Source: Xanthocytophaga agilis (GTDB taxonomy: Bacteria > Bacteroidota > Bacteroidia > Cytophagales > 172606-1). From it: a DNA stretch of 64,000 nucleotides. The stretch is from NCBI RefSeq assembly GCF_030068605.1, contig NZ_JASJOU010000001.1, forward strand, positions 806,001 through 870,000, written 5' to 3'. Below, in pieces: positions 1-64,000 of the stretch. The stretch's first letter is position 1. The number at the start of each line of letters is the position of its first letter. A model generated the notes under the pieces. That model was not told the DNA's origin. It did no database searches and saw only the letters and a program-made list of their open reading frames with translations. Both the position numbers and the translations under genes were made by a program.

Positions 1-974
1 GCATTCCATTTGGCAAGAGCCTGCATTTTTGCCTGATCAAAGGTAAGGGTAGGGGCTTCAGTCTGAAGGTTAAGTCGTGCATTTTCAATAGAAGTATAAG
101 AAAGCCCTGCTTTGATTGTAATAGATTCATTGGCCTTAGTCGAAAAGGTTAGATATAAACCGGAACCCTCACCCACAATTTCTGTCTTGCCTGCTTGCTG
201 CTCATTACCTTTAAACACGCCAACAGCCTCTGGCTTTTTATTAACAACCGCTGAAAAATACATACTCACTTCTGCTCCAGGCTGATATTTTTGAACGTAC
301 TCTGGCAGTGTGGTAACAAACCCTTCAATTCGTCCATCAGGTGTAATATATACCTTAGCATCTTTTACACGTCCGCTTTCTCCCTGGCGATTTCCAATAT
401 CAAATAAAATATGTGACTCTCGTCCTTCCGGAAATGTATACCGATGAAAAGCTACCCGCTCAGTAGATGTCAATTCAGCTTTTATACCATACTCTTTCAA
501 TACTACCGAATAGTAACCAGCCGTTGCGTGTTCATCTTTCCGGTCAAAAGCAGAACGATAGCCTTCCAGTGTACTTTCCAACTTTCCTGGAATAGTTTGT
601 AGCTTACCAGTTATAGGCACAAAGACAATTCCGCCAATCTGAAACTCGTGAAAATTAGCAAAGCCCTCAATGGACTCATGCCTAAAATCATATCCGACTG
701 CTTCCCATCCTGAATTATTACCATAATGTCCGTTGGTTGAAGGGGCGGGCTTAGCCATTCCAAAAGGAATAGCTCCAGGGGTAAAATGAAACCAGCGACA
801 GTGTGCTGTCCCAATATTTGGATCAACAAACGAAGAGAAATCGGTTTGACTTGTTTGGGCTAAGGCACCATTGGAAAAGATTGCTACCGGAATAAGTGTT
901 GTTACCAAAAATAGTGCAATTTGTTGAATGGTTGGTCTTCGACAGACCGATGAAATAAGATAGGTGTAGGACAT
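1..974 (-). CDS. GH92 family glycoside hydrolase (alpha-mannosidase type), 3' end outside window
   Basis: The gene starts at ATG 974 and stays open to base 1, so only the N-terminal ~324 residues are present. Residues 1-39 form a signal peptide ending ALA before Q40. The mature start has the GH92 signature: FVDPNIGT, then PGAIPFGMAKPAPST, a GYDFRHESIEGFANFHE block and GGIVFVPITG. GH92 enzymes are Ca2+-dependent exo-alpha-mannosidases of the periplasm or surface; catalytic carboxylates lie in the missing C-terminal half. Mannoside specificity is from the family, not from residues seen here. Confidence 0.85.
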   Translation of the reverse strand, partial: MSYTYLISSVCRRPTIQQIALFLVTTLIPVAIFSNGALAQTSQTDFSSFVDPNIGTAHCRWFHFTPGAIPFGMAKPAPSTNGHYGNNSGWEAVGYDFRHESIEGFANFHEFQIGGIVFVPITGKLQTIPGKLESTLEGYRSAFDRKDEHATAGYYSVVLKEYGIKAELTSTERVAFHRYTFPEGRESHILFDIGNRQGESGRVKDAKVYITPDGRIEGFVTTLPEYVQKYQPGAEVSMYFSAVVNKKPEAVGVFKGNEQQAGKTEIVGEGSGLYLTFSTKANESITIKAGLSYTSIENARLNLQTEAPTLTFDQAKMQALAKWN

Positions 975-1390
975 GAGTTACTTAACTTTACTTAGCTGTT
1001 ATGAATAGTTCTGTTCTAAGTACCCATCACATTGGGAACTTGGAAGTTTTATAGGATGCTTTCCTTTGATCAGTTTATTGATGTAGTTGTGGAGCAAGAT
1101 AGTAAAATTCCGTGTTGTTTTTGAAGTAATCTACGAGTTGTGACGGAATAATTTTACACGTTTTTGTGTAATGGTTGTAGGAGATGGTTTTACAGCTGTA
1201 GAAATGTAAGCTAAGCACAACAAGTATTTTGAGCTTACTCTTTCTGTGCTGATGTAGTGAGTTTATCAGTTGCTTTGTAGATTATATCAGTATATTCTTC
1301 CTAAAAGAATAAAGCCTAACGAGTGTAGTTCTCGTTAGGCTTTATCGATTGAAGTAAAAATGGCTTGCTTATTGTACTAATACCTACATT
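975..1390. other. Gene-free stretch upstream of the GH92 gene
   Basis: This 416-base AT-rich gap holds the 5' region of the GH92 gene and the terminator at 1311-1343. I see no open reading frame, tRNA or repeat in the remainder, and no convincing TAnnTTTG element on the minus strand. Confidence 0.6.
1311..1343 (-). terminator. Intrinsic terminator behind the SDR gene
   Basis: A perfect 13-bp stem (1311-1323 with 1331-1343) encloses a 7-nt loop. On the minus strand it is followed by a T-rich run, and it lies about 50 bases past the SDR stop codon. Confidence 0.85.
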
Positions 1391-2128
1391 TTACCATGCA
1401 CTGATTCCTGTTTCAGGTGAATTATCATCACTGAAAAATTGACCTGTAGGGCCATCCGGACCAAACGTGGCAGCTTTTACTACTCTGGCAGCCGCATCGG
1501 GTATCGTGCCGGGACCGGAATGATGATTAAAATCGGTCGCAGTATATCCTGGGTCAACAGCATTTACTTTAAATGCAGTATCACGTAGGTCATAAGCCAA
1601 TACGGTAGTATAGGCATTAAGAGCTGCTTTGGATGGAAAATAGCCGGCTAGTTTAACCTGGTAGTATTTCCATGCCGGATCATTCTGTAAGGTGATTGAG
1701 CCAAGACCTGAGGTAACGTTTACAATTCTTGGTTCAGAAGATAGCTTTAGCATATCAATAAATGCCTGGGTAACTGCTATAACCCCAAAGAAGTTGGTTT
1801 CAAAAACCTGTCTGATCAGGTTGATATCTGTTTCCAGTGCAGGTTGTGGCAAGATACCACTGACTCCTGCATTGTTAACCAGCACATCCAGCACTTTTGT
1901 TTTTTGACCAAGTATCTGGCGTGCTGCCTGTATAGATTCCAGACTATCTACATCAATCTGGATAGGCTCTACCTGAGTTAAACCTTCTGATTGTAACTGA
2001 CTCACTGCTTGTTGACCTTTTTGCAGATTTCTGCAACCCAGATATACATAATATCCTTGTTGTAATAGTTGTCTGGCTGTTTCAAAGCCAATACTTTTGT
2101 TGGCTCCTGTGATGAGTACTGTTTTCAT
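1391..2128 (-). CDS. SDR family NAD(P)-dependent oxidoreductase
   Basis: This 245-aa cytosolic classical short-chain dehydrogenase/reductase has the Rossmann motif TGANKSIG at residues 7-14 and NNAG at 85-88. The catalytic Ser is S140, and the YxxxK motif is YFPSK at 163-167. The length is normal. The substrate cannot be read from sequence; the resemblance is to carbonyl-reductase-like SDRs that reduce carbonyl compounds with NADPH. It lies 74 bases downstream of an AraC regulator gene on the same strand, so the regulator probably controls it or is cotranscribed with it. Confidence 0.9.
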   Translation of the reverse strand: MKTVLITGANKSIGFETARQLLQQGYYVYLGCRNLQKGQQAVSQLQSEGLTQVEPIQIDVDSLESIQAARQILGQKTKVLDVLVNNAGVSGILPQPALETDINLIRQVFETNFFGVIAVTQAFIDMLKLSSEPRIVNVTSGLGSITLQNDPAWKYYQVKLAGYFPSKAALNAYTTVLAYDLRDTAFKVNAVDPGYTATDFNHHSGPGTIPDAAARVVKAATFGPDGPTGQFFSDDNSPETGISAW

Positions 2129-2202
2129 ATGTTTGTCTTAATTTGAATAACAGTACAAAACTACAGTGTGTAACGTGCCCGGAAGTGACACATCCAACGG
2201 TA

Positions 2203-3093
2203 TTACTGGTACATTTTACGGGTAGTGTCCCGATAGTCAGCGGGAGTAACACCTGTTTCGCGTTTGAAGAATCGATTAAAGTAAGAAGCATCCGAAAAAC
2301 CCAGATCAAAGGCAATTTCCTTTAAGGAATCATTGGTATGAAAGAGCAGCCTTCTGGCTTCCAGTATCAGCCTATCATGGATATGTTTAATTGCAGGCCT
2401 TCCACTTTGCATTTTTACCATCTCACTTAAATGTCCCGCTGATAGATTGAGTAGGGATGCATAGTCACTTACCTCATGTAGTTCGCGGAAAGACTCATTG
2501 ACTTTTGCCTGAAAGCTTTGTAAAACAGGCTTGTTCGCTGTATTATCTTCATCCGTAAATTGCTCTGTATACAGGCGACTCAGATACGTAAGCAATACTG
2601 TCAGGTAAGCAGCCAGCATGCGTTGCTGCCATTCACTGGGATGTAGGTATTCACTGGTGATCTTTGCCAAGATGTCTTCTACAAAAGCAGTATCTGTCTC
2701 AGTAAGTAACAGTTCATGACCGTTTCGGGGATTTTGGATCAATGGGAGATTACTTAAGGATGCATTTTCCTGAAACGATAAAAACTCAGTGGTAAAGGCA
2801 ATGCCAGTACTCCATAAATGATCAATGCTATCTTTTACAATGACCTGGTGGGGTACAGTAAAGTAAAAAGCGTTGTGTTTAAGTACATAGGGTGTCATAT
2901 CTATCCATTGGCGACCACCTGCTTTTCGAATAAAAACGAACAGATAATAGTCCTTGCGATGAGGTATCAGAAGTTCCGATTGATCAGGTAAAGTACCCTC
3001 AAAGTGATACATCCTAAAATGTTTGTTGGCCGTTACATCGTCTGGCTGTAAAGAATAAATGGGGACTTGCTGAATATCATTACCTAAATACAT
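2203..3093 (-). CDS. AraC family transcriptional regulator
   Basis: This 296-aa protein has an N-terminal cupin-like sensing region (about 1-180) and a C-terminal double helix-turn-helix (about 195-296). The C-terminus carries the AraC signature around DSLKEIAFDLGFSDASYFNR followed by FKRETGVTPADYR. It precedes the SDR gene on the same strand and is divergent from the LRR gene at 3176. Its DNA-binding end resembles that of the second AraC protein at 5339-6199. The ligand is unknown. Confidence 0.9.
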   Translation of the reverse strand: MYLGNDIQQVPIYSLQPDDVTANKHFRMYHFEGTLPDQSELLIPHRKDYYLFVFIRKAGGRQWIDMTPYVLKHNAFYFTVPHQVIVKDSIDHLWSTGIAFTTEFLSFQENASLSNLPLIQNPRNGHELLLTETDTAFVEDILAKITSEYLHPSEWQQRMLAAYLTVLLTYLSRLYTEQFTDEDNTANKPVLQSFQAKVNESFRELHEVSDYASLLNLSAGHLSEMVKMQSGRPAIKHIHDRLILEARRLLFHTNDSLKEIAFDLGFSDASYFNRFFKRETGVTPADYRDTTRKMYQ

Positions 3094-3175
3094 GGCTTGA
3101 ATCTATTATTTTGTATCATTATGCAATTTGCTGTATAATTCAGGAAAAGTAAATACTTTTATTTAGTAGAACCCC

Positions 3176-4174
3176 ATGTCGCTTAATCAGGAAGAACAGG
3201 AAAATGTATATCGGCTTTTATACTCAGGGCAGCTGGAAAGTATTCGATTGGGATTAAAGCTGGCAAAAACATTGCAGATAGATATTCAACCATTTCAAGC
3301 AGTTATCGAAAAACTCTATAAACGGGTCTACCCGAATAAAGATGCTTTCAGGGTTCCATTGGCTCAACAGATTAATAACCTTCATCAACTAAAAGAAGTG
3401 AAGATGCGCGACCCATATGATCCAGTTATCCTTAATCAGATTCTACATCTGAGCCAGCTTATTTCATTGGGTATATATAGTACAGATTTAACCGAAATTT
3501 CAGAAGAAATAGGTAAGCTCACTCAACTTGCTTGCTTATGTATAAGCGATACCCAGTTAAGAAATATCCCTTCTCAAGTAGGTCAGTTAACTCAATTACG
3601 CCTACTGGAGTTGCCAAATAATAAGTTGACAAGTCTTCCAAATGAAATAGGTAATCTGACTCAGCTTACTCAAATAGACCTATGTAACAATAATCTAACA
3701 ACATTGCCTGAGCAGATAAGTAATCTAAAGTTAGTAGATACTTTATTTTTGCAGAATAATTATTTTGAGGAATTTCCTATTGGAATTACTCATATGTCAG
3801 GCTTGGGTATTTTAGATTTTTCAAACAATACTCTTTGTGACTTACCTCCGGAAATCGGTAACTTAACCCGGATAGATACTGTAATTCTGATTAATAATTG
3901 TCTGGAAACCTTACCACCTGAGATTGGAAAAATGACCAATCTGTATAAACTGGAGTTAATAGGTAATATACTTGTCTCTATACCTCCAGAAATAGGAAAT
4001 CTGGTTCAGTTACAAGAACTGAATCTCTGTCAAAATCGTCTTACAAGCTTACCTGTTGAGATCCGTAATTTAAAAAGTCTGAAAAACCTGATTCTGAAAG
4101 ATAATCCGATGAGTAAGGAAAGTATTACAGAAATCCGATCCTGGTTGCCAGATTGTTATGTTTTTTTTGAGTAG
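3176..4174 (+). CDS. Leucine-rich repeat protein
   Basis: This 332-aa protein has a short helical N-terminal region (about 1-85), then about ten LRRs of ~23 residues with the pattern LPxEIGNLTQLxxLxLxxNxL. No signal peptide or membrane segment is visible, so it is probably cytosolic, in contrast to the second LRR protein at 28761-29732. LRRs are protein-binding solenoids; no catalytic domain is attached. It stands alone between the two AraC/oxidoreductase pairs. The partner is unknown. Confidence 0.85.
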   Translation: MSLNQEEQENVYRLLYSGQLESIRLGLKLAKTLQIDIQPFQAVIEKLYKRVYPNKDAFRVPLAQQINNLHQLKEVKMRDPYDPVILNQILHLSQLISLGIYSTDLTEISEEIGKLTQLACLCISDTQLRNIPSQVGQLTQLRLLELPNNKLTSLPNEIGNLTQLTQIDLCNNNLTTLPEQISNLKLVDTLFLQNNYFEEFPIGITHMSGLGILDFSNNTLCDLPPEIGNLTRIDTVILINNCLETLPPEIGKMTNLYKLELIGNILVSIPPEIGNLVQLQELNLCQNRLTSLPVEIRNLKSLKNLILKDNPMSKESITEIRSWLPDCYVFFE

Positions 4175-4219
4175 TAGCAAAGCCTGTTAAGTTGACCGAT
4201 TTGCTGTTAGCTTTAGTAT

Positions 4220-4260
4220 AAACACTGGCTTGGGCAGATGCTCGAGCCAGTGTTTAAAAA
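4220..4260 (+). terminator. Terminator between LRR and aldo/keto reductase genes
   Basis: An 11-bp perfect stem (4220-4230 with 4245-4255) can be extended with G-T pairs. It sits between convergent genes and can serve both strands. Confidence 0.75.
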
Positions 4261-4282
4261 AGTTGAATTTTATTTACTCCAA

Positions 4283-5272
4283 TCATTTATTTAAATCCTG
4301 CATAAATCTTTCAGGATAACGATTGCCAGAGACGATTCCTGCTGGCATAATAGCTTCAATGGTCTGTAAGTCCTCTGTGGTAAGCTGCACATTTTCAGCT
4401 GCACTATTTTCTTCCAGGTATTTGATGCGTTTGGTGCCTGGAATAGTAATGATATCATCCCCTTGAGCAAGCACCCAGGCAATAGCTAGCTGAGAAGGAG
4501 TGCAGCCTTTTTCTGCTGCCAGCGTTTTGATCTTTTCTACCAGTTCCAGGTTTTTATAAAAGTTCTCTCCCTGAAAGCGTGGCATATGTACACGATTGTC
4601 TTTCAAATCCTCGGGTGTTTTGAATTCACCAGTTAAAAATCCGCGACTCAGAGGTGAATAGGCAACCAGACCTATGCCTAGTTCACGAATCGTTGGAAGT
4701 ACTTCCGCTTCAATCTCGCGGCTCCAGAGAGAATATTCAATCTGTAGAGACCTAATCGGATAAACACTTGCCGCTTTGCGAATGCTTTCAGCAGAAGCTT
4801 CAGACAAACCAATATATCGAACAATACCTTTTTGCACAAGGTCCGCTAGTGCACCCATCGTGTCCTCAATAGGAATAGTGGGATCTACCCGTGCAGGCGT
4901 ATACAGATCAATGTAATCAGTTTTGAGACGCTGAAGACTAAACATAACCGCATTGCGGATGTAGTCAGGATGGGTATTTACTGGACCACGTCCCATTGAT
5001 TTGTTAGGACCAGGAGCAACCATCTGACCCGTTTTTACAGAAAGAAAAGCTTTGTCCCGTTTACCTTTTATTGCCTGAGAGATGAGTTCTTCGTTATGTC
5101 CCATCAGGTAATAATCTGCAGTGTCCAAAAAGTTATGTCCGAGTTCCAGGGCTCTTTCGATGGTAGCGATAGATTCTTTGTCATCACTTTGTCCGTAGGC
5201 ACCAGACATTCCCATGCAACCTAAACCTATTGCGGATACAATAGGGCCATTTTTTCCTAGTTTTCTGTTCAT
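4283..5272 (-). CDS. Aldo/keto reductase
   Basis: This 329-aa TIM-barrel NADPH oxidoreductase has the opening [19 protein letters not shown] and DTADYY with D50 and Y55 of the tetrad, followed by K80 (LSVKTG). The NADP-binding end is [11 protein letters not shown]. The fourth tetrad residue, His in the usual YQHRVDP block, is missing: here the block reads LYTPARVDP (about 123-131). Some AKRs carry a similar PAR-DP block, so it may define a subgroup rather than a dead enzyme. It lies 66 bases downstream of an AraC gene on the same strand. Confidence 0.9.
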
Positions 5273-5338
5273 GATTTACGTTTTTAGTAATAGAACAAAG
5301 ATCAGGAGAACAGTACAAAAGGAGCCGGACAAAACATA

Positions 5339-6199
5339 TTAGTACCCTGACAAATCCTGAACAAAGATGTTGATGGTTTTACCAGTTACCTTTTTAAACA
5401 GACGGGAGAAGTATTCCGGATCATTGAAACCCAGATCATAGGCCAGTTCTTTGATAGAATGACTTTCTGAATAATACAGACGGCGTTTGGCTTCCAGTAT
5501 GAGACGATTGGTGATAAATTCTTTGGGAGAAAGTCCGGAATAGTGTTTAACAATAGTATATAAGCTGTTGGTATTAAGCGTCAGTTCCTCTGCAATATTC
5601 TGTATTGGGGTATGGTCAGTGAGATTGTTTTCTACATAGAGTTTAAAAGAGATGTATTTGGATAGCTTTTCATCTACAGGACGTTTGTCTGTCGCAAAAT
5701 AGGCAGTGTTGATCTCTGTTAACAGGCTATTGAGATGTGCAAGAATGAGTTCAGGATCTGTATCCATTTCGCGGAGTAATTCGCGTAGTAACTCAAAGAT
5801 GGATTTTAGCCTTGCCGCCGCTGATGGAGTAAGATGGATCTTCTGGTTGTTGAGAGGATTGATCAGAAAAGGATAGTGTTTGGGTAACAGTGAAAGGCAA
5901 CTTTCATCAAACCCGAGTTTGAAATAGTCGGTACCTTTTTGGCCAGATGGCAGCTGGTGAATCTGGTGAGGAAGGATGAATAGAAGTTGGTTGTTTTTTA
6001 TTTCAAATTGTTGGAGGTCAACGCCGTGCTTAGTAAAACCTTCAATCATAAAGAAGAAAAAATAATGATTTTTGCGATGAGTAAGACCGTACTGGTTGGC
6101 AATTTCCGGAGAGAGATGTCCGAAGGTAGGAGAGATAAGGAGGATAGGAAGCCGGTGATTTTGTTTATAAAGAGTAAGAAGTGGTCCGATGTCCTGCAT
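5339..6199 (-). CDS. AraC family transcriptional regulator
   Basis: This 286-aa regulator has a C-terminal AraC double helix-turn-helix from about residue 190. The signature is around HSIKELAYDLGFNDPEYFSR with FKKVTGK after it. The N-terminal part (about 1-160) is a cupin-like effector region. It sits directly upstream of the aldo/keto reductase on the same strand, mirroring the AraC/SDR pair at 1391-3093. The aldo/keto reductase gene is the likely target, by position only. Confidence 0.88.
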   Translation of the reverse strand: MQDIGPLLTLYKQNHRLPILLISPTFGHLSPEIANQYGLTHRKNHYFFFFMIEGFTKHGVDLQQFEIKNNQLLFILPHQIHQLPSGQKGTDYFKLGFDESCLSLLPKHYPFLINPLNNQKIHLTPSAAARLKSIFELLRELLREMDTDPELILAHLNSLLTEINTAYFATDKRPVDEKLSKYISFKLYVENNLTDHTPIQNIAEELTLNTNSLYTIVKHYSGLSPKEFITNRLILEAKRRLYYSESHSIKELAYDLGFNDPEYFSRLFKKVTGKTINIFVQDLSGY

Positions 6200-6392
6200 A
6201 GTCTTTTAGTTGATATTGATTACACGCCAAACAACTTTTTGTAATCCTCTGTTCAGTGTCTCCTGAAAATACGTAATTTCTCTTGTTGTTATTTAATCAT
6301 GTTATATTATTAATTGGGGTAATGGAAGAAGGAAAATCATGAACTTCAAACGTTTTCATAAATAAATGATTCCTTACCTTGTACCCATTCTA

Positions 6393-6400
6393 TATCTTTG
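6393..6400 (+). promoter_or_regulatory. Bacteroidota-type -7 element for the gene at 6447
   Basis: TATCTTTG matches the Bacteroidota -7 consensus TAnnTTTG exactly. Transcription would begin near 6405, which favours the ATG at 6447 over the upstream TTG at 6408 as translation start. No well-spaced -33 TTG is evident. Confidence 0.45.
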
Positions 6401-6446
6401 AAAAGAGTTGCGACTTTTATTTAAAATTGCTAACTGTGTAATATCT

Positions 6447-7004
6447 ATGAATACCATCTACAGAGTTTTGTTCATTACGTTGGGTTTATTGGTAATCCCA
6501 CAAATTATTCCCAAGCCTCAACGTAATAATATTGCACAGAGACTGGTAGGAGAGTGGAGGTATAAAAGTACTATGTGGGATGATTCTGAATTGCTTCTGC
6601 GAAAGAATGGTACATTTTGTTTTCATGAACGAACTTGTTTGTGGGAGCATTTTACTGAAGGAGTATGGAAAGTAGATAAAAGAAGGATTCTTTTAACAAG
6701 CTATGATACCTATAAACCTGTTAAGCAGATTGCTATATCAACTGAAACTTCTATTGACTCATCTTCATCAACAGGTAAGTATAAAAAAGGTAAGTTTAAA
6801 GCCTCTATCAATCTTGAAAAAATCTACACTTTTAAAATTACAGGTCCAGATTTCACATCAAACATCTATTTTAATAATATCGCATTAACCCTCAAGAACG
6901 ATACATTGTATTCTGATAATCAGGATATATCCTTGGGGAAGCGTACATTTAGTAGAATAAGGAAAGTGCCTGTATTTCCTATATTATCTTATGTGAAAGA
7001 GTGA
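6447..7004 (+). CDS. Hypothetical exported or membrane-anchored protein
   Basis: This is a 185-aa protein counted from ATG 6447; an in-frame TTG at 6408 would add 13 residues but falls at the predicted transcription start. An N-terminal hydrophobic segment (about 5-20) ends in PKPQ, suggesting a signal peptide or anchor. The rest resembles small lipocalin-like secreted proteins of Bacteroidota: it opens LVGEWRYKST and has NGTFCF and EGVWKVD. The two Cys residues at about 58 and 64 could pair. Function is unknown. Confidence 0.65.
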   Translation: MNTIYRVLFITLGLLVIPQIIPKPQRNNIAQRLVGEWRYKSTMWDDSELLLRKNGTFCFHERTCLWEHFTEGVWKVDKRRILLTSYDTYKPVKQIAISTETSIDSSSSTGKYKKGKFKASINLEKIYTFKITGPDFTSNIYFNNIALTLKNDTLYSDNQDISLGKRTFSRIRKVPVFPILSYVKE

Positions 7005-7043
7005 TATCTATTTTTCTTATCAGATATTCAATGTCTACGTACC

Positions 7044-7081
7044 TTCAATAAAGAACGATAGTAAGACTGTTCTTTATTGAA
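7044..7081. terminator. Bidirectional terminator between convergent genes
   Basis: A perfect 13-bp stem (7044-7056 with 7069-7081) and 12-nt loop lie between the stops of the genes ending at 7004 (+) and 7111 (-). Confidence 0.8.
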
Positions 7082-7110
7082 GTACATGTACATACTGTAG
7101 GACAATGTTA

Positions 7111-8391
7111 TTATGTATTCTGGCTAACCAGCAGCTTGTCAATCCGGTTTCCATCCATATCTACTACTTCCAGTTTATAGGTATGCCAGGTAAAGACTTC
7201 ACCTGTCTTAGGTATGCGACCTGCCAGATCAAGTATCAAACCTCCAACCGTATGAAATCCTGCTCTGTCTTCATCATCTACGTCATCTAGTTCAAAGTAA
7301 TGAATGAATTCATCTACTGGTAGGCGGGCGTCAACCAGACAGGACCCATCTTCTCTGGTAACAATCCATTTTTCTTCTTCACTGCCTCCTGCACCTTCTC
7401 CAACCATTGCCATAAACAGATCTTGTAAGGTTACCAATCCCTGAACCGTACCAAATTCATCTATCACCACAGCTGCTGGAACCTGTGCATCTTTTAACAA
7501 TTCCAGTATCCGAAAGGCATCCATGGATTCAGGAACAAATACAGGTTTAAGCATAACTTCTTCCAGACGGCTAAGCTTTTGCTGAATCAATGCATCCAGC
7601 AACTTTTTTGTACTTACCACTCCTTCTATCTGATCAATGTTTTCTCGTCCGATCAGGAAAACTTCCTGATCTGTTTCTGCTATGGTTTTGAGATTTGTCG
7701 CTAAGGAGTCTTCTATATCCAGCCAGATAAGGTCCAGTCGGCTGGTCATTACCGATCCCGCCTTCCGGTCTGAGAGATTAAAAACGCGTTCTACAATATC
7801 CTGTTCAATTTCCTCAAATATACCACTGCGGGTACCATGTCCAATCAGAGAGCGTATTTCGGCTTCAGTGACAGGTGCTTCTTCTGATGTCTTTACCTGA
7901 AATATAGTCAGAAGGAACTCTGTTGACTTACTTAATAACCAGACAAACGGTGCTGTAACTCTGGATAAGATGTCCATAGGACGTGCTACCAGCATGGCTA
8001 TTTTTTCGGGTGCATTCATCCCGATTCGCTTGGGAACCAGTTCACCTACTACCAGTGAGAGATAAGTGATTAACAATACCACAAGTGTTAACGCAATAGT
8101 TTGACTATATGGTGCTAGCAGAGGTATTTTAGCGAACGTAGGTGCTAACATCTCTGCCATACTGGCCCCTCCAAACACACCTGTTACAATACCGATGAGA
8201 GTAATACCTATCTGCACTGTAGATAAAAAGGTATTCGGTTCACCTGCAAGTTTCAATGCAATACGGGCACCACTATTACCTGATTTAGCTGCCTGTTCCA
8301 AACGGGTTTTTCTTGAAGAGACAATGGCAATCTCAGACATAGAAAAAATGCCATTGAGGATAATTAATAAAAGTATGATAAGGAGTTCCAT
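7111..8391 (-). CDS. HlyC/CorC family membrane protein (CNNM-CBS-CorC_HlyC)
   Basis: This 426-aa inner-membrane protein has a CNNM (DUF21) transmembrane domain with hydrophobic segments at about 1-20, 55-80, 95-120 and 130-150. It contains the family stretch STVQIGITLIGIVTGVFGG. A CBS-domain pair covers about 200-330 (GTVQGLVTLQDLF) and a CorC/HlyC C-terminal domain about 340-420. Family members are implicated in Mg2+/Co2+ efflux or resistance; the older hemolysin name is not functional evidence here. It is monocistronic, with a terminator at 7044-7081. Confidence 0.9.
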   Translation of the reverse strand: MELLIILLLIILNGIFSMSEIAIVSSRKTRLEQAAKSGNSGARIALKLAGEPNTFLSTVQIGITLIGIVTGVFGGASMAEMLAPTFAKIPLLAPYSQTIALTLVVLLITYLSLVVGELVPKRIGMNAPEKIAMLVARPMDILSRVTAPFVWLLSKSTEFLLTIFQVKTSEEAPVTEAEIRSLIGHGTRSGIFEEIEQDIVERVFNLSDRKAGSVMTSRLDLIWLDIEDSLATNLKTIAETDQEVFLIGRENIDQIEGVVSTKKLLDALIQQKLSRLEEVMLKPVFVPESMDAFRILELLKDAQVPAAVVIDEFGTVQGLVTLQDLFMAMVGEGAGGSEEEKWIVTREDGSCLVDARLPVDEFIHYFELDDVDDEDRAGFHTVGGLILDLAGRIPKTGEVFTWHTYKLEVVDMDGNRIDKLLVSQNT

Positions 8392-8613
8392 GTAGACATT
8401 TTATGAATGTAAATACTAATTGTAACCTCAGCTTTTTTGATTTTTTAAATTGTGACAGCTTTAGTGGGCTGAAGGAAATAAAATCAGGCCTGTTTTTTGA
8501 GATTGAAAAAAACAGTGATTGAGGCTAATTACTTTGAAATCAGAAACCAGAATAAAATATACCATGCTCCACATGGTATTGAGTGTGGAATACTAATTTA
8601 GTAAAGGAATACT

Positions 8614-9027
8614 TTATCCCAAAAGAGAGAAAGCCTTGGATTTAGGAGGAGGGGAAATTATATCAGGTTGGTGATCAGGGTAACAACATTCCTGATATAC
8701 AGTTAATACCCGAGTAATTTCAGCACCATTTTCTGGTGCAATAACAAAAGAAGGTGCTATATATACATAATCAACTATCTTCTGAATATCTGAGTGTTCA
8801 TCTGCCTCGTCATGTTCTGGGATTGCATTGATATGTCCCAGAAAGTTTTCGACAATCAGTTCTGCAAAACTTTCAATGTCATTTACCGACAAGTCTTCCT
8901 GAACGGATTGCACAATACGGGAATTACCTACATAAGCATCCGGCGAGTCGATACTGAAGTTTAACACCCATAGTGCTATCAAAAAACTGAGTATAGCTTT
9001 CACACTGAACTGTGAGCGTTTTTTCAT
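8614..9027 (-). CDS. Hypothetical small exported protein
   Basis: This 137-aa protein has an N-terminal hydrophobic segment (about 10-24), so it is probably anchored or secreted. An acidic middle follows (NDIESFAELIVENFLG, then an EHDEADEHSD run) and a short tail contains a CC pair near residue 116. I do not recognise a domain. A similarly sized small exported protein lies in the copper cluster at 60845-61177, but I cannot show homology. Confidence 0.6.
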   Translation of the reverse strand: MKKRSQFSVKAILSFLIALWVLNFSIDSPDAYVGNSRIVQSVQEDLSVNDIESFAELIVENFLGHINAIPEHDEADEHSDIQKIVDYVYIAPSFVIAPENGAEITRVLTVYQECCYPDHQPDIISPPPKSKAFSLLG

Positions 9028-9143
9028 TAAAGGGTTTACTTTTTTTACAAATATAGAGGAATTGTCTCAGGGGTTGTAACGTTGTTGTTTATATTTTATA
9101 CGTTTACTGGTAGGTCTGTTCACAATATATGATACTTTCAACC

Positions 9144-9175
9144 AAATCACTCTGCTCCTTACTGCAGAGTGATTT
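9144..9175 (-). terminator. Terminator behind the 125-aa secreted protein gene
   Basis: A perfect 12-bp stem (9144-9155 with 9164-9175) and 8-nt loop lie 45 bases past the stop codon at 9220 on the minus strand. Confidence 0.7.
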
Positions 9176-9219
9176 GACAAAGGCTTACATAGTTGTAGTA
9201 ATAGGAGTAATAAAAGACT

Positions 9220-9597
9220 TTACTTTATTGCCTTTTGTAAAATGTCTGTGTTTTTAACCAGTGACAAAAAGAATGCGGTACCCGACTGCAACCATTTCCC
9301 GGTAATACCCTCTGACGACATTGTTCCCTCATAAACCATACCCAGATCAGTAATTTCAAACTTTACATTCGGATAGTGAAAGCTCGTAGTTGTTACTAAC
9401 AAACCTGCAGCATTTTGATCAGGACTATCCAATGTGGCTTTGTATCCGTTGGTTGATTTAGTTACATGAAAGACTATTCTTAAGGGTTTACCTTGTATTT
9501 GAAGTACCCCATTCCATTGCCCGGTCAGATCCTGACTATATAGTTTAGTGACGATCAGGAACAATACGATTGCTTGCAGAAGTGTTTTTGTTTTCAT
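9220..9597 (-). CDS. Secreted stand-alone hydrolase-accessory domain protein
   Basis: This 125-aa protein has a signal peptide (about 1-21, ending LYSQ). The mature domain reads DLTGQWNGVLQIQGKPLRIV, then FHV, ATLDSPDQ and GITGKWLQSGT. This is the pattern of the beta-rich N-terminal domain found before the alpha/beta hydrolase domain in many Bacteroidota S9-like or serine hydrolases. Here the hydrolase domain is absent and the protein ends after the accessory domain. It may bind substrate or be a remnant; no broken hydrolase frame follows. Confidence 0.75.
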   Translation of the reverse strand: MKTKTLLQAIVLFLIVTKLYSQDLTGQWNGVLQIQGKPLRIVFHVTKSTNGYKATLDSPDQNAAGLLVTTTSFHYPNVKFEITDLGMVYEGTMSSEGITGKWLQSGTAFFLSLVKNTDILQKAIK

Positions 9598-9708
9598 TGT
9601 TTGTGTTGTTTAAATGGATAGTTGTTAGTATGGAGTAGGATATACAGATGTATTTCTGTTTGTTAGAAGATATGGCTACAGTTGTCCCTATAGGGCATAC
9701 TCTCCCTG

Positions 9709-9728
9709 CCGGATAACTAGTTATCCGG
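9709..9728. repeat. 20-bp perfect palindrome below the sigma-factor operon
   Basis: The 20 bases read identically on both strands and lie 24 bases past the stop of the membrane protein gene at 9752 (minus). A second palindrome of 10 bp lies at 9686-9695. There is no T-run after the hairpin, so it may be a processing or stabilising hairpin as easily as a terminator. Confidence 0.5.
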
Positions 9729-9751
9729 ATCGTCAGTCTTGTATGATCTGT

Positions 9752-10333
9752 CTAATGAGTTTGAATATCAGATGGAGTGTTTGTTTTCAACTGATTCTGC
9801 AACGTTTCCAGTTCGCGTTTGCGGGTTTTGTAGAGAGTATGCTCCCAGCCTGTTGCGTAGTGTACCAGAGCCAGAAATATAAACAATACGACGGCTATCC
9901 AGATAGGCTTGTCACTTTCTAAGAGAGAAAACAACACCAGTATGCCAATTGGTACTATGTTCCATCTTCCCAAAATAGAAATATGTACCTGATAGGTGGC
10001 TACTGAAAGTGCATGCTCCATATCTCCCTGTATAGATCGATCAAACCGCTTGTTGCCCTGAATCCGACGGATACGGCTTATCAGTATATACAAACCACTA
10101 ACCAACATCCAGGCTGCAAGTAGATACAGGGATATACTCGACTTATTGATACTGGCAATAAAGCAGCCACAGCCCAGGTTGACAATAATTAGCAGCAACT
10201 CACTGATCTGAGTAATATGAAACGCCTGCTGTTTTTTTTGCTGAATGCGTTCATATAGCGCCTGCTCGTTGATAGAGTAGAGAGGCTGATTATTTTGTAG
10301 ATTCCAGATAGTCTTCATTTCATTAAAGTCCAT
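9752..10333 (-). CDS. Membrane protein cotranscribed with an ECF sigma factor (candidate anti-sigma)
   Basis: This 193-aa protein has a cytosolic N-terminal stretch (about 1-38) and two pairs of hydrophobic segments (about 42-60, 68-86, 125-140 and 142-158). The tail is charged (EHTLYKTRKRELETLQNQL). Its start overlaps the end of the sigma factor gene by 11 bases, implying translational coupling. That arrangement is typical of sigma/anti-sigma pairs, but I see no HxxxCxxC zinc-binding anti-sigma motif. The anti-sigma role is inference. Confidence 0.7.
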   Translation of the reverse strand: MDFNEMKTIWNLQNNQPLYSINEQALYERIQQKKQQAFHITQISELLLIIVNLGCGCFIASINKSSISLYLLAAWMLVSGLYILISRIRRIQGNKRFDRSIQGDMEHALSVATYQVHISILGRWNIVPIGILVLFSLLESDKPIWIAVVLFIFLALVHYATGWEHTLYKTRKRELETLQNQLKTNTPSDIQTH

Positions 10334-10916
10334 AATCGTTTTTAACTTTTGTGATAAGCTGTTTTTTAATCCGGTTAATTCTGACTCCTACATTGGACTC
10401 AGTTATACCTACAATGCCTGCCATTTCCTTGTAACTAAAATCATCCAGTAGCAGTAAGGCAAGAGAACGGTCAATGGCATCCAATCGGGAGATCTGCTCA
10501 TAAAGCCAGTCCAGCCGGTCATCTGTCTTGGGATTACTTTCCAGCAAAACTGACTCAGATATATTTGTCTGATCCAATGTTTGAGTCTGATTGTGCTTCC
10601 GTTCTTTGCGTACCCATTTAATCGCAATATTCAATGCAATACGATATATCCATGTTGTCACGGCTGATTCTTGACGGAACGCAGGAACAGAATGCCATAC
10701 CTGAATCACAATCTCCTGAAAGAGATCTTCCTGATCCATTATATTAAATGCATAGGCTCTGACAACTTTAAAGATGACTCCTTTGTACTGTTTTAACCAG
10801 ATTTCAAAAATATGCTTGTGTTCCTTTTCCGTCACGGCCGTGATAGTTTTGCTACTGTTTACACAATTAGTACTACTTACAGAAGCGTTTCTTACAAGGA
10901 GTAAAAAAATAATCAT
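10323..10916 (-). CDS. RNA polymerase sigma factor, sigma-70/ECF family
   Basis: This protein is 197 aa from ATG 10916. A GTG at 10835 (giving 170 aa, starting just before TEKEHKHIFEIW) fits the family better, because residues 1-27 look non-conserved. Region 2 contains DQEDLFQEIVIQVW and TWIYRIALNIAI; region 4 contains LDDFSYKEMAGIVGITESNVGVRINRIKKQL. It directs RNA polymerase to envelope or stress promoters. It overlaps the downstream membrane protein gene by 11 bases; target genes are unknown. Confidence 0.88.
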   Translation of the reverse strand: MIIFLLLVRNASVSSTNCVNSSKTITAVTEKEHKHIFEIWLKQYKGVIFKVVRAYAFNIMDQEDLFQEIVIQVWHSVPAFRQESAVTTWIYRIALNIAIKWVRKERKHNQTQTLDQTNISESVLLESNPKTDDRLDWLYEQISRLDAIDRSLALLLLDDFSYKEMAGIVGITESNVGVRINRIKKQLITKVKNDYGL

Positions 10917-11035
10917 ACTGCTTGTAGAAAGAAGCAGGAGTCAACAAATTTTCAGATTTGGGTAATAACTGCTGGGTCTATTTACTGGTAGATTGGAGGG
11001 GGCAAAGCTAACGCTGGTGGAAAGTAGGCAATACT

Positions 11036-11761
11036 CTAGTGAATAAACTGTCTATGATTCTTTGTCCAGTATTTTTTAATAAAATCCCATTTGTCTGAGA
11101 AGGTAGGAATGTGTTTGCTATAAGGTAGAGTTTTGTATAGTATATGGCCTTTGTCTTTGATTTTATAGATCTTTATTTGGCGAGGGCTTTCTTTTGGATT
11201 TTCATATTCGCATCCTCTTCCATCTATAAAGCCTATATCAATTAATTTAAAATCTACTATTTTAGACAGATAACTTTCCCAGTTATAATCGGCACAACCT
11301 GCTCGTGCGTATGAATAGAAATAGGGTGTGTTTTTTATTTGCTGAATGTCTAAATCACAATTTTCCAAAAATCTGTATTTCTTCGTCTTCTCATCGAACA
11401 AATAAGTTTCACACACGTTGGGAACATTTGCGAAGCCAAAAATCCGAATATCTTTATTCCCATCCCCATTGATATCTAATATATCTGCATAGAAATAATC
11501 TTTTCCAAATTTAATCAGAGTATCTCCCTTTAGAGTAGTTAATCCGAAAAAACGATTATTGGGAAATGAATATTTGATAAGTTTTTGACGATTTATGTTT
11601 AAAGTGTCAACTATGATTTCTTCTTTGGGTTCAGCAATAGTATTGGTCAACTGATTTTGTAAAACAGTGCTATCCTGTGGCTTTTCATTTGTGTTTTTAT
11701 CAGAATCTGTGTGACAGGCAATTAAAAATAAAGTGACTAAAATGAGATAACAGTATTTCAT
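11036..11761 (-). CDS. Hypothetical lipoprotein
   Basis: This 241-aa protein has a lipobox LIAC (lipidated C16) followed by a low-complexity N/D/E/K linker. A DINGDGNKDI stretch near residue 99 resembles the Ca2+-binding loop of FG-GAP/EF-like repeats. Several Cys residues (FANVPNVCE, ENCD, ARAGC, GRGCEYE) could form disulfides. No family is recognised. It is probably periplasmic or outer-membrane attached and appears monocistronic. Confidence 0.7.
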   Translation of the reverse strand: MKYCYLILVTLFLIACHTDSDKNTNEKPQDSTVLQNQLTNTIAEPKEEIIVDTLNINRQKLIKYSFPNNRFFGLTTLKGDTLIKFGKDYFYADILDINGDGNKDIRIFGFANVPNVCETYLFDEKTKKYRFLENCDLDIQQIKNTPYFYSYARAGCADYNWESYLSKIVDFKLIDIGFIDGRGCEYENPKESPRQIKIYKIKDKGHILYKTLPYSKHIPTFSDKWDFIKKYWTKNHRQFIH

Positions 11762-12169
11762 GAATCATTGGATAGGTAGGGCAAATATATAATTTACATA
11801 CTACATATTTCTTTACTTCTCTTGAATTCCATGGTATAACCTGATTCTTCTTCTATACTGTTGACTTGAAACAAGAGCCGCAGATAAAATTCTTCCTATA
11901 CTTAGCTTCCTGATGACAATCCTCTATCAATAAGTGTAACTCATGCATTGAGAAGGGTATCCTCTTACATAACACTTTGGTAACATCTTCATTACAATTT
12001 GATATTACAAAGCAACATGCTGATTATTAGTTGTTTGTGTTAATTTGTAGCCTCTTTGTTGCTTTCTGTAATGTCTCTTGTTGCTTTTTTGTTTACGCTC
12101 TACGTGCTGGTTTGGTGAGGCATTGCTGCACTTTTGCAGAGTAATCATTTGTGGCAAACTACCCAAAGT
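11762..12169. other. Gene-free stretch upstream of the phytate locus
   Basis: About 400 AT-rich bases separate the divergent lipoprotein and TonB receptor genes and must hold both promoters. Near-matches to TAnnTTTG occur at 12036-12043 and 12129-12136 (7 of 8 each), neither convincing. No ORF or repeat is seen. Confidence 0.5.
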
Positions 12170-14899
12170 ATGAAAAAAAAATGTACATTCTTTATCCTTC
12201 TGTGGCTGTGTTGGTACGTAGGCGCAGCACAGGGAATTATCAAAGGTAAAGTAATAGATGACCAGAATAATCAGCCATTACCTGGAGCTAGTATCACTGT
12301 GGATGGAACCAATGCCGGTGCTTCAGCTAACCTGTCAGGCGAGTTTGAACTGAACGTATTTACTTCTGGTAAAGTTGACTTGAAAATATCTTATCTGGGG
12401 TATAAGCCTTCTATGGTTTCTGTTGAAGTTGTTTCGGGCAAAGTAACTACTGTCACTATTCCTCTTCGAAATGAGAGTTTTGAAATTCTTGGTGTGACCA
12501 TTACAGGTCAGTTGCAAGGTCAGGCACGTGCCCTGAATCAGCAACGTACTGCAGATAATATTAAAAATGTGGTATCAGCTGATCAGATCGGACGATTTCC
12601 CGACCCTAACGCTGCCGAAGCATTACAACGAGTACCCGGTGTAAATATTGAGCGTGATCAGGGAGAAGGTCGTTATGTGTTGGTACGGGGATTATCGCCA
12701 CAGTTTACCAATATCAGTGTAAACGGAGAGCAAATCCCTTCGCCAGAAGCCGGTGTACGATATGTGGCACTAGACGCGATTCCTTCTGACCAGCTATCAT
12801 CACTGGAAGTCTCCAAGTCATTAACTCCGGATATGGACGGAGATGCCATTGGAGGATCTGTCAATCTGATAACTCGTACGGCCCAGAGTGGAATCACAAC
12901 ACTGAATGGTACACTGGCAGGTGGCTATAATAATCTGATGAAACGTGGCAACTGGCAGGGTTCCTTACAATATGGGCAACGATTAGGCAAAGAGGAAAAG
13001 CTGGGTGTGATGCTCAATATAAGCCATTATACCAACAATCTGGGGTCTGACAACTGGGAACGAGATACCCGTGATAATGTAGCTGAGCCGGAAGAGCATC
13101 GATTAGAATTACGGGATTATGAACTTACCCGTACCCGCTTTGGTTCCAGTGCTACTATTGACTACAAATTCAATCCAAACCATCAGGTATATGTACGTGG
13201 GCTATACAGCCGGTTTACAGACCGTGAATGGCGTCGCCGCTATGTATTTCTGCCAGCAGATGATGAGGTTGAACATATTACCAAAGATCGGTTTGAAGCC
13301 CAGTCCGTGACCAGTATCAATGTTGGCGCCAACCATTTATTTGGAAAGTTTACACTGGATTATGAAGGATCATATTCCTATGCTACACAGGATACTCCTT
13401 TTGACAATGAAGCAGGTTTTATTGCCAGCGATGTTGCCTCTGACATTACTTTCCAGACAGATTACCCTAGATTGTCTTCAGCCCATTACCTGGACAATAC
13501 ACTGTATTCATTTGACAGCTTCGAGACTGGACACACTTTTGCGAAAGACCGGAATATTACCGGAAAGTTCAATCTCGGAATTCCATATCAGTGGGGAGGC
13601 AATGGGGGTTTGATCAAGGTAGGTGGTAAAGTGCGATTTAAAGAGAAGAGTTATGCCATCACACAAAATAAATACGAAGCATTGAGTGATATTCCGGATC
13701 TGTCTTTCTTTGAAGGTGGTTTGTTGGATAAAAACTTTATAGGCAACCGATATCAGTTAAGCCCTAGCGTATCTATTCCTTCTTTTATTCGATACTTTAA
13801 CGCTAATCCACAGAATTTTGAATTGCAGATTGAAGATAAAGCCGCTGATGAAGCACTGGAAAGCTATACTGCAACTGAAGATGTCTATGCTGGATATGCA
13901 ATGGCTCGCCAGCAGTTTCGTAAGTTAATGGTGCTGGGTGGAGTTCGGTATGAACGTACGAATGTAAGCTATCAATCCAGCGATGTTGTATTTGCTCCCA
14001 ATGGTGATTTGCAACAAATACTTCCTGTAAGTGGAAAGAGTAATTATGAGTTCTTTTTACCTCAATTACATTTTAAATACAGTGCTAACGAACTGACAAA
14101 TATCCGCTTAGCGGGAACATTTTCTTATGCTCGTCCTAACTTTGACCAGATCATTCCTGCTCAGGAAGCTAGTCTGGAAGACCTGATTGCAACAGTAGGT
14201 AATGCCGTTTTACAACCTGTCAAGGCATTTAACCTTGACCTCTTAGCTGAACGATACCTGGGTACTATCGGTATTATTTCTGGTGGATTCTTCTACAAAA
14301 AGCTGGATAACTTTATCTATACCCGTCGGTTTACCGGAAGCTATCCGCTCAATTCAGCTACACCAATAGCTACGGATCTATTGATTACTCAGGTACAAAA
14401 CGGTAAGACAGCAGATTTGTTGGGTGTAGAATTGGCTTATCAGCAAAATCTGAATTTCTTATCAGGTGCTTTGTCTGGTTTGGGTGTCTATCTGAACTAT
14501 ACCTATACTCATTCTTCTGCTATTGTACAGCGCAATGAGGCTCCGGAAACTGAAATGCTGAATCTGCCCGGACAGGCTGCCCATGTAGGGAATGTATCTC
14601 TGTCCTATCAATACAAGGGATTCAGTGCCCGTGCTTCCCTGAATTTCAATGGTCGCTACCTGTCTGCTACCGGAGCTACCCCCGCAGACGATATCTACGT
14701 GAAAGACCGCATGCAACTGGATGTGACACTTGGATATACTATTACGAAGCAATGGAGAGTCTTTGCAGAATTCATGAACCTGACCAATCAACCGTTTGAG
14801 ACCTATGCAGGTACTCGTAATTTCACTACCCAACGTGAATTTTATGGATGGTGGACCCGCTTTGGAATCAAATTTAACATACTGGATAAAACAAAGTAA
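12170..14899 (+). CDS. TonB-dependent receptor of the phytase locus
   Basis: This is a 909-aa outer-membrane receptor from ATG 12170; an in-frame TTG at 12134 only adds residues before the signal peptide. A signal peptide (about 1-21) is followed by a carboxypeptidase-regulatory-like domain (IIKGKVIDDQNNQPLPGASI). The plug reads GRFPDPNAAEALQRVPGVNI and RYVLVRGLSPQFTNISVNG, then a 22-strand barrel ends in aromatic residues (FGIKF). The plug resembles the TonB-Xanth-Caul subfamily. It heads a three-gene locus with an acidic lipoprotein and a beta-propeller phytase, so it probably imports phytate or its breakdown products across the outer membrane. That substrate is inferred from context. Confidence 0.9.
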   Translation: MKKKCTFFILLWLCWYVGAAQGIIKGKVIDDQNNQPLPGASITVDGTNAGASANLSGEFELNVFTSGKVDLKISYLGYKPSMVSVEVVSGKVTTVTIPLRNESFEILGVTITGQLQGQARALNQQRTADNIKNVVSADQIGRFPDPNAAEALQRVPGVNIERDQGEGRYVLVRGLSPQFTNISVNGEQIPSPEAGVRYVALDAIPSDQLSSLEVSKSLTPDMDGDAIGGSVNLITRTAQSGITTLNGTLAGGYNNLMKRGNWQGSLQYGQRLGKEEKLGVMLNISHYTNNLGSDNWERDTRDNVAEPEEHRLELRDYELTRTRFGSSATIDYKFNPNHQVYVRGLYSRFTDREWRRRYVFLPADDEVEHITKDRFEAQSVTSINVGANHLFGKFTLDYEGSYSYATQDTPFDNEAGFIASDVASDITFQTDYPRLSSAHYLDNTLYSFDSFETGHTFAKDRNITGKFNLGIPYQWGGNGGLIKVGGKVRFKEKSYAITQNKYEALSDIPDLSFFEGGLLDKNFIGNRYQLSPSVSIPSFIRYFNANPQNFELQIEDKAADEALESYTATEDVYAGYAMARQQFRKLMVLGGVRYERTNVSYQSSDVVFAPNGDLQQILPVSGKSNYEFFLPQLHFKYSANELTNIRLAGTFSYARPNFDQIIPAQEASLEDLIATVGNAVLQPVKAFNLDLLAERYLGTIGIISGGFFYKKLDNFIYTRRFTGSYPLNSATPIATDLLITQVQNGKTADLLGVELAYQQNLNFLSGALSGLGVYLNYTYTHSSAIVQRNEAPETEMLNLPGQAAHVGNVSLSYQYKGFSARASLNFNGRYLSATGATPADDIYVKDRMQLDVTLGYTITKQWRVFAEFMNLTNQPFETYAGTRNFTTQREFYGWWTRFGIKFNILDKTK

Positions 14900-14907
14900 T
14901 CCATTGA

Positions 14908-14954
14908 TGCAGCATTGCCAGTTTGAGTGGTATCCATAAACTGACGATGCTGCA
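14908..14954 (+). promoter_or_regulatory. Imperfect hairpin between receptor and lipoprotein genes
   Basis: Outer arms of 8 bp (14908-14915 with 14947-14954) and inner arms of 6 bp (14919-14924 with 14938-14943) can fold into one hairpin. It has no T-run. It lies in the 92-base gap inside the presumed operon, where it could lower downstream expression or protect the receptor mRNA 3' end. Confidence 0.45.
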
Positions 14955-14991
14955 GACAATAGCCTATCCATAACTATAAACTGACAACTTT

Positions 14992-16038
14992 ATGAATAAA
15001 TATACCCGAGTAGGGTTGGCATTGCTAACCTGCGGGCTGTTGGCTGCCTGTGATAAACGCCACGACGATGTAGTAGAACCGATTTCACTGGAAAAATTTC
15101 CGAAACAAATTGTACTCAGTGATGAGGGCGATGGGGATATAGAAGACGAAGATAAAGTAAGCATTGGTATTGAACTGCTTAAGCAATATGACCCATCCGG
15201 TGAAGAGCTGGGAGGGATTGTGAACCCACTAAAAGAGGCAGTTACTGTGTCGTTTGAAATCAAAGATCTGGAAGGATTTAGTAAGCTGTCGGATTATGTG
15301 AAAGTAGGGAGGGCCTTCTATGAAATAGATGACTGTACAACTTCTGAAGATGAGTCTATAGATTTGAATTTTTCACTAGACCTGGCTACTGGTAAAGGTT
15401 CCGTTGTGTTTCCAGCCGGTGTAGAAAGTATTGAAATCGAACTGGAAACGGATGAAGACTTTTTTGATGACAAGACCCTCAACACAGAAAAACGTGGCTT
15501 TACTTTCGCATTGGCCGGAATAAGTGCTTCTACTGAAAATGTGGTTGTGAATACAGTCAATGAGTTTGCCTACCTGGTATTGGATGATGAAGCTGTTTTT
15601 GGTGAATGGGAAGTTGATGCCAGTGATGCCACTGAGTTTGCAGCCTTCAAAAACCTGTTTGGGTCATTTGATGAGTCCATCGCTAATCTGGAAAGCACAG
15701 ATGTAGACAAGATTGAAATCGAAGTCGGATACGAAGGTTTTCAACTGAAAATAACCCTGAACGAAACCGAACCCGATGAGTGTGATGCATCTGAACTGGT
15801 TAACAAAGAAATTGAACTGGAAGGGGAGTATGGTGGAGATATAGAAGATCTATTTGCGACATTAAACGGTTCGCTGGAATTTTCAGAAGAAATTGAGCAG
15901 GAAGATGGAAAGGTTGTGGAGTTTACACTGGAAGGTGAATATGTCATTGATCCGGTAGATACTGAAAAATTAATACTGACGTTGAAGGGAGAGTATCTGG
16001 ATGACATTCCTGAAACCATACTTCATCTGAAAAAATGA
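14992..16038 (+). CDS. Acidic lipoprotein with Calx-beta-like domain, phytase locus
   Basis: This 348-aa lipoprotein has the lipobox LLAAC (C20). The residues right after the Cys (DKRHDD) are charged and acidic, as in Bacteroidota surface-lipoprotein export signals. A segment with AVTVSFEI, GKGSVVFPAGVESIEIELET and then DEDFFDD with GFTFALAGIS matches the Calx-beta pattern, a Ca2+-binding beta-sandwich. The C-terminal half is a very acidic beta-rich region of D/E-rich repeats. Beta-propeller phytases need Ca2+ and act on Ca-phytate, so a surface Ca/phytate-binding role is plausible but inferred. Confidence 0.75.
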   Translation: MNKYTRVGLALLTCGLLAACDKRHDDVVEPISLEKFPKQIVLSDEGDGDIEDEDKVSIGIELLKQYDPSGEELGGIVNPLKEAVTVSFEIKDLEGFSKLSDYVKVGRAFYEIDDCTTSEDESIDLNFSLDLATGKGSVVFPAGVESIEIELETDEDFFDDKTLNTEKRGFTFALAGISASTENVVVNTVNEFAYLVLDDEAVFGEWEVDASDATEFAAFKNLFGSFDESIANLESTDVDKIEIEVGYEGFQLKITLNETEPDECDASELVNKEIELEGEYGGDIEDLFATLNGSLEFSEEIEQEDGKVVEFTLEGEYVIDPVDTEKLILTLKGEYLDDIPETILHLKK

Positions 16039-16099
16039 TTCCCTGTATTTTTGATCGAAATTAGTTAAGTCATTTGTTTTTGATACTAGATAATAATCC

Positions 16100-17233
16100 A
16101 TGAAATATATTTTCTTACCTGTAGTGCTGTTGTGTATGGCTTGCGGGTCCAACTCAAACCAAACCACAACATCTACCCAACCATCTGCAGATACTATACA
16201 TACCTTTAGTCCAGTGTATGATACTGCAACAGTGATTCAGCCTGTTTATACTACTGATACTACTCTATATGATACAGACGATCCTGCCATTTGGATCAAT
16301 CCAGCTAATGCCAGTGAGAGTTTGGTATTGGGGACTGACAAGAATGAAAACGGAGCGTTATATGTCTATAACCTGAAAGGAAAAATCATCGCTGATAAGG
16401 TAGTAAAAGGCTTGAAACGCCCTAATAATGTGGATATAGAATATGGTGTGATGATAGGGGGGAAGCTCACAGACATTGCTGTGGTGACCGAACGCCTTAC
16501 CCATAAACTACGTGTGTATAGCTTACCATCCATGCAGACTGTAGATGGAGGTGGCTTACCTGTTTTTGAAGGAGAACCAGCTGATAACGAATTTCGGGAT
16601 CTGATGGGAATTTCCTTGTACAAGAATCCTGCTAATGGAAAAATATATGCTATTGTTGGCCGGAAAACAGGCCCATCTAAAGAATACCTGTGGCAGTATC
16701 TGCTGGAAGATAATGGAAAAGGTCAGCTAAAAGCTACTCTGGTGCGTAAGTTTGGTACCTACAGTGGAGCTAAAGAAATTGAGTCTATTGCTGTAGATGA
16801 TGCGTTGGGATATGTATACTATTCAGACGAAACTGTAGGTGTACGCAAGTATTATGCAGACCCGGATAAAGGAAATGACGAACTGGCTTTGTTTGCTACA
16901 ACGGGTTTTAGTGGTGATCATGAAGGTATTTCTATTTATGCGGTAGATGATAAAACAGGCTATATACTGGTGTCAGACCAGCAGGCTGATAAGTTTCATA
17001 TCTTTACTCGTGAAGGCTCCAGCAAGAATCCACATCGGCACCAGTTGCTGAAAGTAGTAAAAGTAGCTTCTCATGAGAGTGATGGCTCGGACATAACTGC
17101 ATTGCCACTGGGTCCGGACTTCCCACATGGCTTGTTTATAGCCATGTCTGACAACCGAACCTTTGGATTATATTCCTGGGATTCCATTGCAGGTAAGGAT
17201 TTAAAAAAAGCTGAATCCGTTAAACATCCATAG
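16100..17233 (+). CDS. Beta-propeller phytase (3-phytase), lipoprotein
   Basis: This 377-aa protein has the lipobox LCMAC (C15) and a Thr/Ser-rich linker. Its propeller begins DTDDPAIWINP, followed by LVLGTDKNENGALYVYNLKG, KGLKRPNNVDIEYG and KEIESIAVDDALGYVYYSDE. It also has the GFSGDHEGISIY and SDGSDITALPLGPDFPHGLF blocks. These are hallmark segments of BPP phytases, which use acidic residues to bind Ca2+ and release phosphate from myo-inositol hexakisphosphate. It is the last gene of the receptor/lipoprotein/phytase locus and probably acts at the cell surface or in the periplasm. Confidence 0.93.
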   Translation: MKYIFLPVVLLCMACGSNSNQTTTSTQPSADTIHTFSPVYDTATVIQPVYTTDTTLYDTDDPAIWINPANASESLVLGTDKNENGALYVYNLKGKIIADKVVKGLKRPNNVDIEYGVMIGGKLTDIAVVTERLTHKLRVYSLPSMQTVDGGGLPVFEGEPADNEFRDLMGISLYKNPANGKIYAIVGRKTGPSKEYLWQYLLEDNGKGQLKATLVRKFGTYSGAKEIESIAVDDALGYVYYSDETVGVRKYYADPDKGNDELALFATTGFSGDHEGISIYAVDDKTGYILVSDQQADKFHIFTREGSSKNPHRHQLLKVVKVASHESDGSDITALPLGPDFPHGLFIAMSDNRTFGLYSWDSIAGKDLKKAESVKHP

Positions 17234-17280
17234 AGGAAGAATATTCCTCTCTACTCCTGAATGGAATGTTCTTCCTTCTA
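17232..17280 (+). terminator. Hairpin immediately after the phytase stop codon
   Basis: Bases 17232-17247 pair with 17264-17280 (16 pairs, with one bulge and one G-U wobble) around a 16-nt loop. The hairpin starts inside the stop codon. No T-run follows, so it may stabilise the mRNA end; the T-tailed terminator for this transcript is at 17433-17463. Confidence 0.5.
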
Positions 17281-17360
17281 TGTGAACGGATTACTCCCTT
17301 CTTATCCTCCAGAACGGAACACTCATACTTAGAAAGCCCTCTATTGTCCTCCTGAAAGGA
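17252..17360. repeat. Three diverged 14-bp direct repeats behind the phytase gene
   Basis: Copies at 17252-17265, 17305-17318 and 17347-17360 share the core CCTssWGAAnGGA (spacing 53 and 42 bases). The third copy, with its flank TTGTCCTCCTGAAAGGA, closely resembles both arms of the inverted repeat at 55958-56072. This suggests a dispersed non-coding repeat family. Confidence 0.5.
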
Positions 17361-17432
17361 TCTTCAAGCCAATGCGGGACACATGTGACAAATATATTTG
17401 TGTTTGGTTTGTGAGTAAATAGCTTCAAGTAC

Positions 17433-17463
17433 AAAAGCCGATTCTGTAAAGGGTCGGCTTTTT
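17433..17463 (+). terminator. Intrinsic terminator of the phytase transcript
   Basis: A 9-bp perfect stem (17433-17441 with 17454-17462) with a GC core is followed by a T-run on the plus strand. Confidence 0.75.
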
Positions 17464-17520
17464 GTATAATACAAGCAACAGTATCTTTGCTTTTTATTTG
17501 CATTATCTGCTCTATCTTTG
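17462..17520 (+). promoter_or_regulatory. Two tandem Bacteroidota promoters for the gene at 17554
   Basis: Exact TATCTTTG elements (consensus TAnnTTTG) lie at 17482-17489 and 17513-17520. The first has a TTG at 17462-17464 with 17-base spacing. For the second, TTG at 17487-17489 gives 23-base spacing. Both fit the TTG/TAnnTTTG promoter layout of this phylum. Confidence 0.5.
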
Positions 17521-17553
17521 CCGAATAATACTTATACCTAATCTGAATTTGCA

Positions 17554-18171
17554 ATGTTTTTAAGTACTGTGGTTATTGCCATTATTGCATTCATTATTGC
17601 CGTAGCAGGTTTTTTCCTTTATAAAAACTATGCATTTCGAAACGCAGGCAAAAAGATAGCCAACGCTCGTTATGAAAGAATAGAATCTCTCCATCACCAA
17701 CTGGAAAATAAGCAAACTCCCTCTCCTGAAGAAATGCATAGATATGTTAGCAATCTGTTAACTCGTGAGATGACATTTTTGTTACTGAAGAAGTATAACA
17801 AGACCCAATTGTTTCCCAAAGAGTTTTATACGATTGAAAAAGCTGCCGCAAGTAATCTAGCAGGCTGGTTGGAGTTTCCAACAGAGTTGGATGCTTGTCC
17901 AGATGAACTGGAACATATAAAGCGAGTTATACTGAGTCTGTATGATGCTCAATCAGAAATGTATTATGAAGTATTTCGTTTCAGGATAAATCAACCTCAC
18001 TGGGCTGCCAAAAATGGCTGGATGTTGGGAGTGGTTGGTCCATATTCAACTACCAGTCAGCCTTACGATCCTCCTCAGGCTACCTTTAGTCGCTTAAGCA
18101 AACTGTCTGATAATGTAACTCCTGAAGAGGAAGTGCAATGGGTGCATGAAACAATCTATAAAGCGCATTGA
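17554..18171 (+). CDS. Hypothetical membrane-anchored protein
   Basis: This 205-aa protein has one N-terminal transmembrane helix (about 3-24) followed by a soluble, mostly helical domain that is probably cytosolic by the positive-inside rule (YKNYAFRNAGKK follows the helix). No known motif is recognised. Its size and clean promoter region support expression. It is flanked by terminators and appears monocistronic. Confidence 0.7.
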   Translation: MFLSTVVIAIIAFIIAVAGFFLYKNYAFRNAGKKIANARYERIESLHHQLENKQTPSPEEMHRYVSNLLTREMTFLLLKKYNKTQLFPKEFYTIEKAAASNLAGWLEFPTELDACPDELEHIKRVILSLYDAQSEMYYEVFRFRINQPHWAAKNGWMLGVVGPYSTTSQPYDPPQATFSRLSKLSDNVTPEEEVQWVHETIYKAH

Positions 18172-18425
18172 ACTAGCTGAGTCCTACTATTTATTAAAGA
18201 ATAAGAGATCAGTGGATGGTAGTTGATTGCATTATAAATAGACAAGTTCATATACTATTTCTCTGATGTTCTGATAGTGAGTAAGTTCATGAAAAAGTAA
18301 AATTCCGCATTTACCAGAATGACTTTCGGAGGATTAATACAATGTGTACGCCTGGTTATGGAAGTTTTGATTCTAACATAAGGCTATCGAGTATCTGTCT
18401 TCTAAAACCTAACCTTTGAAAATAT

Positions 18426-18448
18426 CTTCTGACACATACTGTCAGAAG
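18426..18448 (+). promoter_or_regulatory. Perfect 9-bp hairpin in the leader of the 98-aa gene
   Basis: Bases 18426-18434 pair with 18440-18448 around a 5-nt loop, 18 bases before the ATG at 18467. It is close enough to affect ribosome access, or it could be a protein-binding dyad. No T-run follows. Confidence 0.4.
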
Positions 18449-18466
18449 GATACTAATGTAAATACT

Positions 18467-18763
18467 ATGTACAAAAATCAAAGTGGACTCGTTTCATATG
18501 ATGCAAACGAAGTTGCAAAAATCAAGTTTGAAATCGAGGTAGGATGTAAAAGTATCTTTGTGGAAAGCTGGGAAGCGGCTATCCTGTTCTGTGAACAACA
18601 ATATGATGCAGATCATACTCCTCCTACTGAAACACCAAGAGATGGATGTTGGATTTCCAATGATAGCTATATCACCATCACACCAACCGATGAGGTATCT
18701 GTGCGTAGTAAATACTCTGCCAAAGATGAGATACATATGTATCCGGAAGCCTTTGTCTTCTAG
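18467..18763 (+). CDS. Hypothetical protein
   Basis: This protein is 98 aa from ATG 18467. A TTG at 18416 would extend the frame but would place the leader hairpin inside the gene. It is a small, acidic, soluble protein with no signal peptide. The C-terminal part (DGCWISNDSYITITPTDEV) looks beta-rich. No family is recognised. A strong terminator follows at 18796-18827. Confidence 0.6.
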   Translation: MYKNQSGLVSYDANEVAKIKFEIEVGCKSIFVESWEAAILFCEQQYDADHTPPTETPRDGCWISNDSYITITPTDEVSVRSKYSAKDEIHMYPEAFVF

Positions 18764-18795
18764 ATAGAAAACAGAATAATACAATTTGACAATTC

Positions 18796-18827
18796 AAGAG
18801 CCTGCTTTAGCCTAAAAGCAGGCTCTT
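18796..18827 (+). terminator. Intrinsic terminator
   Basis: A perfect 13-bp stem (18796-18808 with 18815-18827) and 6-nt loop lie 33 bases after the stop of the 98-aa gene. Confidence 0.85.
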
Positions 18828-18845
18828 TCACTATTTTTTGGATGT

Positions 18846-19144
18846 GCATATTCCGAACAGATTCAGGAAAGGATGAAAAGAATGAACAATATAATAACCC
18901 AAGATAAGCTGGCTGATAATGGAAACCAGTTATCTGTCAATCAGGCCACTCTGGTATAATCCGGAAATAAGGTGAAAGCAATGGCTGACCTGGCTAATCA
19001 TTCCTATATCAATCGCTATATAGTTGTTAAAACTACAGACTAGAAGAAGCCATTTAACTGGCTAAAACCAATCCTATTCTGGAAATGGGAGGGAACATAG
19101 AAGTAAGAGATGTTGTACCACTTGTAAGTAGTACTATCCAATAA
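18846..19144 (+). pseudogene. Decayed YCII/DGPF-domain protein gene
   Basis: Ignoring stops, frame 1 from 18846 reads EQIQERMKRMNNIITQDKL then ADNGNQLSVNQATLV. A TAA at 18957 follows, then SGNKVKAMADLANHSYINRY and IVVKTTD. The frame shifts by one at about 19040 and continues LEEAI, TAA at 19055, LAKTNPILEMGGNIEVRDVV, ending at TAA 19142. This matches the order of YCII-related (DGPF) proteins of Bacteroidota, with the DGPF centre and the N-terminus lost. At least two nonsense codons and one frameshift make it non-functional. Confidence 0.75.
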
Positions 19145-19238
19145 ATGATTGTTATTGAATGGTTTGTGTATTAGAGGTTACTTTTAAAAGCATCATTCAT
19201 TAAATGAGGATTTATCGGCCACTCTGATCCTCCATTCT

Positions 19239-19727
19239 ATGAACCATAATCTACTCTTTACACTATTACTGATAGCTTCTCCTGTGGTATCGGCGTTTCT
19301 GGCTAGTGTAGTTACATATAGATACCTAACCAGAGCCCAAAAGAGAGAATATCTCTATCAACACAGGTATGCTGCTTACAAGGAACTATCGTTTCAACTG
19401 ATAGGGCTTAGAAAATACTGCCTGGATAAAATATCTGAAGGTGAATTAAATGCTTTTTATCATTCCTATACACTGGATATTGGTTCTGCTCAGTATCAGA
19501 ATGAAATAGTTCATGTAGTAGAAACCAATGCTATGTTTTTGAGTAACAGTATTCAAACAATAGTACAATCTGTTGTAGATAAACTTTCACTTTTATGTAA
19601 AGCAGAAACAGTGATTTTAGGAATAGCAAATGAAAATGAAAAGCGAACCTATTATTCGTTTTACCCCATTGTACTTACAGAAATAGAAAAATGTCTCCAA
19701 GAGTTATCTGCAGAAATAGAGCTGTAA
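19239..19727 (+). CDS. Hypothetical small membrane protein
   Basis: This 162-aa protein has a single N-terminal hydrophobic helix (about 6-28, LLFTLLLIASPVVSAFLAS) followed by YRYLTRAQKREYLYQHRYAAY. A helical, probably cytosolic domain makes up the rest. No motif is recognised. It is followed by its own terminator at 19817-19847. Confidence 0.65.
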   Translation: MNHNLLFTLLLIASPVVSAFLASVVTYRYLTRAQKREYLYQHRYAAYKELSFQLIGLRKYCLDKISEGELNAFYHSYTLDIGSAQYQNEIVHVVETNAMFLSNSIQTIVQSVVDKLSLLCKAETVILGIANENEKRTYYSFYPIVLTEIEKCLQELSAEIEL

Positions 19728-19816
19728 TGACTGTAAATCAGAATATTAGGCATTGTTTTTTTGCGAGTAGTACTACCACCTCACTGTGGTAAATTGGTTT
19801 CGCTGTAGTTGCGAAT

Positions 19817-19847
19817 AAAACCCTGTGTTCGTTGAATGCAGGGTTTT
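19817..19847 (+). terminator. Intrinsic terminator
   Basis: A 9-bp perfect stem (19817-19825 with 19839-19847), extendable with G-T pairs to a 3-nt loop, is followed by GCTTTT about 90 bases past the stop of the gene at 19239. Confidence 0.75.
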
Positions 19848-19954
19848 GCTTTTCTGCCACGTCAATCCTATAAGTATGTGTTTATTCTGAATGAGTAGTT
19901 ATCTTTAACACCTTTTATCTGAAACGTATAGGATATTCTTCTTATAGAAGGTCT

Positions 19955-20479
19955 ATGGATAATACTGAAATGCGAAAGGTAGTTATTGTTGGATGTGGAG
20001 GAGCTGGAAAATCTACTCTTGCAAGACAATTAGGACAGATTATACAGATTCCTATTATTCATCTGGATGCAGAATTCTGGCAGTCAGACTGTAAAATGCT
20101 ATCCAGAGAAGAGGAAGCACAACGGCTGACACATATTCTAATCAAAGACCAATGGATCATAGATGGTAACTATAGTTCTACTATGGCAGTACGGTTTCAG
20201 GTGGCAGATACCATCATATTTTTAGAATTTTCTACTATTTTATGCCTTTGGCGGGTTATCAAACGATTCTTTCACTATTGGGGGAGTACTTGGCCTGATA
20301 TGGCCGAAGGATGCCCTGAAAAATTAGACTGGGAATTTTTGATGTTGATTTTATACTACAAATACACAAATCGGCCTAAAGTAATCAAACACATAACAGA
20401 ATTTGCTATACATTGCAGGGTGCTGGTATTTCACAAACATAAACAGGTTAGGCAGTTTTTGGCTGCTTTGGCCAAATAA
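19955..20479 (+). CDS. P-loop NTPase, DNA topology modulation (FlaR-like) family
   Basis: This 174-aa cytosolic protein has the Walker A motif GCGGAGKST near residues 13-21, then HLDAEFW, WIIDGNYSSTM and ADTIIFLEF. The family block PDMAEGCPEKLDWEFLM is also present. This is the adenylate-kinase-like fold annotated as topology modulation protein; the true substrate of the family is not established. An internal Met at residue 6 is an alternative start. It is monocistronic. Confidence 0.85.
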   Translation: MDNTEMRKVVIVGCGGAGKSTLARQLGQIIQIPIIHLDAEFWQSDCKMLSREEEAQRLTHILIKDQWIIDGNYSSTMAVRFQVADTIIFLEFSTILCLWRVIKRFFHYWGSTWPDMAEGCPEKLDWEFLMLILYYKYTNRPKVIKHITEFAIHCRVLVFHKHKQVRQFLAALAK

Positions 20480-20624
20480 AATTTTGTTTTGAATTAATGT
20501 TATACAACAAGCTTTGTAAGATAGCTACAAAAACCTGATAAAAACGGGAAAAATACCCTTTTATATGAGTATGTAAAGTGGTTACTTTGTTATGTTAATT
20601 TACCATACGTAGTTACATACACAT

Positions 20625-20843
20625 ATGCACCCAACTATTAAACCATTTGTATTTCTTGGGGGATTGGTATTGCTGCTGGCATGTGATGGAAGATTTGCTG
20701 ATCAACAAATTAATAAAAGCAATTTATCTACGCTGACTGACTCTATTAAAGATAAGTTCTGCATACTACCAAATCATGATCTGATGGCTAACGCTAAAAA
20801 TGTACCTGCAAAAGCAAGACCTACTATCATGCGACCACGATAA
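20625..20843 (+). CDS. Small hypothetical lipoprotein
   Basis: This 72-aa protein has a hydrophobic N-terminus and lipobox LLAC (C20), followed by DGRFADQQINKSNLS. The C-terminal end is basic and Pro-rich (AKARPTIMRPR). No family is recognised. The lipobox and a near-consensus -7 element (TTACTTTG, 7 of 8) upstream support a real gene, but the short length leaves doubt. Confidence 0.5.
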   Translation: MHPTIKPFVFLGGLVLLLACDGRFADQQINKSNLSTLTDSIKDKFCILPNHDLMANAKNVPAKARPTIMRPR

Positions 20844-21503
20844 GCCAGGCAATAGTTTGTCTGATTACGATTAAGTAGATGTTGTTATAAAGTATAGCAA
20901 ATACAAATGATTAGTTTCCTATCCTCTGAGTTCTGCCAGCTCTTTTAACTATCCTTCGCTGTTCTTCTTAATTTAAAGTTTGTGTTTATTGAAACAGATC
21001 TACTTTGTCTGGTAGCCCATGTTTTTTGCATTCTATTTTAAAAGGTAAGTAAATTGTAGCAGGATCTGCATGTTTTGGTTTGTGTCCTTGATGCTATAGA
21101 AATCGCAAGACCTTATTGGTATAAAACAAAAATTCTCCGAAAGATGCTTTCGGAGAATTTCAGTAACAAACCACTTACAACCTAAATTCGTATTTTTATA
21201 TTTATATCAGACTTACATCTGAGGATATATCTACTTGACTTACAATACAAAGATACTACATTCATACCCCCTTTGTAAAGTCATAATTTGTTCATTATCA
21301 TACATATATACCTTCCTTCCAGATTTATGGAGGAAATAAGGGCTTCATACATGTAATACTTTGTAATAGAACTAAATAGAGCTTTTTAGAGATACATAAA
21401 ATTGATTGTTTTTCACAATTGTATGGTAACATATACAAAAATTTACCAAATATGTACATTGGATTGTACTGGTTTATGACGGGAGACTCTGAAAATGAGA
21501 GAT
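20844..21503. other. 660-base gene-free stretch
   Basis: It contains the strong hairpin at 21130-21160. On the minus strand, about 35 codons are open from 21093 to 20986 without a start codon. The rest is AT-rich with no ORF, tRNA or repeat that I can support. Confidence 0.55.
21130..21160 (-). terminator. Strong intrinsic terminator (minus strand)
   Basis: A perfect 14-bp stem (21130-21143 with 21147-21160) with a 3-nt loop is followed on the minus strand by TTTGTTTTAT. It lies about 340 bases beyond the DinB stop, the nearest minus-strand gene. Confidence 0.8.
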
Positions 21504-22037
21504 TTATTTTTGGTCCGATACCGTAATTACTAACACTTTCGCCGTTACAAGTAGTTGCCCTACATGACGCTGGGTATGTTCAGCAGCATGGAAAAGCAGA
21601 CCTATTACTGTAGAGGGAATCTGAGCTCTACCGACTCTGCGCACTTCTGTAAGGCTTTGTTCCTCTGTTATTCGCAATTGAGCTAAAGCCATTGTTAATT
21701 GTGTATCAAAAGCTTGTAATAGTGCTTGTGTAGTTGTGGATGGAGTAGGAGACTTGCCTTCCAAGGAAAGCGAATTTAATTGTTGTTCGGTCAGTGCTTG
21801 TCCTTTGGCATACGTAAACAACCTATCGAGTACTCCTGCCAGATGCTGGAGATGGAATCCAACAGATGCTACACCACCAGGACGTTCCCAAAGCAAGGTA
21901 TCTGGAAAATCTTTTAAATAGGTATATAGTTCTTCCTGGGCTTGTAGAAGGGCATGAGCTACAGGCTGAAGCAAAGGAGGTATATTTGGTAATGGCCCTC
22001 TGAGCCATACTTCCGGATTTTGTATTGTATTGTTCAT
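21504..22037 (-). CDS. DinB family protein
   Basis: This 177-aa four-helix-bundle protein of the DinB/YfiT superfamily has the metal-binding His pattern GFHLQHLAG (first half) and LLFHAAEHTQRHVGQL (near the C-terminus). The family includes metal-dependent thiol transferases and many proteins of unknown reaction. It lies 76 bases downstream of the response regulator on the same strand and may be read from the same transcript. Confidence 0.85.
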   Translation of the reverse strand: MNNTIQNPEVWLRGPLPNIPPLLQPVAHALLQAQEELYTYLKDFPDTLLWERPGGVASVGFHLQHLAGVLDRLFTYAKGQALTEQQLNSLSLEGKSPTPSTTTQALLQAFDTQLTMALAQLRITEEQSLTEVRRVGRAQIPSTVIGLLFHAAEHTQRHVGQLLVTAKVLVITVSDQK

Positions 22038-22113
22038 AACCAGCGATCAGAGATAATGGGCTAAATGTAAATATTTCCATCCTATCTGCAATGGATCACT
22101 AACCACTCGTTGA

Positions 22114-22785
22114 TTAGATGTTTCCTAGCCAGTTGTGTTTATTAGCGAGTTGAATCGCCTCTACTTTGGAATGTACGTGGAGCTTCTGGTAAATATTCTC
22201 TGTGTGTTTACGGACTGTTTTGGAGCTTATAAATAATTTATCACCAATCTGCTGATAGGTAAGTCCTATAGCTATGTGTTCCAGAATTTCTAGTTCCCGT
22301 TTAGTTAGATCAAAACTTTGCGGTGTCAGAGTGGCTGCGGTTGATGCCGGAGGAGGGGCGTTTCTGAGCCATTGCAGAGTTTTCTGTGCAATGGAGGGAG
22401 ACATAGGCGCGCCACCTTCTACTACTTGTTCAATGGCATCTACAATTCGTGCACTTTTTTCATCTTTTAACAAATACCCAGAAGCCCCTGCCCGTATCGC
22501 TTCAAAGATTTTATCATCTTCTGTAAATACAGATAAGATGATGATTTTAATATCAGGGAAATATTTTCGTATCAAGGCAGTTGCTGTAATGCCATCCATT
22601 GGCTCCATTTCAATATCCATCAGGATCACCTGTGGTAGTTCTGCTATATTTTTTAGCTTTTCAAGTACTTCACCACCATCATAAGCAGTAAACAAAATCT
22701 CTATTTCTTCAAAACATACCAGGTTTTGACTAATGGAACGGATCAGATACCTGTTATCATCTACTAATGCTATGCTTGTCCTCAC
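22114..22785 (-). CDS. NarL/FixJ-type response regulator
   Basis: This 223-aa protein starts at GTG. The receiver domain (about 1-120) has D9, D10, phosphoacceptor D57 (VILMDIEMEP) and a K in LLKDEKSA. A LuxR-type helix-turn-helix follows at about 155-220 (TKRELEILEHIAIGLTYQQI, then SSKTVRKHTENIYQKL). It is the partner of the kinase at 22876-24825, 90 bases upstream on the same strand. A perfect 13-bp-arm palindrome lies between them and may be its operator. Confidence 0.93.
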   Translation of the reverse strand: MRTSIALVDDNRYLIRSISQNLVCFEEIEILFTAYDGGEVLEKLKNIAELPQVILMDIEMEPMDGITATALIRKYFPDIKIIILSVFTEDDKIFEAIRAGASGYLLKDEKSARIVDAIEQVVEGGAPMSPSIAQKTLQWLRNAPPPASTAATLTPQSFDLTKRELEILEHIAIGLTYQQIGDKLFISSKTVRKHTENIYQKLHVHSKVEAIQLANKHNWLGNI

Positions 22786-22837
22786 TTGGTAACTAAGTTA
22801 ATGAAGCTAAATGACAAAATTACATCAGACAGTAGTA

Positions 22838-22869
22838 GAATAAAATACGGCATTTACCGTATTTTATTC
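22838..22869. promoter_or_regulatory. Palindromic site 1 between kinase and regulator genes
   Basis: Arms of 13 bp (22838-22850 and 22857-22869) are perfect inverted repeats around CATTTA. The 18-bp core at 22845-22862 matches, in reverse complement, sites 2 and 3 at 16 of 18 positions. It lies 53 bases upstream of the regulator start and 7 bases after the kinase stop, so it could be an operator or an attenuating hairpin. Confidence 0.55.
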
Positions 22870-22875
22870 ATTTGC

Positions 22876-24825
22876 TTATATGGTCATTGTGACCGAAACG
22901 GTAGTTCCCTGGTTAAAGGCAGATTGAAGTTCAAATCGTGCACCAATACTTTCTGCCCGCTTCTGCATATTTTGTAAGCCAAATCGTTCCTGAGCAACAG
23001 TTGAAGGCTGTATGGAAAAACCGACACCATTATCACCTATTTGCAGGATAAGTTCGTTATCTGTTGAGATGGATACATAAATCTGGATAACAGAAGCCTG
23101 GGCATGTTTGAGTACATTATTGAGCGCTTCCTGTACAATACGAAACAGATTTAAGGCATCTCCCGGTTTTAGAAGTGGATTTTTATGCAATAAGAATGTA
23201 AGTTGGCATACAGGTTTTTCATTGTAGCGAAACCGCTGATTGACATAATATTGTAGCCTTTTCACTAACTCTTCGGCAGTGATACTTTCTTTGTGAACGG
23301 CCCACATGGTATCCCGTAATAAATGCATGGTTTCGCGGGCATGGTTTCCTACCTCTTCGAGAGTGGGTTTCAGTGAGTTTTTTTCTTGTGTTTGCTCAGA
23401 ATGATGGGCTATATAATCAAGATTAGAGATAATAAATGTAAGCTGTGAACCTACATTATCATGCAGATCCCTTGCAATTCGCTCTCTTTCTGACTGATAC
23501 ATTGTCTGCATTTCCAGTGCCCGAAGTTCTTCTTTCATTCGTTTGCCTTCTTCTTCCTTACCCTTTAGTATAGCTTCATAGGTGCGCTGTTGTTCCTTAT
23601 TAATTTCAAGGAGCAGGTTTTCGTTTTTGCTTTTATATATTTTAAAGCGGTAAATTAATCCCATGCATAGTATAAAGACTTTACATACTACTGCAAATGG
23701 CAAGCCTTCAAAAAATATAGTTCTATGACTGATCAGATTATAGCTCAGTAACGTCTGACCAATTCCAATAACGATAAAAGGAAGAATCGCAACCAGATAA
23801 AAAAGGGCTGGTTTATAGCCTTGAATAATACGCCATATAACCAGGAGTACTATACTTAACACGATCAGTATAATTAATGTATTTCCAATTTGTAAAAGCA
23901 GATGATTGGAAATATGGTAAAACAAATAGACATAGATGCTAACTAGTAAGGCAAGGGTGGCGTACAATGCATATTGGATAAACACATATACACGCGAATG
24001 GGTTTGTCGACCAATAAAGAGATATAATTGCGAGAACTTAAGCAAGGCTGCTACTGTCAGAATAGAAAATAGCGGACGGGCTTCGCTACCTGTAAGCCAA
24101 TCAGGACCTGTAGGAAAAAAGTAACGTATGATACCTTCCATCAGATACATCAGATACATAAACCCTAGTGTATAAATAGAAAAGTAAAGATAGGTTTGAT
24201 CCTGAAATACCAGATATAGAAATAAACCAAACAAACTCATAAAGAACATAATTCCCCCGAACCAACCCCATGCTATCATACGTTGGTCATCTGCCTGATA
24301 AAATCTTTGTTCATCCCATAAAGTTATAGGGAGTTTTAGTAATCCTATTTTATTGCTTGCCCGAATATATACAGTGTAGTTAGTATTGGCTTGTAAATCT
24401 AGCGCAGTTATATAGTTACGATGATTGATGTGTCGCTTGTCCGATGCTAATTGCCAGCCCATAGGTCCCCACTGACCAACCAGATGTGTCTTATCTTTGA
24501 CCAGAAAGATTTGAAGGTTATCAATGTAAGGAAAGTCTATTTCAAGAATCCATCGCCTGGTAGTTAGGCTTTTTACATGAAAACGTGCCCAGTGAACACC
24601 TCCTGCCCGTCCAAAATTTGGTACAATAGAAGAACTTGGAATAAAGGAAGAAGCTTTTTCAATAAGTAGACTGTTGATAGTAGCTGAACTACAAGCATTT
24701 GCATAGATGTAAACATTTTTATTCAGGAATATCTCATCGGTGGTGGGAGAAAGTTCAATATATGATTGCTGGCCATAAATAGAAAACAGGGCAAAGAAGA
24801 AGAGAAAAGGTAAATAATGTCTCAT
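22876..24825 (-). CDS. 7TMR-DISM sensor histidine kinase
   Basis: This 649-aa protein has a signal peptide (about 1-18) and a periplasmic DISMED2-like beta-sandwich (about 25-170). A seven-helix 7TMR-DISM membrane domain (about 185-395) and a coiled coil (about 400-445) follow. The HisKA_3 domain has RIARDLHDNVG with phosphoacceptor H455, and the HATPase_c domain has QEALNNVLKHA and DNGVGF. It senses an extracytoplasmic, possibly carbohydrate, ligand and phosphorylates the NarL-type regulator encoded next. Signal identity is unknown. Confidence 0.93.
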   Translation of the reverse strand: MRHYLPFLFFFALFSIYGQQSYIELSPTTDEIFLNKNVYIYANACSSATINSLLIEKASSFIPSSSIVPNFGRAGGVHWARFHVKSLTTRRWILEIDFPYIDNLQIFLVKDKTHLVGQWGPMGWQLASDKRHINHRNYITALDLQANTNYTVYIRASNKIGLLKLPITLWDEQRFYQADDQRMIAWGWFGGIMFFMSLFGLFLYLVFQDQTYLYFSIYTLGFMYLMYLMEGIIRYFFPTGPDWLTGSEARPLFSILTVAALLKFSQLYLFIGRQTHSRVYVFIQYALYATLALLVSIYVYLFYHISNHLLLQIGNTLIILIVLSIVLLVIWRIIQGYKPALFYLVAILPFIVIGIGQTLLSYNLISHRTIFFEGLPFAVVCKVFILCMGLIYRFKIYKSKNENLLLEINKEQQRTYEAILKGKEEEGKRMKEELRALEMQTMYQSERERIARDLHDNVGSQLTFIISNLDYIAHHSEQTQEKNSLKPTLEEVGNHARETMHLLRDTMWAVHKESITAEELVKRLQYYVNQRFRYNEKPVCQLTFLLHKNPLLKPGDALNLFRIVQEALNNVLKHAQASVIQIYVSISTDNELILQIGDNGVGFSIQPSTVAQERFGLQNMQKRAESIGARFELQSAFNQGTTVSVTMTI

Positions 24826-24862
24826 GCACAGTAAGTTATCTTTGGAGGAGCTTTGCTGAAAA

Positions 24863-24880
24863 ATACGACAAATGCCGTAT
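24863..24880. promoter_or_regulatory. Near-palindromic site 2 between kinase and divergent secreted gene
   Basis: ATACGACAAATGCCGTAT lies 38 bases upstream of the kinase start and 114 bases upstream of the gene at 24994. It is identical to site 3 over these 18 bases and matches the reverse complement of site 1 at 16 of 18. A further dyad, ATACGTAT, follows at 24885-24892. Confidence 0.55.
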
Positions 24881-24993
24881 TGATATACGTATCGAAACTA
24901 TATTTTTTTGTAGCAGATCTTCAAATGATCCCACCACTTACCTGATATAGTCTCTCAAGCAAATTTTAGTCTCTTAACTAACTTCCAATCGTT

Positions 24994-26688
24994 ATGTTCT
25001 TATCATTACCTTTCAGAGTAGTGTGTGTTATCTGTGTGTTTTGTATTCAGAATGCCTTTGCCCAGCAACTGGAAAAAGAAGTCAAACAGGATGTATCCCG
25101 AAAGGCGGCCAGAGGGAAACTGAATGAAATTGTCAATCATGCCGATACCAAACAGATTGAACTTTCATTTGTGACTAAGTCAACCAACAAAAAAATTAAG
25201 TATGAAAGTTATTTTTTTGACTATGACCTCAACTTTATTAAGGAAGAGAATTCTGAAGATGAATTGGTAAAAGTGAAGAGAGGAAAGTTAAAGCGATACA
25301 AAGGAGATTCATACTCTGTTATTGGACTAGAAGCCAAAGCCGATATGTTTGGTAATGCTGTATTTAAACGCAAGGAAATTACCTATGGGTGGAACTGGAT
25401 GAAGATGGGTTATAGCAAGAATGTAAGAACCCTGGATAAAATAAAGCCCAAAACAGATGATGGAAGTAAAATGTGGTTTTTTGATGCCTATGAAATGGAT
25501 ACCAAAGGGGAAGTGCTGGCATTGGTAGGAGAAAAGGATAAAAAAGATGCGGCTGCTCGCCTGAAAAACTTTAGTGTACTGCATGTAAACAAAGAGCTGG
25601 ACATCTTGCATAAAATCGAGCTTCCGTTTGAGTACCTGCAATACCCTATCTATTTTGGTAGTGTGCAGTCTGATGAGAGCCATGATGCGGAAGATGTATT
25701 GACTGACTATGTGATTGTATTTGCACCAGCAGAAGGAGCAGGAATGAATAAAAGCAAAGGAGGGGCAGCCAACAACTATACACTGGTTCGCATCAATCCT
25801 GATGGTGTATTGGTGGATCGCATTGCATTCAACAGTAAAGGAAACGACTGGAAAATCGAAGGTATTTATCAGATTGGAGAAAGTCTGGTAGCCTATGGAC
25901 CCTGTAAGGCCAAAGATATAACCGAATCATATTTTGATGCTTATAAAGACCCAGCCAAAATGGCTGAGATGGATAAATTCACCCATTTTCAGATGGTAGG
26001 ATTAAAATCTAAAAGTGTTGGTTTTGTAAGCCTGTCTTCCATTGAAGATTTTGAGAAGAAAACCAAGACGCCTTCCAATCAGAAAGGACTAAGTTCCTAC
26101 AATGGCAAACGGGTAGAGATTGCTGAGATGCGTACTGCTCCCAATGGGGACATGTTTGTACTGGCACAGGATTACAAACTAGAGCTACGGGATAAAGAAC
26201 GGTTGTATGAAGATGCTTATATTTTTCATTTTAGTCCAGGAGGAGAGTTGAAAGCGAGTTATAGCATAGATCCTGAATCGAAAAAAGGTGGTTTGACAGG
26301 TGGAGGATTAACAGATGCACGACATTATCACTGTACATTAGGCCTGGTTTCAAACTCAAATGGAGATGTGGTATTATTATTAAAGTCTCCCCGTGTCATT
26401 CAGTCTGAGTCGAATACATCTACGTTCTTATCTACTGTCACCACAACCTCCTACTACTGGCCACGATATCAGATTCGTGCAGCCCGGATCAATATGGCAA
26501 ATGCTTCGATCAGTGATGTAAAGATATTTGGCAATGACGACTATTATTTATTTGATGAATATGGCGATTCAGAAATAGTTATTAGAGAAGGTGGTACTGA
26601 AAACGGAACCGCTAAACTTATTGTGGTTTGTGAAGGCAGAAAGGAAAAGAAAATATGGTTAGGTAAACTGAATCCTGATAAGTTCTGA
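24994..26688 (+). CDS. Secreted protein of unknown function next to the two-component system
   Basis: This 564-aa protein has a signal peptide (about 1-24, ending AFAQ) and no lipobox. The body is beta-strand rich with repeated short blocks (for example SVLHVNKELDILHKIELP, TLVRINPDGVLVDRIAFN and HFSPGGELKASYSI). Their spacing suggests a propeller-like fold. I recognise no family. It is divergent from the kinase gene and bracketed by near-palindromic sites 2 and 3, so it is a candidate target of that system. Confidence 0.75.
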   Translation: MFLSLPFRVVCVICVFCIQNAFAQQLEKEVKQDVSRKAARGKLNEIVNHADTKQIELSFVTKSTNKKIKYESYFFDYDLNFIKEENSEDELVKVKRGKLKRYKGDSYSVIGLEAKADMFGNAVFKRKEITYGWNWMKMGYSKNVRTLDKIKPKTDDGSKMWFFDAYEMDTKGEVLALVGEKDKKDAAARLKNFSVLHVNKELDILHKIELPFEYLQYPIYFGSVQSDESHDAEDVLTDYVIVFAPAEGAGMNKSKGGAANNYTLVRINPDGVLVDRIAFNSKGNDWKIEGIYQIGESLVAYGPCKAKDITESYFDAYKDPAKMAEMDKFTHFQMVGLKSKSVGFVSLSSIEDFEKKTKTPSNQKGLSSYNGKRVEIAEMRTAPNGDMFVLAQDYKLELRDKERLYEDAYIFHFSPGGELKASYSIDPESKKGGLTGGGLTDARHYHCTLGLVSNSNGDVVLLLKSPRVIQSESNTSTFLSTVTTTSYYWPRYQIRAARINMANASISDVKIFGNDDYYLFDEYGDSEIVIREGGTENGTAKLIVVCEGRKEKKIWLGKLNPDKF

Positions 26689-26700
26689 TGAATAGAAAAA

Positions 26701-26718
26701 ATACGACAAATGCCGTAT
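26701..26718. promoter_or_regulatory. Near-palindromic site 3 behind the secreted protein gene
   Basis: ATACGACAAATGCCGTAT is an exact 18-base copy of site 2, including the preceding A-run, and starts 13 bases after the stop codon at 26688. Being downstream of its neighbour, it might serve the next gene at 27024 or act as an mRNA-end hairpin. Confidence 0.5.
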
Positions 26719-26788
26719 GGACTTACAAAAGAAAAGTACGGTTCTTTGTTGGAAAGAATGAATAATTATCTTCTGCTCAGTTGAATGC

Positions 26789-26825
26789 AAAATGCCTGTT
26801 GTTCTTGCGACAGGCATTTTTTATT
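26789..26825 (+). terminator. Intrinsic terminator
   Basis: An 11-bp perfect stem (26789-26799 with 26810-26820) is followed by TTATTTT on the plus strand, behind the secreted protein gene. Confidence 0.85.
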
Positions 26826-27023
26826 TTGCAGGGAATAATAGCAACCAAAAATAACTACCAACAACTATATATTACCAAAAATGGGTTGAGGCAATACATA
26901 AGTCGTTATCTTCCATTATACTGACAGATTCGATGCAATGAAAGCAATATTTAAAAGGCATTGGTTAGGTAATAGAATGTAGACTGTTGGTATCAAATAC
27001 AACAACGATTATAAGATAATAAC

Positions 27024-27449
27024 ATGAGCAAAGAAATAAGTCATACAACGAACTATTTTGACACTTTTATTGAAGTAGCAGAAGATACCAAAGTTAGTTG
27101 TGGAACAATACCAAAATCAAAAGGTGGCAATAAAACAGTTGCTGAATGCCAATATGAGTTACTTATAAAGAACCCTTACAAGTTTACTTCTGATGATATC
27201 TTTTTTCAGGTTTTTGCAGAGAGAAATAACTTGACAGAGCAAGAATATGGAGAGGCAAGAAAAAACTTCTTCTCAAAGGGGCAGCCTTGCTTTCGCTCCT
27301 CGCCTTTGACTAAGACTTACGGATTTGGAGTTCACTCTAACAGCGAAGGTAAAGTAGCTATCTTTGGAATGGAAACAGAACTATACCAAAAACTTCAAAG
27401 TGACCCCAAGATCAAAAAGATAAAGGCAATGCGAACGTCTAAAAAATAA
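27024..27449 (+). CDS. DUF6157-like protein
   Basis: This 141-aa cytosolic protein opens HTTNYFDTFIEVAEDTKVSC and continues with KTVAECQYELLIKNPYKFTS, DDIFFQVFAERN and GQPCFRSSPLTKTYGFG. This pattern matches the small Bacteroidota/Firmicutes family I recall as DUF6157, whose function is unknown. Its stop lies one base from the stop of the convergent DsbA-like gene, with no terminator between them. Confidence 0.75.
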   Translation: MSKEISHTTNYFDTFIEVAEDTKVSCGTIPKSKGGNKTVAECQYELLIKNPYKFTSDDIFFQVFAERNNLTEQEYGEARKNFFSKGQPCFRSSPLTKTYGFGVHSNSEGKVAIFGMETELYQKLQSDPKIKKIKAMRTSKK

Positions 27450-27450
27450 A

Positions 27451-28092
27451 TCAACTGACAGGAGAAAGCAGTTGGTTTATCGTAAGATAAAGAGGTTCGA
27501 AATCTATATACCCACGGGTAAGCAGATAATTTTGCTTTTCTGTAAGTAAAAGAATAGTTGGGAACGTGGATACTCCCATTTCATTTACAATCTTGAATTC
27601 TTCTTTTGTTTTTCGTGTATAGTCGGGGTGGTACATCTTTTTGACAAATTCTTCTCCATCAATACCAAAAAGTTTTGCCAGTGGATGGTAAGTTGCATCT
27701 TCGTTCAGATCTTTGCCGTCGTAATAAAATGCTTCCTGCAAATGGTGGATAAAGTAAACAATATTCTCAGGTTGATAACTCTTGAATGTTGTGAGCGCAA
27801 TACAGGGTTTTTCCGAGTTGAGAATAGCTGTGCCTGGTTCTAAAATATGCTGGACAAAGTTTTCGCCAAAAGGGACGCCTGTTTGCCTTTCTATTTCTTT
27901 ATAGGCAGTTTTGAGATAGGGAGACACTTGACTGACTGTGCCTGCCTGATTCCCAATATACATACCTCCGGATAAAACTTCGAAGTGGATTTTATGATGA
28001 AGGGATTCAAAAAGTTTTTGTAAGATTGGTCCAAAACCATAACACCAGAAGCATAGCGGATCGTATATGTATAATATGGATGGAAGTTTCAT
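27451..28092 (-). CDS. DsbA family thiol-disulfide oxidoreductase-like protein
   Basis: This 213-aa protein opens YIYDPLCFWCYGFGP with the active-site motif CFWC at residues 14-17. A helical insert (about 55-150) and a cis-Pro loop STFPTIL near residue 183 complete a thioredoxin fold of the DsbA/FrnE type. No signal peptide is present, so it is cytosolic. FrnE-like proteins act in oxidative-stress disulfide exchange; the substrate here is unknown. Confidence 0.88.
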   Translation of the reverse strand: MKLPSILYIYDPLCFWCYGFGPILQKLFESLHHKIHFEVLSGGMYIGNQAGTVSQVSPYLKTAYKEIERQTGVPFGENFVQHILEPGTAILNSEKPCIALTTFKSYQPENIVYFIHHLQEAFYYDGKDLNEDATYHPLAKLFGIDGEEFVKKMYHPDYTRKTKEEFKIVNEMGVSTFPTILLLTEKQNYLLTRGYIDFEPLYLTINQLLSPVS

Positions 28093-28213
28093 AGGACAAT
28101 AGGCAGGTATAGGTAATACAATAAAAAAATAGAGTCAACAGTACTCAATTATTCGCTGGAAAATGAAATAAAATACTCATTTTTACTTGCTTAAAAATAA
28201 TTTTTGACTCCTC

Positions 28214-28744
28214 ATGAAACCCCATATTTTTAGAAGTAGTTCCAAGTGGCAACTGATCTGCCTGATTGGATTGTTCTGTTTCTATAGTTGCAACTCAAAG
28301 CAATCCTCTGATGCACAGATACAAACGGAGCATTTAGATTCGGCTGTTGTTACTCGGGACACTGTTTCCAGAGATACTGCTACATTGATACCAAGCGAGG
28401 CTATAAAAGCCGATACAGTACCACAGGATGTTGTTAGTGCTCCAGACATAGCATGGGAAAAGAAATTTACAGGAAAGATTCAGGGATTTAAGTCACAGGC
28501 ATTTGAGTTTGCCTTAGAATCTGAGTCAAGAGTTCAGATTCAGGTTAGAAATAAAAAGCAGGCTGTTTTTAAACTGTATCGTAAAACCTCAGATCTAAAC
28601 GAGACGGTTGTAAAAGATGACACACATACATGGAAGGGAGAATTAGAAGAAGGAGACTATCAGCTAAAGGTTTTTCTCCCTCTGAAATTAGCCGCAAAGA
28701 AGAAAAGTGCAGATTTTGAGGTAACAGTAAAAGTACTGAAATAG
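28214..28744 (+). CDS. Hypothetical lipoprotein
   Basis: This 176-aa protein has lipobox FYSC (C26), a Thr/Asp-rich linker (about 30-75), and a small beta-rich C-terminal domain (FTGKIQGFKSQAFEFALES, then GELEEGDYQLKVFLP). That domain looks like a carbohydrate-binding or pre-peptidase-like sandwich. No family is firmly recognised. It is convergent with the LRR gene at 28761, 16 bases away. Confidence 0.65.
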   Translation: MKPHIFRSSSKWQLICLIGLFCFYSCNSKQSSDAQIQTEHLDSAVVTRDTVSRDTATLIPSEAIKADTVPQDVVSAPDIAWEKKFTGKIQGFKSQAFEFALESESRVQIQVRNKKQAVFKLYRKTSDLNETVVKDDTHTWKGELEEGDYQLKVFLPLKLAAKKKSADFEVTVKVLK

Positions 28745-28760
28745 GAGAGACCCTTCTGGG

Positions 28761-29732
28761 TTAAAATTCAAGATGGACTTTGGGTAATAATTCCGCCAGT
28801 CGGCTTTGATTGGTTTGGCTGATTGGATTTTCTGATAAGAAAATAACAATCAGTTGTGACAAGTCCTGTAGTGAAGCAGGAAGATAAATTAGTTCATTTT
28901 TGTCTAGTCCCAATGCCTGTAATCCTGTTAGTTGGTTAATCTCTCCGGGTATGTTTTTCAACTGGTTTCCATTGAAATATAATTCTTTCAACTGGCTAAG
29001 TTGAAATACTTCTTTGGGGAAACTGGTAAACCGATTGTTTGACAACATCAGTGACCGAAGTTCCCGAAGTTGAGAGATTTCAGCAGGAAGTTTTGATAAC
29101 TGGTTATCACCCAGATAAAGTTCTCGTAACTGAACAAGAGTTAGAATTTCTTTTGGGAATACTTTGAACTGGTTATGTGACAACATCAACGATCTTAACT
29201 GAGTCAATGCCCCCAAATTGGCAGGAAGCTTTAGTATTTGATTATCTGCCAGATCCAGAACTTCCAGATTGGCTAGATTTAATACAGCCTCTGGAAAACT
29301 TGTAAAATTATTATGGGGTAATTCCAGCCTTTTTAAGGTAAAAACGGTTCCCAGCTCTATTGGTAGTTCCCGAAGCCGGTTTTGCCCCATGTTTAATTGT
29401 TCCAGTTTAGGAAGTGATAGCAATACATCAGGAAAAACGGTAAACTCGTTTTCATTGAGATTGATCTCGCGTAACAACTGGAGCTTGGCAAGTTCGGTGG
29501 GTAATGTAGTCAACTGATTACTATGTAAAATCAGTTTTTTCAGATTCAGAATCTTACCAATTTCTTTTGGTAACGTTGATAGCTGTTTGCCTGACAAATA
29601 TAGTTCTTCTACTTCTAACGGATGTTTTAAAGCCTCTTCCAGAGAATGAGCTTCCTTATTAGGATTGGCAGCAATTACCAGTCCACAACTTAGAAAGAAG
29701 CTAACTACAAGAAAGAGACAAACATTTTTCAT
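28761..29732 (-). CDS. Secreted leucine-rich repeat protein
   Basis: This protein is 323 aa from ATG 29732; a TTG at 29756 would put residues ahead of the signal peptide and is less likely. A signal peptide (about 1-22, ending VIAA) is followed by about eleven LRRs of 23 residues (LPxEIxxLxxLRxLxLxxNxLxxFP). Unlike the LRR protein at 3176-4174, it is exported. It probably mediates protein binding in the periplasm or at the surface; the partner is unknown. Confidence 0.88.
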   Translation of the reverse strand: MKNVCLFLVVSFFLSCGLVIAANPNKEAHSLEEALKHPLEVEELYLSGKQLSTLPKEIGKILNLKKLILHSNQLTTLPTELAKLQLLREINLNENEFTVFPDVLLSLPKLEQLNMGQNRLRELPIELGTVFTLKRLELPHNNFTSFPEAVLNLANLEVLDLADNQILKLPANLGALTQLRSLMLSHNQFKVFPKEILTLVQLRELYLGDNQLSKLPAEISQLRELRSLMLSNNRFTSFPKEVFQLSQLKELYFNGNQLKNIPGEINQLTGLQALGLDKNELIYLPASLQDLSQLIVIFLSENPISQTNQSRLAELLPKVHLEF

Positions 29733-29869
29733 AAAGGTACTACATTTTGTCGCCAAAGTAATAAAAAAACAGACTCGGGAAGGTTGCTTTTTCCATGATT
29801 ACCTACCTGGTAAGATTTTTGCCTGATAAATATTATCTCATCTACAACAAATAGGGAAATATGCAGAAT

Positions 29870-29932
29870 AGGAAAGAATTCTGTTTTTCACTGATTACTA
29901 TCAAAATGTAGTATGTTACAGAATTCTTTCCT
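29870..29932 (-). terminator. Long-stem hairpin behind prfC
   Basis: A perfect 15-bp stem (29870-29884 with 29918-29932) with a 33-nt loop, itself able to form a 5-bp stem, lies 23 bases past the prfC stop on the minus strand. Confidence 0.7.
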
Positions 29933-29954
29933 GTTTAGATATTACTAGTGAATA

Positions 29955-31562
29955 TTATTTGCGTTCCATATGTTCTGTAGTTGTGAACTCAGAAATAAAG
30001 TGAAACTGGATTTCGGGATTGTTTCGAATAGTCATATTTAGTTGCCACTCAGTTTCTGCCATATATACACGGTTATTGTCTTTATCAAATGCAATGTCTT
30101 TGGCTTTGATACGACAGAACGCATCCAATACCTCCAAATTCTCGGAAGTTAACCAACATGCTTTGTATACGTTCATAGGGATGAACCGACAGGAAGCTCC
30201 ATATTCGTTTTCCAGACGGTACTGAATTACATCAAACTGAAGTTCACCTACTGTGCCAATAATTTTACGGTTACCAGGTTGCTGAATGAATAACTGAGCA
30301 ACTCCTTCGTCTGTTAGCTGTTGTACGCCTTTCTCCAACTGCTTTGTCTTCATAGGATCTGTATTGATAACTTCCCGGAATATTTCTGGAGAAAAGCTAG
30401 GAATTCCTTTGAAGATCAGATCTTCACCTTCTGTTAGTGTATCTCCGATTTTAAAGTTACCTGTATCATACAAACCGATTACATCACCAGGAAAGGCTTC
30501 TTCGATTACTTCCTTGTCCTGAGCCAGAAAGGCATATGGGTTCGAGAAACGAAAGTTTTTATCCAAACGCACATGGTGGAAAAACTTGTTTCGCTCAAAC
30601 TTTCCAGAGCATACCCGTAAAAAAGCAATGCGGTCACGGTGACGAGGGTCCAGGTTGGCATGAATCTTAAAGATAAATCCGCTGAACTTGTTCTCTTCTG
30701 GTGCAACAACCCGATTGGCAGATTCTCTTTCGTGTGGAGGAGGAGCAATACGGGTAAAAGCATCCAATAGTTCTTTGACCCCAAAGTTATTAAGTGCACT
30801 ACCAAAAAACACGGGAGCCAGTAACCCAGCCCGATACATTTCGATATTGAACGGCTCATATACACCTTCTACCAGTTCTACATCTTCACGTAGTTGATTG
30901 GCTGCACGTTCACCTACTGTCTTGTCTAGTTCCGGGTCATTTAAATCCTGAATGGCTACAATGTCGTCTGAAATTTTTGTTTTGTTGGCACTGAATAAGT
31001 ACAGACTTTTTTCATAAAGATTATATACTCCCTGAAAGTCACTACCCATTCCAATCGGCCATGCTAGTGGACGAGTACTGATGTGTAACTTCTGTTCTAG
31101 TTCGTCCAATAAATCAAAGGGAGGACGGCCTTCACGGTCCATTTTATTGATAAATATGATAACGGGTGTATCACGCATTCTGCAAACTTCCATCAGACGT
31201 TCTGTTTGTTCCTCAACGCCTTTTACACAGTCAATAACCAGAATTACACTATCCACAGCGGTAAGGGTACGATAAGTATCTTCAGCAAAGTCCTTGTGAC
31301 CAGGTGTATCCAGCAGATTTACTTTACAGTTGTTATAATCAAACGACATCACGGAAGTTGCTACTGAGATACCCCGTTGCCGTTCGATTTCCATAAAGTC
31401 GGAGGCAGCCCCTTTTTTGATTTTATTCGATTTTACAGCCCCAGCAGTCTGAATAGCTCCCCCAAATAATAGACATTTTTCTGTCAGTGTTGTTTTTCCG
31501 GCATCCGGGTGACTGATAATGGCAAATGTTCTTCGCTTTTGTACTTCTTCTTTTAAAGACAT
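29955..31562 (-). CDS. prfC: Peptide chain release factor 3
   Basis: This 535-aa translational GTPase recycles RF1/RF2 from ribosomes after termination. The G1 motif is [10 protein letters not shown], switch I has [15 protein letters not shown]3 is DTPGH and G4 is NKMD. The domain II/III RF3 segments ([20 protein letters not shown] and [11 protein letters not shown]) are present. Length and start are normal for RF3. It acts in the cytosol. A hairpin at 29870-29932 ends the transcript. Confidence 0.97.
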
Positions 31563-31623
31563 GTATATTCGTATTTATAATTACTAGTTAAAAATTTTAG
31601 TAAGAAAAGGCATGAAAATCAAC

Positions 31624-31797
31624 CTATAGGTTTTCTAAAACTTCCAGTTCTTTTTGAAGTATTCTTTTTCGTTGCTCAATCAAATAAAGATCTCCATAAG
31701 ACCAATATTCTAATACATAATCGCTTAACTGACGTTTGATTACAATTTGTGTAAGCCTTTTTGTTTCACTATCGATTGTGCCAGTTAGTAAAAGCAT
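31624..31797 (-). CDS. Small hypothetical protein (57 aa)
   Basis: This gene starts at ATG 31797 and ends at TAG 31624. The product opens MLLLTGTIDSETKRLTQIVI and ends in a charged helix (YLIEQRKRILQKELEVLENL). It overlaps the end of the upstream 101-aa gene by 13 bases, the classic sign of translational coupling. Its helical, coding-like composition supports a real gene. It shows no signal peptide or known motif. Confidence 0.6.
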   Translation of the reverse strand: MLLLTGTIDSETKRLTQIVIKRQLSDYVLEYWSYGDLYLIEQRKRILQKELEVLENL

Positions 31798-32090
31798 ATA
31801 GCTATTATTTCAAAATCAATCTCTTCAATTATAGTTAAACGAGTTTCTTCATTGGTAGAATTAATATCTGTATATACCAGATCTTCCTTCTTTACCTGGC
31901 TATCTTTTAACAATGATTTCCGGATGAACACTATTGCTTCATTATCTGGATTTTCTTTTTTCCAATCATAAAAGTTGCTGAAAGCATCACTACCTTCATC
32001 ACTTCCAAAAGTGGCAAACTCATCAGACGTATCCCAGAAAAAATCCTCCTTTAATACTTGTAAAGCATCTGGATGAGCAATTTCTTTCAT
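31785..32090 (-). CDS. Small hypothetical protein, YfeS-like
   Basis: This 101-aa acidic cytosolic protein reads HPDALQVLKEDFFWDTSDEF then GSDEGSDAFSNFYDWKKENP. This resembles the conserved core of the uncharacterised YfeS family (FYW..DE.APFG.D.GSD). The family assignment is from memory of the pattern and is tentative. It overlaps the 57-aa gene downstream by 13 bases, and the two form a small operon upstream of prfC. Confidence 0.65.
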   Translation of the reverse strand: MKEIAHPDALQVLKEDFFWDTSDEFATFGSDEGSDAFSNFYDWKKENPDNEAIVFIRKSLLKDSQVKKEDLVYTDINSTNEETRLTIIEEIDFEIIAICFY

Positions 32091-32336
32091 ATAAAAAAAG
32101 TATCGTGAAAGACGTTAGATACTTGAGATTAACCAATGTTATTGAAATAGAAACTTATTATTTTTGGATAAGTAGTACTTCAAATTTGAAAATCAGCACC
32201 TGTCACCAAATGATTTGCAAAATTACGTCTATTCTATTGATTTGCTGCAATTATTTTTCCTGTATCTTGCAAAGATGATTGTTGGTAACCTTAAAAAAGG
32301 TGTTAATCTTTTACTTTTGATTCTGATACACTACAG

Positions 32337-33338
32337 ATGTCTATATCTTCATCAACTACTCCCAGCGCACTAACCGAAAAAGTACAGGAGCAAAGCCTCT
32401 GGCTGGCTACTCTTACCTCAGAAGTAAATAAAGTGATTGTAGGACAGGCTAATATGGTGGAAAAACTTTTGATTGGTTTGTTGAGTGGGGGGCATATTTT
32501 GCTGGAAGGAGTACCTGGTCTGGCTAAAACACTGGCTATTAAAACACTATCATCGGCTATTCATGCCAAGTTTAGTCGTATACAGTTTACTCCTGACCTG
32601 TTACCGGCAGATGTGGTAGGAACTATGATTTATAATCTGGCACAAAACGAATTCTTGCCTAAAAAGGGACCAGTATTTGCTAATTTCGTACTAGCAGATG
32701 AAATCAACCGGGCTCCTGAGAAGGTGCAATCTGCTTTGCTAGAGGCAATGGCTGAAAAGCAGGTAACTATAGGAGATCAGACTTTTAAGCTAGATGAACC
32801 TTTTCTGGTACTGGCTACACAGAATCCAATTGAGCAAGGAGGAACCTATCCACTACCCGAAGCTCAGGCAGACCGCTTTTTACTGAAAGTTCTAATAAGC
32901 TATCCAGGTAAAGAAGACGAACGATTGATTATACGTCAGCACCAATTATCTGAGCAACAGAAAATTCAGGTTGTATTGAAACCTGAGCAATTACTAGAGG
33001 CTCGCCAAACTGTTAAAAGCATTTATATGGATGAGAAAGTAGAAGATTATATTCTGAATCTCATCTTTGCTACCCGTCAACCGGAATCTGTGAAATTGGA
33101 AAAATTAAAGCCTTTATTAAGCTTTGGGGCTTCCCCACGTGGAAGTATAGGCCTTACAATGGCTGCCAAGGCACACGCCTTTTTACAGCAAAGAGCCTAT
33201 GTAACTCCAGACGATGTACGAGCTATTGTAGCAGAAGTGCTACGTCACCGTATTGGTTTGAGTTATGAAGCACAGGCCGAAAACATACTGCCTGACGATG
33301 TAATTCGGGAAATTTTAAATACTGTTCCAATGCCTTAA
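32337..33338 (+). CDS. MoxR family AAA+ ATPase
   Basis: This 333-aa cytosolic ATPase has Walker A LEGVPGLAKT, Walker B FVLADEINRAPEKVQSALLE, sensor ATQNPIEQGGTYPLPEAQ-DR and a C-terminal lid. MoxR ATPases act as chaperones for partner VWA-domain proteins and stand at the head of Bat operons. It is followed by DUF58, BatD-like and BatA genes, so it belongs to that system. A weak TAnnTTTG-like element (TATCTTGC, 32263-32270) lies upstream. Confidence 0.95.
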   Translation: MSISSSTTPSALTEKVQEQSLWLATLTSEVNKVIVGQANMVEKLLIGLLSGGHILLEGVPGLAKTLAIKTLSSAIHAKFSRIQFTPDLLPADVVGTMIYNLAQNEFLPKKGPVFANFVLADEINRAPEKVQSALLEAMAEKQVTIGDQTFKLDEPFLVLATQNPIEQGGTYPLPEAQADRFLLKVLISYPGKEDERLIIRQHQLSEQQKIQVVLKPEQLLEARQTVKSIYMDEKVEDYILNLIFATRQPESVKLEKLKPLLSFGASPRGSIGLTMAAKAHAFLQQRAYVTPDDVRAIVAEVLRHRIGLSYEAQAENILPDDVIREILNTVPMP

Positions 33339-33403
33339 CTAATAACAGCTAAACTGAAGAAGTTATTACCTTTGTTGGGTAGTTTTTAATTTTATTATTT
33401 AAT

Positions 33404-34006
33404 ATGACCTTTACTGCTGAAGAAATACGTAAGAATTACGAAGGTTTTTCGAATGAGAAGCTAATGCGGATTGCAACCGAAAATGCTGGTACTTTATCAC
33501 CAGAAGTTGTGTCTATCCTGAAAGACGAATTGAGGAAACGCCATCTTATAGATGAACATATTGAGAGAAGTATTGCGATACAGGCAAAAGAATTGACAGA
33601 ACAGGAATTGGAAGCTTTTATTAATTTAATAGAAACATTGCCTTGTCCAATCTGCTCAACAACATCACAAAGACTGAATCTGAGTTCTGTATTTTCTGTC
33701 ACTAGCTTTATCATTATAACCCAATTCAAAGGTAAAAATGTAATTGCATGTCCTGATTGTCTTGTTAAATCATTAAGGCGTGCTGATACATCAACTTTTC
33801 TATTGGGATTATGGGGTATTCCTTGGGGAGTGATTCGATCTGTAAAAGCATTGGTAAACAACTCTATTTCCAGAAAAAGAGTCCATCAGCGTAGTCCATT
33901 AATGAAGGAATTTGTAAAGTTGAAGAAGGGTGAGATTGAAAGATGGAAGAATGATTCTACAAACTTATTGAATTTGATCAAGAAAAATAACGAGTATGTG
34001 GGATAA
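33404..34006 (+). CDS. Hypothetical protein with paired Cys motifs, inside Bat locus
   Basis: This 200-aa protein has a helical N-terminal part (about 1-75, with EIRKNYEGFSNEKLMRIATE), then CPICSTTSQ near residue 80 and CPDC near 119. Together these could bind one zinc ion. A short hydrophobic segment lies around 128-145 (FLLGLWGIPWGVI). It sits between moxR and the DUF58 gene, where it is not a usual Bat component. Function is unknown. Confidence 0.7.
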   Translation: MTFTAEEIRKNYEGFSNEKLMRIATENAGTLSPEVVSILKDELRKRHLIDEHIERSIAIQAKELTEQELEAFINLIETLPCPICSTTSQRLNLSSVFSVTSFIIITQFKGKNVIACPDCLVKSLRRADTSTFLLGLWGIPWGVIRSVKALVNNSISRKRVHQRSPLMKEFVKLKKGEIERWKNDSTNLLNLIKKNNEYVG

Positions 34007-34043
34007 TGATACAGTAATCATTAATTCAAAAATATAATCTGTT

Positions 34044-34907
34044 TTGATTACCACTGATCTTCTTAAAAAGGTTCAGAAACTGGCTTTTCGGGCCAGATAT
34101 ATTTCTGAACACCTGCTGGCTGGTCAGTACCACAGCCATTTTCGTGGTAAAGGAATGACATTCAGTGAACTGAGAAAATATCAGTTTGGGGATGATGTGC
34201 GCTCTATTGACTGGAATGTCACTGCCCGCTATCAGGAACCCTATCTGAAAGTGTTTCAGGAAGAGCGGGCACTAAATCTATTGCTGTTGGTTGATGTAAG
34301 TGCCTCAATGAACTTTGGTACATCTTCTCAATCCAAACGGGAGCTGGCGCAAGAACTAGCTGCTGTACTGGCACTGGCCGCACACCAGAATAATGATCAG
34401 GTAGGGTTGGTTTTGTTCAGCGACCAAGTAGAGCATCTTGTTCGTCCTCAAAAAGGGTATCAGCATATACTGCGTCTGATTCGAGATATGCTGGAACATA
34501 AACCTGTGGAGAAGAAAACCAATATAGCGGTGGCTTTGCAATTGGCAATGAGTCTGGTAAAGCAGAAAAGTATTGTTTGTATTATTTCCGATTTTGCTTC
34601 ATCTGATTACCAGTCTTTATTACAACTGGCATCTGCACGACATGAGGTAATTGGACTCCATGTCTCAGATGTACGGGAAACGGAGTTACCCAATGTTGGG
34701 TGGCTGCCTGTACAAGAAGCAGAGACAGGTGCTAAAGCCTGGTTACCTACTTTTCTGAAAGGGACCCGAAATCAATACAACAATTTAGGTTTGCAACATA
34801 TAAGAGATACTCAAGCTATATTTAAAAGTAGCAAAGCAGATTTGTTGCAGATTCATACCGGAGAAGATTATGTCGACAAGCTTCGAACTTTTTTTGTAAC
34901 GAGATGA
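34044..34907 (+). CDS. DUF58 domain protein of the Bat locus
   Basis: This 287-aa protein starts at TTG 34044. The family's normal N-terminus (LLKKVQKLAFRARYISEHLL) begins right after it and no ATG is available upstream. It contains FRGKGMTFSELRKYQFGDDV, RSIDWNVTAR and a VWA-like stretch LLLVDVSASMNFG. DUF58 proteins accompany MoxR ATPases; the biochemical role is undefined. The stop overlaps the next start by 4 bases (ATGA). Confidence 0.92.
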   Translation: MITTDLLKKVQKLAFRARYISEHLLAGQYHSHFRGKGMTFSELRKYQFGDDVRSIDWNVTARYQEPYLKVFQEERALNLLLLVDVSASMNFGTSSQSKRELAQELAAVLALAAHQNNDQVGLVLFSDQVEHLVRPQKGYQHILRLIRDMLEHKPVEKKTNIAVALQLAMSLVKQKSIVCIISDFASSDYQSLLQLASARHEVIGLHVSDVRETELPNVGWLPVQEAETGAKAWLPTFLKGTRNQYNNLGLQHIRDTQAIFKSSKADLLQIHTGEDYVDKLRTFFVTR

Positions 34908-35833
34908 GTGAGTTAGTTTCCTCAATAGTAAAGCGTTTGGTATGTTTAACTGTATTGTTTCTGTGCGTATCAGGAATAGGAGGGACTTTCACAAACCTTA
35001 GAGCACAGAGTATTCAGACAAATATCTCTGCCAGACAAGTGTCTATAGGGCAGGTATTTTATGTTTCATTTAGTATAAAGGATGCAAAAAAGGAAGTTAT
35101 AACTTTTCCTGTTATTGACTGGAAAGGAATATCAGTGCTGAAAGAAGTGACTAAAGACTCAATTAACACCAAAGGGGAAGTAATAGTAGTCGGTATATAC
35201 CAGATGATAAGTCTTCAAGCTGGGGATTTTACATTACCTCCACAAACCGTTGTAGTCTCAAATAAGTCCCTTACATCCTCTGAAGTTTCAATACATGTAG
35301 AGTTACTTCCTGTAAATCAGCCTGATTTTCGAATTGAACCGATTGAAAAGGCTTCATCTGATTTCTCTGTCTGGATGCCTTCTGTTGTTTCAGGAGTAAT
35401 TGTGGTGGTGTTGGGATTATTATGGATAGGCGGAAAAAAGATAAAAGATGCCTGGCCTTCAAAGAAATTAAATCCAAAGAAGGAAGCTCTAAGACAATTG
35501 CAGAAGCTTCCACAAGTATATTCAGGAACTGATAAACAATATTATGTACAACTTAATCGGATTTTGCATACATATTTGAGTAGTCAATTAGGTTTACAGA
35601 CACCCTCTGTTTCAGTTAATGAATTAAAAAATAAACTAAAACATTACTCTATAGATTCAACAAAACTAACACAGTTGGAGAATTTACTGGAAAGACTGCA
35701 ATATATACTCTATTCTTCTGATCCCATTTCTTTTTCTGACGCAAATTCTTTGCAGAAAGAAATACAGGATATGATTCAACAGCTTACATTGCATTCCAAA
35801 CATTCAACATCTTTTTTGTCTGCAGTCTCTTGA
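34904..35833 (+). CDS. BatD-like / DUF4381-type membrane protein
   Basis: This 309-aa protein has a signal peptide (about 1-34), a periplasmic beta-sandwich (about 38-148, with SIGQVFYVSFSIKDAKKE) and a transmembrane helix at about 158-177. A cytosolic helical domain (about 190-300) has LRQLQKLPQVYSGTDKQYY and NRILHTYLSSQLG. The layout matches short BatD-like proteins between DUF58 and BatA. It overlaps both neighbours by 4 bases, so the genes are coupled. Confidence 0.8.
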   Translation: MSELVSSIVKRLVCLTVLFLCVSGIGGTFTNLRAQSIQTNISARQVSIGQVFYVSFSIKDAKKEVITFPVIDWKGISVLKEVTKDSINTKGEVIVVGIYQMISLQAGDFTLPPQTVVVSNKSLTSSEVSIHVELLPVNQPDFRIEPIEKASSDFSVWMPSVVSGVIVVVLGLLWIGGKKIKDAWPSKKLNPKKEALRQLQKLPQVYSGTDKQYYVQLNRILHTYLSSQLGLQTPSVSVNELKNKLKHYSIDSTKLTQLENLLERLQYILYSSDPISFSDANSLQKEIQDMIQQLTLHSKHSTSFLSAVS

Positions 35834-36846
35834 ATCCATTTGTTATCCCTTCTTTCGATCGTTTTGCGAATCCTGAAGCATTTGGGATTTTACTGATATT
35901 GCCATTGATATGGTTGATACAGGTATGGATTTACCGGAAACGGCAACCTGTCATAATCTTTTCCGGGGTGAAATCTCTAAAAACATTGGACTTTTTGATA
36001 GGTAAGACGTTCCGTCTTATTCCTGGATTGATACAAGTTATAGGGGCAGTATTTGTTAGTATTGCATTGGCCCGACCCCAGATACAGGAAAAGAGTCAGG
36101 AGAAACTTCCTCAGGAAGGAGTAGACATAATGATAGCCATGGATGTTTCCAGAAGTATGGAAGCTGAGGATCTGAAACCTAACCGCTTAGAGGCCGCAAA
36201 AAAGGCTGCTCAAGATTTTGTGGCAGCTCGATCGCGTGATCGTGTAGGCCTTGTTATCTATTCTGGAGAATGTATAACTGCCTGTCCACCTACTACTCAG
36301 CATGCACTGCTGCAAAATGTAATTCAACAAGTTGATTATCAGAATCTGGAGGATGGTACCGCTATTGGGTTGGGATTGGCCAATGCAGTAAATCGGTTGA
36401 AAGATAGTAAGGCTAAAAGTAAAGTTATTATTCTATTAACAGATGGGGAAAATAATGCTGGTTTTATTGCTCCGCAGACAGCCGCAGAAATGGCCCGGCA
36501 AAAGAAAATAAAAGTATATACTATAGGTGTTGGAAAAAACGGGCTGGCCCCTTTTCCTATGCATACCTTTGATGGTTCCAAAGCCTATCAGCAGGTTCCG
36601 TTTAGCATCAATGAAGATCTGCTACGCCAGATTGCATCACAGACAGGAGGAATATTTTATAGAGCTGATAGTCGGGAAAGCCTGCAACAGATCTATTCCG
36701 AAATCGACAGACTCGAAAAAAGTACTATAGAAGAAAGGATACAATATCGTTATACAGAAGTTTTTACTCCTTTTTTAGTATGGGCATTGATGTGCCTGAC
36801 TATATCCTTTCTATTTCGCTTTGTCATCCTGCGAAGTGTATTATAG
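35830..36846 (+). CDS. batA: BatA-type VWA domain membrane protein
   Basis: This 338-aa protein starts at TTG 35830, overlapping the previous TGA as TTGA. It has N-terminal TM helices at about 16-32 and 60-78 and a VWA domain (about 90-290) with MIDAS motif DVSRSMEAEDLKPNRL. A C-terminal TM helix lies at about 312-333. BatA is part of the Bacteroides aerotolerance system, whose mechanism is not settled. It sits in its usual place after MoxR/DUF58, but the next gene is fadL-like rather than batB. Confidence 0.9.
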   Translation: MNPFVIPSFDRFANPEAFGILLILPLIWLIQVWIYRKRQPVIIFSGVKSLKTLDFLIGKTFRLIPGLIQVIGAVFVSIALARPQIQEKSQEKLPQEGVDIMIAMDVSRSMEAEDLKPNRLEAAKKAAQDFVAARSRDRVGLVIYSGECITACPPTTQHALLQNVIQQVDYQNLEDGTAIGLGLANAVNRLKDSKAKSKVIILLTDGENNAGFIAPQTAAEMARQKKIKVYTIGVGKNGLAPFPMHTFDGSKAYQQVPFSINEDLLRQIASQTGGIFYRADSRESLQQIYSEIDRLEKSTIEERIQYRYTEVFTPFLVWALMCLTISFLFRFVILRSVL

Positions 36847-37111
36847 CTGTATTACTAGCATCCAAATAGCTAAATAATTCTCTATCAACTCTTTTTACCT
36901 TTTTTTTTGTTAGGGGATACTGACCCCTACCTTCTGCTATATCGAAAAATAGTATGCATGCATATTTTTTTTGATGAATTTGTATAATTTAATGTTTTTA
37001 TTGTGTTATTTGTAAAAGAAAAGATCACACTGACGTAATGGAAATACCCATAACGGCATTTATTTTTTATGTAATCACTTTTTATACACCCAAAACAACT
37101 AAGCTAAGAAC

Positions 37112-38338
37112 ATGAAGAAAGTTTTCATGAGTATTTTTTTGATGGCTTCTTCTTCGTTTGCTTTTGCTCAGGGATTTCAAATTAATCTGCTGGGAACAAA
37201 GCAAACTGGAATGGCACATGCTGGAGCAGCATTGAAAACCGATGCATCAACGTTGGTATTTAATCCTGGATCCTCTGTTTTTCTGGAGGGAAACCAGGTC
37301 TATATATCAGGAAATGCCGCAATTATCAACAATTCCTTTCTTCGTGAAGGCGCTTCCAAAACAGAATATGCAGACAATGGGATTGCACCTCCTTTCAGTG
37401 CTGGTGTGATGTTTGGTCCTAAAGAAGGAAAATGGAAAGCCGGCCTTGCTGCATACACACCATTTGGTGGCCAAACAGACTGGGGAAAAAGCTGGAGCGG
37501 ACAGATGGCATTGACTTCATTGGAATTACAGGCTATTTATTTGCAACCTACCTTCAGTTATAAGATAAGTGATAAATTGGGTATTGGAGCAGGATTCATT
37601 ATCAACTTTGGACATGTTGATTTACAAAGAAATTTGCCAGTAACAGGATCTGCAGGTGGCACGGGATCAGCCCAGTTACAAGGCAATGGAATGGGATATG
37701 GTTTTAACGTAGGACTGTATTATCAGGCAACAGACGCTTTCTCTTTGGCACTGACTCATCGGTCAACAGTGAAAACAACAGTGGATGATGGGGACGCTAT
37801 TTTTGATGTTTCTACTGCTTTATCAACTAGCTTTCCGCAGCCTAATACCTTTAAATCTACTCTAAATCTGCCTTCTACTACTACCCTAGGTTTGGGTTAT
37901 AAGGCAACAGATAAGCTTACTCTGGCTCTGGATATTAACTATGTACACTGGAGTGTATATGATACATTGTCGTTTGATTACAAACAAAATACCCCACAGC
38001 TTCAGGATACTAAATCGCCAAGAAATTACAAAGATTCGTGGGCATTTAGATTAGGTGGACAGTATGGTGTAACCGAAAGACTAGCTGTGCGTGGTGGGGT
38101 AGGGTATGTATTAACTCCTATTAAAGATGGATATGTAACACCAGAAATTCCAGATGCAAACCGAATTATATTGACATTAGGACTAGGATACCAGATTACA
38201 GATAAATTCAGTATAGATGCTGCATTTATGTTTGAGGATTTGGAGAAACGTACTCAAACTAATATAGAAACTGGTCTGCAGGGTACTTATAAGACCTACG
38301 CTTACATTCCAAGTCTGGCTTTAGGTTATAAATTCTGA
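37112..38338 (+). CDS. FadL/OmpP1/TodX family outer-membrane transporter
   Basis: This 408-aa protein has a signal peptide (about 1-19, SFAFAQ) followed by GFQINLLGTKQTGMAHAGAA and LVFNPGS, the N-terminal hatch/NPA-like signature of FadL proteins. Beta strands continue to the C-terminal aromatic end LALGYKF. It admits long-chain fatty acids or other hydrophobic compounds across the outer membrane. It is followed 60 bases later by a GDSL hydrolase gene, suggesting joint lipid use. Its position inside the Bat locus is unusual. Confidence 0.92.
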   Translation: MKKVFMSIFLMASSSFAFAQGFQINLLGTKQTGMAHAGAALKTDASTLVFNPGSSVFLEGNQVYISGNAAIINNSFLREGASKTEYADNGIAPPFSAGVMFGPKEGKWKAGLAAYTPFGGQTDWGKSWSGQMALTSLELQAIYLQPTFSYKISDKLGIGAGFIINFGHVDLQRNLPVTGSAGGTGSAQLQGNGMGYGFNVGLYYQATDAFSLALTHRSTVKTTVDDGDAIFDVSTALSTSFPQPNTFKSTLNLPSTTTLGLGYKATDKLTLALDINYVHWSVYDTLSFDYKQNTPQLQDTKSPRNYKDSWAFRLGGQYGVTERLAVRGGVGYVLTPIKDGYVTPEIPDANRIILTLGLGYQITDKFSIDAAFMFEDLEKRTQTNIETGLQGTYKTYAYIPSLALGYKF

Positions 38339-38398
38339 TTATACATATTTTATTGTTGGTAAATCTGGATCAAAATCGTTCAATTCTGACTAATATCT

Positions 38399-39871
38399 AT
38401 GAAAAATATAGTTAATTATTCTCTACTCACCCTAACTACAGCCTTTTTGTTTCAGGGATGTAAACCTGATCTGGATGTAGATGTTGCTGCAGCAAAAGGC
38501 AGTGCTGATTTTTCCAAATATGTCGCTGTGGGTAATTCACTCACTGCTGGTTATGCAGATGATGGGTTATATCTCTCAGGACAGCAGGCTTCCTATCCTA
38601 GTTTGATTGCAGCACAAATGAGTGAGGTTGGTGGTGGTACTTTTACGCAGCCTTTATTTACCTCAAAGCCTAATGGAACAGGTTATTTGACGTTAACAGG
38701 CTTTTCTTCTACAGGTTTGCCTGTATTGGAAACTGTAAGTACAGACCTTGCTGTAAGAGGAGTTACAACTCCTGACCCTGTATTGAATCCAAGTGGTGTT
38801 TTACTGGATAAATATACCGACCCTATCAATAATTATGGAGTGCCAGGTATACGTTTATCTGACATTGCAGATGCTAATTATTCCAGACGTAATCCTTTAT
38901 ATGAAAGAATATTGATGGATGGTGAGGTAGGAGTAAAGCCCTATCTGACAAAAGTAGCCGAGAGCCAGCCTACCTTTTTCTCCTGTTGGCTAGGAAATAA
39001 TGATGTCTTGCAATATGCTGGTTCAGGTGGATTGGTTCCGTTAACTCCCGTTCCTGCTTTTCAGCAATTGTATGGAGTATTGATAAATACATTGACACAA
39101 AATGGTGCCAAAGGGGTTGTTGCCAATCTTCCTTCTGTTACCAGTGTGCCTTTGTTCAATACTGTCTTGGCTACGGTTTCTTCTACAGCTAAAGCACAGC
39201 TAAAATTAGCTCTTCAGGCAAATCCGAAGCTTCCAAATTTTGTGGTATGTCAGAGTGGTACACCTGATCGCATAGGTCAGACATCTCGCCCTGCGGATAC
39301 CTTGCGTATTATACAGTTGCCAATAGATAGCTTGTATGGAGGTGGACAAGGACGTTCCTTACTGACTCTTTCTGTACGCAATAATCCAAGTCTACTCGGA
39401 ATGCTTGGGCAACCTACTGGGGCCTACTGGAGATCTTTTGCTGCACAGAATGGGACAACTGTACAAAACATCATTGCCGCCTTTAAACTAGATACAACCC
39501 AGGCTTTTGGATTTTCCCCTAATAATCCTTTTCCGACAGGTTTAGTATTGGATGGGCGGGAGCAGGATGTAATCAACAGTTACACAACTCAATACAATAG
39601 TATTATCAAGGCAGCTGCTGAAAGTAAAGATCTGGCTTTTGTAGATGCTAATTCCTTTATGAAGCAAGTAAACGCTGGTTTGCTGGTAGATGGAATGGAT
39701 GTGAGCGGAGCATTTATCAGTGGAGGGTTTTTCTCACTGGATGGAGTACACCTGACGCCTCGTGGATATGCGATTGCGGCCAATAAATTTATTCAAACTA
39801 TTAATGCTAAATACAACAGCAAGATTCCACTTGTGTCAGTTGTAAAATATGCAGGTGTGAAATTTCCATAA
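38399..39871 (+). CDS. SGNH/GDSL hydrolase lipoprotein
   Basis: This 490-aa protein has lipobox FQGC (C21). Block I reads VAVGNSLTAGY with the catalytic Ser at about residue 47 (Asp of GDSL replaced by Asn). Block III is GNNDVLQY and block V is DGVHLTPRGYA with the Asp/His dyad. It is longer than the typical SGNH domain because of a large insert in the middle. Probably an outer-membrane-attached esterase or lipase acting with the FadL-type channel encoded upstream. A strong terminator follows. Confidence 0.88.
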   Translation: MKNIVNYSLLTLTTAFLFQGCKPDLDVDVAAAKGSADFSKYVAVGNSLTAGYADDGLYLSGQQASYPSLIAAQMSEVGGGTFTQPLFTSKPNGTGYLTLTGFSSTGLPVLETVSTDLAVRGVTTPDPVLNPSGVLLDKYTDPINNYGVPGIRLSDIADANYSRRNPLYERILMDGEVGVKPYLTKVAESQPTFFSCWLGNNDVLQYAGSGGLVPLTPVPAFQQLYGVLINTLTQNGAKGVVANLPSVTSVPLFNTVLATVSSTAKAQLKLALQANPKLPNFVVCQSGTPDRIGQTSRPADTLRIIQLPIDSLYGGGQGRSLLTLSVRNNPSLLGMLGQPTGAYWRSFAAQNGTTVQNIIAAFKLDTTQAFGFSPNNPFPTGLVLDGREQDVINSYTTQYNSIIKAAAESKDLAFVDANSFMKQVNAGLLVDGMDVSGAFISGGFFSLDGVHLTPRGYAIAANKFIQTINAKYNSKIPLVSVVKYAGVKFP

Positions 39872-39896
39872 ATAGCACCAAATTAGTACTTTACCG

Positions 39897-39925
39897 ACGG
39901 GTTCAGAATTACATTCTGAACCCGT
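39897..39925 (+). terminator. Strong terminator between GDSL gene and batB
   Basis: A perfect 13-bp stem (39897-39909 with 39913-39925) with a 3-nt loop is followed by ATTTATTTT. It ends the fadL/GDSL transcript, so batB must have its own promoter or depend on read-through. Confidence 0.85.
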
Positions 39926-39947
39926 ATTTATTTTGGAACATATTTCT

Positions 39948-40979
39948 ATGAATCTAGACTGGGAACATAGTGAGTATATCTATCTTTTACTAGGAATACC
40001 TCTCCTGTTTGGTATATTTCTTGGCTATCTGTTGTGGCGAAAAAGGAGTTTGAAGAAATTGGGGAATCCCCAGCAACTACAATACCTGATGCCAGATACC
40101 TCATATAAACAGTGGATACGTATGGGATTGTATCTAATACCTATTTTATGCTGTATACTGGCTGTTGTAAGTCCACGTTATCCGGAGACAGTTACAGCAC
40201 CTGCAATACCTGTGGCAGATGTTGTATTTATGGTAGATGTATCTACCAGTATGTTTGCTTCAGATGTGGCTCCCAACCGACTAGAAAAGGTAAAACAGAT
40301 TCTTTCCCAGTGTGTTGCCAATTTAGACAAATGCAGAGTTGGAGTTGTGTTATATGCAGGCCAGGCCTATCCATTTCTGCCATTTACAGAAGATATGAAT
40401 GTTGCGGTTTCCTTCATTCCTGCGATCCAGCCCTCATTGATCTCTCAGCAGGGAACACAGCTAACAAAAGCTATGGAGATGGCAGGATATTATTTTAGTG
40501 ATACATCCCGAAATAATCAGGTGATTTTTTTGTTTTCTGATGGCGAAAACCATGATAGTGAGTTCCTGAAATCAGTTGAGAAACAGGCAAGGAAAGGAAT
40601 AATAATACATACAATTGGAGTAGGGACAGAAAATGGAAGTCAAATTATAGTGTCTGATGCATACGGAAGGAGTAGTGTGAAAAAGGATGCCACGGGTTTA
40701 CCTGTTATTACCCGTTTGGAGCCAAACAATCTTCGTCAAATTGCAGAAGCTGGGAAAGGACAATTCTATCCGATATCCTCTACACAAGAAACCATACAAT
40801 TCATTCAGCAACAGATTGAAGCTGCCAGATTATCTATCGGAAAACCTCCACAAATTACCGGATATACCTATCTGTTTCAATGGCTTGCAGGAATCTCGCT
40901 TGTCTGTATATTGCTGGACATGATACTTGGTGTTTTTTATAAATATCGCATACCTTCACCATTTTCTTCATACAAATGA
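39948..40979 (+). CDS. batB: BatB-type VWA domain membrane protein
   Basis: This protein is 343 aa from ATG 39948; the in-frame TTG at 39933 is closer to the terminator and less likely. N-terminal TM helices lie at about 12-30 and 55-75. The VWA domain has MIDAS motif MVDVSTSMFASDVAPNRL, and a C-terminal TM helix lies at about 305-325. It is paralogous to BatA in this window. It overlaps batC by 4 bases (ATGA). Confidence 0.9.
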   Translation: MNLDWEHSEYIYLLLGIPLLFGIFLGYLLWRKRSLKKLGNPQQLQYLMPDTSYKQWIRMGLYLIPILCCILAVVSPRYPETVTAPAIPVADVVFMVDVSTSMFASDVAPNRLEKVKQILSQCVANLDKCRVGVVLYAGQAYPFLPFTEDMNVAVSFIPAIQPSLISQQGTQLTKAMEMAGYYFSDTSRNNQVIFLFSDGENHDSEFLKSVEKQARKGIIIHTIGVGTENGSQIIVSDAYGRSSVKKDATGLPVITRLEPNNLRQIAEAGKGQFYPISSTQETIQFIQQQIEAARLSIGKPPQITGYTYLFQWLAGISLVCILLDMILGVFYKYRIPSPFSSYK

Positions 40980-41725
40980 TACGGACATTGGTGTTTTTTC
41001 TGGGAATTGCTGTAGCTGCACCCTGGATAATTTATTTTTTCACAGGAAGGCCTGTTGGTGTATCCAGTGACAAACAACTTTTAGGACAAGGCAATGCTTT
41101 TTACCAGCAGGGAGAATATGGAGAGGCAGAAGTGAGTTTTCGTAAAGTTTTAGCCGGTAATCCTGAAATTTCAGAAGCAAAATTTTATCTGGGATTAAGC
41201 TTGTATCAGCAGCAACGATATGCTGAGGCTCTTCCTTATGTAAATACTAGTAGCCAGTTTTCTGGTAAATTTAAACCCCAAGCATTACACCTCCAGGGTA
41301 ATATTTTGTTAAAGATGAGTCGATGGACAGAGGCTGCTTCTTGTTACCGGAATGAGTTGCTTTTGAGACCGGGTTATCAGCCTGCTCAAAAGAATTTATC
41401 CTATGTACTACAGAAAATAGCTGAAAGAATCCCAAAGAAAGATCCAATTCGAAATATAAATCAGATGCAAAAACAACAGGATCAGTCTATGAATAGAAGC
41501 GAAGAAGAGAAAGAGAATAATTCGTCTGACGATTCACAAAATCAGGATGCAAACCAGTCTAAAAGTAGTTCAAAAAATAATATACAATCTTCACAACAGC
41601 AATTAAATGCTTCAGATATGGAAAGTATGCTGAAACAATTGGATCAGGCTGAAAAACAGATCAGAGGCAGAAACTCAAAAGCCAGAGCACAGAAAACGGT
41701 ACCATCTGATCAGAAAGACTGGTAA
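40976..41725 (+). CDS. batC: BatC-type tetratricopeptide repeat protein
   Basis: This 249-aa protein has an N-terminal TM helix (about 5-22) and about three TPR units (about 35-150: LGQGNAFYQQGEYGEAEVSF, AKFYLGLSLYQQQRYAEAL and GNILLKMSRWTEAASCY). A long low-complexity Q/S/N/K/E-rich tail (about 160-249) follows. This is the normal BatC layout. It mediates protein-protein contacts in the Bat complex and is coupled to batB by a 4-base overlap. Confidence 0.88.
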   Translation: MIRTLVFFLGIAVAAPWIIYFFTGRPVGVSSDKQLLGQGNAFYQQGEYGEAEVSFRKVLAGNPEISEAKFYLGLSLYQQQRYAEALPYVNTSSQFSGKFKPQALHLQGNILLKMSRWTEAASCYRNELLLRPGYQPAQKNLSYVLQKIAERIPKKDPIRNINQMQKQQDQSMNRSEEEKENNSSDDSQNQDANQSKSSSKNNIQSSQQQLNASDMESMLKQLDQAEKQIRGRNSKARAQKTVPSDQKDW

Positions 41726-41740
41726 ACTGAGTAAACATCT

Positions 41741-43906
41741 ATGATTCAGAAAGAGATATTTTCTATGTATATATACCGTTTTGCCATCTTGTTATGGATG
41801 GTGGTCTTGTGTACTTTCTCTGCAATAGGGCAGGATGGGGGAGGAAAAGCTTTTTTACGTTGGGTGCCTTCTCAAAAGTCTGTTTATCAGGGTGAATCCT
41901 TTGTTGTAAAACTGCAGCTATATTATGAAGGCAATGTCTCTTCCCCTGAGGTATTTCCGAAACTATCTGTGGCGAATAGCTGGGCGCAGGAGATCAAACA
42001 AAGCCAGAAACCTGTACCCTTTCATGAGCAGATAAATGGGAAAACATATGGAGTTGTAGTATTGAAGAAATACCTGATCATACCTCAAAAATCGGGTATG
42101 CTTTCATTGCCAGCTTATGCTGTTACCATTAAACTGACTGTAGCTCCCAAGCCAGATGACTTTTTTCAGGTAGAACAAACAGTGGATCAGTCGTTAACTG
42201 CTCCTGAGTTATCATTTTCTGTAAAATCATTGCCCGAGCCAAAACCTGTAACGTTTTCCGGCGCAGTAGGAAAATTTTCATGGAAGGTCTTATCTGATAA
42301 GGATTCCCTGATTCTACAAAATCCAGTCTTGATTACATACAAAATAGCAGGGGTGGGGAACATTCCTTTTGTCTCTCTGCCTCTATATACATTACCAACA
42401 GGTTTGGAAGGATTTGAGATAAAAAGTACAGAAGAGCAATCTCTGACAGATAAAGGGCTCTCAGGAGGTAAAATCTTTACACAAACGATAGTCGGTGAAC
42501 AAGCAGGTATATATCCGTTGCCTTTGGGATTTACTTATTTTGATCCTAGTCAGGAAAAATATATTTCCCTGACAGATTCTCTTCTTATTACAGTGAGGGA
42601 TACAACGCAGAAGGCCAGGAGTCAGACCTCAACCCAATTACCAGATAGAAAAATTTCAGACAAAGGATTGCCCTGGGATACTCAACAACCCAATTTCAAC
42701 CATATCCCACCATTTTGGAGATCAGATCTATATTGGCTTCTTTTTGTATTACCCTTTGGCGTTGTGATACTTGTGTGGGGATATAGTCAGTGGGATGCAT
42801 ACCAAAAACGTTCCATACACTATCCTCTTCAAAAAGCTGTTAAGGCTCTGCAACACTTGAAAAAGAAGGGAAACTCTCTCTCTGCTGAAACGGCTAAAGA
42901 GATTGAGACGATATTGTTTAGTTATTTTTCAGGACGTTATCAGCTTGAAATGGTTGACTGGCATCTGGAATATATAAATCGACTACTGGAGCAGTATAAG
43001 GTATCAAAAGCTGTCAGAGAAGAACTTTCGTTTGTATTGAAAAAATGTACTGAATTACGGTTTGCAAAGCATATAACTGGACAAGTTTTAGGGTCGTCAG
43101 AAATAACAGTCTCTCAGATTATACAAATACTAAAACAGATCGAAAAACAAAGTCGTCCTGACAATCGAAAGGAATTAGCAATAGGCTTTGTATTAATGCT
43201 ATGGGTAATAGGAAGTAGTTTACTGGCTGCAATTCCTGAATCGCAATACAGACAAGCTGAAACCTATTATCAGAAGCAACAGTTTGATAGTACCATCACC
43301 ATTCTAAACCACATAGTAAAGCAGGGTAATAAAGATAAAGTAGTTTATAGTAATCTGGCCAATTGTTATGTTCAAACAGGCAAAACAGGATTGGCAATAG
43401 CTAATTATGAAAAGGCCAGAGGAATAGAGCCTATGTATTCTGCAGCGATTCATAATCTGGATCAGCTGCGAAAAATGAAAAACCTGATCCCACCTGTAGA
43501 ATCGCCCTGGCAACAAGCTGTAACTTTAGTGAACTTGAATCTAGTGGCTGGTGTATCACTTGGATTGATCTGGCTAGGAGCTGGGATTATACTACTATAC
43601 ATTCTCAGCAACATACGCAGGCAATGGCGTATAATAGGTTATGTATGTGTTATCTTGGGAATACTATCTGTTGTCTTTTTACGGCAAGTGGAGGTTTCGA
43701 GGCTCCGAAAAGATATGTACATTGTAATCGCTTCTACAAAAGGATATTATGCCCCGAATATAAAAGCACGAGAACTGGTACAGTTACCTGAAGGAGCCGC
43801 AGTCTCTAGAGAAGATTTATTTTCAGGATGGGCTAAGATTCGAATTCCGGATGGGCGAAAAGTTTGGGTAAATCAACAATATATCACAGGGGTAACTCCT
43901 TATTGA
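41741..43906 (+). CDS. BatD-BatE fusion protein
   Basis: This 721-aa protein starts at ATG 41741; ATG 41765 is equally possible and starts nearer the signal peptide. The BatD part (about 1-470) has beta-sandwich domains, a TM helix at about 328-348 and a cytosolic helical region. From about 475 the BatE part follows: a TM segment (LAIGFVLMLWVIGSSLLAAI), TPRs (about 505-575), two more TM helices and an SH3-like domain from about 657 (YYAPNIKARELVQLPEGAAV and GWAKIRIPDGRKVWV). BatD and BatE are usually separate proteins. The frame is continuous with no stop. Confidence 0.82.
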   Translation: MIQKEIFSMYIYRFAILLWMVVLCTFSAIGQDGGGKAFLRWVPSQKSVYQGESFVVKLQLYYEGNVSSPEVFPKLSVANSWAQEIKQSQKPVPFHEQINGKTYGVVVLKKYLIIPQKSGMLSLPAYAVTIKLTVAPKPDDFFQVEQTVDQSLTAPELSFSVKSLPEPKPVTFSGAVGKFSWKVLSDKDSLILQNPVLITYKIAGVGNIPFVSLPLYTLPTGLEGFEIKSTEEQSLTDKGLSGGKIFTQTIVGEQAGIYPLPLGFTYFDPSQEKYISLTDSLLITVRDTTQKARSQTSTQLPDRKISDKGLPWDTQQPNFNHIPPFWRSDLYWLLFVLPFGVVILVWGYSQWDAYQKRSIHYPLQKAVKALQHLKKKGNSLSAETAKEIETILFSYFSGRYQLEMVDWHLEYINRLLEQYKVSKAVREELSFVLKKCTELRFAKHITGQVLGSSEITVSQIIQILKQIEKQSRPDNRKELAIGFVLMLWVIGSSLLAAIPESQYRQAETYYQKQQFDSTITILNHIVKQGNKDKVVYSNLANCYVQTGKTGLAIANYEKARGIEPMYSAAIHNLDQLRKMKNLIPPVESPWQQAVTLVNLNLVAGVSLGLIWLGAGIILLYILSNIRRQWRIIGYVCVILGILSVVFLRQVEVSRLRKDMYIVIASTKGYYAPNIKARELVQLPEGAAVSREDLFSGWAKIRIPDGRKVWVNQQYITGVTPY

Positions 43907-43923
43907 AAGCCGAGAAAACCTTT

Positions 43924-44481
43924 ATGTTTGAAAAGCTACGACAACTTACTGGAATAACTACAAACAAATTGTCTTTTGATTGGGAAACAGAACAAGTTAG
44001 TTATAAGAAAGGAACTATTATAACACGACAGAGTGAAGTAGAACAATATATCTATTGGATAAAAGAAGGAAGTGTTAAGGTATCTGCCTTTGTTGACATA
44101 AAAGAATTTATACTGGACTTCTGGTTTGCTGATGATTTGTTTACCTCATTTGCTTCATTGATTGAACAAACTCCCTCTCAAACACAAATAACTGCTCTGA
44201 CAGATGTAATCGCAGAACGAGTATCCTATACACAGTTACAACAGGTCTACAAACAATCTCATCAGGGAAGCGAAATCGGGCGGAGGATGGCCGAACGTAT
44301 GTATGTTCATAAGACCCGAAAGGAAATAGAACTACTTACACTGACTGCTGAGCAGCGGTATGAAAAGTTGTTGGAACAATCCAGACGCCTTATCCTTGAA
44401 ATTCCTGTTAAAGATGTTGCTTCCTATCTGGGTATATTGCCAGAAAGCCTGAGCCGTATACGAAGAAAGGTAATCTCATAA
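43924..44481 (+). CDS. Crp/Fnr family transcriptional regulator
   Basis: This protein is 185 aa from ATG 43924; the open frame extends back into the BatD-BatE gene, but those residues are not family-like. A cNMP-binding-like domain covers about 20-120 (VSYKKGTIITRQSEVEQYIY, WIKEGSVKVSAF), then a short HTH (VKDVASYLGILPESLSRIRR). It lacks obvious Fe-S Cys residues. It is 17 bases downstream of the Bat genes and upstream of the DoxX gene, before which a 16-bp palindrome lies. Confidence 0.88.
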   Translation: MFEKLRQLTGITTNKLSFDWETEQVSYKKGTIITRQSEVEQYIYWIKEGSVKVSAFVDIKEFILDFWFADDLFTSFASLIEQTPSQTQITALTDVIAERVSYTQLQQVYKQSHQGSEIGRRMAERMYVHKTRKEIELLTLTAEQRYEKLLEQSRRLILEIPVKDVASYLGILPESLSRIRRKVIS

Positions 44482-44507
44482 AAGTTCAGCTTTGAGATCT
44501 GCTTTTT

Positions 44508-44553
44508 CCTAACATAGGTTAGGTGATCCTTTTTGTGCATAGGACTACCTTTG
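44508..44553 (+). promoter_or_regulatory. Candidate Crp/Fnr-type operator and promoter of the DoxX gene
   Basis: CCTAACATAGGTTAGG (44508-44523) is a 16-bp dyad with 6-bp perfect arms. An exact -7 element TACCTTTG lies at 44546-44553 and lacks a good -33 TTG. If transcription starts near 44557, the dyad is centred near -41.5, the class II activator position of Crp-type regulators. The adjacent Crp/Fnr gene is the natural candidate regulator. Confidence 0.5.
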
Positions 44554-44578
44554 TAAGGTAAACTAAACGCTAATTAAA

Positions 44579-45028
44579 ATGAAACCTTTGATCGTTCTCT
44601 TTGTTGTTTTTGCTCTTAGTATAGGAATTATGTGGCTGGCGTTTTCCTCAATAAATTATATGCTGGCAGGAAGAATTGCGTTGGCTGCTATGTTAGTACT
44701 TACAGCTTTTGGGCACTTTAAATTTGTTGAGGGAATGGAGATGATGATACCGGATTTTCTTCCATTTAAACGCTTTTTTGTATATAGCACAGGGATATTG
44801 GAATTGCTTGCTGCTGTGGGATTACTTTTTGATTCTACTTTTGAGATTACAGGTTTATTGCTGATTATCTTCTTTGTATTAATCCTTCCATCCAATATTC
44901 AGGCAAGCATGCGTCATATCAATATTGAAAAGGGAACATTGGATGGGCCGGGATTGTCATATTTATGGTTTCGGGTGCCATTACAGATCTTATTTATCGG
45001 ATGGACCTATTTTGTTACACTACGATAG
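44579..45028 (+). CDS. DoxX family membrane protein
   Basis: This 149-aa inner-membrane protein has four hydrophobic helices (about 3-20, 28-46, 66-85 and 92-106 with 130-147). It includes AGRIALAAMLVLTAFGHFKF and STGILELLAAVGLLF, typical of DoxX-like proteins. Members are often redox or stress associated; no reaction can be assigned. It lies behind a Crp/Fnr regulator gene and carries its own promoter with a palindromic candidate operator. Confidence 0.82.
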   Translation: MKPLIVLFVVFALSIGIMWLAFSSINYMLAGRIALAAMLVLTAFGHFKFVEGMEMMIPDFLPFKRFFVYSTGILELLAAVGLLFDSTFEITGLLLIIFFVLILPSNIQASMRHINIEKGTLDGPGLSYLWFRVPLQILFIGWTYFVTLR

Positions 45029-45033
45029 TTAAC

Positions 45034-45303
45034 TTACTTTTTCTCTGCTAATCCATAGGTTATTCCTATTTCCCAAAAAAAGTTTTTCAATAGATCCCAT
45101 TTTTCAGAACAGAAATCGCCAAGCTGAACTTTAGGAGAATGTTCTTCATTTTGACATTCAAAACAGAGTTCTATAAAGGCAAATGCTTTATTGTGAGTGT
45201 TATAAAAACAATCTTGTGTCTGGGAGAATAGCATAGACTTGTGGTTTGCATTACTCGTCCTTTGTGATGATTTATTTTTGAACAGTTTGTACCAGTGATG
45301 CAT
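45034..45303 (-). CDS. Small hypothetical protein or remnant behind GH1 gene
   Basis: This frame is 89 aa from ATG 45303 and overlaps the last 32 bases of the GH1 gene. The C-terminal part (AFAFIELCFECQNEE, then QLGDFCSEKWDLLKNFFWEI and GITYG) looks like the end of a family of Bacteroidota hypothetical proteins with a CFEC and GDFCxEK pattern, recalled from memory. Those proteins have a longer N-terminal half, absent here, so this may be a truncated copy. Confidence 0.45.
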   Translation of the reverse strand: MHHWYKLFKNKSSQRTSNANHKSMLFSQTQDCFYNTHNKAFAFIELCFECQNEEHSPKVQLGDFCSEKWDLLKNFFWEIGITYGLAEKK

Positions 45304-46639
45304 TCGGGATGGTGGTTTGTTGCGAAATCCAGTCCCGATACCAGTAGCCAGAATCTTTGATAATACGTTGTTGGGTGTCAAAGTCTATATGTACTAATCC
45401 AAACCGGGGGCGATATCCTTCCGCCCATTCAAAGTTATCCATAAAAGTCCATACAAAATAACCATCAACCCGGATTCCTTCTTCTCTGGCTCGCAATACC
45501 TGTGCTATATGGTCTTTAAGATACTGTGTTCGTTTGGTATCATGTACACGATTATTTTCAACTTTGTCTGGAAACGCTGCCCCATTTTCGGTGACAAATA
45601 TCTTCTTTACCCCTGGATAAGACGCAAATTTATGGAGCATTTGATAAATACATTCCGGATACACTTCCCAGCCCATAAGAGTAGGTTCAATACCGCGATT
45701 AGCGGCCTTTACCAGATCTGCATTGACAAAAGGCATCCACCAGGAATATTTGGCTACTTCGCGTGTGTAGTTCTGAATACCAATAAAGTCATATTCGAAG
45801 GGAAGTAATTTCTCATCGCCATTTCGAAAATACTTTTCGACCCTGTTTAAAAACGGCAGATCTTTTACAGGGTATCCCATACCCAATGATGGCTCTATAT
45901 ACAATCGGTTGAGCAAAGCATCTACACGTTGGGCTGCCTGTACATCACGAGGGGAGTTGCTGAATGGCGTTACATAGGAACAGGAAAATGTAGTGCCAAC
46001 CTGTGCCTGTGGCTGATAATGCTTCACGATACGGGCTCCTTCTGCCTGACATAAAGCCGCATGATGCATAGCAGGAATAAAGTTCTTTAACCAGCGTTTG
46101 CCAGGGGCATGAATACCCAGAAAGTATCCAGCTCCTGTAAATACCATTGGCTCATTAAGAACCATCCAGTATTTTACGCGATCTCCGAAATGTTTCAGAC
46201 AGATTTCACTATAATCCTTAAACCAGTCTACCACATGTCGGTTAGTCCAGCCACCTTTTTGTTCCAGCACGTGTGGCAAATCCCAGTGATACAGAGTAAC
46301 CCAGGGTTCAATCCCTCTTTTAATACAACTATCAATCAGACGATTGTAGAAATCAATACCTTTTTGATTTACGTGTCCTGTTCCCTGAGGCATGATACGT
46401 GACCAAGCAATTGAGAAACGAAAATGCCGAATACCCAGCGACTGCATAATATCTAGATCGGCTTCGTATCTATGATAGAAATCACAGCTTATATTGGCTG
46501 TCTGGTTCAGATAGGTATTTCCTCTTTTATTGGAAAACGCATCCCATACAGATAATCCTTTACCATCTTCCTGCCAAGCACCTTCAATCTGATAGGCAGC
46601 TACTGAGGTTCCCCAATAAAAATCGTTTGATTGACTCAC
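45272..46639 (-). CDS. GH1 family beta-glucosidase
   Basis: This 455-aa protein has a GTG start and a complete TIM-barrel. It opens FYWGTSVAAYQIEGAWQEDG, with general acid/base E163 in LNEP and nucleophile E351 in FVTENG. Substrate-binding W and E residues lie in FMDNFEWAEGYRPRFGLV. It hydrolyses beta-glucosides or cello-oligosaccharides; no signal peptide is present, so it acts in the cytosol. It lies about 100 bases downstream of a glycosyltransferase gene and is separated from it by a hairpin terminator. Confidence 0.95.
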   Translation of the reverse strand: MSQSNDFYWGTSVAAYQIEGAWQEDGKGLSVWDAFSNKRGNTYLNQTANISCDFYHRYEADLDIMQSLGIRHFRFSIAWSRIMPQGTGHVNQKGIDFYNRLIDSCIKRGIEPWVTLYHWDLPHVLEQKGGWTNRHVVDWFKDYSEICLKHFGDRVKYWMVLNEPMVFTGAGYFLGIHAPGKRWLKNFIPAMHHAALCQAEGARIVKHYQPQAQVGTTFSCSYVTPFSNSPRDVQAAQRVDALLNRLYIEPSLGMGYPVKDLPFLNRVEKYFRNGDEKLLPFEYDFIGIQNYTREVAKYSWWMPFVNADLVKAANRGIEPTLMGWEVYPECIYQMLHKFASYPGVKKIFVTENGAAFPDKVENNRVHDTKRTQYLKDHIAQVLRAREEGIRVDGYFVWTFMDNFEWAEGYRPRFGLVHIDFDTQQRIIKDSGYWYRDWISQQTTIPNASLVQTVQK

Positions 46640-46656
46640 TATTTATTTTGTTAATA

Positions 46657-46696
46657 GAGAAAATACTCCCTCTGAAAACAGAAAGTGTATTTTCTC
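46657..46696 (-). terminator. Hairpin between glycosyltransferase and GH1 genes
   Basis: Outer arms of 10 bp (46657-46666 with 46687-46696) enclose a weaker inner stem. It lies about 45 bases past the stop of the glycosyltransferase gene on the minus strand. Confidence 0.65.
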
Positions 46697-46742
46697 AGAT
46701 ACTATTCATTCTATTTCTGCCAAGATCAACCTCTATTACCTC

Positions 46743-47732
46743 TTATTTTACATGATTAGCAATTACCTGATCTATAATCTTTTCAGTGATATCCGGATAG
46801 CTAACAGGAATTGTTTGACCATATTTGAGCCACTCAGCTATTTTGGGTAAGTGTTTTTTCTTGAATTTCTTTATAACAGGTACACCCATTTTTTCCAGAG
46901 CCGCTGCATTGCAGTGCTGCTCATATTGATTTTTCATAGGGATAACCAATACTTTCTTCTTCAAAAACAATGCCTCCGCTGGAGTTTCGAAACCTGCACC
47001 ACACAAAATACCTGTACTGGAAGTCATGCTTTTTATAAAACCATCATTGTTAACAGGTTGTATACTCACATTGTTTGTAACAACTGGCGTTTTGCAATGC
47101 TTGGAGAAAACTTCCCAGCGAGCATCAGGCAAACGGGTTAGCATATCCTGCAGATGTTCGTCATCATAGGATGGAAGGTATACTGTATAATGTCCATTGT
47201 CTGTAGGCTTCAGTTCCCGTATCTGCTGACGGATAACAGGTGTAAACGTATGATCATCATACGACTGAAAATGGAAGCCATACGCACTGGTAGTCGGTGC
47301 ATAGGATTGTAACACTAGCTTACCAATAGGGTCTACTGTATCGGGTACAGGAGCTTTGGGAGATAGCACAGCTGACTGATGACTTAAGCCAATACACTCT
47401 TTTTTTCGAAGGCGGCAAGCCCAGGCGGTAACAGGTTCAAAGTCATTTAAAACCAGATCATAGGATTCTACAGGCACACTGCGTATTTCCTTGATAAATT
47501 GTTTGGATTTGGCCTGTTTGAAAGTCTTATATAAGTCTACTCCACCTTTCTTTCCAAAGACAAAGTATAATCCATGAAGTTTATATTTAATCTCATAAGG
47601 AAGAGATATATCTACCTGTTTTCCACTGACAAGCAGATCGACTTCTCCTTTTTTTTGTAATAAGGGTATAATATCCCTGGCACGGCTTAAATGTCCGTTA
47701 CCAGTTCCCTGAATAGCATAAAGTATTTTCAT
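46743..47732 (-). CDS. Glycosyltransferase, MJ1255/MurG-like (GT-B fold)
   Basis: This 329-aa cytosolic protein has the opening ILYAIQGTGNGHLSRARDII typical of MJ1255-type glycosyltransferases, VLNDFEPVTAWACR in the N-lobe, and a C-lobe donor-site region ILCGAGFETPAEALFLKKKV then LVIPMKNQYEQHCNAAALEK. The donor is probably a UDP-sugar; the acceptor is unknown. No membrane helix is seen. A hairpin terminator follows at 46657-46696. Confidence 0.85.
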   Translation of the reverse strand: MKILYAIQGTGNGHLSRARDIIPLLQKKGEVDLLVSGKQVDISLPYEIKYKLHGLYFVFGKKGGVDLYKTFKQAKSKQFIKEIRSVPVESYDLVLNDFEPVTAWACRLRKKECIGLSHQSAVLSPKAPVPDTVDPIGKLVLQSYAPTTSAYGFHFQSYDDHTFTPVIRQQIRELKPTDNGHYTVYLPSYDDEHLQDMLTRLPDARWEVFSKHCKTPVVTNNVSIQPVNNDGFIKSMTSSTGILCGAGFETPAEALFLKKKVLVIPMKNQYEQHCNAAALEKMGVPVIKKFKKKHLPKIAEWLKYGQTIPVSYPDITEKIIDQVIANHVK

Positions 47733-47848
47733 AAGTTACTATATTAATATGAGATGGGTAAGTTAAAAAATACTGAAGTGTAGTACAAACATCGTTTGTA
47801 GCCGATATGTACGTTTTCCCTTTCTCATTGATGTTGTTTCACAATAAA

Positions 47849-47880
47849 TAACCCCACAAGTGAATACACTTGCGGGGTTA
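47849..47880 (-). terminator. Intrinsic terminator (minus strand)
   Basis: A 14-position stem with one mismatch (47849-47862 with 47867-47880) and a 4-nt loop is followed by TTTATTGTG on the minus strand. It ends transcripts from the DUF502 gene or from the tiny ORF just upstream. Confidence 0.75.
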
Positions 47881-47921
47881 CGATGCAGGCTAAAAAATAC
47901 AATCGAATGGGTTTTGATGTA

Positions 47922-48032
47922 TCATAAAGTTTTACCCGCCTTTGGATGGCGTAATGCAGCATTCTGAAAAAATATACGATACAAGAACAAACGTTCCTGT
48001 ACATACTGACGGATAAACATAAATAGTTTCAT
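47922..48032 (-). CDS. Possible 36-aa basic peptide
   Basis: ATG 48032 to TGA 47922 encodes MKLFMFIRQYVQERLFLYRI followed by FFQNAALRHPKAGKTL, an amphipathic, basic peptide. It lies 115 bases beyond the DUF502 stop and 42 bases before a terminator, on the same strand. No homolog is known to me; chance cannot be excluded at this length. Confidence 0.3.
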   Translation of the reverse strand: MKLFMFIRQYVQERLFLYRIFFQNAALRHPKAGKTL

Positions 48033-48147
48033 GGCATAGATACGTTTGCGAATACACGAAAGTACATTTCATATATGAAGTGATAATTGTCCAGACGTGA
48101 AGTTTATGTTAAGAATTACTCGGTTTACAAGCAATCTGTGTGCAACA

Positions 48148-48702
48148 TTATTCGACTACTCCACCTGATACTATAAATTTCATAATAGCTGTAGCTGAGG
48201 TATTAAGCATTGTTACATTTTCCCGAGGGACAATATATAAATCGCCTGAGAAATTGTACGAATGGGGTAGGTATACAGCTACTTTTTCTTCAATACCCAG
48301 ATCATCCAGATTTTGCTGTGTAATGAAACCAAGCTTATACAAAGAAGCTTCCTTATTAAGAAGTACCAGAACAGGCTGGTTGAATTTCTTTTTGTCTCCC
48401 ACAAATGCTGAAATCAGATCTTTTAGGGAAGAGTAGATAATACGAACCAGTGGTAGTTTGGTGATTAGCTTTTCCAGTGAAAAGAAGATGGGTTTTACAA
48501 TGAAAGAGGAGCCAATATAACCAGTTAATGTAAGCCCTGCCAGAACAATTGCCATCCCGACACCAGGATAGTGATCCAAAGGAAGCAGGTTATCAAGCCA
48601 TTGGAAGGATGCTATCAACACATAAATAGTGACACCGATAGGGGCACAGAAAATCAGACCACGAACGAGATATTTAAATACAGCAGTAATGAGTCGGTTC
48701 AT
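48148..48702 (-). CDS. DUF502 domain membrane protein
   Basis: This 184-aa protein has two TM helices (about 10-32 and 48-68) and the DUF502 pattern YLVRGLIFCAPIGVTIYVLI then PLVRIIYSSLKDLISAFVGD and IVPRENVTML. The soluble C-terminal part has a small beta domain. It is widespread in bacteria; the function is unknown. It lies downstream of ispH on the same strand, but a terminator at 48761-48790 separates them. Confidence 0.92.
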   Translation of the reverse strand: MNRLITAVFKYLVRGLIFCAPIGVTIYVLIASFQWLDNLLPLDHYPGVGMAIVLAGLTLTGYIGSSFIVKPIFFSLEKLITKLPLVRIIYSSLKDLISAFVGDKKKFNQPVLVLLNKEASLYKLGFITQQNLDDLGIEEKVAVYLPHSYNFSGDLYIVPRENVTMLNTSATAIMKFIVSGGVVE

Positions 48703-48760
48703 AAGGTGAAGGTAAGTGTTTGCAATGCTGCAAATAGAGACACAATTTTTTGCAAAAATA

Positions 48761-48790
48761 AAAAAGGCTTCACATTCGTAAAGCCTTTTT
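48761..48790 (-). terminator. Intrinsic terminator of the ispH transcript
   Basis: A perfect 10-bp stem (48761-48770 with 48781-48790) and T-rich flanks on both strands lie 19 bases past the ispH stop. Confidence 0.85.
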
Positions 48791-48808
48791 GTAAAGTGTA
48801 ATTAGCTT

Positions 48809-49702
48809 TTAGTGTGCCATCATCGGAAGGTTTTCAATATAACGTGCTACATTTTCCATCAACCACATGGGCGTGGATGTAGCACCACAAATACCTACAG
48901 ATTCCACATTATCAAACCATTCAACATTGAGTTCAGTTTCGTTTTCAATAAAATAACTGCGACTATTTTCAGATTGGCATACTCCGAAAAGAGCTTTTCC
49001 ATTTGAACTCTTCTTACCACTTACAAATACAATTACATCATGTTCATGGGAAAACTTACGAAGTTGAGGTTCACGGTTTGATACTTGCCGGCATATACTA
49101 TCATTGGCATCTAGCATTACATCCAGGCTAGCCTCAGGATTTATTTTTTGAATACGCTCTTCAATGCGATCTTTCATTTTATAAAATCCTTGTGTGCTTT
49201 TAGTTGTCTGACTAAACAGACTGACAGGTCGGGAAAAATCAATCTTATCCAGATCTTCTTCCGTAGTGATAACAATGGCTTTATCCTGTGTTTGACCGGT
49301 TAGACCAATTACCTCTGCATGTCCTACCTGACCATAAATCACAATCTGCCCATTCTCTTCTTCCATCTTGTCAAAAGCATGTTTTACCCTGTTTTGTAAT
49401 TTCAATACTACAGGGCAAGAGGCGTCAATCAGTTCAATATTGTTTTTCAATGCCAATTCATATGTAGCAGGAGGTTCACCATGTGCCCGGATTAGTAATT
49501 TGCAGTCATGCAGTTCCTTCATCTGTTCACGGTCTATGATACGTAAACCTTTATCATGCAACCGTTTTACTTCCATACTGTTATGAACAATGTCTCCCAG
49601 ACAATAAAGAACTTCGGCTGTTTCCATTTCATCTTCCGCCATTTGAATAGCATATTCTACACCAAAACAATACCCGGAATTTTTATCAATGGTCACTTTC
49701 AT
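48809..49702 (-). CDS. ispH: 4-hydroxy-3-methylbut-2-enyl diphosphate reductase
   Basis: This 297-aa [4Fe-4S] enzyme catalyses the last step of the MEP isoprenoid pathway, forming IPP and DMAPP. The three cluster Cys residues lie in SGYCFGV (C12), DASCPVV and DSICRQVSNRE. RAHGEPP, the QTTKSTQ loop and GATSTP are also present. It is the usual Bacteroidota form. It lies 81 bases downstream of cmk on the same strand, a common pairing in this phylum. Confidence 0.97.
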   Translation of the reverse strand: MKVTIDKNSGYCFGVEYAIQMAEDEMETAEVLYCLGDIVHNSMEVKRLHDKGLRIIDREQMKELHDCKLLIRAHGEPPATYELALKNNIELIDASCPVVLKLQNRVKHAFDKMEEENGQIVIYGQVGHAEVIGLTGQTQDKAIVITTEEDLDKIDFSRPVSLFSQTTKSTQGFYKMKDRIEERIQKINPEASLDVMLDANDSICRQVSNREPQLRKFSHEHDVIVFVSGKKSSNGKALFGVCQSENSRSYFIENETELNVEWFDNVESVGICGATSTPMWLMENVARYIENLPMMAH

Positions 49703-49783
49703 ATGTAATTAAATAAACAGTTAATACTGTTAGTGGTAAAATGGAAGAATTGTAATCTTCTTTAAACGAATTTTTATGACAAA

Positions 49784-50485
49784 TCAATGACTTTCCTTTT
49801 GTTCCTTTTCAATCATCTTACTGATCGCCAAATTTACTACAAATTCAATTTGTTCTTCTATCGTAATATAAGTAGTATCTAGCAAATACGAATCTGGTGA
49901 TTGGACAAGTGGGCTTTCTTTGCGAGTAGTGTCCAACAAATCCCTGTGCTTCAGATTTTCAATAATATCTTCCAGATCCACCATATCACCTTTCGCCATT
50001 AACTCCTGCTGACGCCGATAGGCTCTCACGTTCATATCGGCATTCATAAATATTTTAAGTTCCGCATCCGGAAAAACTGTAGTACCAATATCTCTGCCAT
50101 CCATAACAATCCCCCGTTTATGACCCACTTTTTGCTGTAATGTAACCAATGCCTTTCTGACCTCTGGTACTGCACTTACTTCACTGACCCGTTCTGAAAT
50201 ATACATCTTACGGATTTCTTCTTCAACATTTAATCCATTCAAATAAGTTTCACTGGCGTTGGTCTTTGAATTGTATTTAAACTGGATATTTATTTTTTGT
50301 AATGCTTCGTTAACCTGGCGGGGATCAGTAAGTGTGATATAATTTTGGTGAAAGTACAGCGTTACAGCACGGTACATTGCACCCGTATCAATATAGGCAT
50401 ATTTAAGCTTCTCGGCTACTTTTTTGGCGGTAGTACTTTTGCCGCAGGCTGAGTATCCATCAATGGCTACAATAATTTTTTTCAT
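49784..50485 (-). CDS. cmk: (d)CMP kinase
   Basis: This 233-aa cytosolic kinase phosphorylates CMP/dCMP with ATP. The P-loop is IDGYSACGKSTTAKKVA, followed by DTGAMYRAVTLYF, GIVMDGRDIGTTVFPDAELK and the lid block RAYRRQQELM. The length is normal. It is upstream of ispH and probably cotranscribed with it. Its leader carries a -7 element and an inverted repeat. Confidence 0.97.
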   Translation of the reverse strand: MKKIIVAIDGYSACGKSTTAKKVAEKLKYAYIDTGAMYRAVTLYFHQNYITLTDPRQVNEALQKINIQFKYNSKTNASETYLNGLNVEEEIRKMYISERVSEVSAVPEVRKALVTLQQKVGHKRGIVMDGRDIGTTVFPDAELKIFMNADMNVRAYRRQQELMAKGDMVDLEDIIENLKHRDLLDTTRKESPLVQSPDSYLLDTTYITIEEQIEFVVNLAISKMIEKEQKESH

Positions 50486-50513
50486 TTAGTAAGGGTAAAA
50501 TACCTGAAAAGTT

Positions 50514-50579
50514 ATTTACAGACTTTATCTGTTTGCAGGCAGAATGATTGTCTGTAAATAAAACAACACTGCAAATATA
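50514..50579 (-). promoter_or_regulatory. cmk promoter element and leader inverted repeat
   Basis: On the minus strand TATATTTG (50572-50579) matches TAnnTTTG exactly. The leader that follows has a perfect 10-bp inverted repeat (50514-50523 with 50550-50559), starting 29 bases before the cmk ATG. It could be an operator or an RNA hairpin. Confidence 0.4.
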
Positions 50580-50796
50580 AAACCTCTTGGTTATAGAATG
50601 GCGTTTTATTAGAAGTTGTATAGAATAATTTTATAAGCTTTCAAAGCATCTTTTGTGTTGTAACGTTTCCTGTTTAGAGATCTATAGGTAGCGACTGATA
50701 CTCCTTGAAATAGATATGTCGTGCTACAAAGTCTGTTTTTTTCTGCTTAGAAATCATACCATATCACTTCTTTTTATGGAATAGAAATAAAAAAGA

Positions 50797-50822
50797 AACG
50801 CAACCTTATGTGGGGTTGCGTT
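50797..50822 (-). terminator. Terminator behind the tiny lipoprotein genes
   Basis: A 9-bp perfect stem (50797-50805 with 50814-50822) is followed on the minus strand by TCTTTTTTATTTC. It ends transcription coming from 50922-51330. Confidence 0.8.
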
Positions 50823-50921
50823 CTGCTTGAAGAGGAGTAATTATGTATTTTCAATATATAGTTTCGATGGAATGATTGCAAAAGAGATAATAGCCTGTAG
50901 CCTGAGATATGCTCTACAGTA

Positions 50922-51053
50922 TTAGCGTCTATCGTGTTTCTTTCTGGTATGATCTACACTGAAGCTGCGTTTAGGCTGCCATGATTGTTGTGGAGGATGA
51001 TAACAGGATGCCAGAATAGCACCTAAAATAGTCATAGCGATGATCTTTTTCAT
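50922..51053 (-). CDS. Tiny lipoprotein (43 aa)
   Basis: ATG 51053 to TAA 50922 encodes 43 residues, below common gene-calling cut-offs. MKKIIAMTILGAILASC is a complete lipoprotein signal with lipobox LASC (C17), followed by 26 mature residues rich in Pro, Gln, Arg, Lys and His, ending RKKHDRR. It resembles the next gene upstream (48 aa) in length, lipobox, a WxPK motif and the basic end. A terminator follows at 50797-50822. Function is unknown. Confidence 0.7.
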   Translation of the reverse strand: MKKIIAMTILGAILASCYHPPQQSWQPKRSFSVDHTRKKHDRR

Positions 51054-51183
51054 AGCTGTAGTAAATTGATTAAAGTTTTTTAGTTATGTTCTCTGTTCGT
51101 AGATACCATTAAGTGAGTAATGGTGACTCTGTTTTTCAATCTGTTGATGTAAGAATTAAACGCATGATGAATAACTAATTCTC

Positions 51184-51330
51184 TTAACGTTTCTGGTGTT
51201 TCCTTGGGCTTTTGAATGAATCTCTTGAGTGATCCTTTGGTGTCCAGGCTTTAATCAGTGGATTATTATAACGTGGAGCACAAGCTGCAAGGCTTATACT
51301 TATTATCAGGAATGTACAAAGCTTTTTCAT
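51184..51330 (-). CDS. Tiny lipoprotein (48 aa), paralog of 50922-51053
   Basis: ATG 51330 to TAA 51184 encodes 48 residues. MKKLCTFLIISISLAAC is a lipoprotein signal with lipobox LAAC (C17). The 31-residue mature part contains WTPK and DSF and ends RKHQKR, paralleling WQPK, RSF and RKKHDRR in the downstream gene. The shared layout suggests a tandem duplication. A mature part this small and basic could bind lipopolysaccharide, peptidoglycan or a protein partner; that is speculation. Confidence 0.7.
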   Translation of the reverse strand: MKKLCTFLIISISLAACAPRYNNPLIKAWTPKDHSRDSFKSPRKHQKR

Positions 51331-51557
51331 GTTCCTATGGCTGGTTGATATTGTTTAAAATTGTTGAGGCTACTTACTAATTGGTTTGATAATCAGTTAG
51401 TTTGAGCCAATTTTTCTTTTTATTTTTTAATTCCATAACCTTGTTATAAGGTAACCAGCTAATCTTGTACAGGTTTATTTGTTTTCGGTTATATGTATGT
51501 TTTGTTTTTATTTGCTACATTATTTGACATTTAGACTCTATTTCGCTGATTTTTTAA

Positions 51558-53186
51558 ATGAATACTTCAGATATAACAGGACAACTGGTTGATGTATGCC
51601 AGAAGAGAATTTACCCAGCCAGAATAGTTATTCAACATGGTAAAATTGCTGAGATAACTCCCATAGATTCAGCACCAGAGGTTTTTATAATTCCCGGTTT
51701 TGTGGATGCGCATGTACATATCGAAAGTTCAATGCTTACTCCCTCTCAGTTTGCTCGTCTGGCAGTGGTGCATGGTACGATAGCTACTGTTTCAGATCCT
51801 CATGAGATTGGAAATGTGCTGGGTCTGGAAGGTGTAAGGTATATGATTGAAAATGGTAAGATGGTTCCCTTTTATTTCAATTTTGGGGCTCCATCGTGCG
51901 TGCCAGCCACTATTTTTGAAACAGCAGGTGCCGAGATAACAGTGGATGATGTACAGGAGTTATTACAAATGGAGGAAATAAAGTATCTGGCGGAAATGAT
52001 GAACTATCCTGGTGTATTGCAACAGGATGCTACTGTAATGGCAAAAATTGATGCTGCGAAAAAGGTAAACAAACCTGTGGATGGTCATGCTCCCGGATTG
52101 AGAGGAGAACAGGCATTAAAATATATAGAGGCAGGTATTAGCACTGATCATGAGTGTTTTACAGCAGAAGAGGCGTTGGATAAGCTGAAAGGAGGGATGA
52201 AAATACTGATTCGTGAAGGAAGTGCTGCAAAGAATTTTGAAGCATTGATTGGACTTCTGCCTGACTATCCAGACCAAATGATGTTTTGTTCTGATGACAA
52301 ACATCCCGATAGCCTGGTTGATGGACATATTAATGTGTTGGCTGCTAGAGCGGTAGAGAAAGGTTGTGATGTGTTTGATGTCTTACAGGTGGCTTGTATA
52401 AATCCTGTGTTACATTATAAACTGGATTCGGGATTGATTCGGGTTGGAGATAATGCTGATTTGATTGTGGTACAAAACCTGAAATCTTTTAAAGTGCTTC
52501 AAACCTACATTAAAGGAAGCCTGGTTGCTGAGAATGGTCAGACGAATATTTCATCTTTCGAAAGTAAGATTATCAATCACTTTGATGTTTCTTTCAAGTC
52601 TCCTGACCAATTCCTTGTCAAAGATACCGGAAAACAGATTTTTGTGATAGAGGCCATTGATGGGCAACTTATAACAAATAAGCTAACCTATCCAACACTT
52701 GTACAAAATGGGTATATTCAAAGTGATGTTGAAAAAGATATACTCAAGATTGCTGTTGTGAATCGTTACCATGAAGCTCCTGCTGCCATAGGATTTATTA
52801 AGAATATGGGATTAAAAGAGGGAGCTTTAGCATCCTCAGTGGCACATGACTCACATAATATCATTGTAGTAGGAGTAGATGATGACTCCATATGCAAAGC
52901 TGTGAATCTAATTATTGAAGCCAAAGGGGGATTAGCTGGTGTGACCAAACACGAAAAACAGATTATTCCTTTACCAATTGCTGGTTTGATGACAGGGGTA
53001 GATGGCTATCAGGTGGCTCAGCAGTATGCGAATCTGGATTTGATGGCCAAAAAAATGGGCAGTACCTTATTATCTCCTTTTATGACATTATCTTTTATGG
53101 CATTGCTCGTGATTCCATCTTTGAAACTAAGTGATAAAGGTTTATTTGATGGAGATACATTTCAGTTTGTGCCAGTGGTAAGATAA
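51558..53186 (+). CDS. ade: Adenine deaminase
   Basis: This 542-aa amidohydrolase converts adenine to hypoxanthine in purine salvage. The metal-binding motif is VDAHVHIESSML; PHEIGNVLG, DGHAPGLRG, STDHECFTAEEA and FCSDDKHPDSLVDGHIN are present. The C-terminal Ade-specific domain has VAHDSHNIIVVGVDD. Length and domain order are normal for the metal-dependent Ade family. It acts in the cytosol and appears monocistronic. Confidence 0.96.
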   Translation: MNTSDITGQLVDVCQKRIYPARIVIQHGKIAEITPIDSAPEVFIIPGFVDAHVHIESSMLTPSQFARLAVVHGTIATVSDPHEIGNVLGLEGVRYMIENGKMVPFYFNFGAPSCVPATIFETAGAEITVDDVQELLQMEEIKYLAEMMNYPGVLQQDATVMAKIDAAKKVNKPVDGHAPGLRGEQALKYIEAGISTDHECFTAEEALDKLKGGMKILIREGSAAKNFEALIGLLPDYPDQMMFCSDDKHPDSLVDGHINVLAARAVEKGCDVFDVLQVACINPVLHYKLDSGLIRVGDNADLIVVQNLKSFKVLQTYIKGSLVAENGQTNISSFESKIINHFDVSFKSPDQFLVKDTGKQIFVIEAIDGQLITNKLTYPTLVQNGYIQSDVEKDILKIAVVNRYHEAPAAIGFIKNMGLKEGALASSVAHDSHNIIVVGVDDDSICKAVNLIIEAKGGLAGVTKHEKQIIPLPIAGLMTGVDGYQVAQQYANLDLMAKKMGSTLLSPFMTLSFMALLVIPSLKLSDKGLFDGDTFQFVPVVR

Positions 53187-53415
53187 TGTTCCCTTATCAG
53201 ATGTACCTGAAATATGTCGAATTGTGGAGAATATATCCCAGTTTGGATGAGTAAAAAGAGGAATTTGGTGTGGGTTATATAATGAGTATTGTCGTTTAAT
53301 GTATTGGTATTCAATGAATTATTATTGAGTTTGAATTTGTACTGTCGTTTGTGCACACATTTTTTAGTAAAAGCTGTATTAATATTATTTTTTGATACAC
53401 TAAACTATTTCAAAG

Positions 53416-53940
53416 ATGAAAACGACAAAATTAACTTTTTTAGCTGTTCTGATGTGCCTTTTCACAATTAGTTTTACACTGCCAAGTTGTGAGTCTAAAA
53501 CTGAGAGAGCGGCAGAGAATGTTGAAGATGAAAAAGAAGATGTACAAGAAGCACAGCGTGATGCACAAGGTAATGTAGCTGAAGAGCAAGCTGAACTAGA
53601 CAGTGCACGGGTAGATCTGGCTGAAGCATGGATGAAAGAAAGAGAAGACATGAGGATGGAACTTCAGGAAGAACGTGTGAAACTGGATACAAAAATCAAT
53701 GATCTGGAAACAGATATGAAAGCTGCCAAAGCAGATGCCAAAGAAGATTATCGTAAGGCAATTGCTGATTTGAGAGAAGAACGTCGTGAGATGGATGCTA
53801 AAACTGATCGTTTGCAAAATTCAACCAAAGCAAATTGGGAAGAAACAAAAGCAGATGTTCGTCAAACTGCTGATCGGGTAGAGGCTAAGTTGAAAAAAGC
53901 AGGTAAAGACGTAAAAGATTACTTTAAAGGTGATAACTAA
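53416..53940 (+). CDS. Coiled-coil lipoprotein
   Basis: This 174-aa protein has lipobox LPSC (C25). The mature part is almost entirely charged alpha-helical heptads rich in E, K, D and A (for example QEERVKLDTKINDLETDMKA), forming long coiled coils. It ends KDVKDYFKGDN. The layout resembles the sll1863-type or YtxH-like stress-associated proteins, but I cannot assign a family firmly. It is probably anchored in the outer or inner membrane. A strong terminator follows. Confidence 0.75.
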   Translation: MKTTKLTFLAVLMCLFTISFTLPSCESKTERAAENVEDEKEDVQEAQRDAQGNVAEEQAELDSARVDLAEAWMKEREDMRMELQEERVKLDTKINDLETDMKAAKADAKEDYRKAIADLREERREMDAKTDRLQNSTKANWEETKADVRQTADRVEAKLKKAGKDVKDYFKGDN

Positions 53941-53963
53941 GCAATTGTTATCTAGTTAAACTG

Positions 53964-53995
53964 ATGCTGACCAGAAACCTGGTCAGCATTTTTTA
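53964..53995 (+). terminator. Intrinsic terminator of the coiled-coil lipoprotein gene
   Basis: A perfect 11-bp stem (53964-53974 with 53979-53989) with a 4-nt loop is followed by TTTTATTTT. Confidence 0.9.
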
Positions 53996-54009
53996 TTTTC
54001 AACACATTC

Positions 54010-54822
54010 TTATTTCGATTTTTTAGGTGGGTTTAGTACTTCCAAGGCTTTATAAACAGCCTGGTGAAGAATAGTAGCGTGATTCAGGTCTGGAAAATAG
54101 CCGAAGCTTACTTTTATATTTTTATTCTTTTGCAAAATTTCCACCAGGTTTTTTGCATCTCCTTCCATAATGGGACCTTCTTTGCCCACTGCTACATAGA
54201 TATCCATTGGAGAAGCTGAGAAAATAGGTTTTATTGCTAGTAAGGATTCTTTGTCCCACCACAGGCTAGGACTTACAATAATATACTGAGTAAAAAGATA
54301 CGGCTTTTTAAAGATTATTTCAGTTGCAAGCAAACCTCCTAATGACTGCCCAATCAGTGTTTTTGATGAGTTTGTATGATAGTTTTTACTGATAAATGGT
54401 TGTAGTTCCTTTTCAATAAACCCTAAAAACTTTTGTGAACCACCCGTAGTTGGAAAATCCTTTTTGTCTTTGGCGATTGTCGTTGGGAAAGTGAAATCGC
54501 GTCTTCTGTCTACATTGGCGATACCTACTACTATACTTGGAGGCATCATCTGCATCATGGTGAAAAACTGGACAAGTCCACAAATATGAACAAAGTCTTC
54601 ATTTGCTGAGCCATCTAACAGATACATTACTGGGTAACGAGTTGTATCTCCATTTGAATAGACTTCCGGTAAATAAATATTGATAATTCTCTTTTCTCCC
54701 AGTTGAGAGGACTCTAATTCTATAGTTTGTCCCAATACAAAAGGCTTAGGGGCTGAAGAACTATTTTGTGCATGTAACGCAATTGAAAATAGAAAGAAGC
54801 TTAACAGGTAGAGTTGTTTCAT
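54010..54822 (-). CDS. Secreted alpha/beta-hydrolase-fold esterase (esterase D-like)
   Basis: This 270-aa protein has a signal peptide (about 1-18, ending LHAQ). It contains RIINIYLPEVY, YPVMYLLDG, a nucleophile elbow GQSLGG (catalytic Ser) and a His near the C-terminus in DLNHATILH. This is the pattern of the putative esterase family that includes siderophore esterases (IroE/Fes-like) and S-formylglutathione hydrolase-like enzymes. It acts in the periplasm; the substrate is unknown. Note the convergent neighbour with a terminator at 53964. Confidence 0.85.
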   Translation of the reverse strand: MKQLYLLSFFLFSIALHAQNSSSAPKPFVLGQTIELESSQLGEKRIINIYLPEVYSNGDTTRYPVMYLLDGSANEDFVHICGLVQFFTMMQMMPPSIVVGIANVDRRRDFTFPTTIAKDKKDFPTTGGSQKFLGFIEKELQPFISKNYHTNSSKTLIGQSLGGLLATEIIFKKPYLFTQYIIVSPSLWWDKESLLAIKPIFSASPMDIYVAVGKEGPIMEGDAKNLVEILQKNKNIKVSFGYFPDLNHATILHQAVYKALEVLNPPKKSK

Positions 54823-54969
54823 AGATAATCAGTATAGAAATCAAGTTTTTAAGCAAATGTATCATTTTTTGTGAATGGACAGTAATGACCTTTTGTCAAA
54901 CTGTTAGAGCTATCTTCTGTTAAATAGAAGAACAATGATTTTTTACAATTTTCTGCTTCTCTGCCCTGG

Positions 54970-54977
54970 TACATTTG
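54970..54977 (+). promoter_or_regulatory. -7 element upstream of the SnoaL-ABM gene
   Basis: TACATTTG matches TAnnTTTG and lies 24 bases before the ATG at 55002. No clear -33 TTG is present at the usual spacing. Confidence 0.4.
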
Positions 54978-55001
54978 TCATAGAAACAAGCCAATAGTAT
55001 C

Positions 55002-55880
55002 ATGAAAAATAACCAAATATGGATCTGCCTGCTTGGCACTATGTTGCTAACAGGGATAAGCACAGAAGCTCAATCCCCATCAAAAAAATCAATTAAACAT
55101 ACTAAACACAAGGAAGTTTCTATGACTACATCTGCAGCAAACAAAGAAGTGATACAAAGTTTGTATGAACACGGACTTAACCAGCGCAATCGCCAGGTAT
55201 TAACCGCGTTGGTTTCAAGTGACTATACAGCAATAAGCGGTAAACGAGGTGTTGAAGGGTTTGAAGAAACTATTTTAGCTTTGCTTAAAGCTTTTCCAGA
55301 TGCAAAGTGGGAGATGAGAGAATTAATCAGCGAAGGAGATAAGGTGGTGGTTAGGCAGTCTGTACATGGTACACAAACTGCTCCATTCCAGAATATAAAA
55401 GCAACCCGTAAAACCATTGAAACAAATGCTATCGTCATTTATCAACTGAAAGATGGAAAGATTATTAGCAGCCAGATATTGACAGACAGACTGGGATTCC
55501 TACAACAGTTAGGTGTATTGCCTGTTGATCTTTCAACTGTATCTGTAAAAGCTAAAAACGAACAGCAAGTTACTTTTATAGATAAATTTTTTGTCCCTAA
55601 GGCTGCCAAGGAGGAGTTTCATCAAAGAGTAGTAATAAACCGAAACTTTATCAAAGAACTCCCTGGATTTGTAAAGGACGTTGTGTATGAACACACGGAT
55701 GAAAATGGAAATCTTTCGTGTATTACTGTGGCAACCTGGGAGAGTCAGCAGGCACTGGATCATGCCAAACAGGTTGTACAGGCAGAATATAAAAAAGAGG
55801 GATTTAACCCATTCGACATGTTTACACGTTTAGGAATTACCATGGATAGATCTGTTTATGAGGAAGTAGGAAGTAATTAA
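55002..55880 (+). CDS. SnoaL-like ester cyclase fused to an ABM domain, secreted
   Basis: This 292-aa protein has a signal peptide (about 1-23, ending TEAQ). A SnoaL/NTF2-like polyketide-cyclase domain (about 45-170: EVIQSLYEHGLNQRNRQVLT, LLKAFPDAKWEM, DRLGFLQQLG) is followed by an antibiotic-biosynthesis-monooxygenase domain (about 190-275: VTFIDKFFVPKAAKEEFHQR, ITVATWESQQALDHAK). Each fold is common alone; the fusion is less so. The substrate is unknown. Confidence 0.8.
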   Translation: MKNNQIWICLLGTMLLTGISTEAQSPSKKSIKHTKHKEVSMTTSAANKEVIQSLYEHGLNQRNRQVLTALVSSDYTAISGKRGVEGFEETILALLKAFPDAKWEMRELISEGDKVVVRQSVHGTQTAPFQNIKATRKTIETNAIVIYQLKDGKIISSQILTDRLGFLQQLGVLPVDLSTVSVKAKNEQQVTFIDKFFVPKAAKEEFHQRVVINRNFIKELPGFVKDVVYEHTDENGNLSCITVATWESQQALDHAKQVVQAEYKKEGFNPFDMFTRLGITMDRSVYEEVGSN

Positions 55881-55957
55881 GAAGTGGGAGAATCTGTAGA
55901 GTTCTTATCTTGTTCCATAGTTTTTGGCAAGGCGGTCTAAATAAATAAACCTCCTCG

Positions 55958-56072
55958 TTGTCCTTCTGAAAGAAGCTTGTGGCAAGGTTAGCGGCCTTTC
56001 CCATTGGAAAATAATCTTTTCTCACAAACCAAACAGGGCTCTATTTGTCAAAAGTTTCTTTCAGAAGGACAA
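55958..56072. repeat. 17-bp perfect inverted repeat (possible palindromic repeat element)
   Basis: TTGTCCTTCTGAAAGAA (55958-55974) and its exact reverse complement (56056-56072) flank 81 bases. The similarity continues inward, imperfectly, for about 15 more bases on each side. A close relative of the arm occurs at 17346-17360. This looks like a member of a dispersed non-coding palindromic repeat family. Confidence 0.65.
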
Positions 56073-56095
56073 AAAAGTAGTAATACAAGGCAAAA

Positions 56096-56359
56096 TATTC
56101 AAAAGATGGTCAACACAGATAATTGACCGGAACTATGGTCAAAATGGTAATCGAAGACCGAGTGATCGGGCAACTATTCAACAAGGTGAGTGAACAGAAA
56201 TCGAATCACTTTGCTAAATGACCAGAACTCTGTTCACTTTTTATTTTGACCATACTTCTGGTCACTTTTCAGAAATATTCGAACTCTGTTCATTTTTATC
56301 TTTGACTGGTAGTCCGGTCATAACTGAAAACTATCCGAATGTCTGTCAAACAATTGTTC
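56096..56359. repeat. Degenerate tandem array of nine 28-bp units with dyad core
   Basis: Units start at 56096, 56125, 56164, 56192, 56220, 56248, 56276, 56304 and 56332. Spacing is exactly 28 from 56164 on, 29 for the first step and 39 for the second. The first 17 bases follow the consensus GACCRGAACTCTGGTCA. All nine have A at position 2 and TCA at positions 15-17. The consensus core is a dyad of 7-bp arms (GACCAGA, TCTGGTC) with a 2-base centre, followed by an AT-rich 11-base spacer. It ends 6 bases from the stop of the barrel gene. Confidence 0.8.
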
Positions 56360-56365
56360 TCGAAA

Positions 56366-57160
56366 TTATTGGCCCTGAAGAGTCAACGTAATACCTAATC
56401 GGAAGGTAATCTGTTCAATGTACGACTTGTATACATTGCCTACATGGTGTTCATGAACAACCTGACTTTGGGTATTGATAAATCGGGCAGTATAGGGAGT
56501 CGATCCATCTGCATTCGTTACCGGATGGTGATGATTTACCGGATCAGGATCTGCAGGGATATTGACATTCATATATCGTACAGACCCACCCTTTGTGTAA
56601 TCTGCGGATAGATCTATCCAGAATCTTTCTGGAATTGCTTTCTTAAATACTGTACTTATATCCCATCGAACACCAGCCCCTAGGGTAGCAGCAAAGGCCC
56701 CATCCTTCAAAAGTGAGGTGTTTTCCAGGGGCTTACATCCATCTGTATCCTGAGGGTCAGGTATACTTAGATTTGTCCAGTAGTGGAAGTATCCTCCTTT
56801 GGCCTGTATATAAGGAATTATGCCTCCTGTTTGTATAAGATTTACCCTACTAACCAGCATGAAAGAACTAAAACTATTATTGACATTAACATCTACTTCT
56901 GTAGAAGACCCATCGCTGAACTGATACCTCTGATGTGTTTTCTGGCTGCCATAGCCATTAATCCCTATTTCTGCGCCAACAGAAAAAGGGGTATTAGGTA
57001 GTCTGTACATACCTTGGAGATTTAGCCCACCAGCATGTTTAATATACTTTCCCATGACACCCTGAGGGCGTGAATAATTCCCTTGTAACGACCATTCCAT
57101 CTGAGCGGATGCAAATTGAAAAATGGCCAGAAAGAAAATAAGTAAAAATGGTTTTTTCAT
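56366..57160 (-). CDS. Outer-membrane beta-barrel protein
   Basis: This protein is 264 aa from ATG 57160, where a clean signal peptide (ending FASAQ) begins; the frame is open to 57238 but those residues are not signal-like. The mature part has alternating strands typical of OmpA/OprF-like or porin-type small barrels (WSLQGNYSRPQGVMGKYIKH, FAATLGAGVRWDIS, ITFRLGITLTLQ). A loop is His-rich (DPVNHHHPVTN). Role unknown. Its 3' end abuts the 28-bp repeat array. Confidence 0.75.
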   Translation of the reverse strand: MKKPFLLIFFLAIFQFASAQMEWSLQGNYSRPQGVMGKYIKHAGGLNLQGMYRLPNTPFSVGAEIGINGYGSQKTHQRYQFSDGSSTEVDVNVNNSFSSFMLVSRVNLIQTGGIIPYIQAKGGYFHYWTNLSIPDPQDTDGCKPLENTSLLKDGAFAATLGAGVRWDISTVFKKAIPERFWIDLSADYTKGGSVRYMNVNIPADPDPVNHHHPVTNADGSTPYTARFINTQSQVVHEHHVGNVYKSYIEQITFRLGITLTLQGQ

Positions 57161-57359
57161 AGTATGCAAGTAGTTGAGTTGAAAGATAAGATATTGTAAG
57201 AGAGGGAATTGTGATGCAATCTTTAGAGCAAAATTCATGCTGAACTCATGTGGATATACTTCCTTATATGAGATTTATTTATATTTACTAGATTTTTTAC
57301 TGGTAATACCTATTTTATTTAGATTACAGAAAAGCCTAACATAAAAACTTAGTGTTAGT

Positions 57360-57875
57360 ATGAAGAAAGAATCGTTTAAAACCTGGTGTTTCCGTTTGTT
57401 TATGAACTGGTATCCTATGTACATGGGTACAGGCGGTAAGATACTGCGTATCTCGGGTGACTGGCAGGAAGTTAAGGTTCGTTTGCGTCGTAGTTTGTGG
57501 ACATACAATTATGTAGGGACCATATTTGGCGGAAGCTATTTCAGTGCTTCGGACCCTTTTTATATGCTTATGTTACTTCATAATCTGGGTAAAGGATTTG
57601 TTGTATGGGATAAATCGGCTAGTATACGTTTTAAAAAGCCCGGTAAAACCACTCTATATGCTGACTTTTTAATCACACCTGCCATTTTAGCTGAGATCCA
57701 GTGACAGATACTTATTTCAGGTGAGATAGATTACTCGTTTGTTGTACACTGGAAAGACAAAACCGATAAGGTCTATGCAGAAATAGAAAGAAGTGTATAT
57801 ATTGCCGATAAACAGCATTACCTAAAAAAACAGGCTGCCCGTCAGCTTTCTGCTCATGAAAATCCAAATTCGTGA
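57360..57875 (+). pseudogene. DUF4442 domain gene interrupted by an in-frame TGA
   Basis: Residues 1-114 (KTWCFRLFMNWYPMYMGTGG, YNYVGTIFGGSYFSASDPFY, VVWDKSASIRFKKPGKTTLY) are a hotdog-fold DUF4442 protein, related to thioesterases. Codon 115 at 57702-57704 is TGA. The same frame continues for 56 residues (LISGEIDYSFVVHWKDKTDK, VYAEIERSVYIADKQHY) that match the family's C-terminal half, to a TGA at 57873. A single C-to-T change in a CGA Arg codon would explain it. The 3' end overlaps the GNAT gene start by 20 bases. Confidence 0.8.
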
Positions 57876-58296
57876 AGGTACCATAGATGAAGTACTTTCC
57901 GTTTATCAATCCATTCCTGAATTTCAGAATGCTCCAGCCAAAAAGGCTTATGAACAGCGTTTGTTTCATTCTAACCGATATCTGATCCTTATAGCCTGCA
58001 ATTATACACAGCCTATTGGTTTTAAAGTAGGATATGAAAAGGATACAGATGGTTCGTTTTACAGTTGGATGGGGGGAGTTGCCAACGAATACCGCCGACA
58101 TGGTGTTGCCGGGCAATTAATGGATGTAATGATACAGTGGGCTAAAGATCAAGGATACATAACTCTTCGCTTCAAAACACGTAATTGTTTCAAACCTATG
58201 CTGATCTTTGGCATAAAACGTGGATTTGATATTTATGGCATTGAACCCAGAGAAACACTGGAGGATTATAGAATTTTATTGGAAAAGAGATTATAA
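57856..58296 (+). CDS. GNAT family N-acetyltransferase
   Basis: This 146-aa cytosolic protein has the acetyl-CoA-binding block GVANEYRRHGVAGQLMDVMI (RxxGxA/G pattern) and the preceding strand FYSWMGGV. The C-terminal part (NCFKPMLIFGIKRGFDIYGI) fits the GNAT fold. The substrate is unknown. Its start lies inside the 3' end of the DUF4442 reading frame, implying coupled translation of an originally intact upstream gene. It is followed 23 bases later by an NTF2-like gene. Confidence 0.88.
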   Translation: MKIQIREGTIDEVLSVYQSIPEFQNAPAKKAYEQRLFHSNRYLILIACNYTQPIGFKVGYEKDTDGSFYSWMGGVANEYRRHGVAGQLMDVMIQWAKDQGYITLRFKTRNCFKPMLIFGIKRGFDIYGIEPRETLEDYRILLEKRL

Positions 58297-58319
58297 AAGG
58301 ACAAACTACATACTTTTAC

Positions 58320-58799
58320 ATGAGTCAAAACCAACAAGTTATAGAAACCTTATATTCTTCTTTTTCCAGAAAAGATTATAAGGGAATGGCTGCCTGTTAT
58401 CATCCGGATGCTACCTTTACAGATGAGGCTTTTAATCTGAAGTCAGCAAAAGAGATTGCTGCTATGTGGCATATGTTGATTGAGTCCGGAAAAGATATGC
58501 GCATGGAGTATAGAGATATTCAGGCTGATCAACAGACAGGTAAGGCACATTGGGAAGCCTACTACAGTTTTTCCAGAACAGGGAACAAGGTACATAATAT
58601 CATTGATGCTACTTTTGAGTTTAAAGAAGGTAAGATTATCAGGCATCGGGATTATTTCAATTTCTGGAGATGGGCAGGCATGGCTTTGGGGATGCCTGGG
58701 AAACTTTTGGGATGGACTCCTCTGATCCGGAATAAAGTCCAGAGGACAGCCCGGCAAAATCTGGATAAATTTATAGCCAAACATCCTGAATACTCATAA
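58320..58799 (+). CDS. NTF2/SnoaL-like protein
   Basis: This 159-aa protein has the opening VIETLYSSFSRKDYKGMAAC then YHPDATFTDEAF and EFKEGKIIRHRDYFNFWRWA. It is a cone-shaped alpha+beta NTF2-like fold used by ketosteroid-isomerase and SnoaL-type enzymes. The C-terminal extension (LLGWTPLIRNKVQRTARQNL) is typical of a Bacteroidota subgroup. No catalytic assignment is possible. It forms a run with the GNAT gene and the next NTF2-like gene. Confidence 0.85.
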   Translation: MSQNQQVIETLYSSFSRKDYKGMAACYHPDATFTDEAFNLKSAKEIAAMWHMLIESGKDMRMEYRDIQADQQTGKAHWEAYYSFSRTGNKVHNIIDATFEFKEGKIIRHRDYFNFWRWAGMALGMPGKLLGWTPLIRNKVQRTARQNLDKFIAKHPEYS

Positions 58800-58831
58800 G
58801 CTTTGTAGTCTTCTTTAACTATAACCACACT

Positions 58832-59281
58832 ATGACTGATTATATAGAGGTAGTAAATGTTGTCCAGAATATCTTCATTGGTGCAGATGAACGAGACTGG
58901 CAAATGGTGCATGCTTCTTTTGCTCCCAGGGTATTATTAGATTATACATCTATGACAGGAGGCAAACCTACAGAACTAGTACCTGAACAAATCATTGATG
59001 CCTGGAAAGCATTATTACCCGGTTTTCAGGCTACTCAGCATCAGTTAGGAAATTTTAAGACTGTTGTACAAGAGAATAAGGCAGATGTGTTTTGTTATGG
59101 TACTGCCACACATTATCTGCCTAATCCCAGTAATCAAAATGTCTGGACAGTAGTAGGCACTTACTTATTTCAGTTAATCAAAAAGGATAATGAATGGAAA
59201 GTGAGCAGGATGAAGTTTAACTTTAAATACCAGGATGGCAATCTGGAATTACCCAAACTGGCAACTGAAAAAGTAAAATGA
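58832..59281 (+). CDS. NTF2/SnoaL-like protein
   Basis: This 149-aa protein of the NTF2-like superfamily (SnoaL_4 type) reads VVNVVQNIFIGADERDWQMV then HASFAPRVLLDYTSM and VVGTYLFQLIKKDNEWKVSR. It lies 32 bases after the previous NTF2-like gene, on the same strand, and is only distantly similar to it. Function unknown. A 17-bp-arm terminator begins at its stop codon. Confidence 0.85.
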   Translation: MTDYIEVVNVVQNIFIGADERDWQMVHASFAPRVLLDYTSMTGGKPTELVPEQIIDAWKALLPGFQATQHQLGNFKTVVQENKADVFCYGTATHYLPNPSNQNVWTVVGTYLFQLIKKDNEWKVSRMKFNFKYQDGNLELPKLATEKVK

Positions 59282-59322
59282 TAAATCCATCCACTAGACA
59301 TATAACTAGTGGATGGATTTAT
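59281..59322. terminator. Long-stem bidirectional terminator
   Basis: A perfect 17-bp stem (59281-59297 with 59306-59322) and 8-nt loop begins at the last base of a stop codon. It lies between convergent genes ending at 59281 (+) and 59346 (-). Confidence 0.85.
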
Positions 59323-59345
59323 GCCTCTATATAGTAATCATAGCA

Positions 59346-60737
59346 TCAATGATGCATCGAATGTTTGTTCATCATAAGCAGAGAAGGGGTCAGACGTATA
59401 TATACCTGTGCTGAAAAAGGTGTCTTCCCATAGATACTTTCCAGTGTTTTTTCTGGCATATAAAGTGATCCCTGTATACCTGCGTTCACATTGGTATGCA
59501 GAAATGTATATACAGTGTAACTAACTCCAAGAGTAATGGCATGTACACTGAAGCGTTGATCTGCTAATAAAGGGTCTCCAGCATCTGCATCTAAACCAAG
59601 TTCTTCTGACGATTTTTGTACAAATTCATAACGCCCATAGGTTGCAAAACGGTTGAGTTGTAAATTGCTTTCTGCCAGCACAGAGTGCTCTTTATGATGC
59701 CCCCCCGCATCATTGAGCCCCCATACCAGGGATGATGTCCAATGGCTATTGGGATTCAGCATTTTGCTATGAATAACAGAGGCTGTAGTTCGTTTAATGT
59801 CTTCTGAAGGATGTAATTGTTCCGGACTTTTAATCCAGCCCTGTGAAAATTGCAGAGCAAAATTAGCTGTTGGGTTCATAGAAATCCGATAGCTGTAACT
59901 ATCAAACCTGGGCTTGTCAAAATCATACCGATGCTCGTCAGGTTCACGACCTGTGAAACTGGAGCCTTCTACTTTGAACATCTTGTATCTCAATCCTACC
60001 GTTGCTACTCCAAATACAATGTGTGTTGCATCTTGCCAGTGGTGACTCAGCGGTGCATCCGGATTATTAAAAGCAGAAATACGGTGCATAAAAGCTGTTG
60101 GTCCAATAGCAGGTTCGCCCGGATATCCAATATAGCCAAACACATCCATATCCTTATTAATCATATGCGTATAGCCTACACTTACTTCTGAAAACAGATC
60201 ATGCGGATGTTGCCTGTCAATCAGTGGTCTCCCTTGATACGATTCACCAGACTGAAAGAGTAGGGGATAACCATCATTTCCGAGAGTTAAGGGATCTAGT
60301 GACATCATCAAATGGAAAGAAAGAAGTCCTTTTTTGCCAATTTCCCGTTGAGCCATCCCCATAAACCAGTTAGGCGCATCAAACTTTTTGCCTCCCCGAA
60401 TGTAATTATTGTTCAAATTCTGCCAGTTCTGACGCAGAAAGACACTTCCATGTATCATGTAGCTCCATTTTCCGGAATGTTTCATATAGGCATACATTGG
60501 CGTTGCATCTGGGAGCCAGGAGGTGCCTGAACCATTTCGGTTCATGGGAAGGTTTCTGGAAAACGAATGTGTCATGACTGGCATGTCTTCATGATGCATA
60601 TGCTCTGTATAAGATGAATCCTTTTGACTATGGGATGTGCTATCATGTTTCATCCCTTCCATGTTGTGATGTTCATGTTGAGCAATAGCGGGATAGATGC
60701 CGAAAGTCAGCATTAGCATAAAAAATACTATTTTCAT
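59346..60737 (-). CDS. His/Met-rich outer-membrane protein of the copper cluster
   Basis: This 463-aa protein has a signal peptide (about 1-19, ending AIAQ). A His/Met-rich segment follows (HEHHNMEGMKH, then EHMHHEDMPVMTHS) and binds soft metals by composition. The rest is an outer-membrane-type barrel with repeated aromatic strands. It ends MMNKHSMHH, again metal-binding in character. It is the last gene of a minus-strand cluster with CopA, CDF and HMA genes, so a copper-binding or export role is likely but inferred. Confidence 0.8.
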   Translation of the reverse strand: MKIVFFMLMLTFGIYPAIAQHEHHNMEGMKHDSTSHSQKDSSYTEHMHHEDMPVMTHSFSRNLPMNRNGSGTSWLPDATPMYAYMKHSGKWSYMIHGSVFLRQNWQNLNNNYIRGGKKFDAPNWFMGMAQREIGKKGLLSFHLMMSLDPLTLGNDGYPLLFQSGESYQGRPLIDRQHPHDLFSEVSVGYTHMINKDMDVFGYIGYPGEPAIGPTAFMHRISAFNNPDAPLSHHWQDATHIVFGVATVGLRYKMFKVEGSSFTGREPDEHRYDFDKPRFDSYSYRISMNPTANFALQFSQGWIKSPEQLHPSEDIKRTTASVIHSKMLNPNSHWTSSLVWGLNDAGGHHKEHSVLAESNLQLNRFATYGRYEFVQKSSEELGLDADAGDPLLADQRFSVHAITLGVSYTVYTFLHTNVNAGIQGSLYMPEKTLESIYGKTPFSAQVYIRLTPSLLMMNKHSMHH

Positions 60738-60844
60738 ATTAATGGTATTAAATGGTGTTGAAGATCTGATTGGAATCGAAGCAGTTCAATGGTAGATAGA
60801 ATAGCTTCATAGAATAAAAAATTGGGTCTCTGTCAGAGCTAGTA

Positions 60845-61177
60845 TCAGATAATCAGCTTCCTGTATTGGAGATACAAAGGAAGAGAAGGGGTTTTATGTC
60901 TTGAACTAAAATGGAAGAATTTACCATTGTCATCAAGTGGAAATGCTGGATAAAAAAGGGAATAAAACGCACTGATTACATTCTGCTCTGAACGTGTTTC
61001 ATACAATTGACTACGTGAAACTACCTTCCACAAAGCAGATAAGCTGTTGCAGTCATTGGTTGTTGAGCGACAAGTCTGTTGCGTATGGCATGGACATTCT
61101 CTGGTACAATTCTTCTGTGTTTCGGCTGGGAGCAGGAACGAGAGAAGAATCAATACCAGAGACGCTATGCTTTTCAT
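60845..61177 (-). CDS. Small secreted Cys-rich protein of the copper cluster
   Basis: This 110-aa protein has a signal peptide (about 1-20, ending LPAET). The mature start has six Cys (KNCTRECPCHTQQTCRSTTN, then DC), which could bind copper or form disulfides. The C-terminal half (NVISAFYSLFYPAFPLDDNG) is not Cys-rich. It lies between the HMA chaperone and the His/Met-rich barrel gene. No family is recognised. Confidence 0.65.
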   Translation of the reverse strand: MKSIASLVLILLSFLLPAETQKNCTRECPCHTQQTCRSTTNDCNSLSALWKVVSRSQLYETRSEQNVISAFYSLFYPAFPLDDNGKFFHFSSRHKTPSLPLYLQYRKLII

Positions 61178-61204
61178 ATGGAGTGGTTTTTACAATTTTT
61201 TATT

Positions 61205-61414
61205 TTATATGGTCTCGCCTTTATATCCGGCTTTTCCCAAGGCTTCCGTTACTTGTTCAGCCTTTACATTTTCTGTTTCTACTTCTAACACCTTGTCTGG
61301 ACTTGCCAGATCTACTTTCCATTTGTCTATGCCTTGTACTGCATTCAAATGTGGAGTTACTTTGGCTATACAGCCATCACATTTGATATTGGTTTTAAAT
61401 TTTAGTGTCTTCAT
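61205..61414 (-). CDS. Heavy-metal-associated (HMA) domain copper chaperone
   Basis: This 69-aa single-domain HMA protein has the metal-binding motif KCDGCIAKV (CxxC) and the fold signature LNAVQGIDKWKVDL and ALGKAGYKGE. Such proteins (CopZ/Atx1-like) carry Cu(I) to CopA-type ATPases. It lies downstream of the CDF and CopA genes on the same strand and is 27 bases from the Cys-rich protein gene. Confidence 0.9.
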   Translation of the reverse strand: MKTLKFKTNIKCDGCIAKVTPHLNAVQGIDKWKVDLASPDKVLEVETENVKAEQVTEALGKAGYKGETI

Positions 61415-61516
61415 AACTTTAGTGAATTTGATACTACAAAGATAGCAGGAGATAGAAGGTATACTGTTATATAATTGTCGTTATCATGTGTATAATTTTG
61501 GTATAATAAACAAATA

Positions 61517-62452
61517 TTAACACTGCCTACTGGTACATTCCTGTGTAACTAACTCTGTTTCAAAGGTTGCATGTTGAATATTCATATGTTCCAGTTCATG
61601 CCGGAGTTGCTTCTTGATCTGATCTGCTGCTTCAAAATCCGTATTGCTATCCAAAACCAGATGAGCTGTGAGTGCATTCTCAGTTGTGCTTATAGCCCAG
61701 ATATGAATATGGTGTATTTTGTGAATACCTTTTATCTGTAAAGCTTTTGATTCTACCTCATCTAAATTAATGTCTTTGGGTACACCATCCAATGAAAGAA
61801 TAATGCTATCTCGCAATAGTCCCCATGTGCCAATCAGAATCACAACAATTACAATAAAGCTGGTAATACTATCTACCCAGTACCAGCCTGTAGCAGAAAT
61901 GAGTAAACCCGCAAAGACTACTCCTAACGATACCAACGCATCAGCTGCCATATGCAGATAAGCCCCTTTAATATTCAAATCAGTATGCTGACTTCGAAAA
62001 AAGAGAAATGCGGTCAATGAATTAATTAGAATTCCCACACCTGCAACAATTGCCACTTCACGGCCCTCAATGGGTTGCGGGTGATTTAGTCGCATGGCTG
62101 CTTCATAGCCAATGCCTCCAATTGCAATCAATAGGATAACTGCATTCAATAAGGCAACCAGTATAGTTGTTTTTCGATAGCCATATGTGAATGTATGGGT
62201 TGGCTTTACTTTGGCAAGACGAAATGCCAGGAGTGCTAATGCCAGACTGGCTACATCACTTAGATTATGACCCGCATCTGTAAGCAGAGCCAGTGATTTG
62301 GAGTATAGGCCCACCCCGGCCTCAATAACTACAAACGCCAAATTGAGCACAATACCTACCACAAAAGCTGTGTTTATATTGGTGATAGGGCCATGAATAT
62401 GTCCATGATCGTGTGAATGACTGTGCCCGTTATGCGAATGTGTATGTGCCAT
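61517..62452 (-). CDS. Cation diffusion facilitator (CzcD-like) metal transporter
   Basis: This protein is 311 aa from ATG 62452, which begins the His-rich N-terminus HTHSHNGHSHSHDHGHIHG. A TTG at 62488 would add residues before it. The transporter has six TM helices, with DAGHNLSDVASL in TM2 and the matching HMAADALVSL in TM5, both HxxxD-type metal sites. A cytosolic C-terminal domain includes HKIHHIHIWAI. CDF proteins export Zn2+, Co2+ or Cd2+ by proton exchange. It follows the CopA gene after 44 bases. Confidence 0.93.
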   Translation of the reverse strand: MAHTHSHNGHSHSHDHGHIHGPITNINTAFVVGIVLNLAFVVIEAGVGLYSKSLALLTDAGHNLSDVASLALALLAFRLAKVKPTHTFTYGYRKTTILVALLNAVILLIAIGGIGYEAAMRLNHPQPIEGREVAIVAGVGILINSLTAFLFFRSQHTDLNIKGAYLHMAADALVSLGVVFAGLLISATGWYWVDSITSFIVIVVILIGTWGLLRDSIILSLDGVPKDINLDEVESKALQIKGIHKIHHIHIWAISTTENALTAHLVLDSNTDFEAADQIKKQLRHELEHMNIQHATFETELVTQECTSRQC

Positions 62453-62496
62453 AAGATGCAGTAGTAATGGTTGTAAAGTTGCGTACAATCAGGAAT

Positions 62497-64000
62497 CTAA
62501 TTTTTCCAGCGTAACCGAAGGCTATTGCTTACTACAGATACAGAGCTCAATGCCATCGCAGCTCCTGCAATCATGGGATTGAGCATATACCCATACAATG
62601 GATAAAGAATACCTGCTGCAACCGGAATACCTATCAGGTTATAGATAAATGCCCAGAACAGATTTTGCCGGATAGCATTGACTGTCAGACCGGATAAACG
62701 AATGGCTTGAGGGATACGTTGCAGATCGGATGAAATAAGTGTCATTTTGGCTACATCCATGGCAATGTCTGAACCTTTGCCCATCGCAATACTTACATCT
62801 GCCTGTGCAAGTGCCTGTGAGTCATTGATACCATCACCCACCATTGCCACAACTTTTCCCTGTTGTTGCAAGTCTTTGATAAAATCTGCTTTATCAGATG
62901 GCATTACCTCTGCCTTATAGTGCCGTATACCGACTTGTTTTGCTACTGCCTGAGCTGTATGTGCATTGTCCCCTGTGAGCATATAAATTTCAATGCCATT
63001 CTTTTGCAAACGACTGATTGCCTGAGAAGATGTCTTTTTAATTGTATCTGCAATAGCCAGAATAGCTAACAATGTGTTGTCTTCTGAAAAGAAAATTACC
63101 GTTTTACCTTCTTTTTGCAAAGTTTGGGATTGATCTTTTAGTGTAGAATCAGCAGAAATGGCATTTTCTTCCATAAAGCTTTGACTACCTATCCGATAGG
63201 TTTTGCCCTCATACATGGCTTCTACACCTTTCCCTGTGATACTTTCAAAAGAGTCCAGCGATACGGATTTGATGCCTTCTTTGCGTAACTTTCTTACAAC
63301 AGCCTCTGCCAACGGATGCTCAGATTGTGATTCAATTCCCAGCAAAATGGATTTCTGCATATCAGATAATGAAGTGATTGAATGCATATCAGTCACTTCT
63401 GGCTTTCCTTCCGTAATGGTTCCGGTTTTGTCCAGCACAATAGCTGTAATTTTATGTGCTAGTTCCAGGCTTTCTGCATCTTTAATCAAAATGCCATTTT
63501 CAGCACCTTTACCAACACCTACCATAATGGCAGTAGGAGTTGCCAGACCGAGAGCACAAGGGCAGGCTATAACCAAAACGGTGACCAGCGCCAGTAAGCC
63601 TTGTGTAAGAGCATTGTCTCCTCCAAAGATTTGCCAGAGTACAAAGCTCAGCATAGCAATACCAATGACTACCGGTACGAAGATACCTGCAATTTTATCT
63701 ACCAGTTTCTGGACAGGTGCTTTGCTACCTTGAGCTTCCTGTACCCGTTGAATAATGTGCGCCAGTAAAGTATCACTTCCTACTTTCTCTGCTATAAACC
63801 GAAAACTTCCTTTTTGATTGACTGTACCTGCCAGTACTTTTAACCCTTCTTTCTTTTCCACAGGTATTGGCTCTCCGCTGATCATGCTTTCGTCTACAAA
63901 GGAACTGCCTGATAGTACTAAACCGTCCACAGGTATTTTATCTCCTGGACGAACCAGTAATTTATCTCCAACTTGTACCTCACTGATAGTGATTGTTTGT
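62497..64000 (-). CDS. copA: Copper-translocating P-type ATPase, 5' end outside window
   Basis: About 500 C-terminal residues are present and the frame stays open at base 64000, so the start and metal-binding N-terminus are missing. Visible are GESMISGEP-type actuator residues ([14 protein letters not shown]), CPC in the TM ([11 protein letters not shown]), phosphorylation site DKTGT, HP in SEHPLAEAV and hinge [12 protein letters not shown]7 has YN ([10 protein letters not shown]) and TM8 has MALSS ([19 protein letters not shown]). This is the P1B-1 Cu(I) signature. It exports Cu(I) from the cytosol and heads the metal cluster. Confidence 0.95.

Follow-up and report, generated by a model that had tools for sequence, protein, structure and literature searches.

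An acidic lipoprotein encoded between a TonB-dependent receptor and a beta-propeller phytase is a candidate phytate-capture partner in Xanthocytophaga agilis

A 348-residue acidic lipoprotein (LIPO) is encoded between a TonB-dependent receptor (TBDR) and a beta-propeller phytase in Xanthocytophaga agilis. The TBDR-LIPO-phytase unit recurs in related bacteria, so LIPO is probably a dedicated phytate-capture helper. The reading that we favor, with a probability of roughly 0.6, is that LIPO is the surface partner of a phytate-specific TBDR: LIPO would capture phytate, the TBDR would import it, and a phytase facing the periplasm would hydrolyze it. A literature search that left most subscription journals outside its scope found no description of a phytase locus with a Calx-beta lipoprotein, and LIPO is a real and apparently undescribed lipoprotein partner.

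Organization and distribution of the TBDR-LIPO-phytase unit

The window analyzed is a stretch of 64,000 nucleotides, and positions 12170-17233 hold a compact operon of three ORFs on the forward strand, as the earlier note had placed them. The TBDR (909 aa; 12170..14899, + strand) is of the TIGR01782 type by profile (502 bits against a cut-off of 310) and also matches CarbopepD_reg_2 and Plug (7.9e-16), whereas its score against the SusC/RagA model TIGR04056 is 72.1 bits, below the cut-off of 368.25. Its start is taken as the ATG at 12170; a TTG further upstream at 12134 is also open. LIPO (14992..16038, + strand) follows after 92 bp, has the confirmed length of 348 aa and carries its lipid anchor at C20. 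The phytase, a 377-aa lipoprotein (16100..17233, + strand), begins 61 bp after LIPO. It matches PF02333 with 146 bits (cut-off 21; 1.6e-42) and retrieves the phytase 1cvm by phmmer at 5.8e-35; no second PF02333 match turned up in the 9.77-Mb genome. The assignment of the region as a phytate locus is supported.

Beta-propeller phytases are Ca2+ dependent. Seventeen calcium or substrate positions were mapped on the alignment to the 1cvm phytase; at 101, 180 and 229 the template letter differs from the expected one, so the numbering is not fully reliable. With this numbering, 11 of 13 residues placed on the alignment are kept (D55, D56, K76, N99, R122, K179, E211, E227, D258, E260, and D314), K77 and Y159 are changed to N and M, and D308 falls in a gap.

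All 21 LIPO relatives in a species-wide scan come immediately after a similar TBDR, which is 53-60% identical to ours (98% in X. flavus). A phytase comes after LIPO in 20 of the 21, and the contig of the 21st ends inside LIPO. In a second set of clear LIPO loci, none of them truncated by a contig end, the phytase belongs to the same run of genes in 9/9 cases; two of these nine appear to be contigs already counted among the 20. With longest-frame starts, the genes of the unit often lie within a few bases of one another or share 1-4 bases. The operon is found in other genera and is therefore not a product of chance; the description of LIPO as a conserved third partner is supported. LIPO has no paralogue in its own genome at E ≤ 1, and tblastn returned zero matches to it on plasmids.

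The linkage is strong and runs one way. Of the 390 genomes sampled from the order, 107 have a phytase and 11 a clear LIPO; ten of these 11 have a phytase as well and the 11th is cut by a contig end (hypergeometric P ~1.5e-5, with relatedness ignored). The phylum sample of 395 genomes contains 51 with a phytase and a LIPO match in our own genome only, in a search limited to five scored candidates per genome, which could miss divergent copies. A direct profile scan of 44 phytase loci from 43 phytase genomes of the phylum sample found no LIPO. The other classified phytase loci mostly have no middle gene or have an unrelated beta-helix lipoprotein. Universal co-conservation of LIPO and phytase was rejected: the co-conservation raised in the earlier note holds from LIPO to phytase (20/20 and 9/9 uncut loci) and fails from phytase to LIPO, because most phytase loci lack it. 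LIPO is therefore not essential for phytate use.

LIPO follows the receptor. The LIPO-linked TBDRs form one side of one branch in the receptor tree (30/30 rows, support 99), and the TBDRs of the beta-helix loci sit in another part of the tree. TBDRs of loci in which the phytase directly follows are mostly 31-37% identical to ours, with L105 and L173 at 26-27% and L158 at 51%. The L158 receptor, a member of the same TBDR family as ours, lies near the LIPO group on the tree and is followed directly by a phytase without LIPO. The tracking of its receptor by LIPO is also the outcome of simple operon descent.

Predicted folds and acidity of LIPO

LIPO has no Pfam or NCBIfam family match at E ≤ 1, and neither LIPO nor its profile found a convincing relative of solved structure by sequence at E up to 10. 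The predicted structure is mainly strands with few short helices. Foldseek with the full model gives mixed low-TM rows, with 3n91 from Bacteroides ovatus (unknown function) first and the NCX domain 2qvk fourth. VIA-align was used as a second look at Foldseek's list with the predicted model as the query. The N-terminal domain (residues 36-199; 15097..15588, + strand; conserved block AFYEIDDCTTSED; model m95d6eeb41a47, pLDDT 78.8) aligns with 2dpk, the CBD1 domain of NCX1, over 121 residues with Z 10.4 and an rmsd of 2.9. The top row is 9iv8, the same domain as 2dpk (Z 10.5), and every one of the first 15 rows is a Calx-beta entry from NCX, CALX or integrin beta4. The Calx-beta fold of this domain is thus real at the level of a predicted fold, and the Calx-beta-like segment of the earlier note is upheld by the model, though PF03160 (Calx-beta) is absent from the matches at E ≤ 1 of LIPO and 20 aligned members. 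In hhalign comparisons LIPO reaches a probability of 90 against three pooled Calx-beta sequences, one of which (L118) had been retrieved with the LIPO profile, and a weak 2.6 against CBD1 alone.

The C-terminal domain (residues 200-348; 15589..16035, + strand) is weakly predicted to be a calycin-like beta-barrel. Among the best 50 VIA-align rows for its model (m1e27d5474abe, residues 198-348, pLDDT 80.5), Z ranges from 6.7 to 8.6; the top two are designed barrels and most others are avidin-, lipocalin- or FABP-like. We assign a fold class only, because these rows lie near the level of a common arrangement and Foldseek gives zero rows at E ≤ 0.001. One of the 20 aligned members has a weak Lipocalin_4 match (E 0.048). 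C115 (15334..15336, + strand) and C264 (15781..15783, + strand) are both present in 27 of 28 LIPO sequences and both missing in L116, and this joint presence leads us to propose a disulfide between them.

LIPO is acidic throughout, with 25.0% D+E against 7.5% K+R and a pI of 4.05. The claim of a very acidic C-terminal half thus stands for the acidity and falls for its confinement, since 47 of 88 D/E residues lie in the second half of L032, an orthologue with 96% identity. In nine LIPO proteins the net charge per 100 aa runs from -15.4 to -28.2. For 26 beta-helix lipoproteins the range is -1.9 to +1.7, and for the longest ORFs of 30 SusD loci the mean is -1.6. With so much negative charge on LIPO, its simplest means of holding a polyanion would be through a metal, either bound or bridging. 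We take E385, D446-E454, and D498-D500 to be the acidic calcium ligands of CBD1. The structural alignment has end points that pair CBD1 370 with LIPO residue 36 and CBD1 498 with LIPO D198. E51, D198, and D199 are invariant among the 20 aligned members and E200 is nearly so. The divergent group L112-L117 keeps neither position 51 nor the acidic loop 154-160, which means that a fixed calcium site of the CBD1 type does not extend to every LIPO. Binding of Ca2+ or Ca-phytate by LIPO is plausible.

The same data bear on an unlikely alternative, that LIPO serves the TBDR structurally or as a kind of lid and captures neither Ca2+ nor phytate, its acidic residues stabilizing the fold or repelling other polyanions. 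The tight linkage of LIPO to one TBDR group fits such a role, as does a loop 154-160 that is poorly conserved among L112-L117, and a Calx-beta domain need not bind calcium: that of integrin beta4, which is among the N-domain matches (Z 9.6), is not known to depend on calcium. The extreme and conserved acidity of LIPO, however, seems beyond the need of a neutral lid.

Localization signals and the upstream repeat

LIPO has the lipobox LAAC20 and the mature N terminus CDKRHDD, which resembles a surface-export signal, and the phytase has the lipobox MAC15 without such an acidic N terminus. At least two acidic residues at +2 to +8 of the mature N terminus are present in 26 of 28 LIPO sequences (24/28 as scripted, before two mis-picked lipoboxes were corrected). 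The corresponding counts for phytases with at least two N-terminal acids are 3/26 in LIPO loci, 9/48 in direct loci, 0/14 in beta-helix loci, and 1/17 in others; LIPO and the phytases of LIPO loci differ by a Fisher P ~1e-9 (corrected counts, near copies included). A LIPO-like acidic N terminus also occurs in 15 of 21 beta-helix lipoproteins and in 20 of the 27 own-genome SusD proteins read, which are expected at the surface (30 were taken from 50 matches). The acidic surface-export rule comes from work on other families of Bacteroidetes (PMC5080379). The description of LIPO as a surface-type lipoprotein is supported by this N-terminal signal only, which suggests a location on the cell surface.

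The proposal of the earlier note that LIPO may capture Ca2+ or Ca-phytate at the surface can be taken to mean that LIPO supplies or concentrates Ca2+ for a phytase at work on the cell surface. The Ca2+ dependence of the enzyme and an acidic protein with a predicted Calx-beta fold would suit this role. Against it, an acidic export-like signal such as that of LIPO is missing from most of the phytases. Most phytases also lack LIPO, which follows the TBDR group instead, and we consider Ca2+ supply quite improbable.

A candidate regulatory site of three TAACA-like repeats with an 11-bp period (TAACACTTTGGTAACATCTTCATTACA; 11970..11996, + strand; pattern scan) ends 173 bp upstream of the TBDR ATG. 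It is the sole exact TAACA-N6-TAACA-N6-TWACA in the 9.77-Mb genome, and the reversed-pattern control gives 0. Among 106 phytase-locus TBDRs, 23 have a relaxed triple with the 6-bp spacer upstream, at 0.975/kb against 0.005/kb elsewhere in the same loci; these enrichment figures are partly fitted because the repeat, first spotted by eye in the window and then tested, had its pattern widened once after the first matches, and the loci are mutually related. Spacers of 4, 5, 7 or 8 give a relaxed triple upstream of none of the 106. Direct loci have the repeat in 1 of 56 cases (two of the 56 with a metallophosphatase gene between). Genome-wide in our genome there is no excess over the control (double, 48 versus 52; triple, 12 versus 15). 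Behind the 12 triple sites, our TBDR and one other TBDR-like protein (L252) start and nothing is recognizably of phosphate metabolism; neither of two PBP_like_2 loci has the motif, and their ORFs are not recognizably pst genes. The geometry of the repeat resembles that of a Pho box. The repeat hints at phosphate-starvation control of the operon, with PhoB as the protein that would bind it. The literature search, with most subscription journals outside its scope, found no paper describing the repeat as a Pho box of Bacteroidota. In Flavobacterium johnsoniae, the TBDT and phytase Fjoh_1368/1367 are both induced by phosphate depletion, and a FecR-like gene lies within a Pi-induced locus (PMC8115612).

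It is hardly likely that the system mainly collects phytate-bound metal such as iron or calcium with phosphate release secondary: an ECF sigma factor and FecR do precede the TBDR at L112 and L158 (Pfam), an arrangement best known from ferric-siderophore uptake, but metallophosphatase genes at L085, L100, L117, and L112 point to phosphorus, the 11-bp repeat has a Pho-box-like geometry, and the FecR-like gene of F. johnsoniae belongs to a Pi-induced locus.

Proposed role and comparison with known systems

In the capture-and-import reading that we prefer, the TBDR, LIPO, and lipid-anchored phytase would be made from one operon, likely switched on by phosphate starvation. LIPO would sit on the outer membrane facing outwards and capture phytate, probably the calcium salt, on behalf of the TBDR, and its Calx-beta domain would most likely hold Ca2+ in acidic loops. 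The TBDR would import the captured substrate, and the phytase, anchored facing the periplasm, would release phosphate after import. The observations behind this reading are the order of the genes, their one-way linkage, the grouping of the TBDRs, the predicted folds, the contrast between the N-terminal signals, and the repeat; from them we infer the surface location of LIPO, the LIPO-TBDR complex, the binding of Ca2+ and phytate, import before hydrolysis, and PhoB control. A bolder form is possible but doubtful: LIPO would found a new family of calcium-dependent phytate receptors in which a Ca2+-loaded Calx-beta domain, tied by a disulfide to the calycin-like barrel, hands whole (calcium-)phytate to the TBDR before it is cut.

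The pairing of a TBDR with a surface lipoprotein is already a known arrangement. SusC/SusD importers and the Pi-induced PusCD of Bacteroidetes have both in one operon, but the TBDR here falls below the SusC cut-off and LIPO is predicted to be nearly all-beta, whereas the SusD fold is mostly helical and TPR-like. SusD-type homology was rejected, as no SusD family (PF07980, PF14322, and kin) matches LIPO or the 20 members at E ≤ 1, and the proposal of a SusD-type partner is not supported as worded. The BtuB-BtuG pair and similar systems differ from ours in ligand and lipoprotein fold, BtuG being a beta-propeller. They resemble it in joining a TBDR to a dedicated non-SusD surface lipoprotein (PMC10404256). 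Fjoh_1368/Fjoh_1367 is like our locus in that a TBDR adjoins a PF02333 phytase, and the available part of PMC8115612 names no middle lipoprotein there. Beta-helix loci such as L075 likewise place a lipoprotein gene after the TBDR and before the phytase; its product differs from LIPO in its unrelated fold (weak PF13229 match in L075) and near-neutral charge, and is possibly kin to the FI/FII lipoproteins of F. johnsoniae. The lipoprotein of L118 (6665-7549), the third gene of a SusCD locus, also has a Calx-beta domain near a TBDR (PF03160 at 3.7e-4, below the cut-off; weak LIPO profile match, 8.5e-4). Unlike LIPO, it follows SusD, has no adjoining phytase and carries a charge of -9.5 rather than -17.5 per 100 aa.

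Phytate is a major phosphorus store of plants and a large, poorly available pool of soil phosphorus; to our knowledge, its passage across the Gram-negative outer membrane is unsettled. The LIPO profile is usable for finding likely phytate importers, and the two other locus designs, with no middle gene or with a beta-helix lipoprotein, are natural controls for the LIPO loci. The tie of LIPO to one receptor group makes the choice between importing phytate first and cutting it first directly testable.

The TBDR-LIPO-phytase locus and its conservation

Three genes on the same strand of the window encode a TonB-dependent receptor (TBDR; 12170-14899), a 348-residue acidic lipoprotein (LIPO; 14992-16038), and a β-propeller phytase (16100-17233). 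The receptor is of the TIGR01782 type (502 bits; cut-off 310), contains a CarbopepD_reg_2 domain, and scores far below the SusC cut-off. The phytase matches PF02333 with 146 bits in a Pfam search, matches solved phytases (1cvm, 5.8e-35), and is the sole PF02333 match found in its genome. LIPO is 96% identical to its X. flavus counterpart, and searches of Pfam and NCBIfam gave no match to it at E ≤ 1.

When a single genome from each of 84,980 species was scanned, a search that reaches only close relatives, 21 LIPO relatives were recovered. Judged by their titles, all were from Bacteroidota except one metagenome-assembled genome labeled Thalassovita (L046); this label is probably wrong because a contig of equal length (L109) occurs in a genome of Xanthocytophaga's order. 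A TBDR is directly upstream on the same strand in 21/21 relatives. The phytase follows in 20, and the remaining contig stops within LIPO. Approximately 1.07 kb separates LIPO from the phytase in one locus (L045), and their longest frames overlap by 1 to 4 bases in 7 of 20 loci (L050 and L051 being near copies). Among 390 genomes of the order, 12 LIPO matches were recovered with a profile, including the window's own. Nine are in TBDR-LIPO-phytase loci, with an extra gene ahead of the phytase in L115 and L117. Contig L111 ends just after LIPO, and L118 is a weak match in a SusC-SusD locus with no adjoining phytase. Judging by length, the L110 and L109 contigs of this sample are apparently the L032 and L046 contigs of the scan.

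Phytase loci without LIPO and the receptor tree

Phytase was found in 107/390 genomes of the order sample and 51/395 genomes of the phylum sample, where no more than five candidates per genome were scored for LIPO and the only match was in the window's own genome. The proposed co-conservation thus holds in one direction: clear LIPO loci not truncated by a contig end have a phytase, but most phytase genomes lack LIPO. The 44 classified phylum-sample loci consist of 32 with the TBDR followed by the phytase (direct), 6 with a β-helix lipoprotein between them, 2 with a metallophosphatase gene between them, and 4 without a TBDR in the same-strand run. Sixty further order loci, picked by hand with LIPO genomes left out, divide into 23 direct, 16 β-helix, 20 without a TBDR in the same-strand run, and 1 other. 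There are therefore at least three ways in which the position between the TBDR and the phytase is occupied.

The β-helix lipoprotein occupies the slot in 22 of 113 classified loci, nine of the 113 having been chosen for LIPO. It is a near-neutral, right-handed β-helix unrelated to LIPO (L075 8075-9346; L077 5656-6921; L086 8011-9276; L092 5113-6705; L093 5691-6959) and may be related to the F. johnsoniae FI/FII lipoproteins, which are Pi-induced. Metallophosphatase genes lie within or right after phytase loci (L085 5865-6887; L117 7980-8933; L100 4851-6917; L112 9183-10103). Proteins of ∼295 residues with a WTHNDS motif are encoded near two loci (L115 7994-8881; L116 3096-3992) and had no Pfam match at E ≤ 0.01.

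In a FastTree phylogeny of 107 TBDRs with long branches flagged, the 30 LIPO-linked receptors all fall on one side of a single branch, which has a support of 99. Taken together, the three locus types require three changes on the tree compared to a shuffled mean of 43.7; the β-helix type alone requires two and the direct type three. L158, from the same family as Xanthocytophaga, has a TBDR with 51% identity to that of the window and lacks LIPO, and its nearest rows in the tree are LIPO-linked. Lipoprotein type tracks the receptor as would be expected of a physical partner, and shared descent of the operon would give the same pattern. An ECF sigma factor and FecR are encoded directly 5′ of the TBDR in L112 (2179-3794) and L158 (355-2058), which suggests substrate-triggered signaling at these loci.

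Predicted fold, calcium binding, and location of LIPO

The AlphaFold model of LIPO, built from 20 sequences, has a pLDDT of 78.8. Residues 36-199 of the model align with 2dpk, the NCX1 domain that serves as primary Ca2+ sensor (Z = 10.4, rmsd 2.9, 121 aligned, 18% identity), and the first 15 structural matches are all Calx-β entries. The predicted fold supports the Calx-β-like segment proposed earlier. Profile comparison with three Calx-β sequences, one of which (L118) was itself found with the LIPO profile, gave a probability of 90 across residues 132-200, and comparison with the NCX1 Calx-β domain (CBD1) alone gave only 2.6. In L118 (6665-8993), a SusD gene precedes the gene for the Calx-β lipoprotein that weakly matches the LIPO profile; lipoproteins of this kind are a possible origin of LIPO. 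The C-domain modeled alone (pLDDT 80.5) resembles calycin-type barrels at the edge of significance (Z = 6.7-8.6 among the matches listed), and its two best matches are designed barrels. C115 and C264 co-occur in 27/28 sequences and are both missing in the remaining one, a pattern that suggests a disulfide joining the domains.

The net charge per 100 residues is −17.5 for the window LIPO and −15.4 to −28.2 for nine others, compared to ∼0 for β-helix lipoproteins; phytases stand at −3.0, and the longest ORFs in SusD loci at −1.6. E51, D52, D113, D114, D198, and D199 are invariant in 20 LIPO sequences, and, judged from where the structural alignment starts and stops, CBD1 residue 498, a calcium-ligand position, corresponds to D198 of the predicted model. 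A divergent group (L112-L117) has conserved neither position 51 nor the 154-160 loop. Calcium binding is predicted to be likely for the main LIPO group, to which the claim is confined. Because phytate is a polyanion, we reason, rather than observe, that metal would be required for an acidic receptor to bind it.

According to PMC5080379, Bacteroidetes lipoproteins are directed to the surface by acidic residues that immediately follow the lipidated cysteine; this was demonstrated in Capnocytophaga, together with Bacteroides and Flavobacterium signals. At least two acids occur at +2 to +8 in 26/28 LIPO sequences (two lipoboxes corrected). An acidic export-like N terminus is present in 20/27 SusD proteins of the window's genome and 15/21 β-helix lipoproteins, but in few phytases (LIPO loci, 3/26; direct, 9/48; β-helix, 0/14; other, 1/17). 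This N-terminal contrast would place LIPO on the outer face and the phytase on the periplasmic side, so that phytate would be imported before hydrolysis, which differs from the picture in the earlier note. Where PMC8115612 lists the F. johnsoniae receptor and phytase, they appear only as predicted outer membrane proteins.

A candidate Pho box and the probable role of LIPO

Three TAACA-like repeats with an 11-bp period (11970-11996) lie upstream of the TBDR, stopping 173 bp short of its ATG, and are the sole exact TAACA triple in the Xanthocytophaga genome. A relaxed triple, from a pattern widened once and applied to loci related to one another, is upstream of 23/106 phytase-locus TBDRs (LIPO, 11/29; β-helix, 11/21; direct, 1/56), including loci with unrelated middle genes. 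The 35 overlapping upstream hits correspond to 0.975/kb versus 0.005/kb elsewhere in those loci, and none had spacers of 4, 5, 7, or 8 or lay on the reverse strand. Neither the double nor the relaxed triple was in excess genome-wide in Xanthocytophaga. Loci with the repeat upstream of the TBDR include L033, L034, L172, and L188. The 11-bp geometry is that of PhoB boxes, and the repeat is a candidate Bacteroidota Pho box. The F. johnsoniae TBDR-phytase pair is induced on phosphate depletion, according to PMC8115612.

TBDR-phytase pairing is already in print, in PMC3400609 (for Citromicrobium) and PMC8115612. A literature search returned nothing that appeared to concern a Calx-β lipoprotein in such loci, and LIPO is apparently an undescribed lipoprotein family with biochemical roles predicted from sequence and models. 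The LIPO family probably acts at the surface as the partner of a TBDR for phytate.
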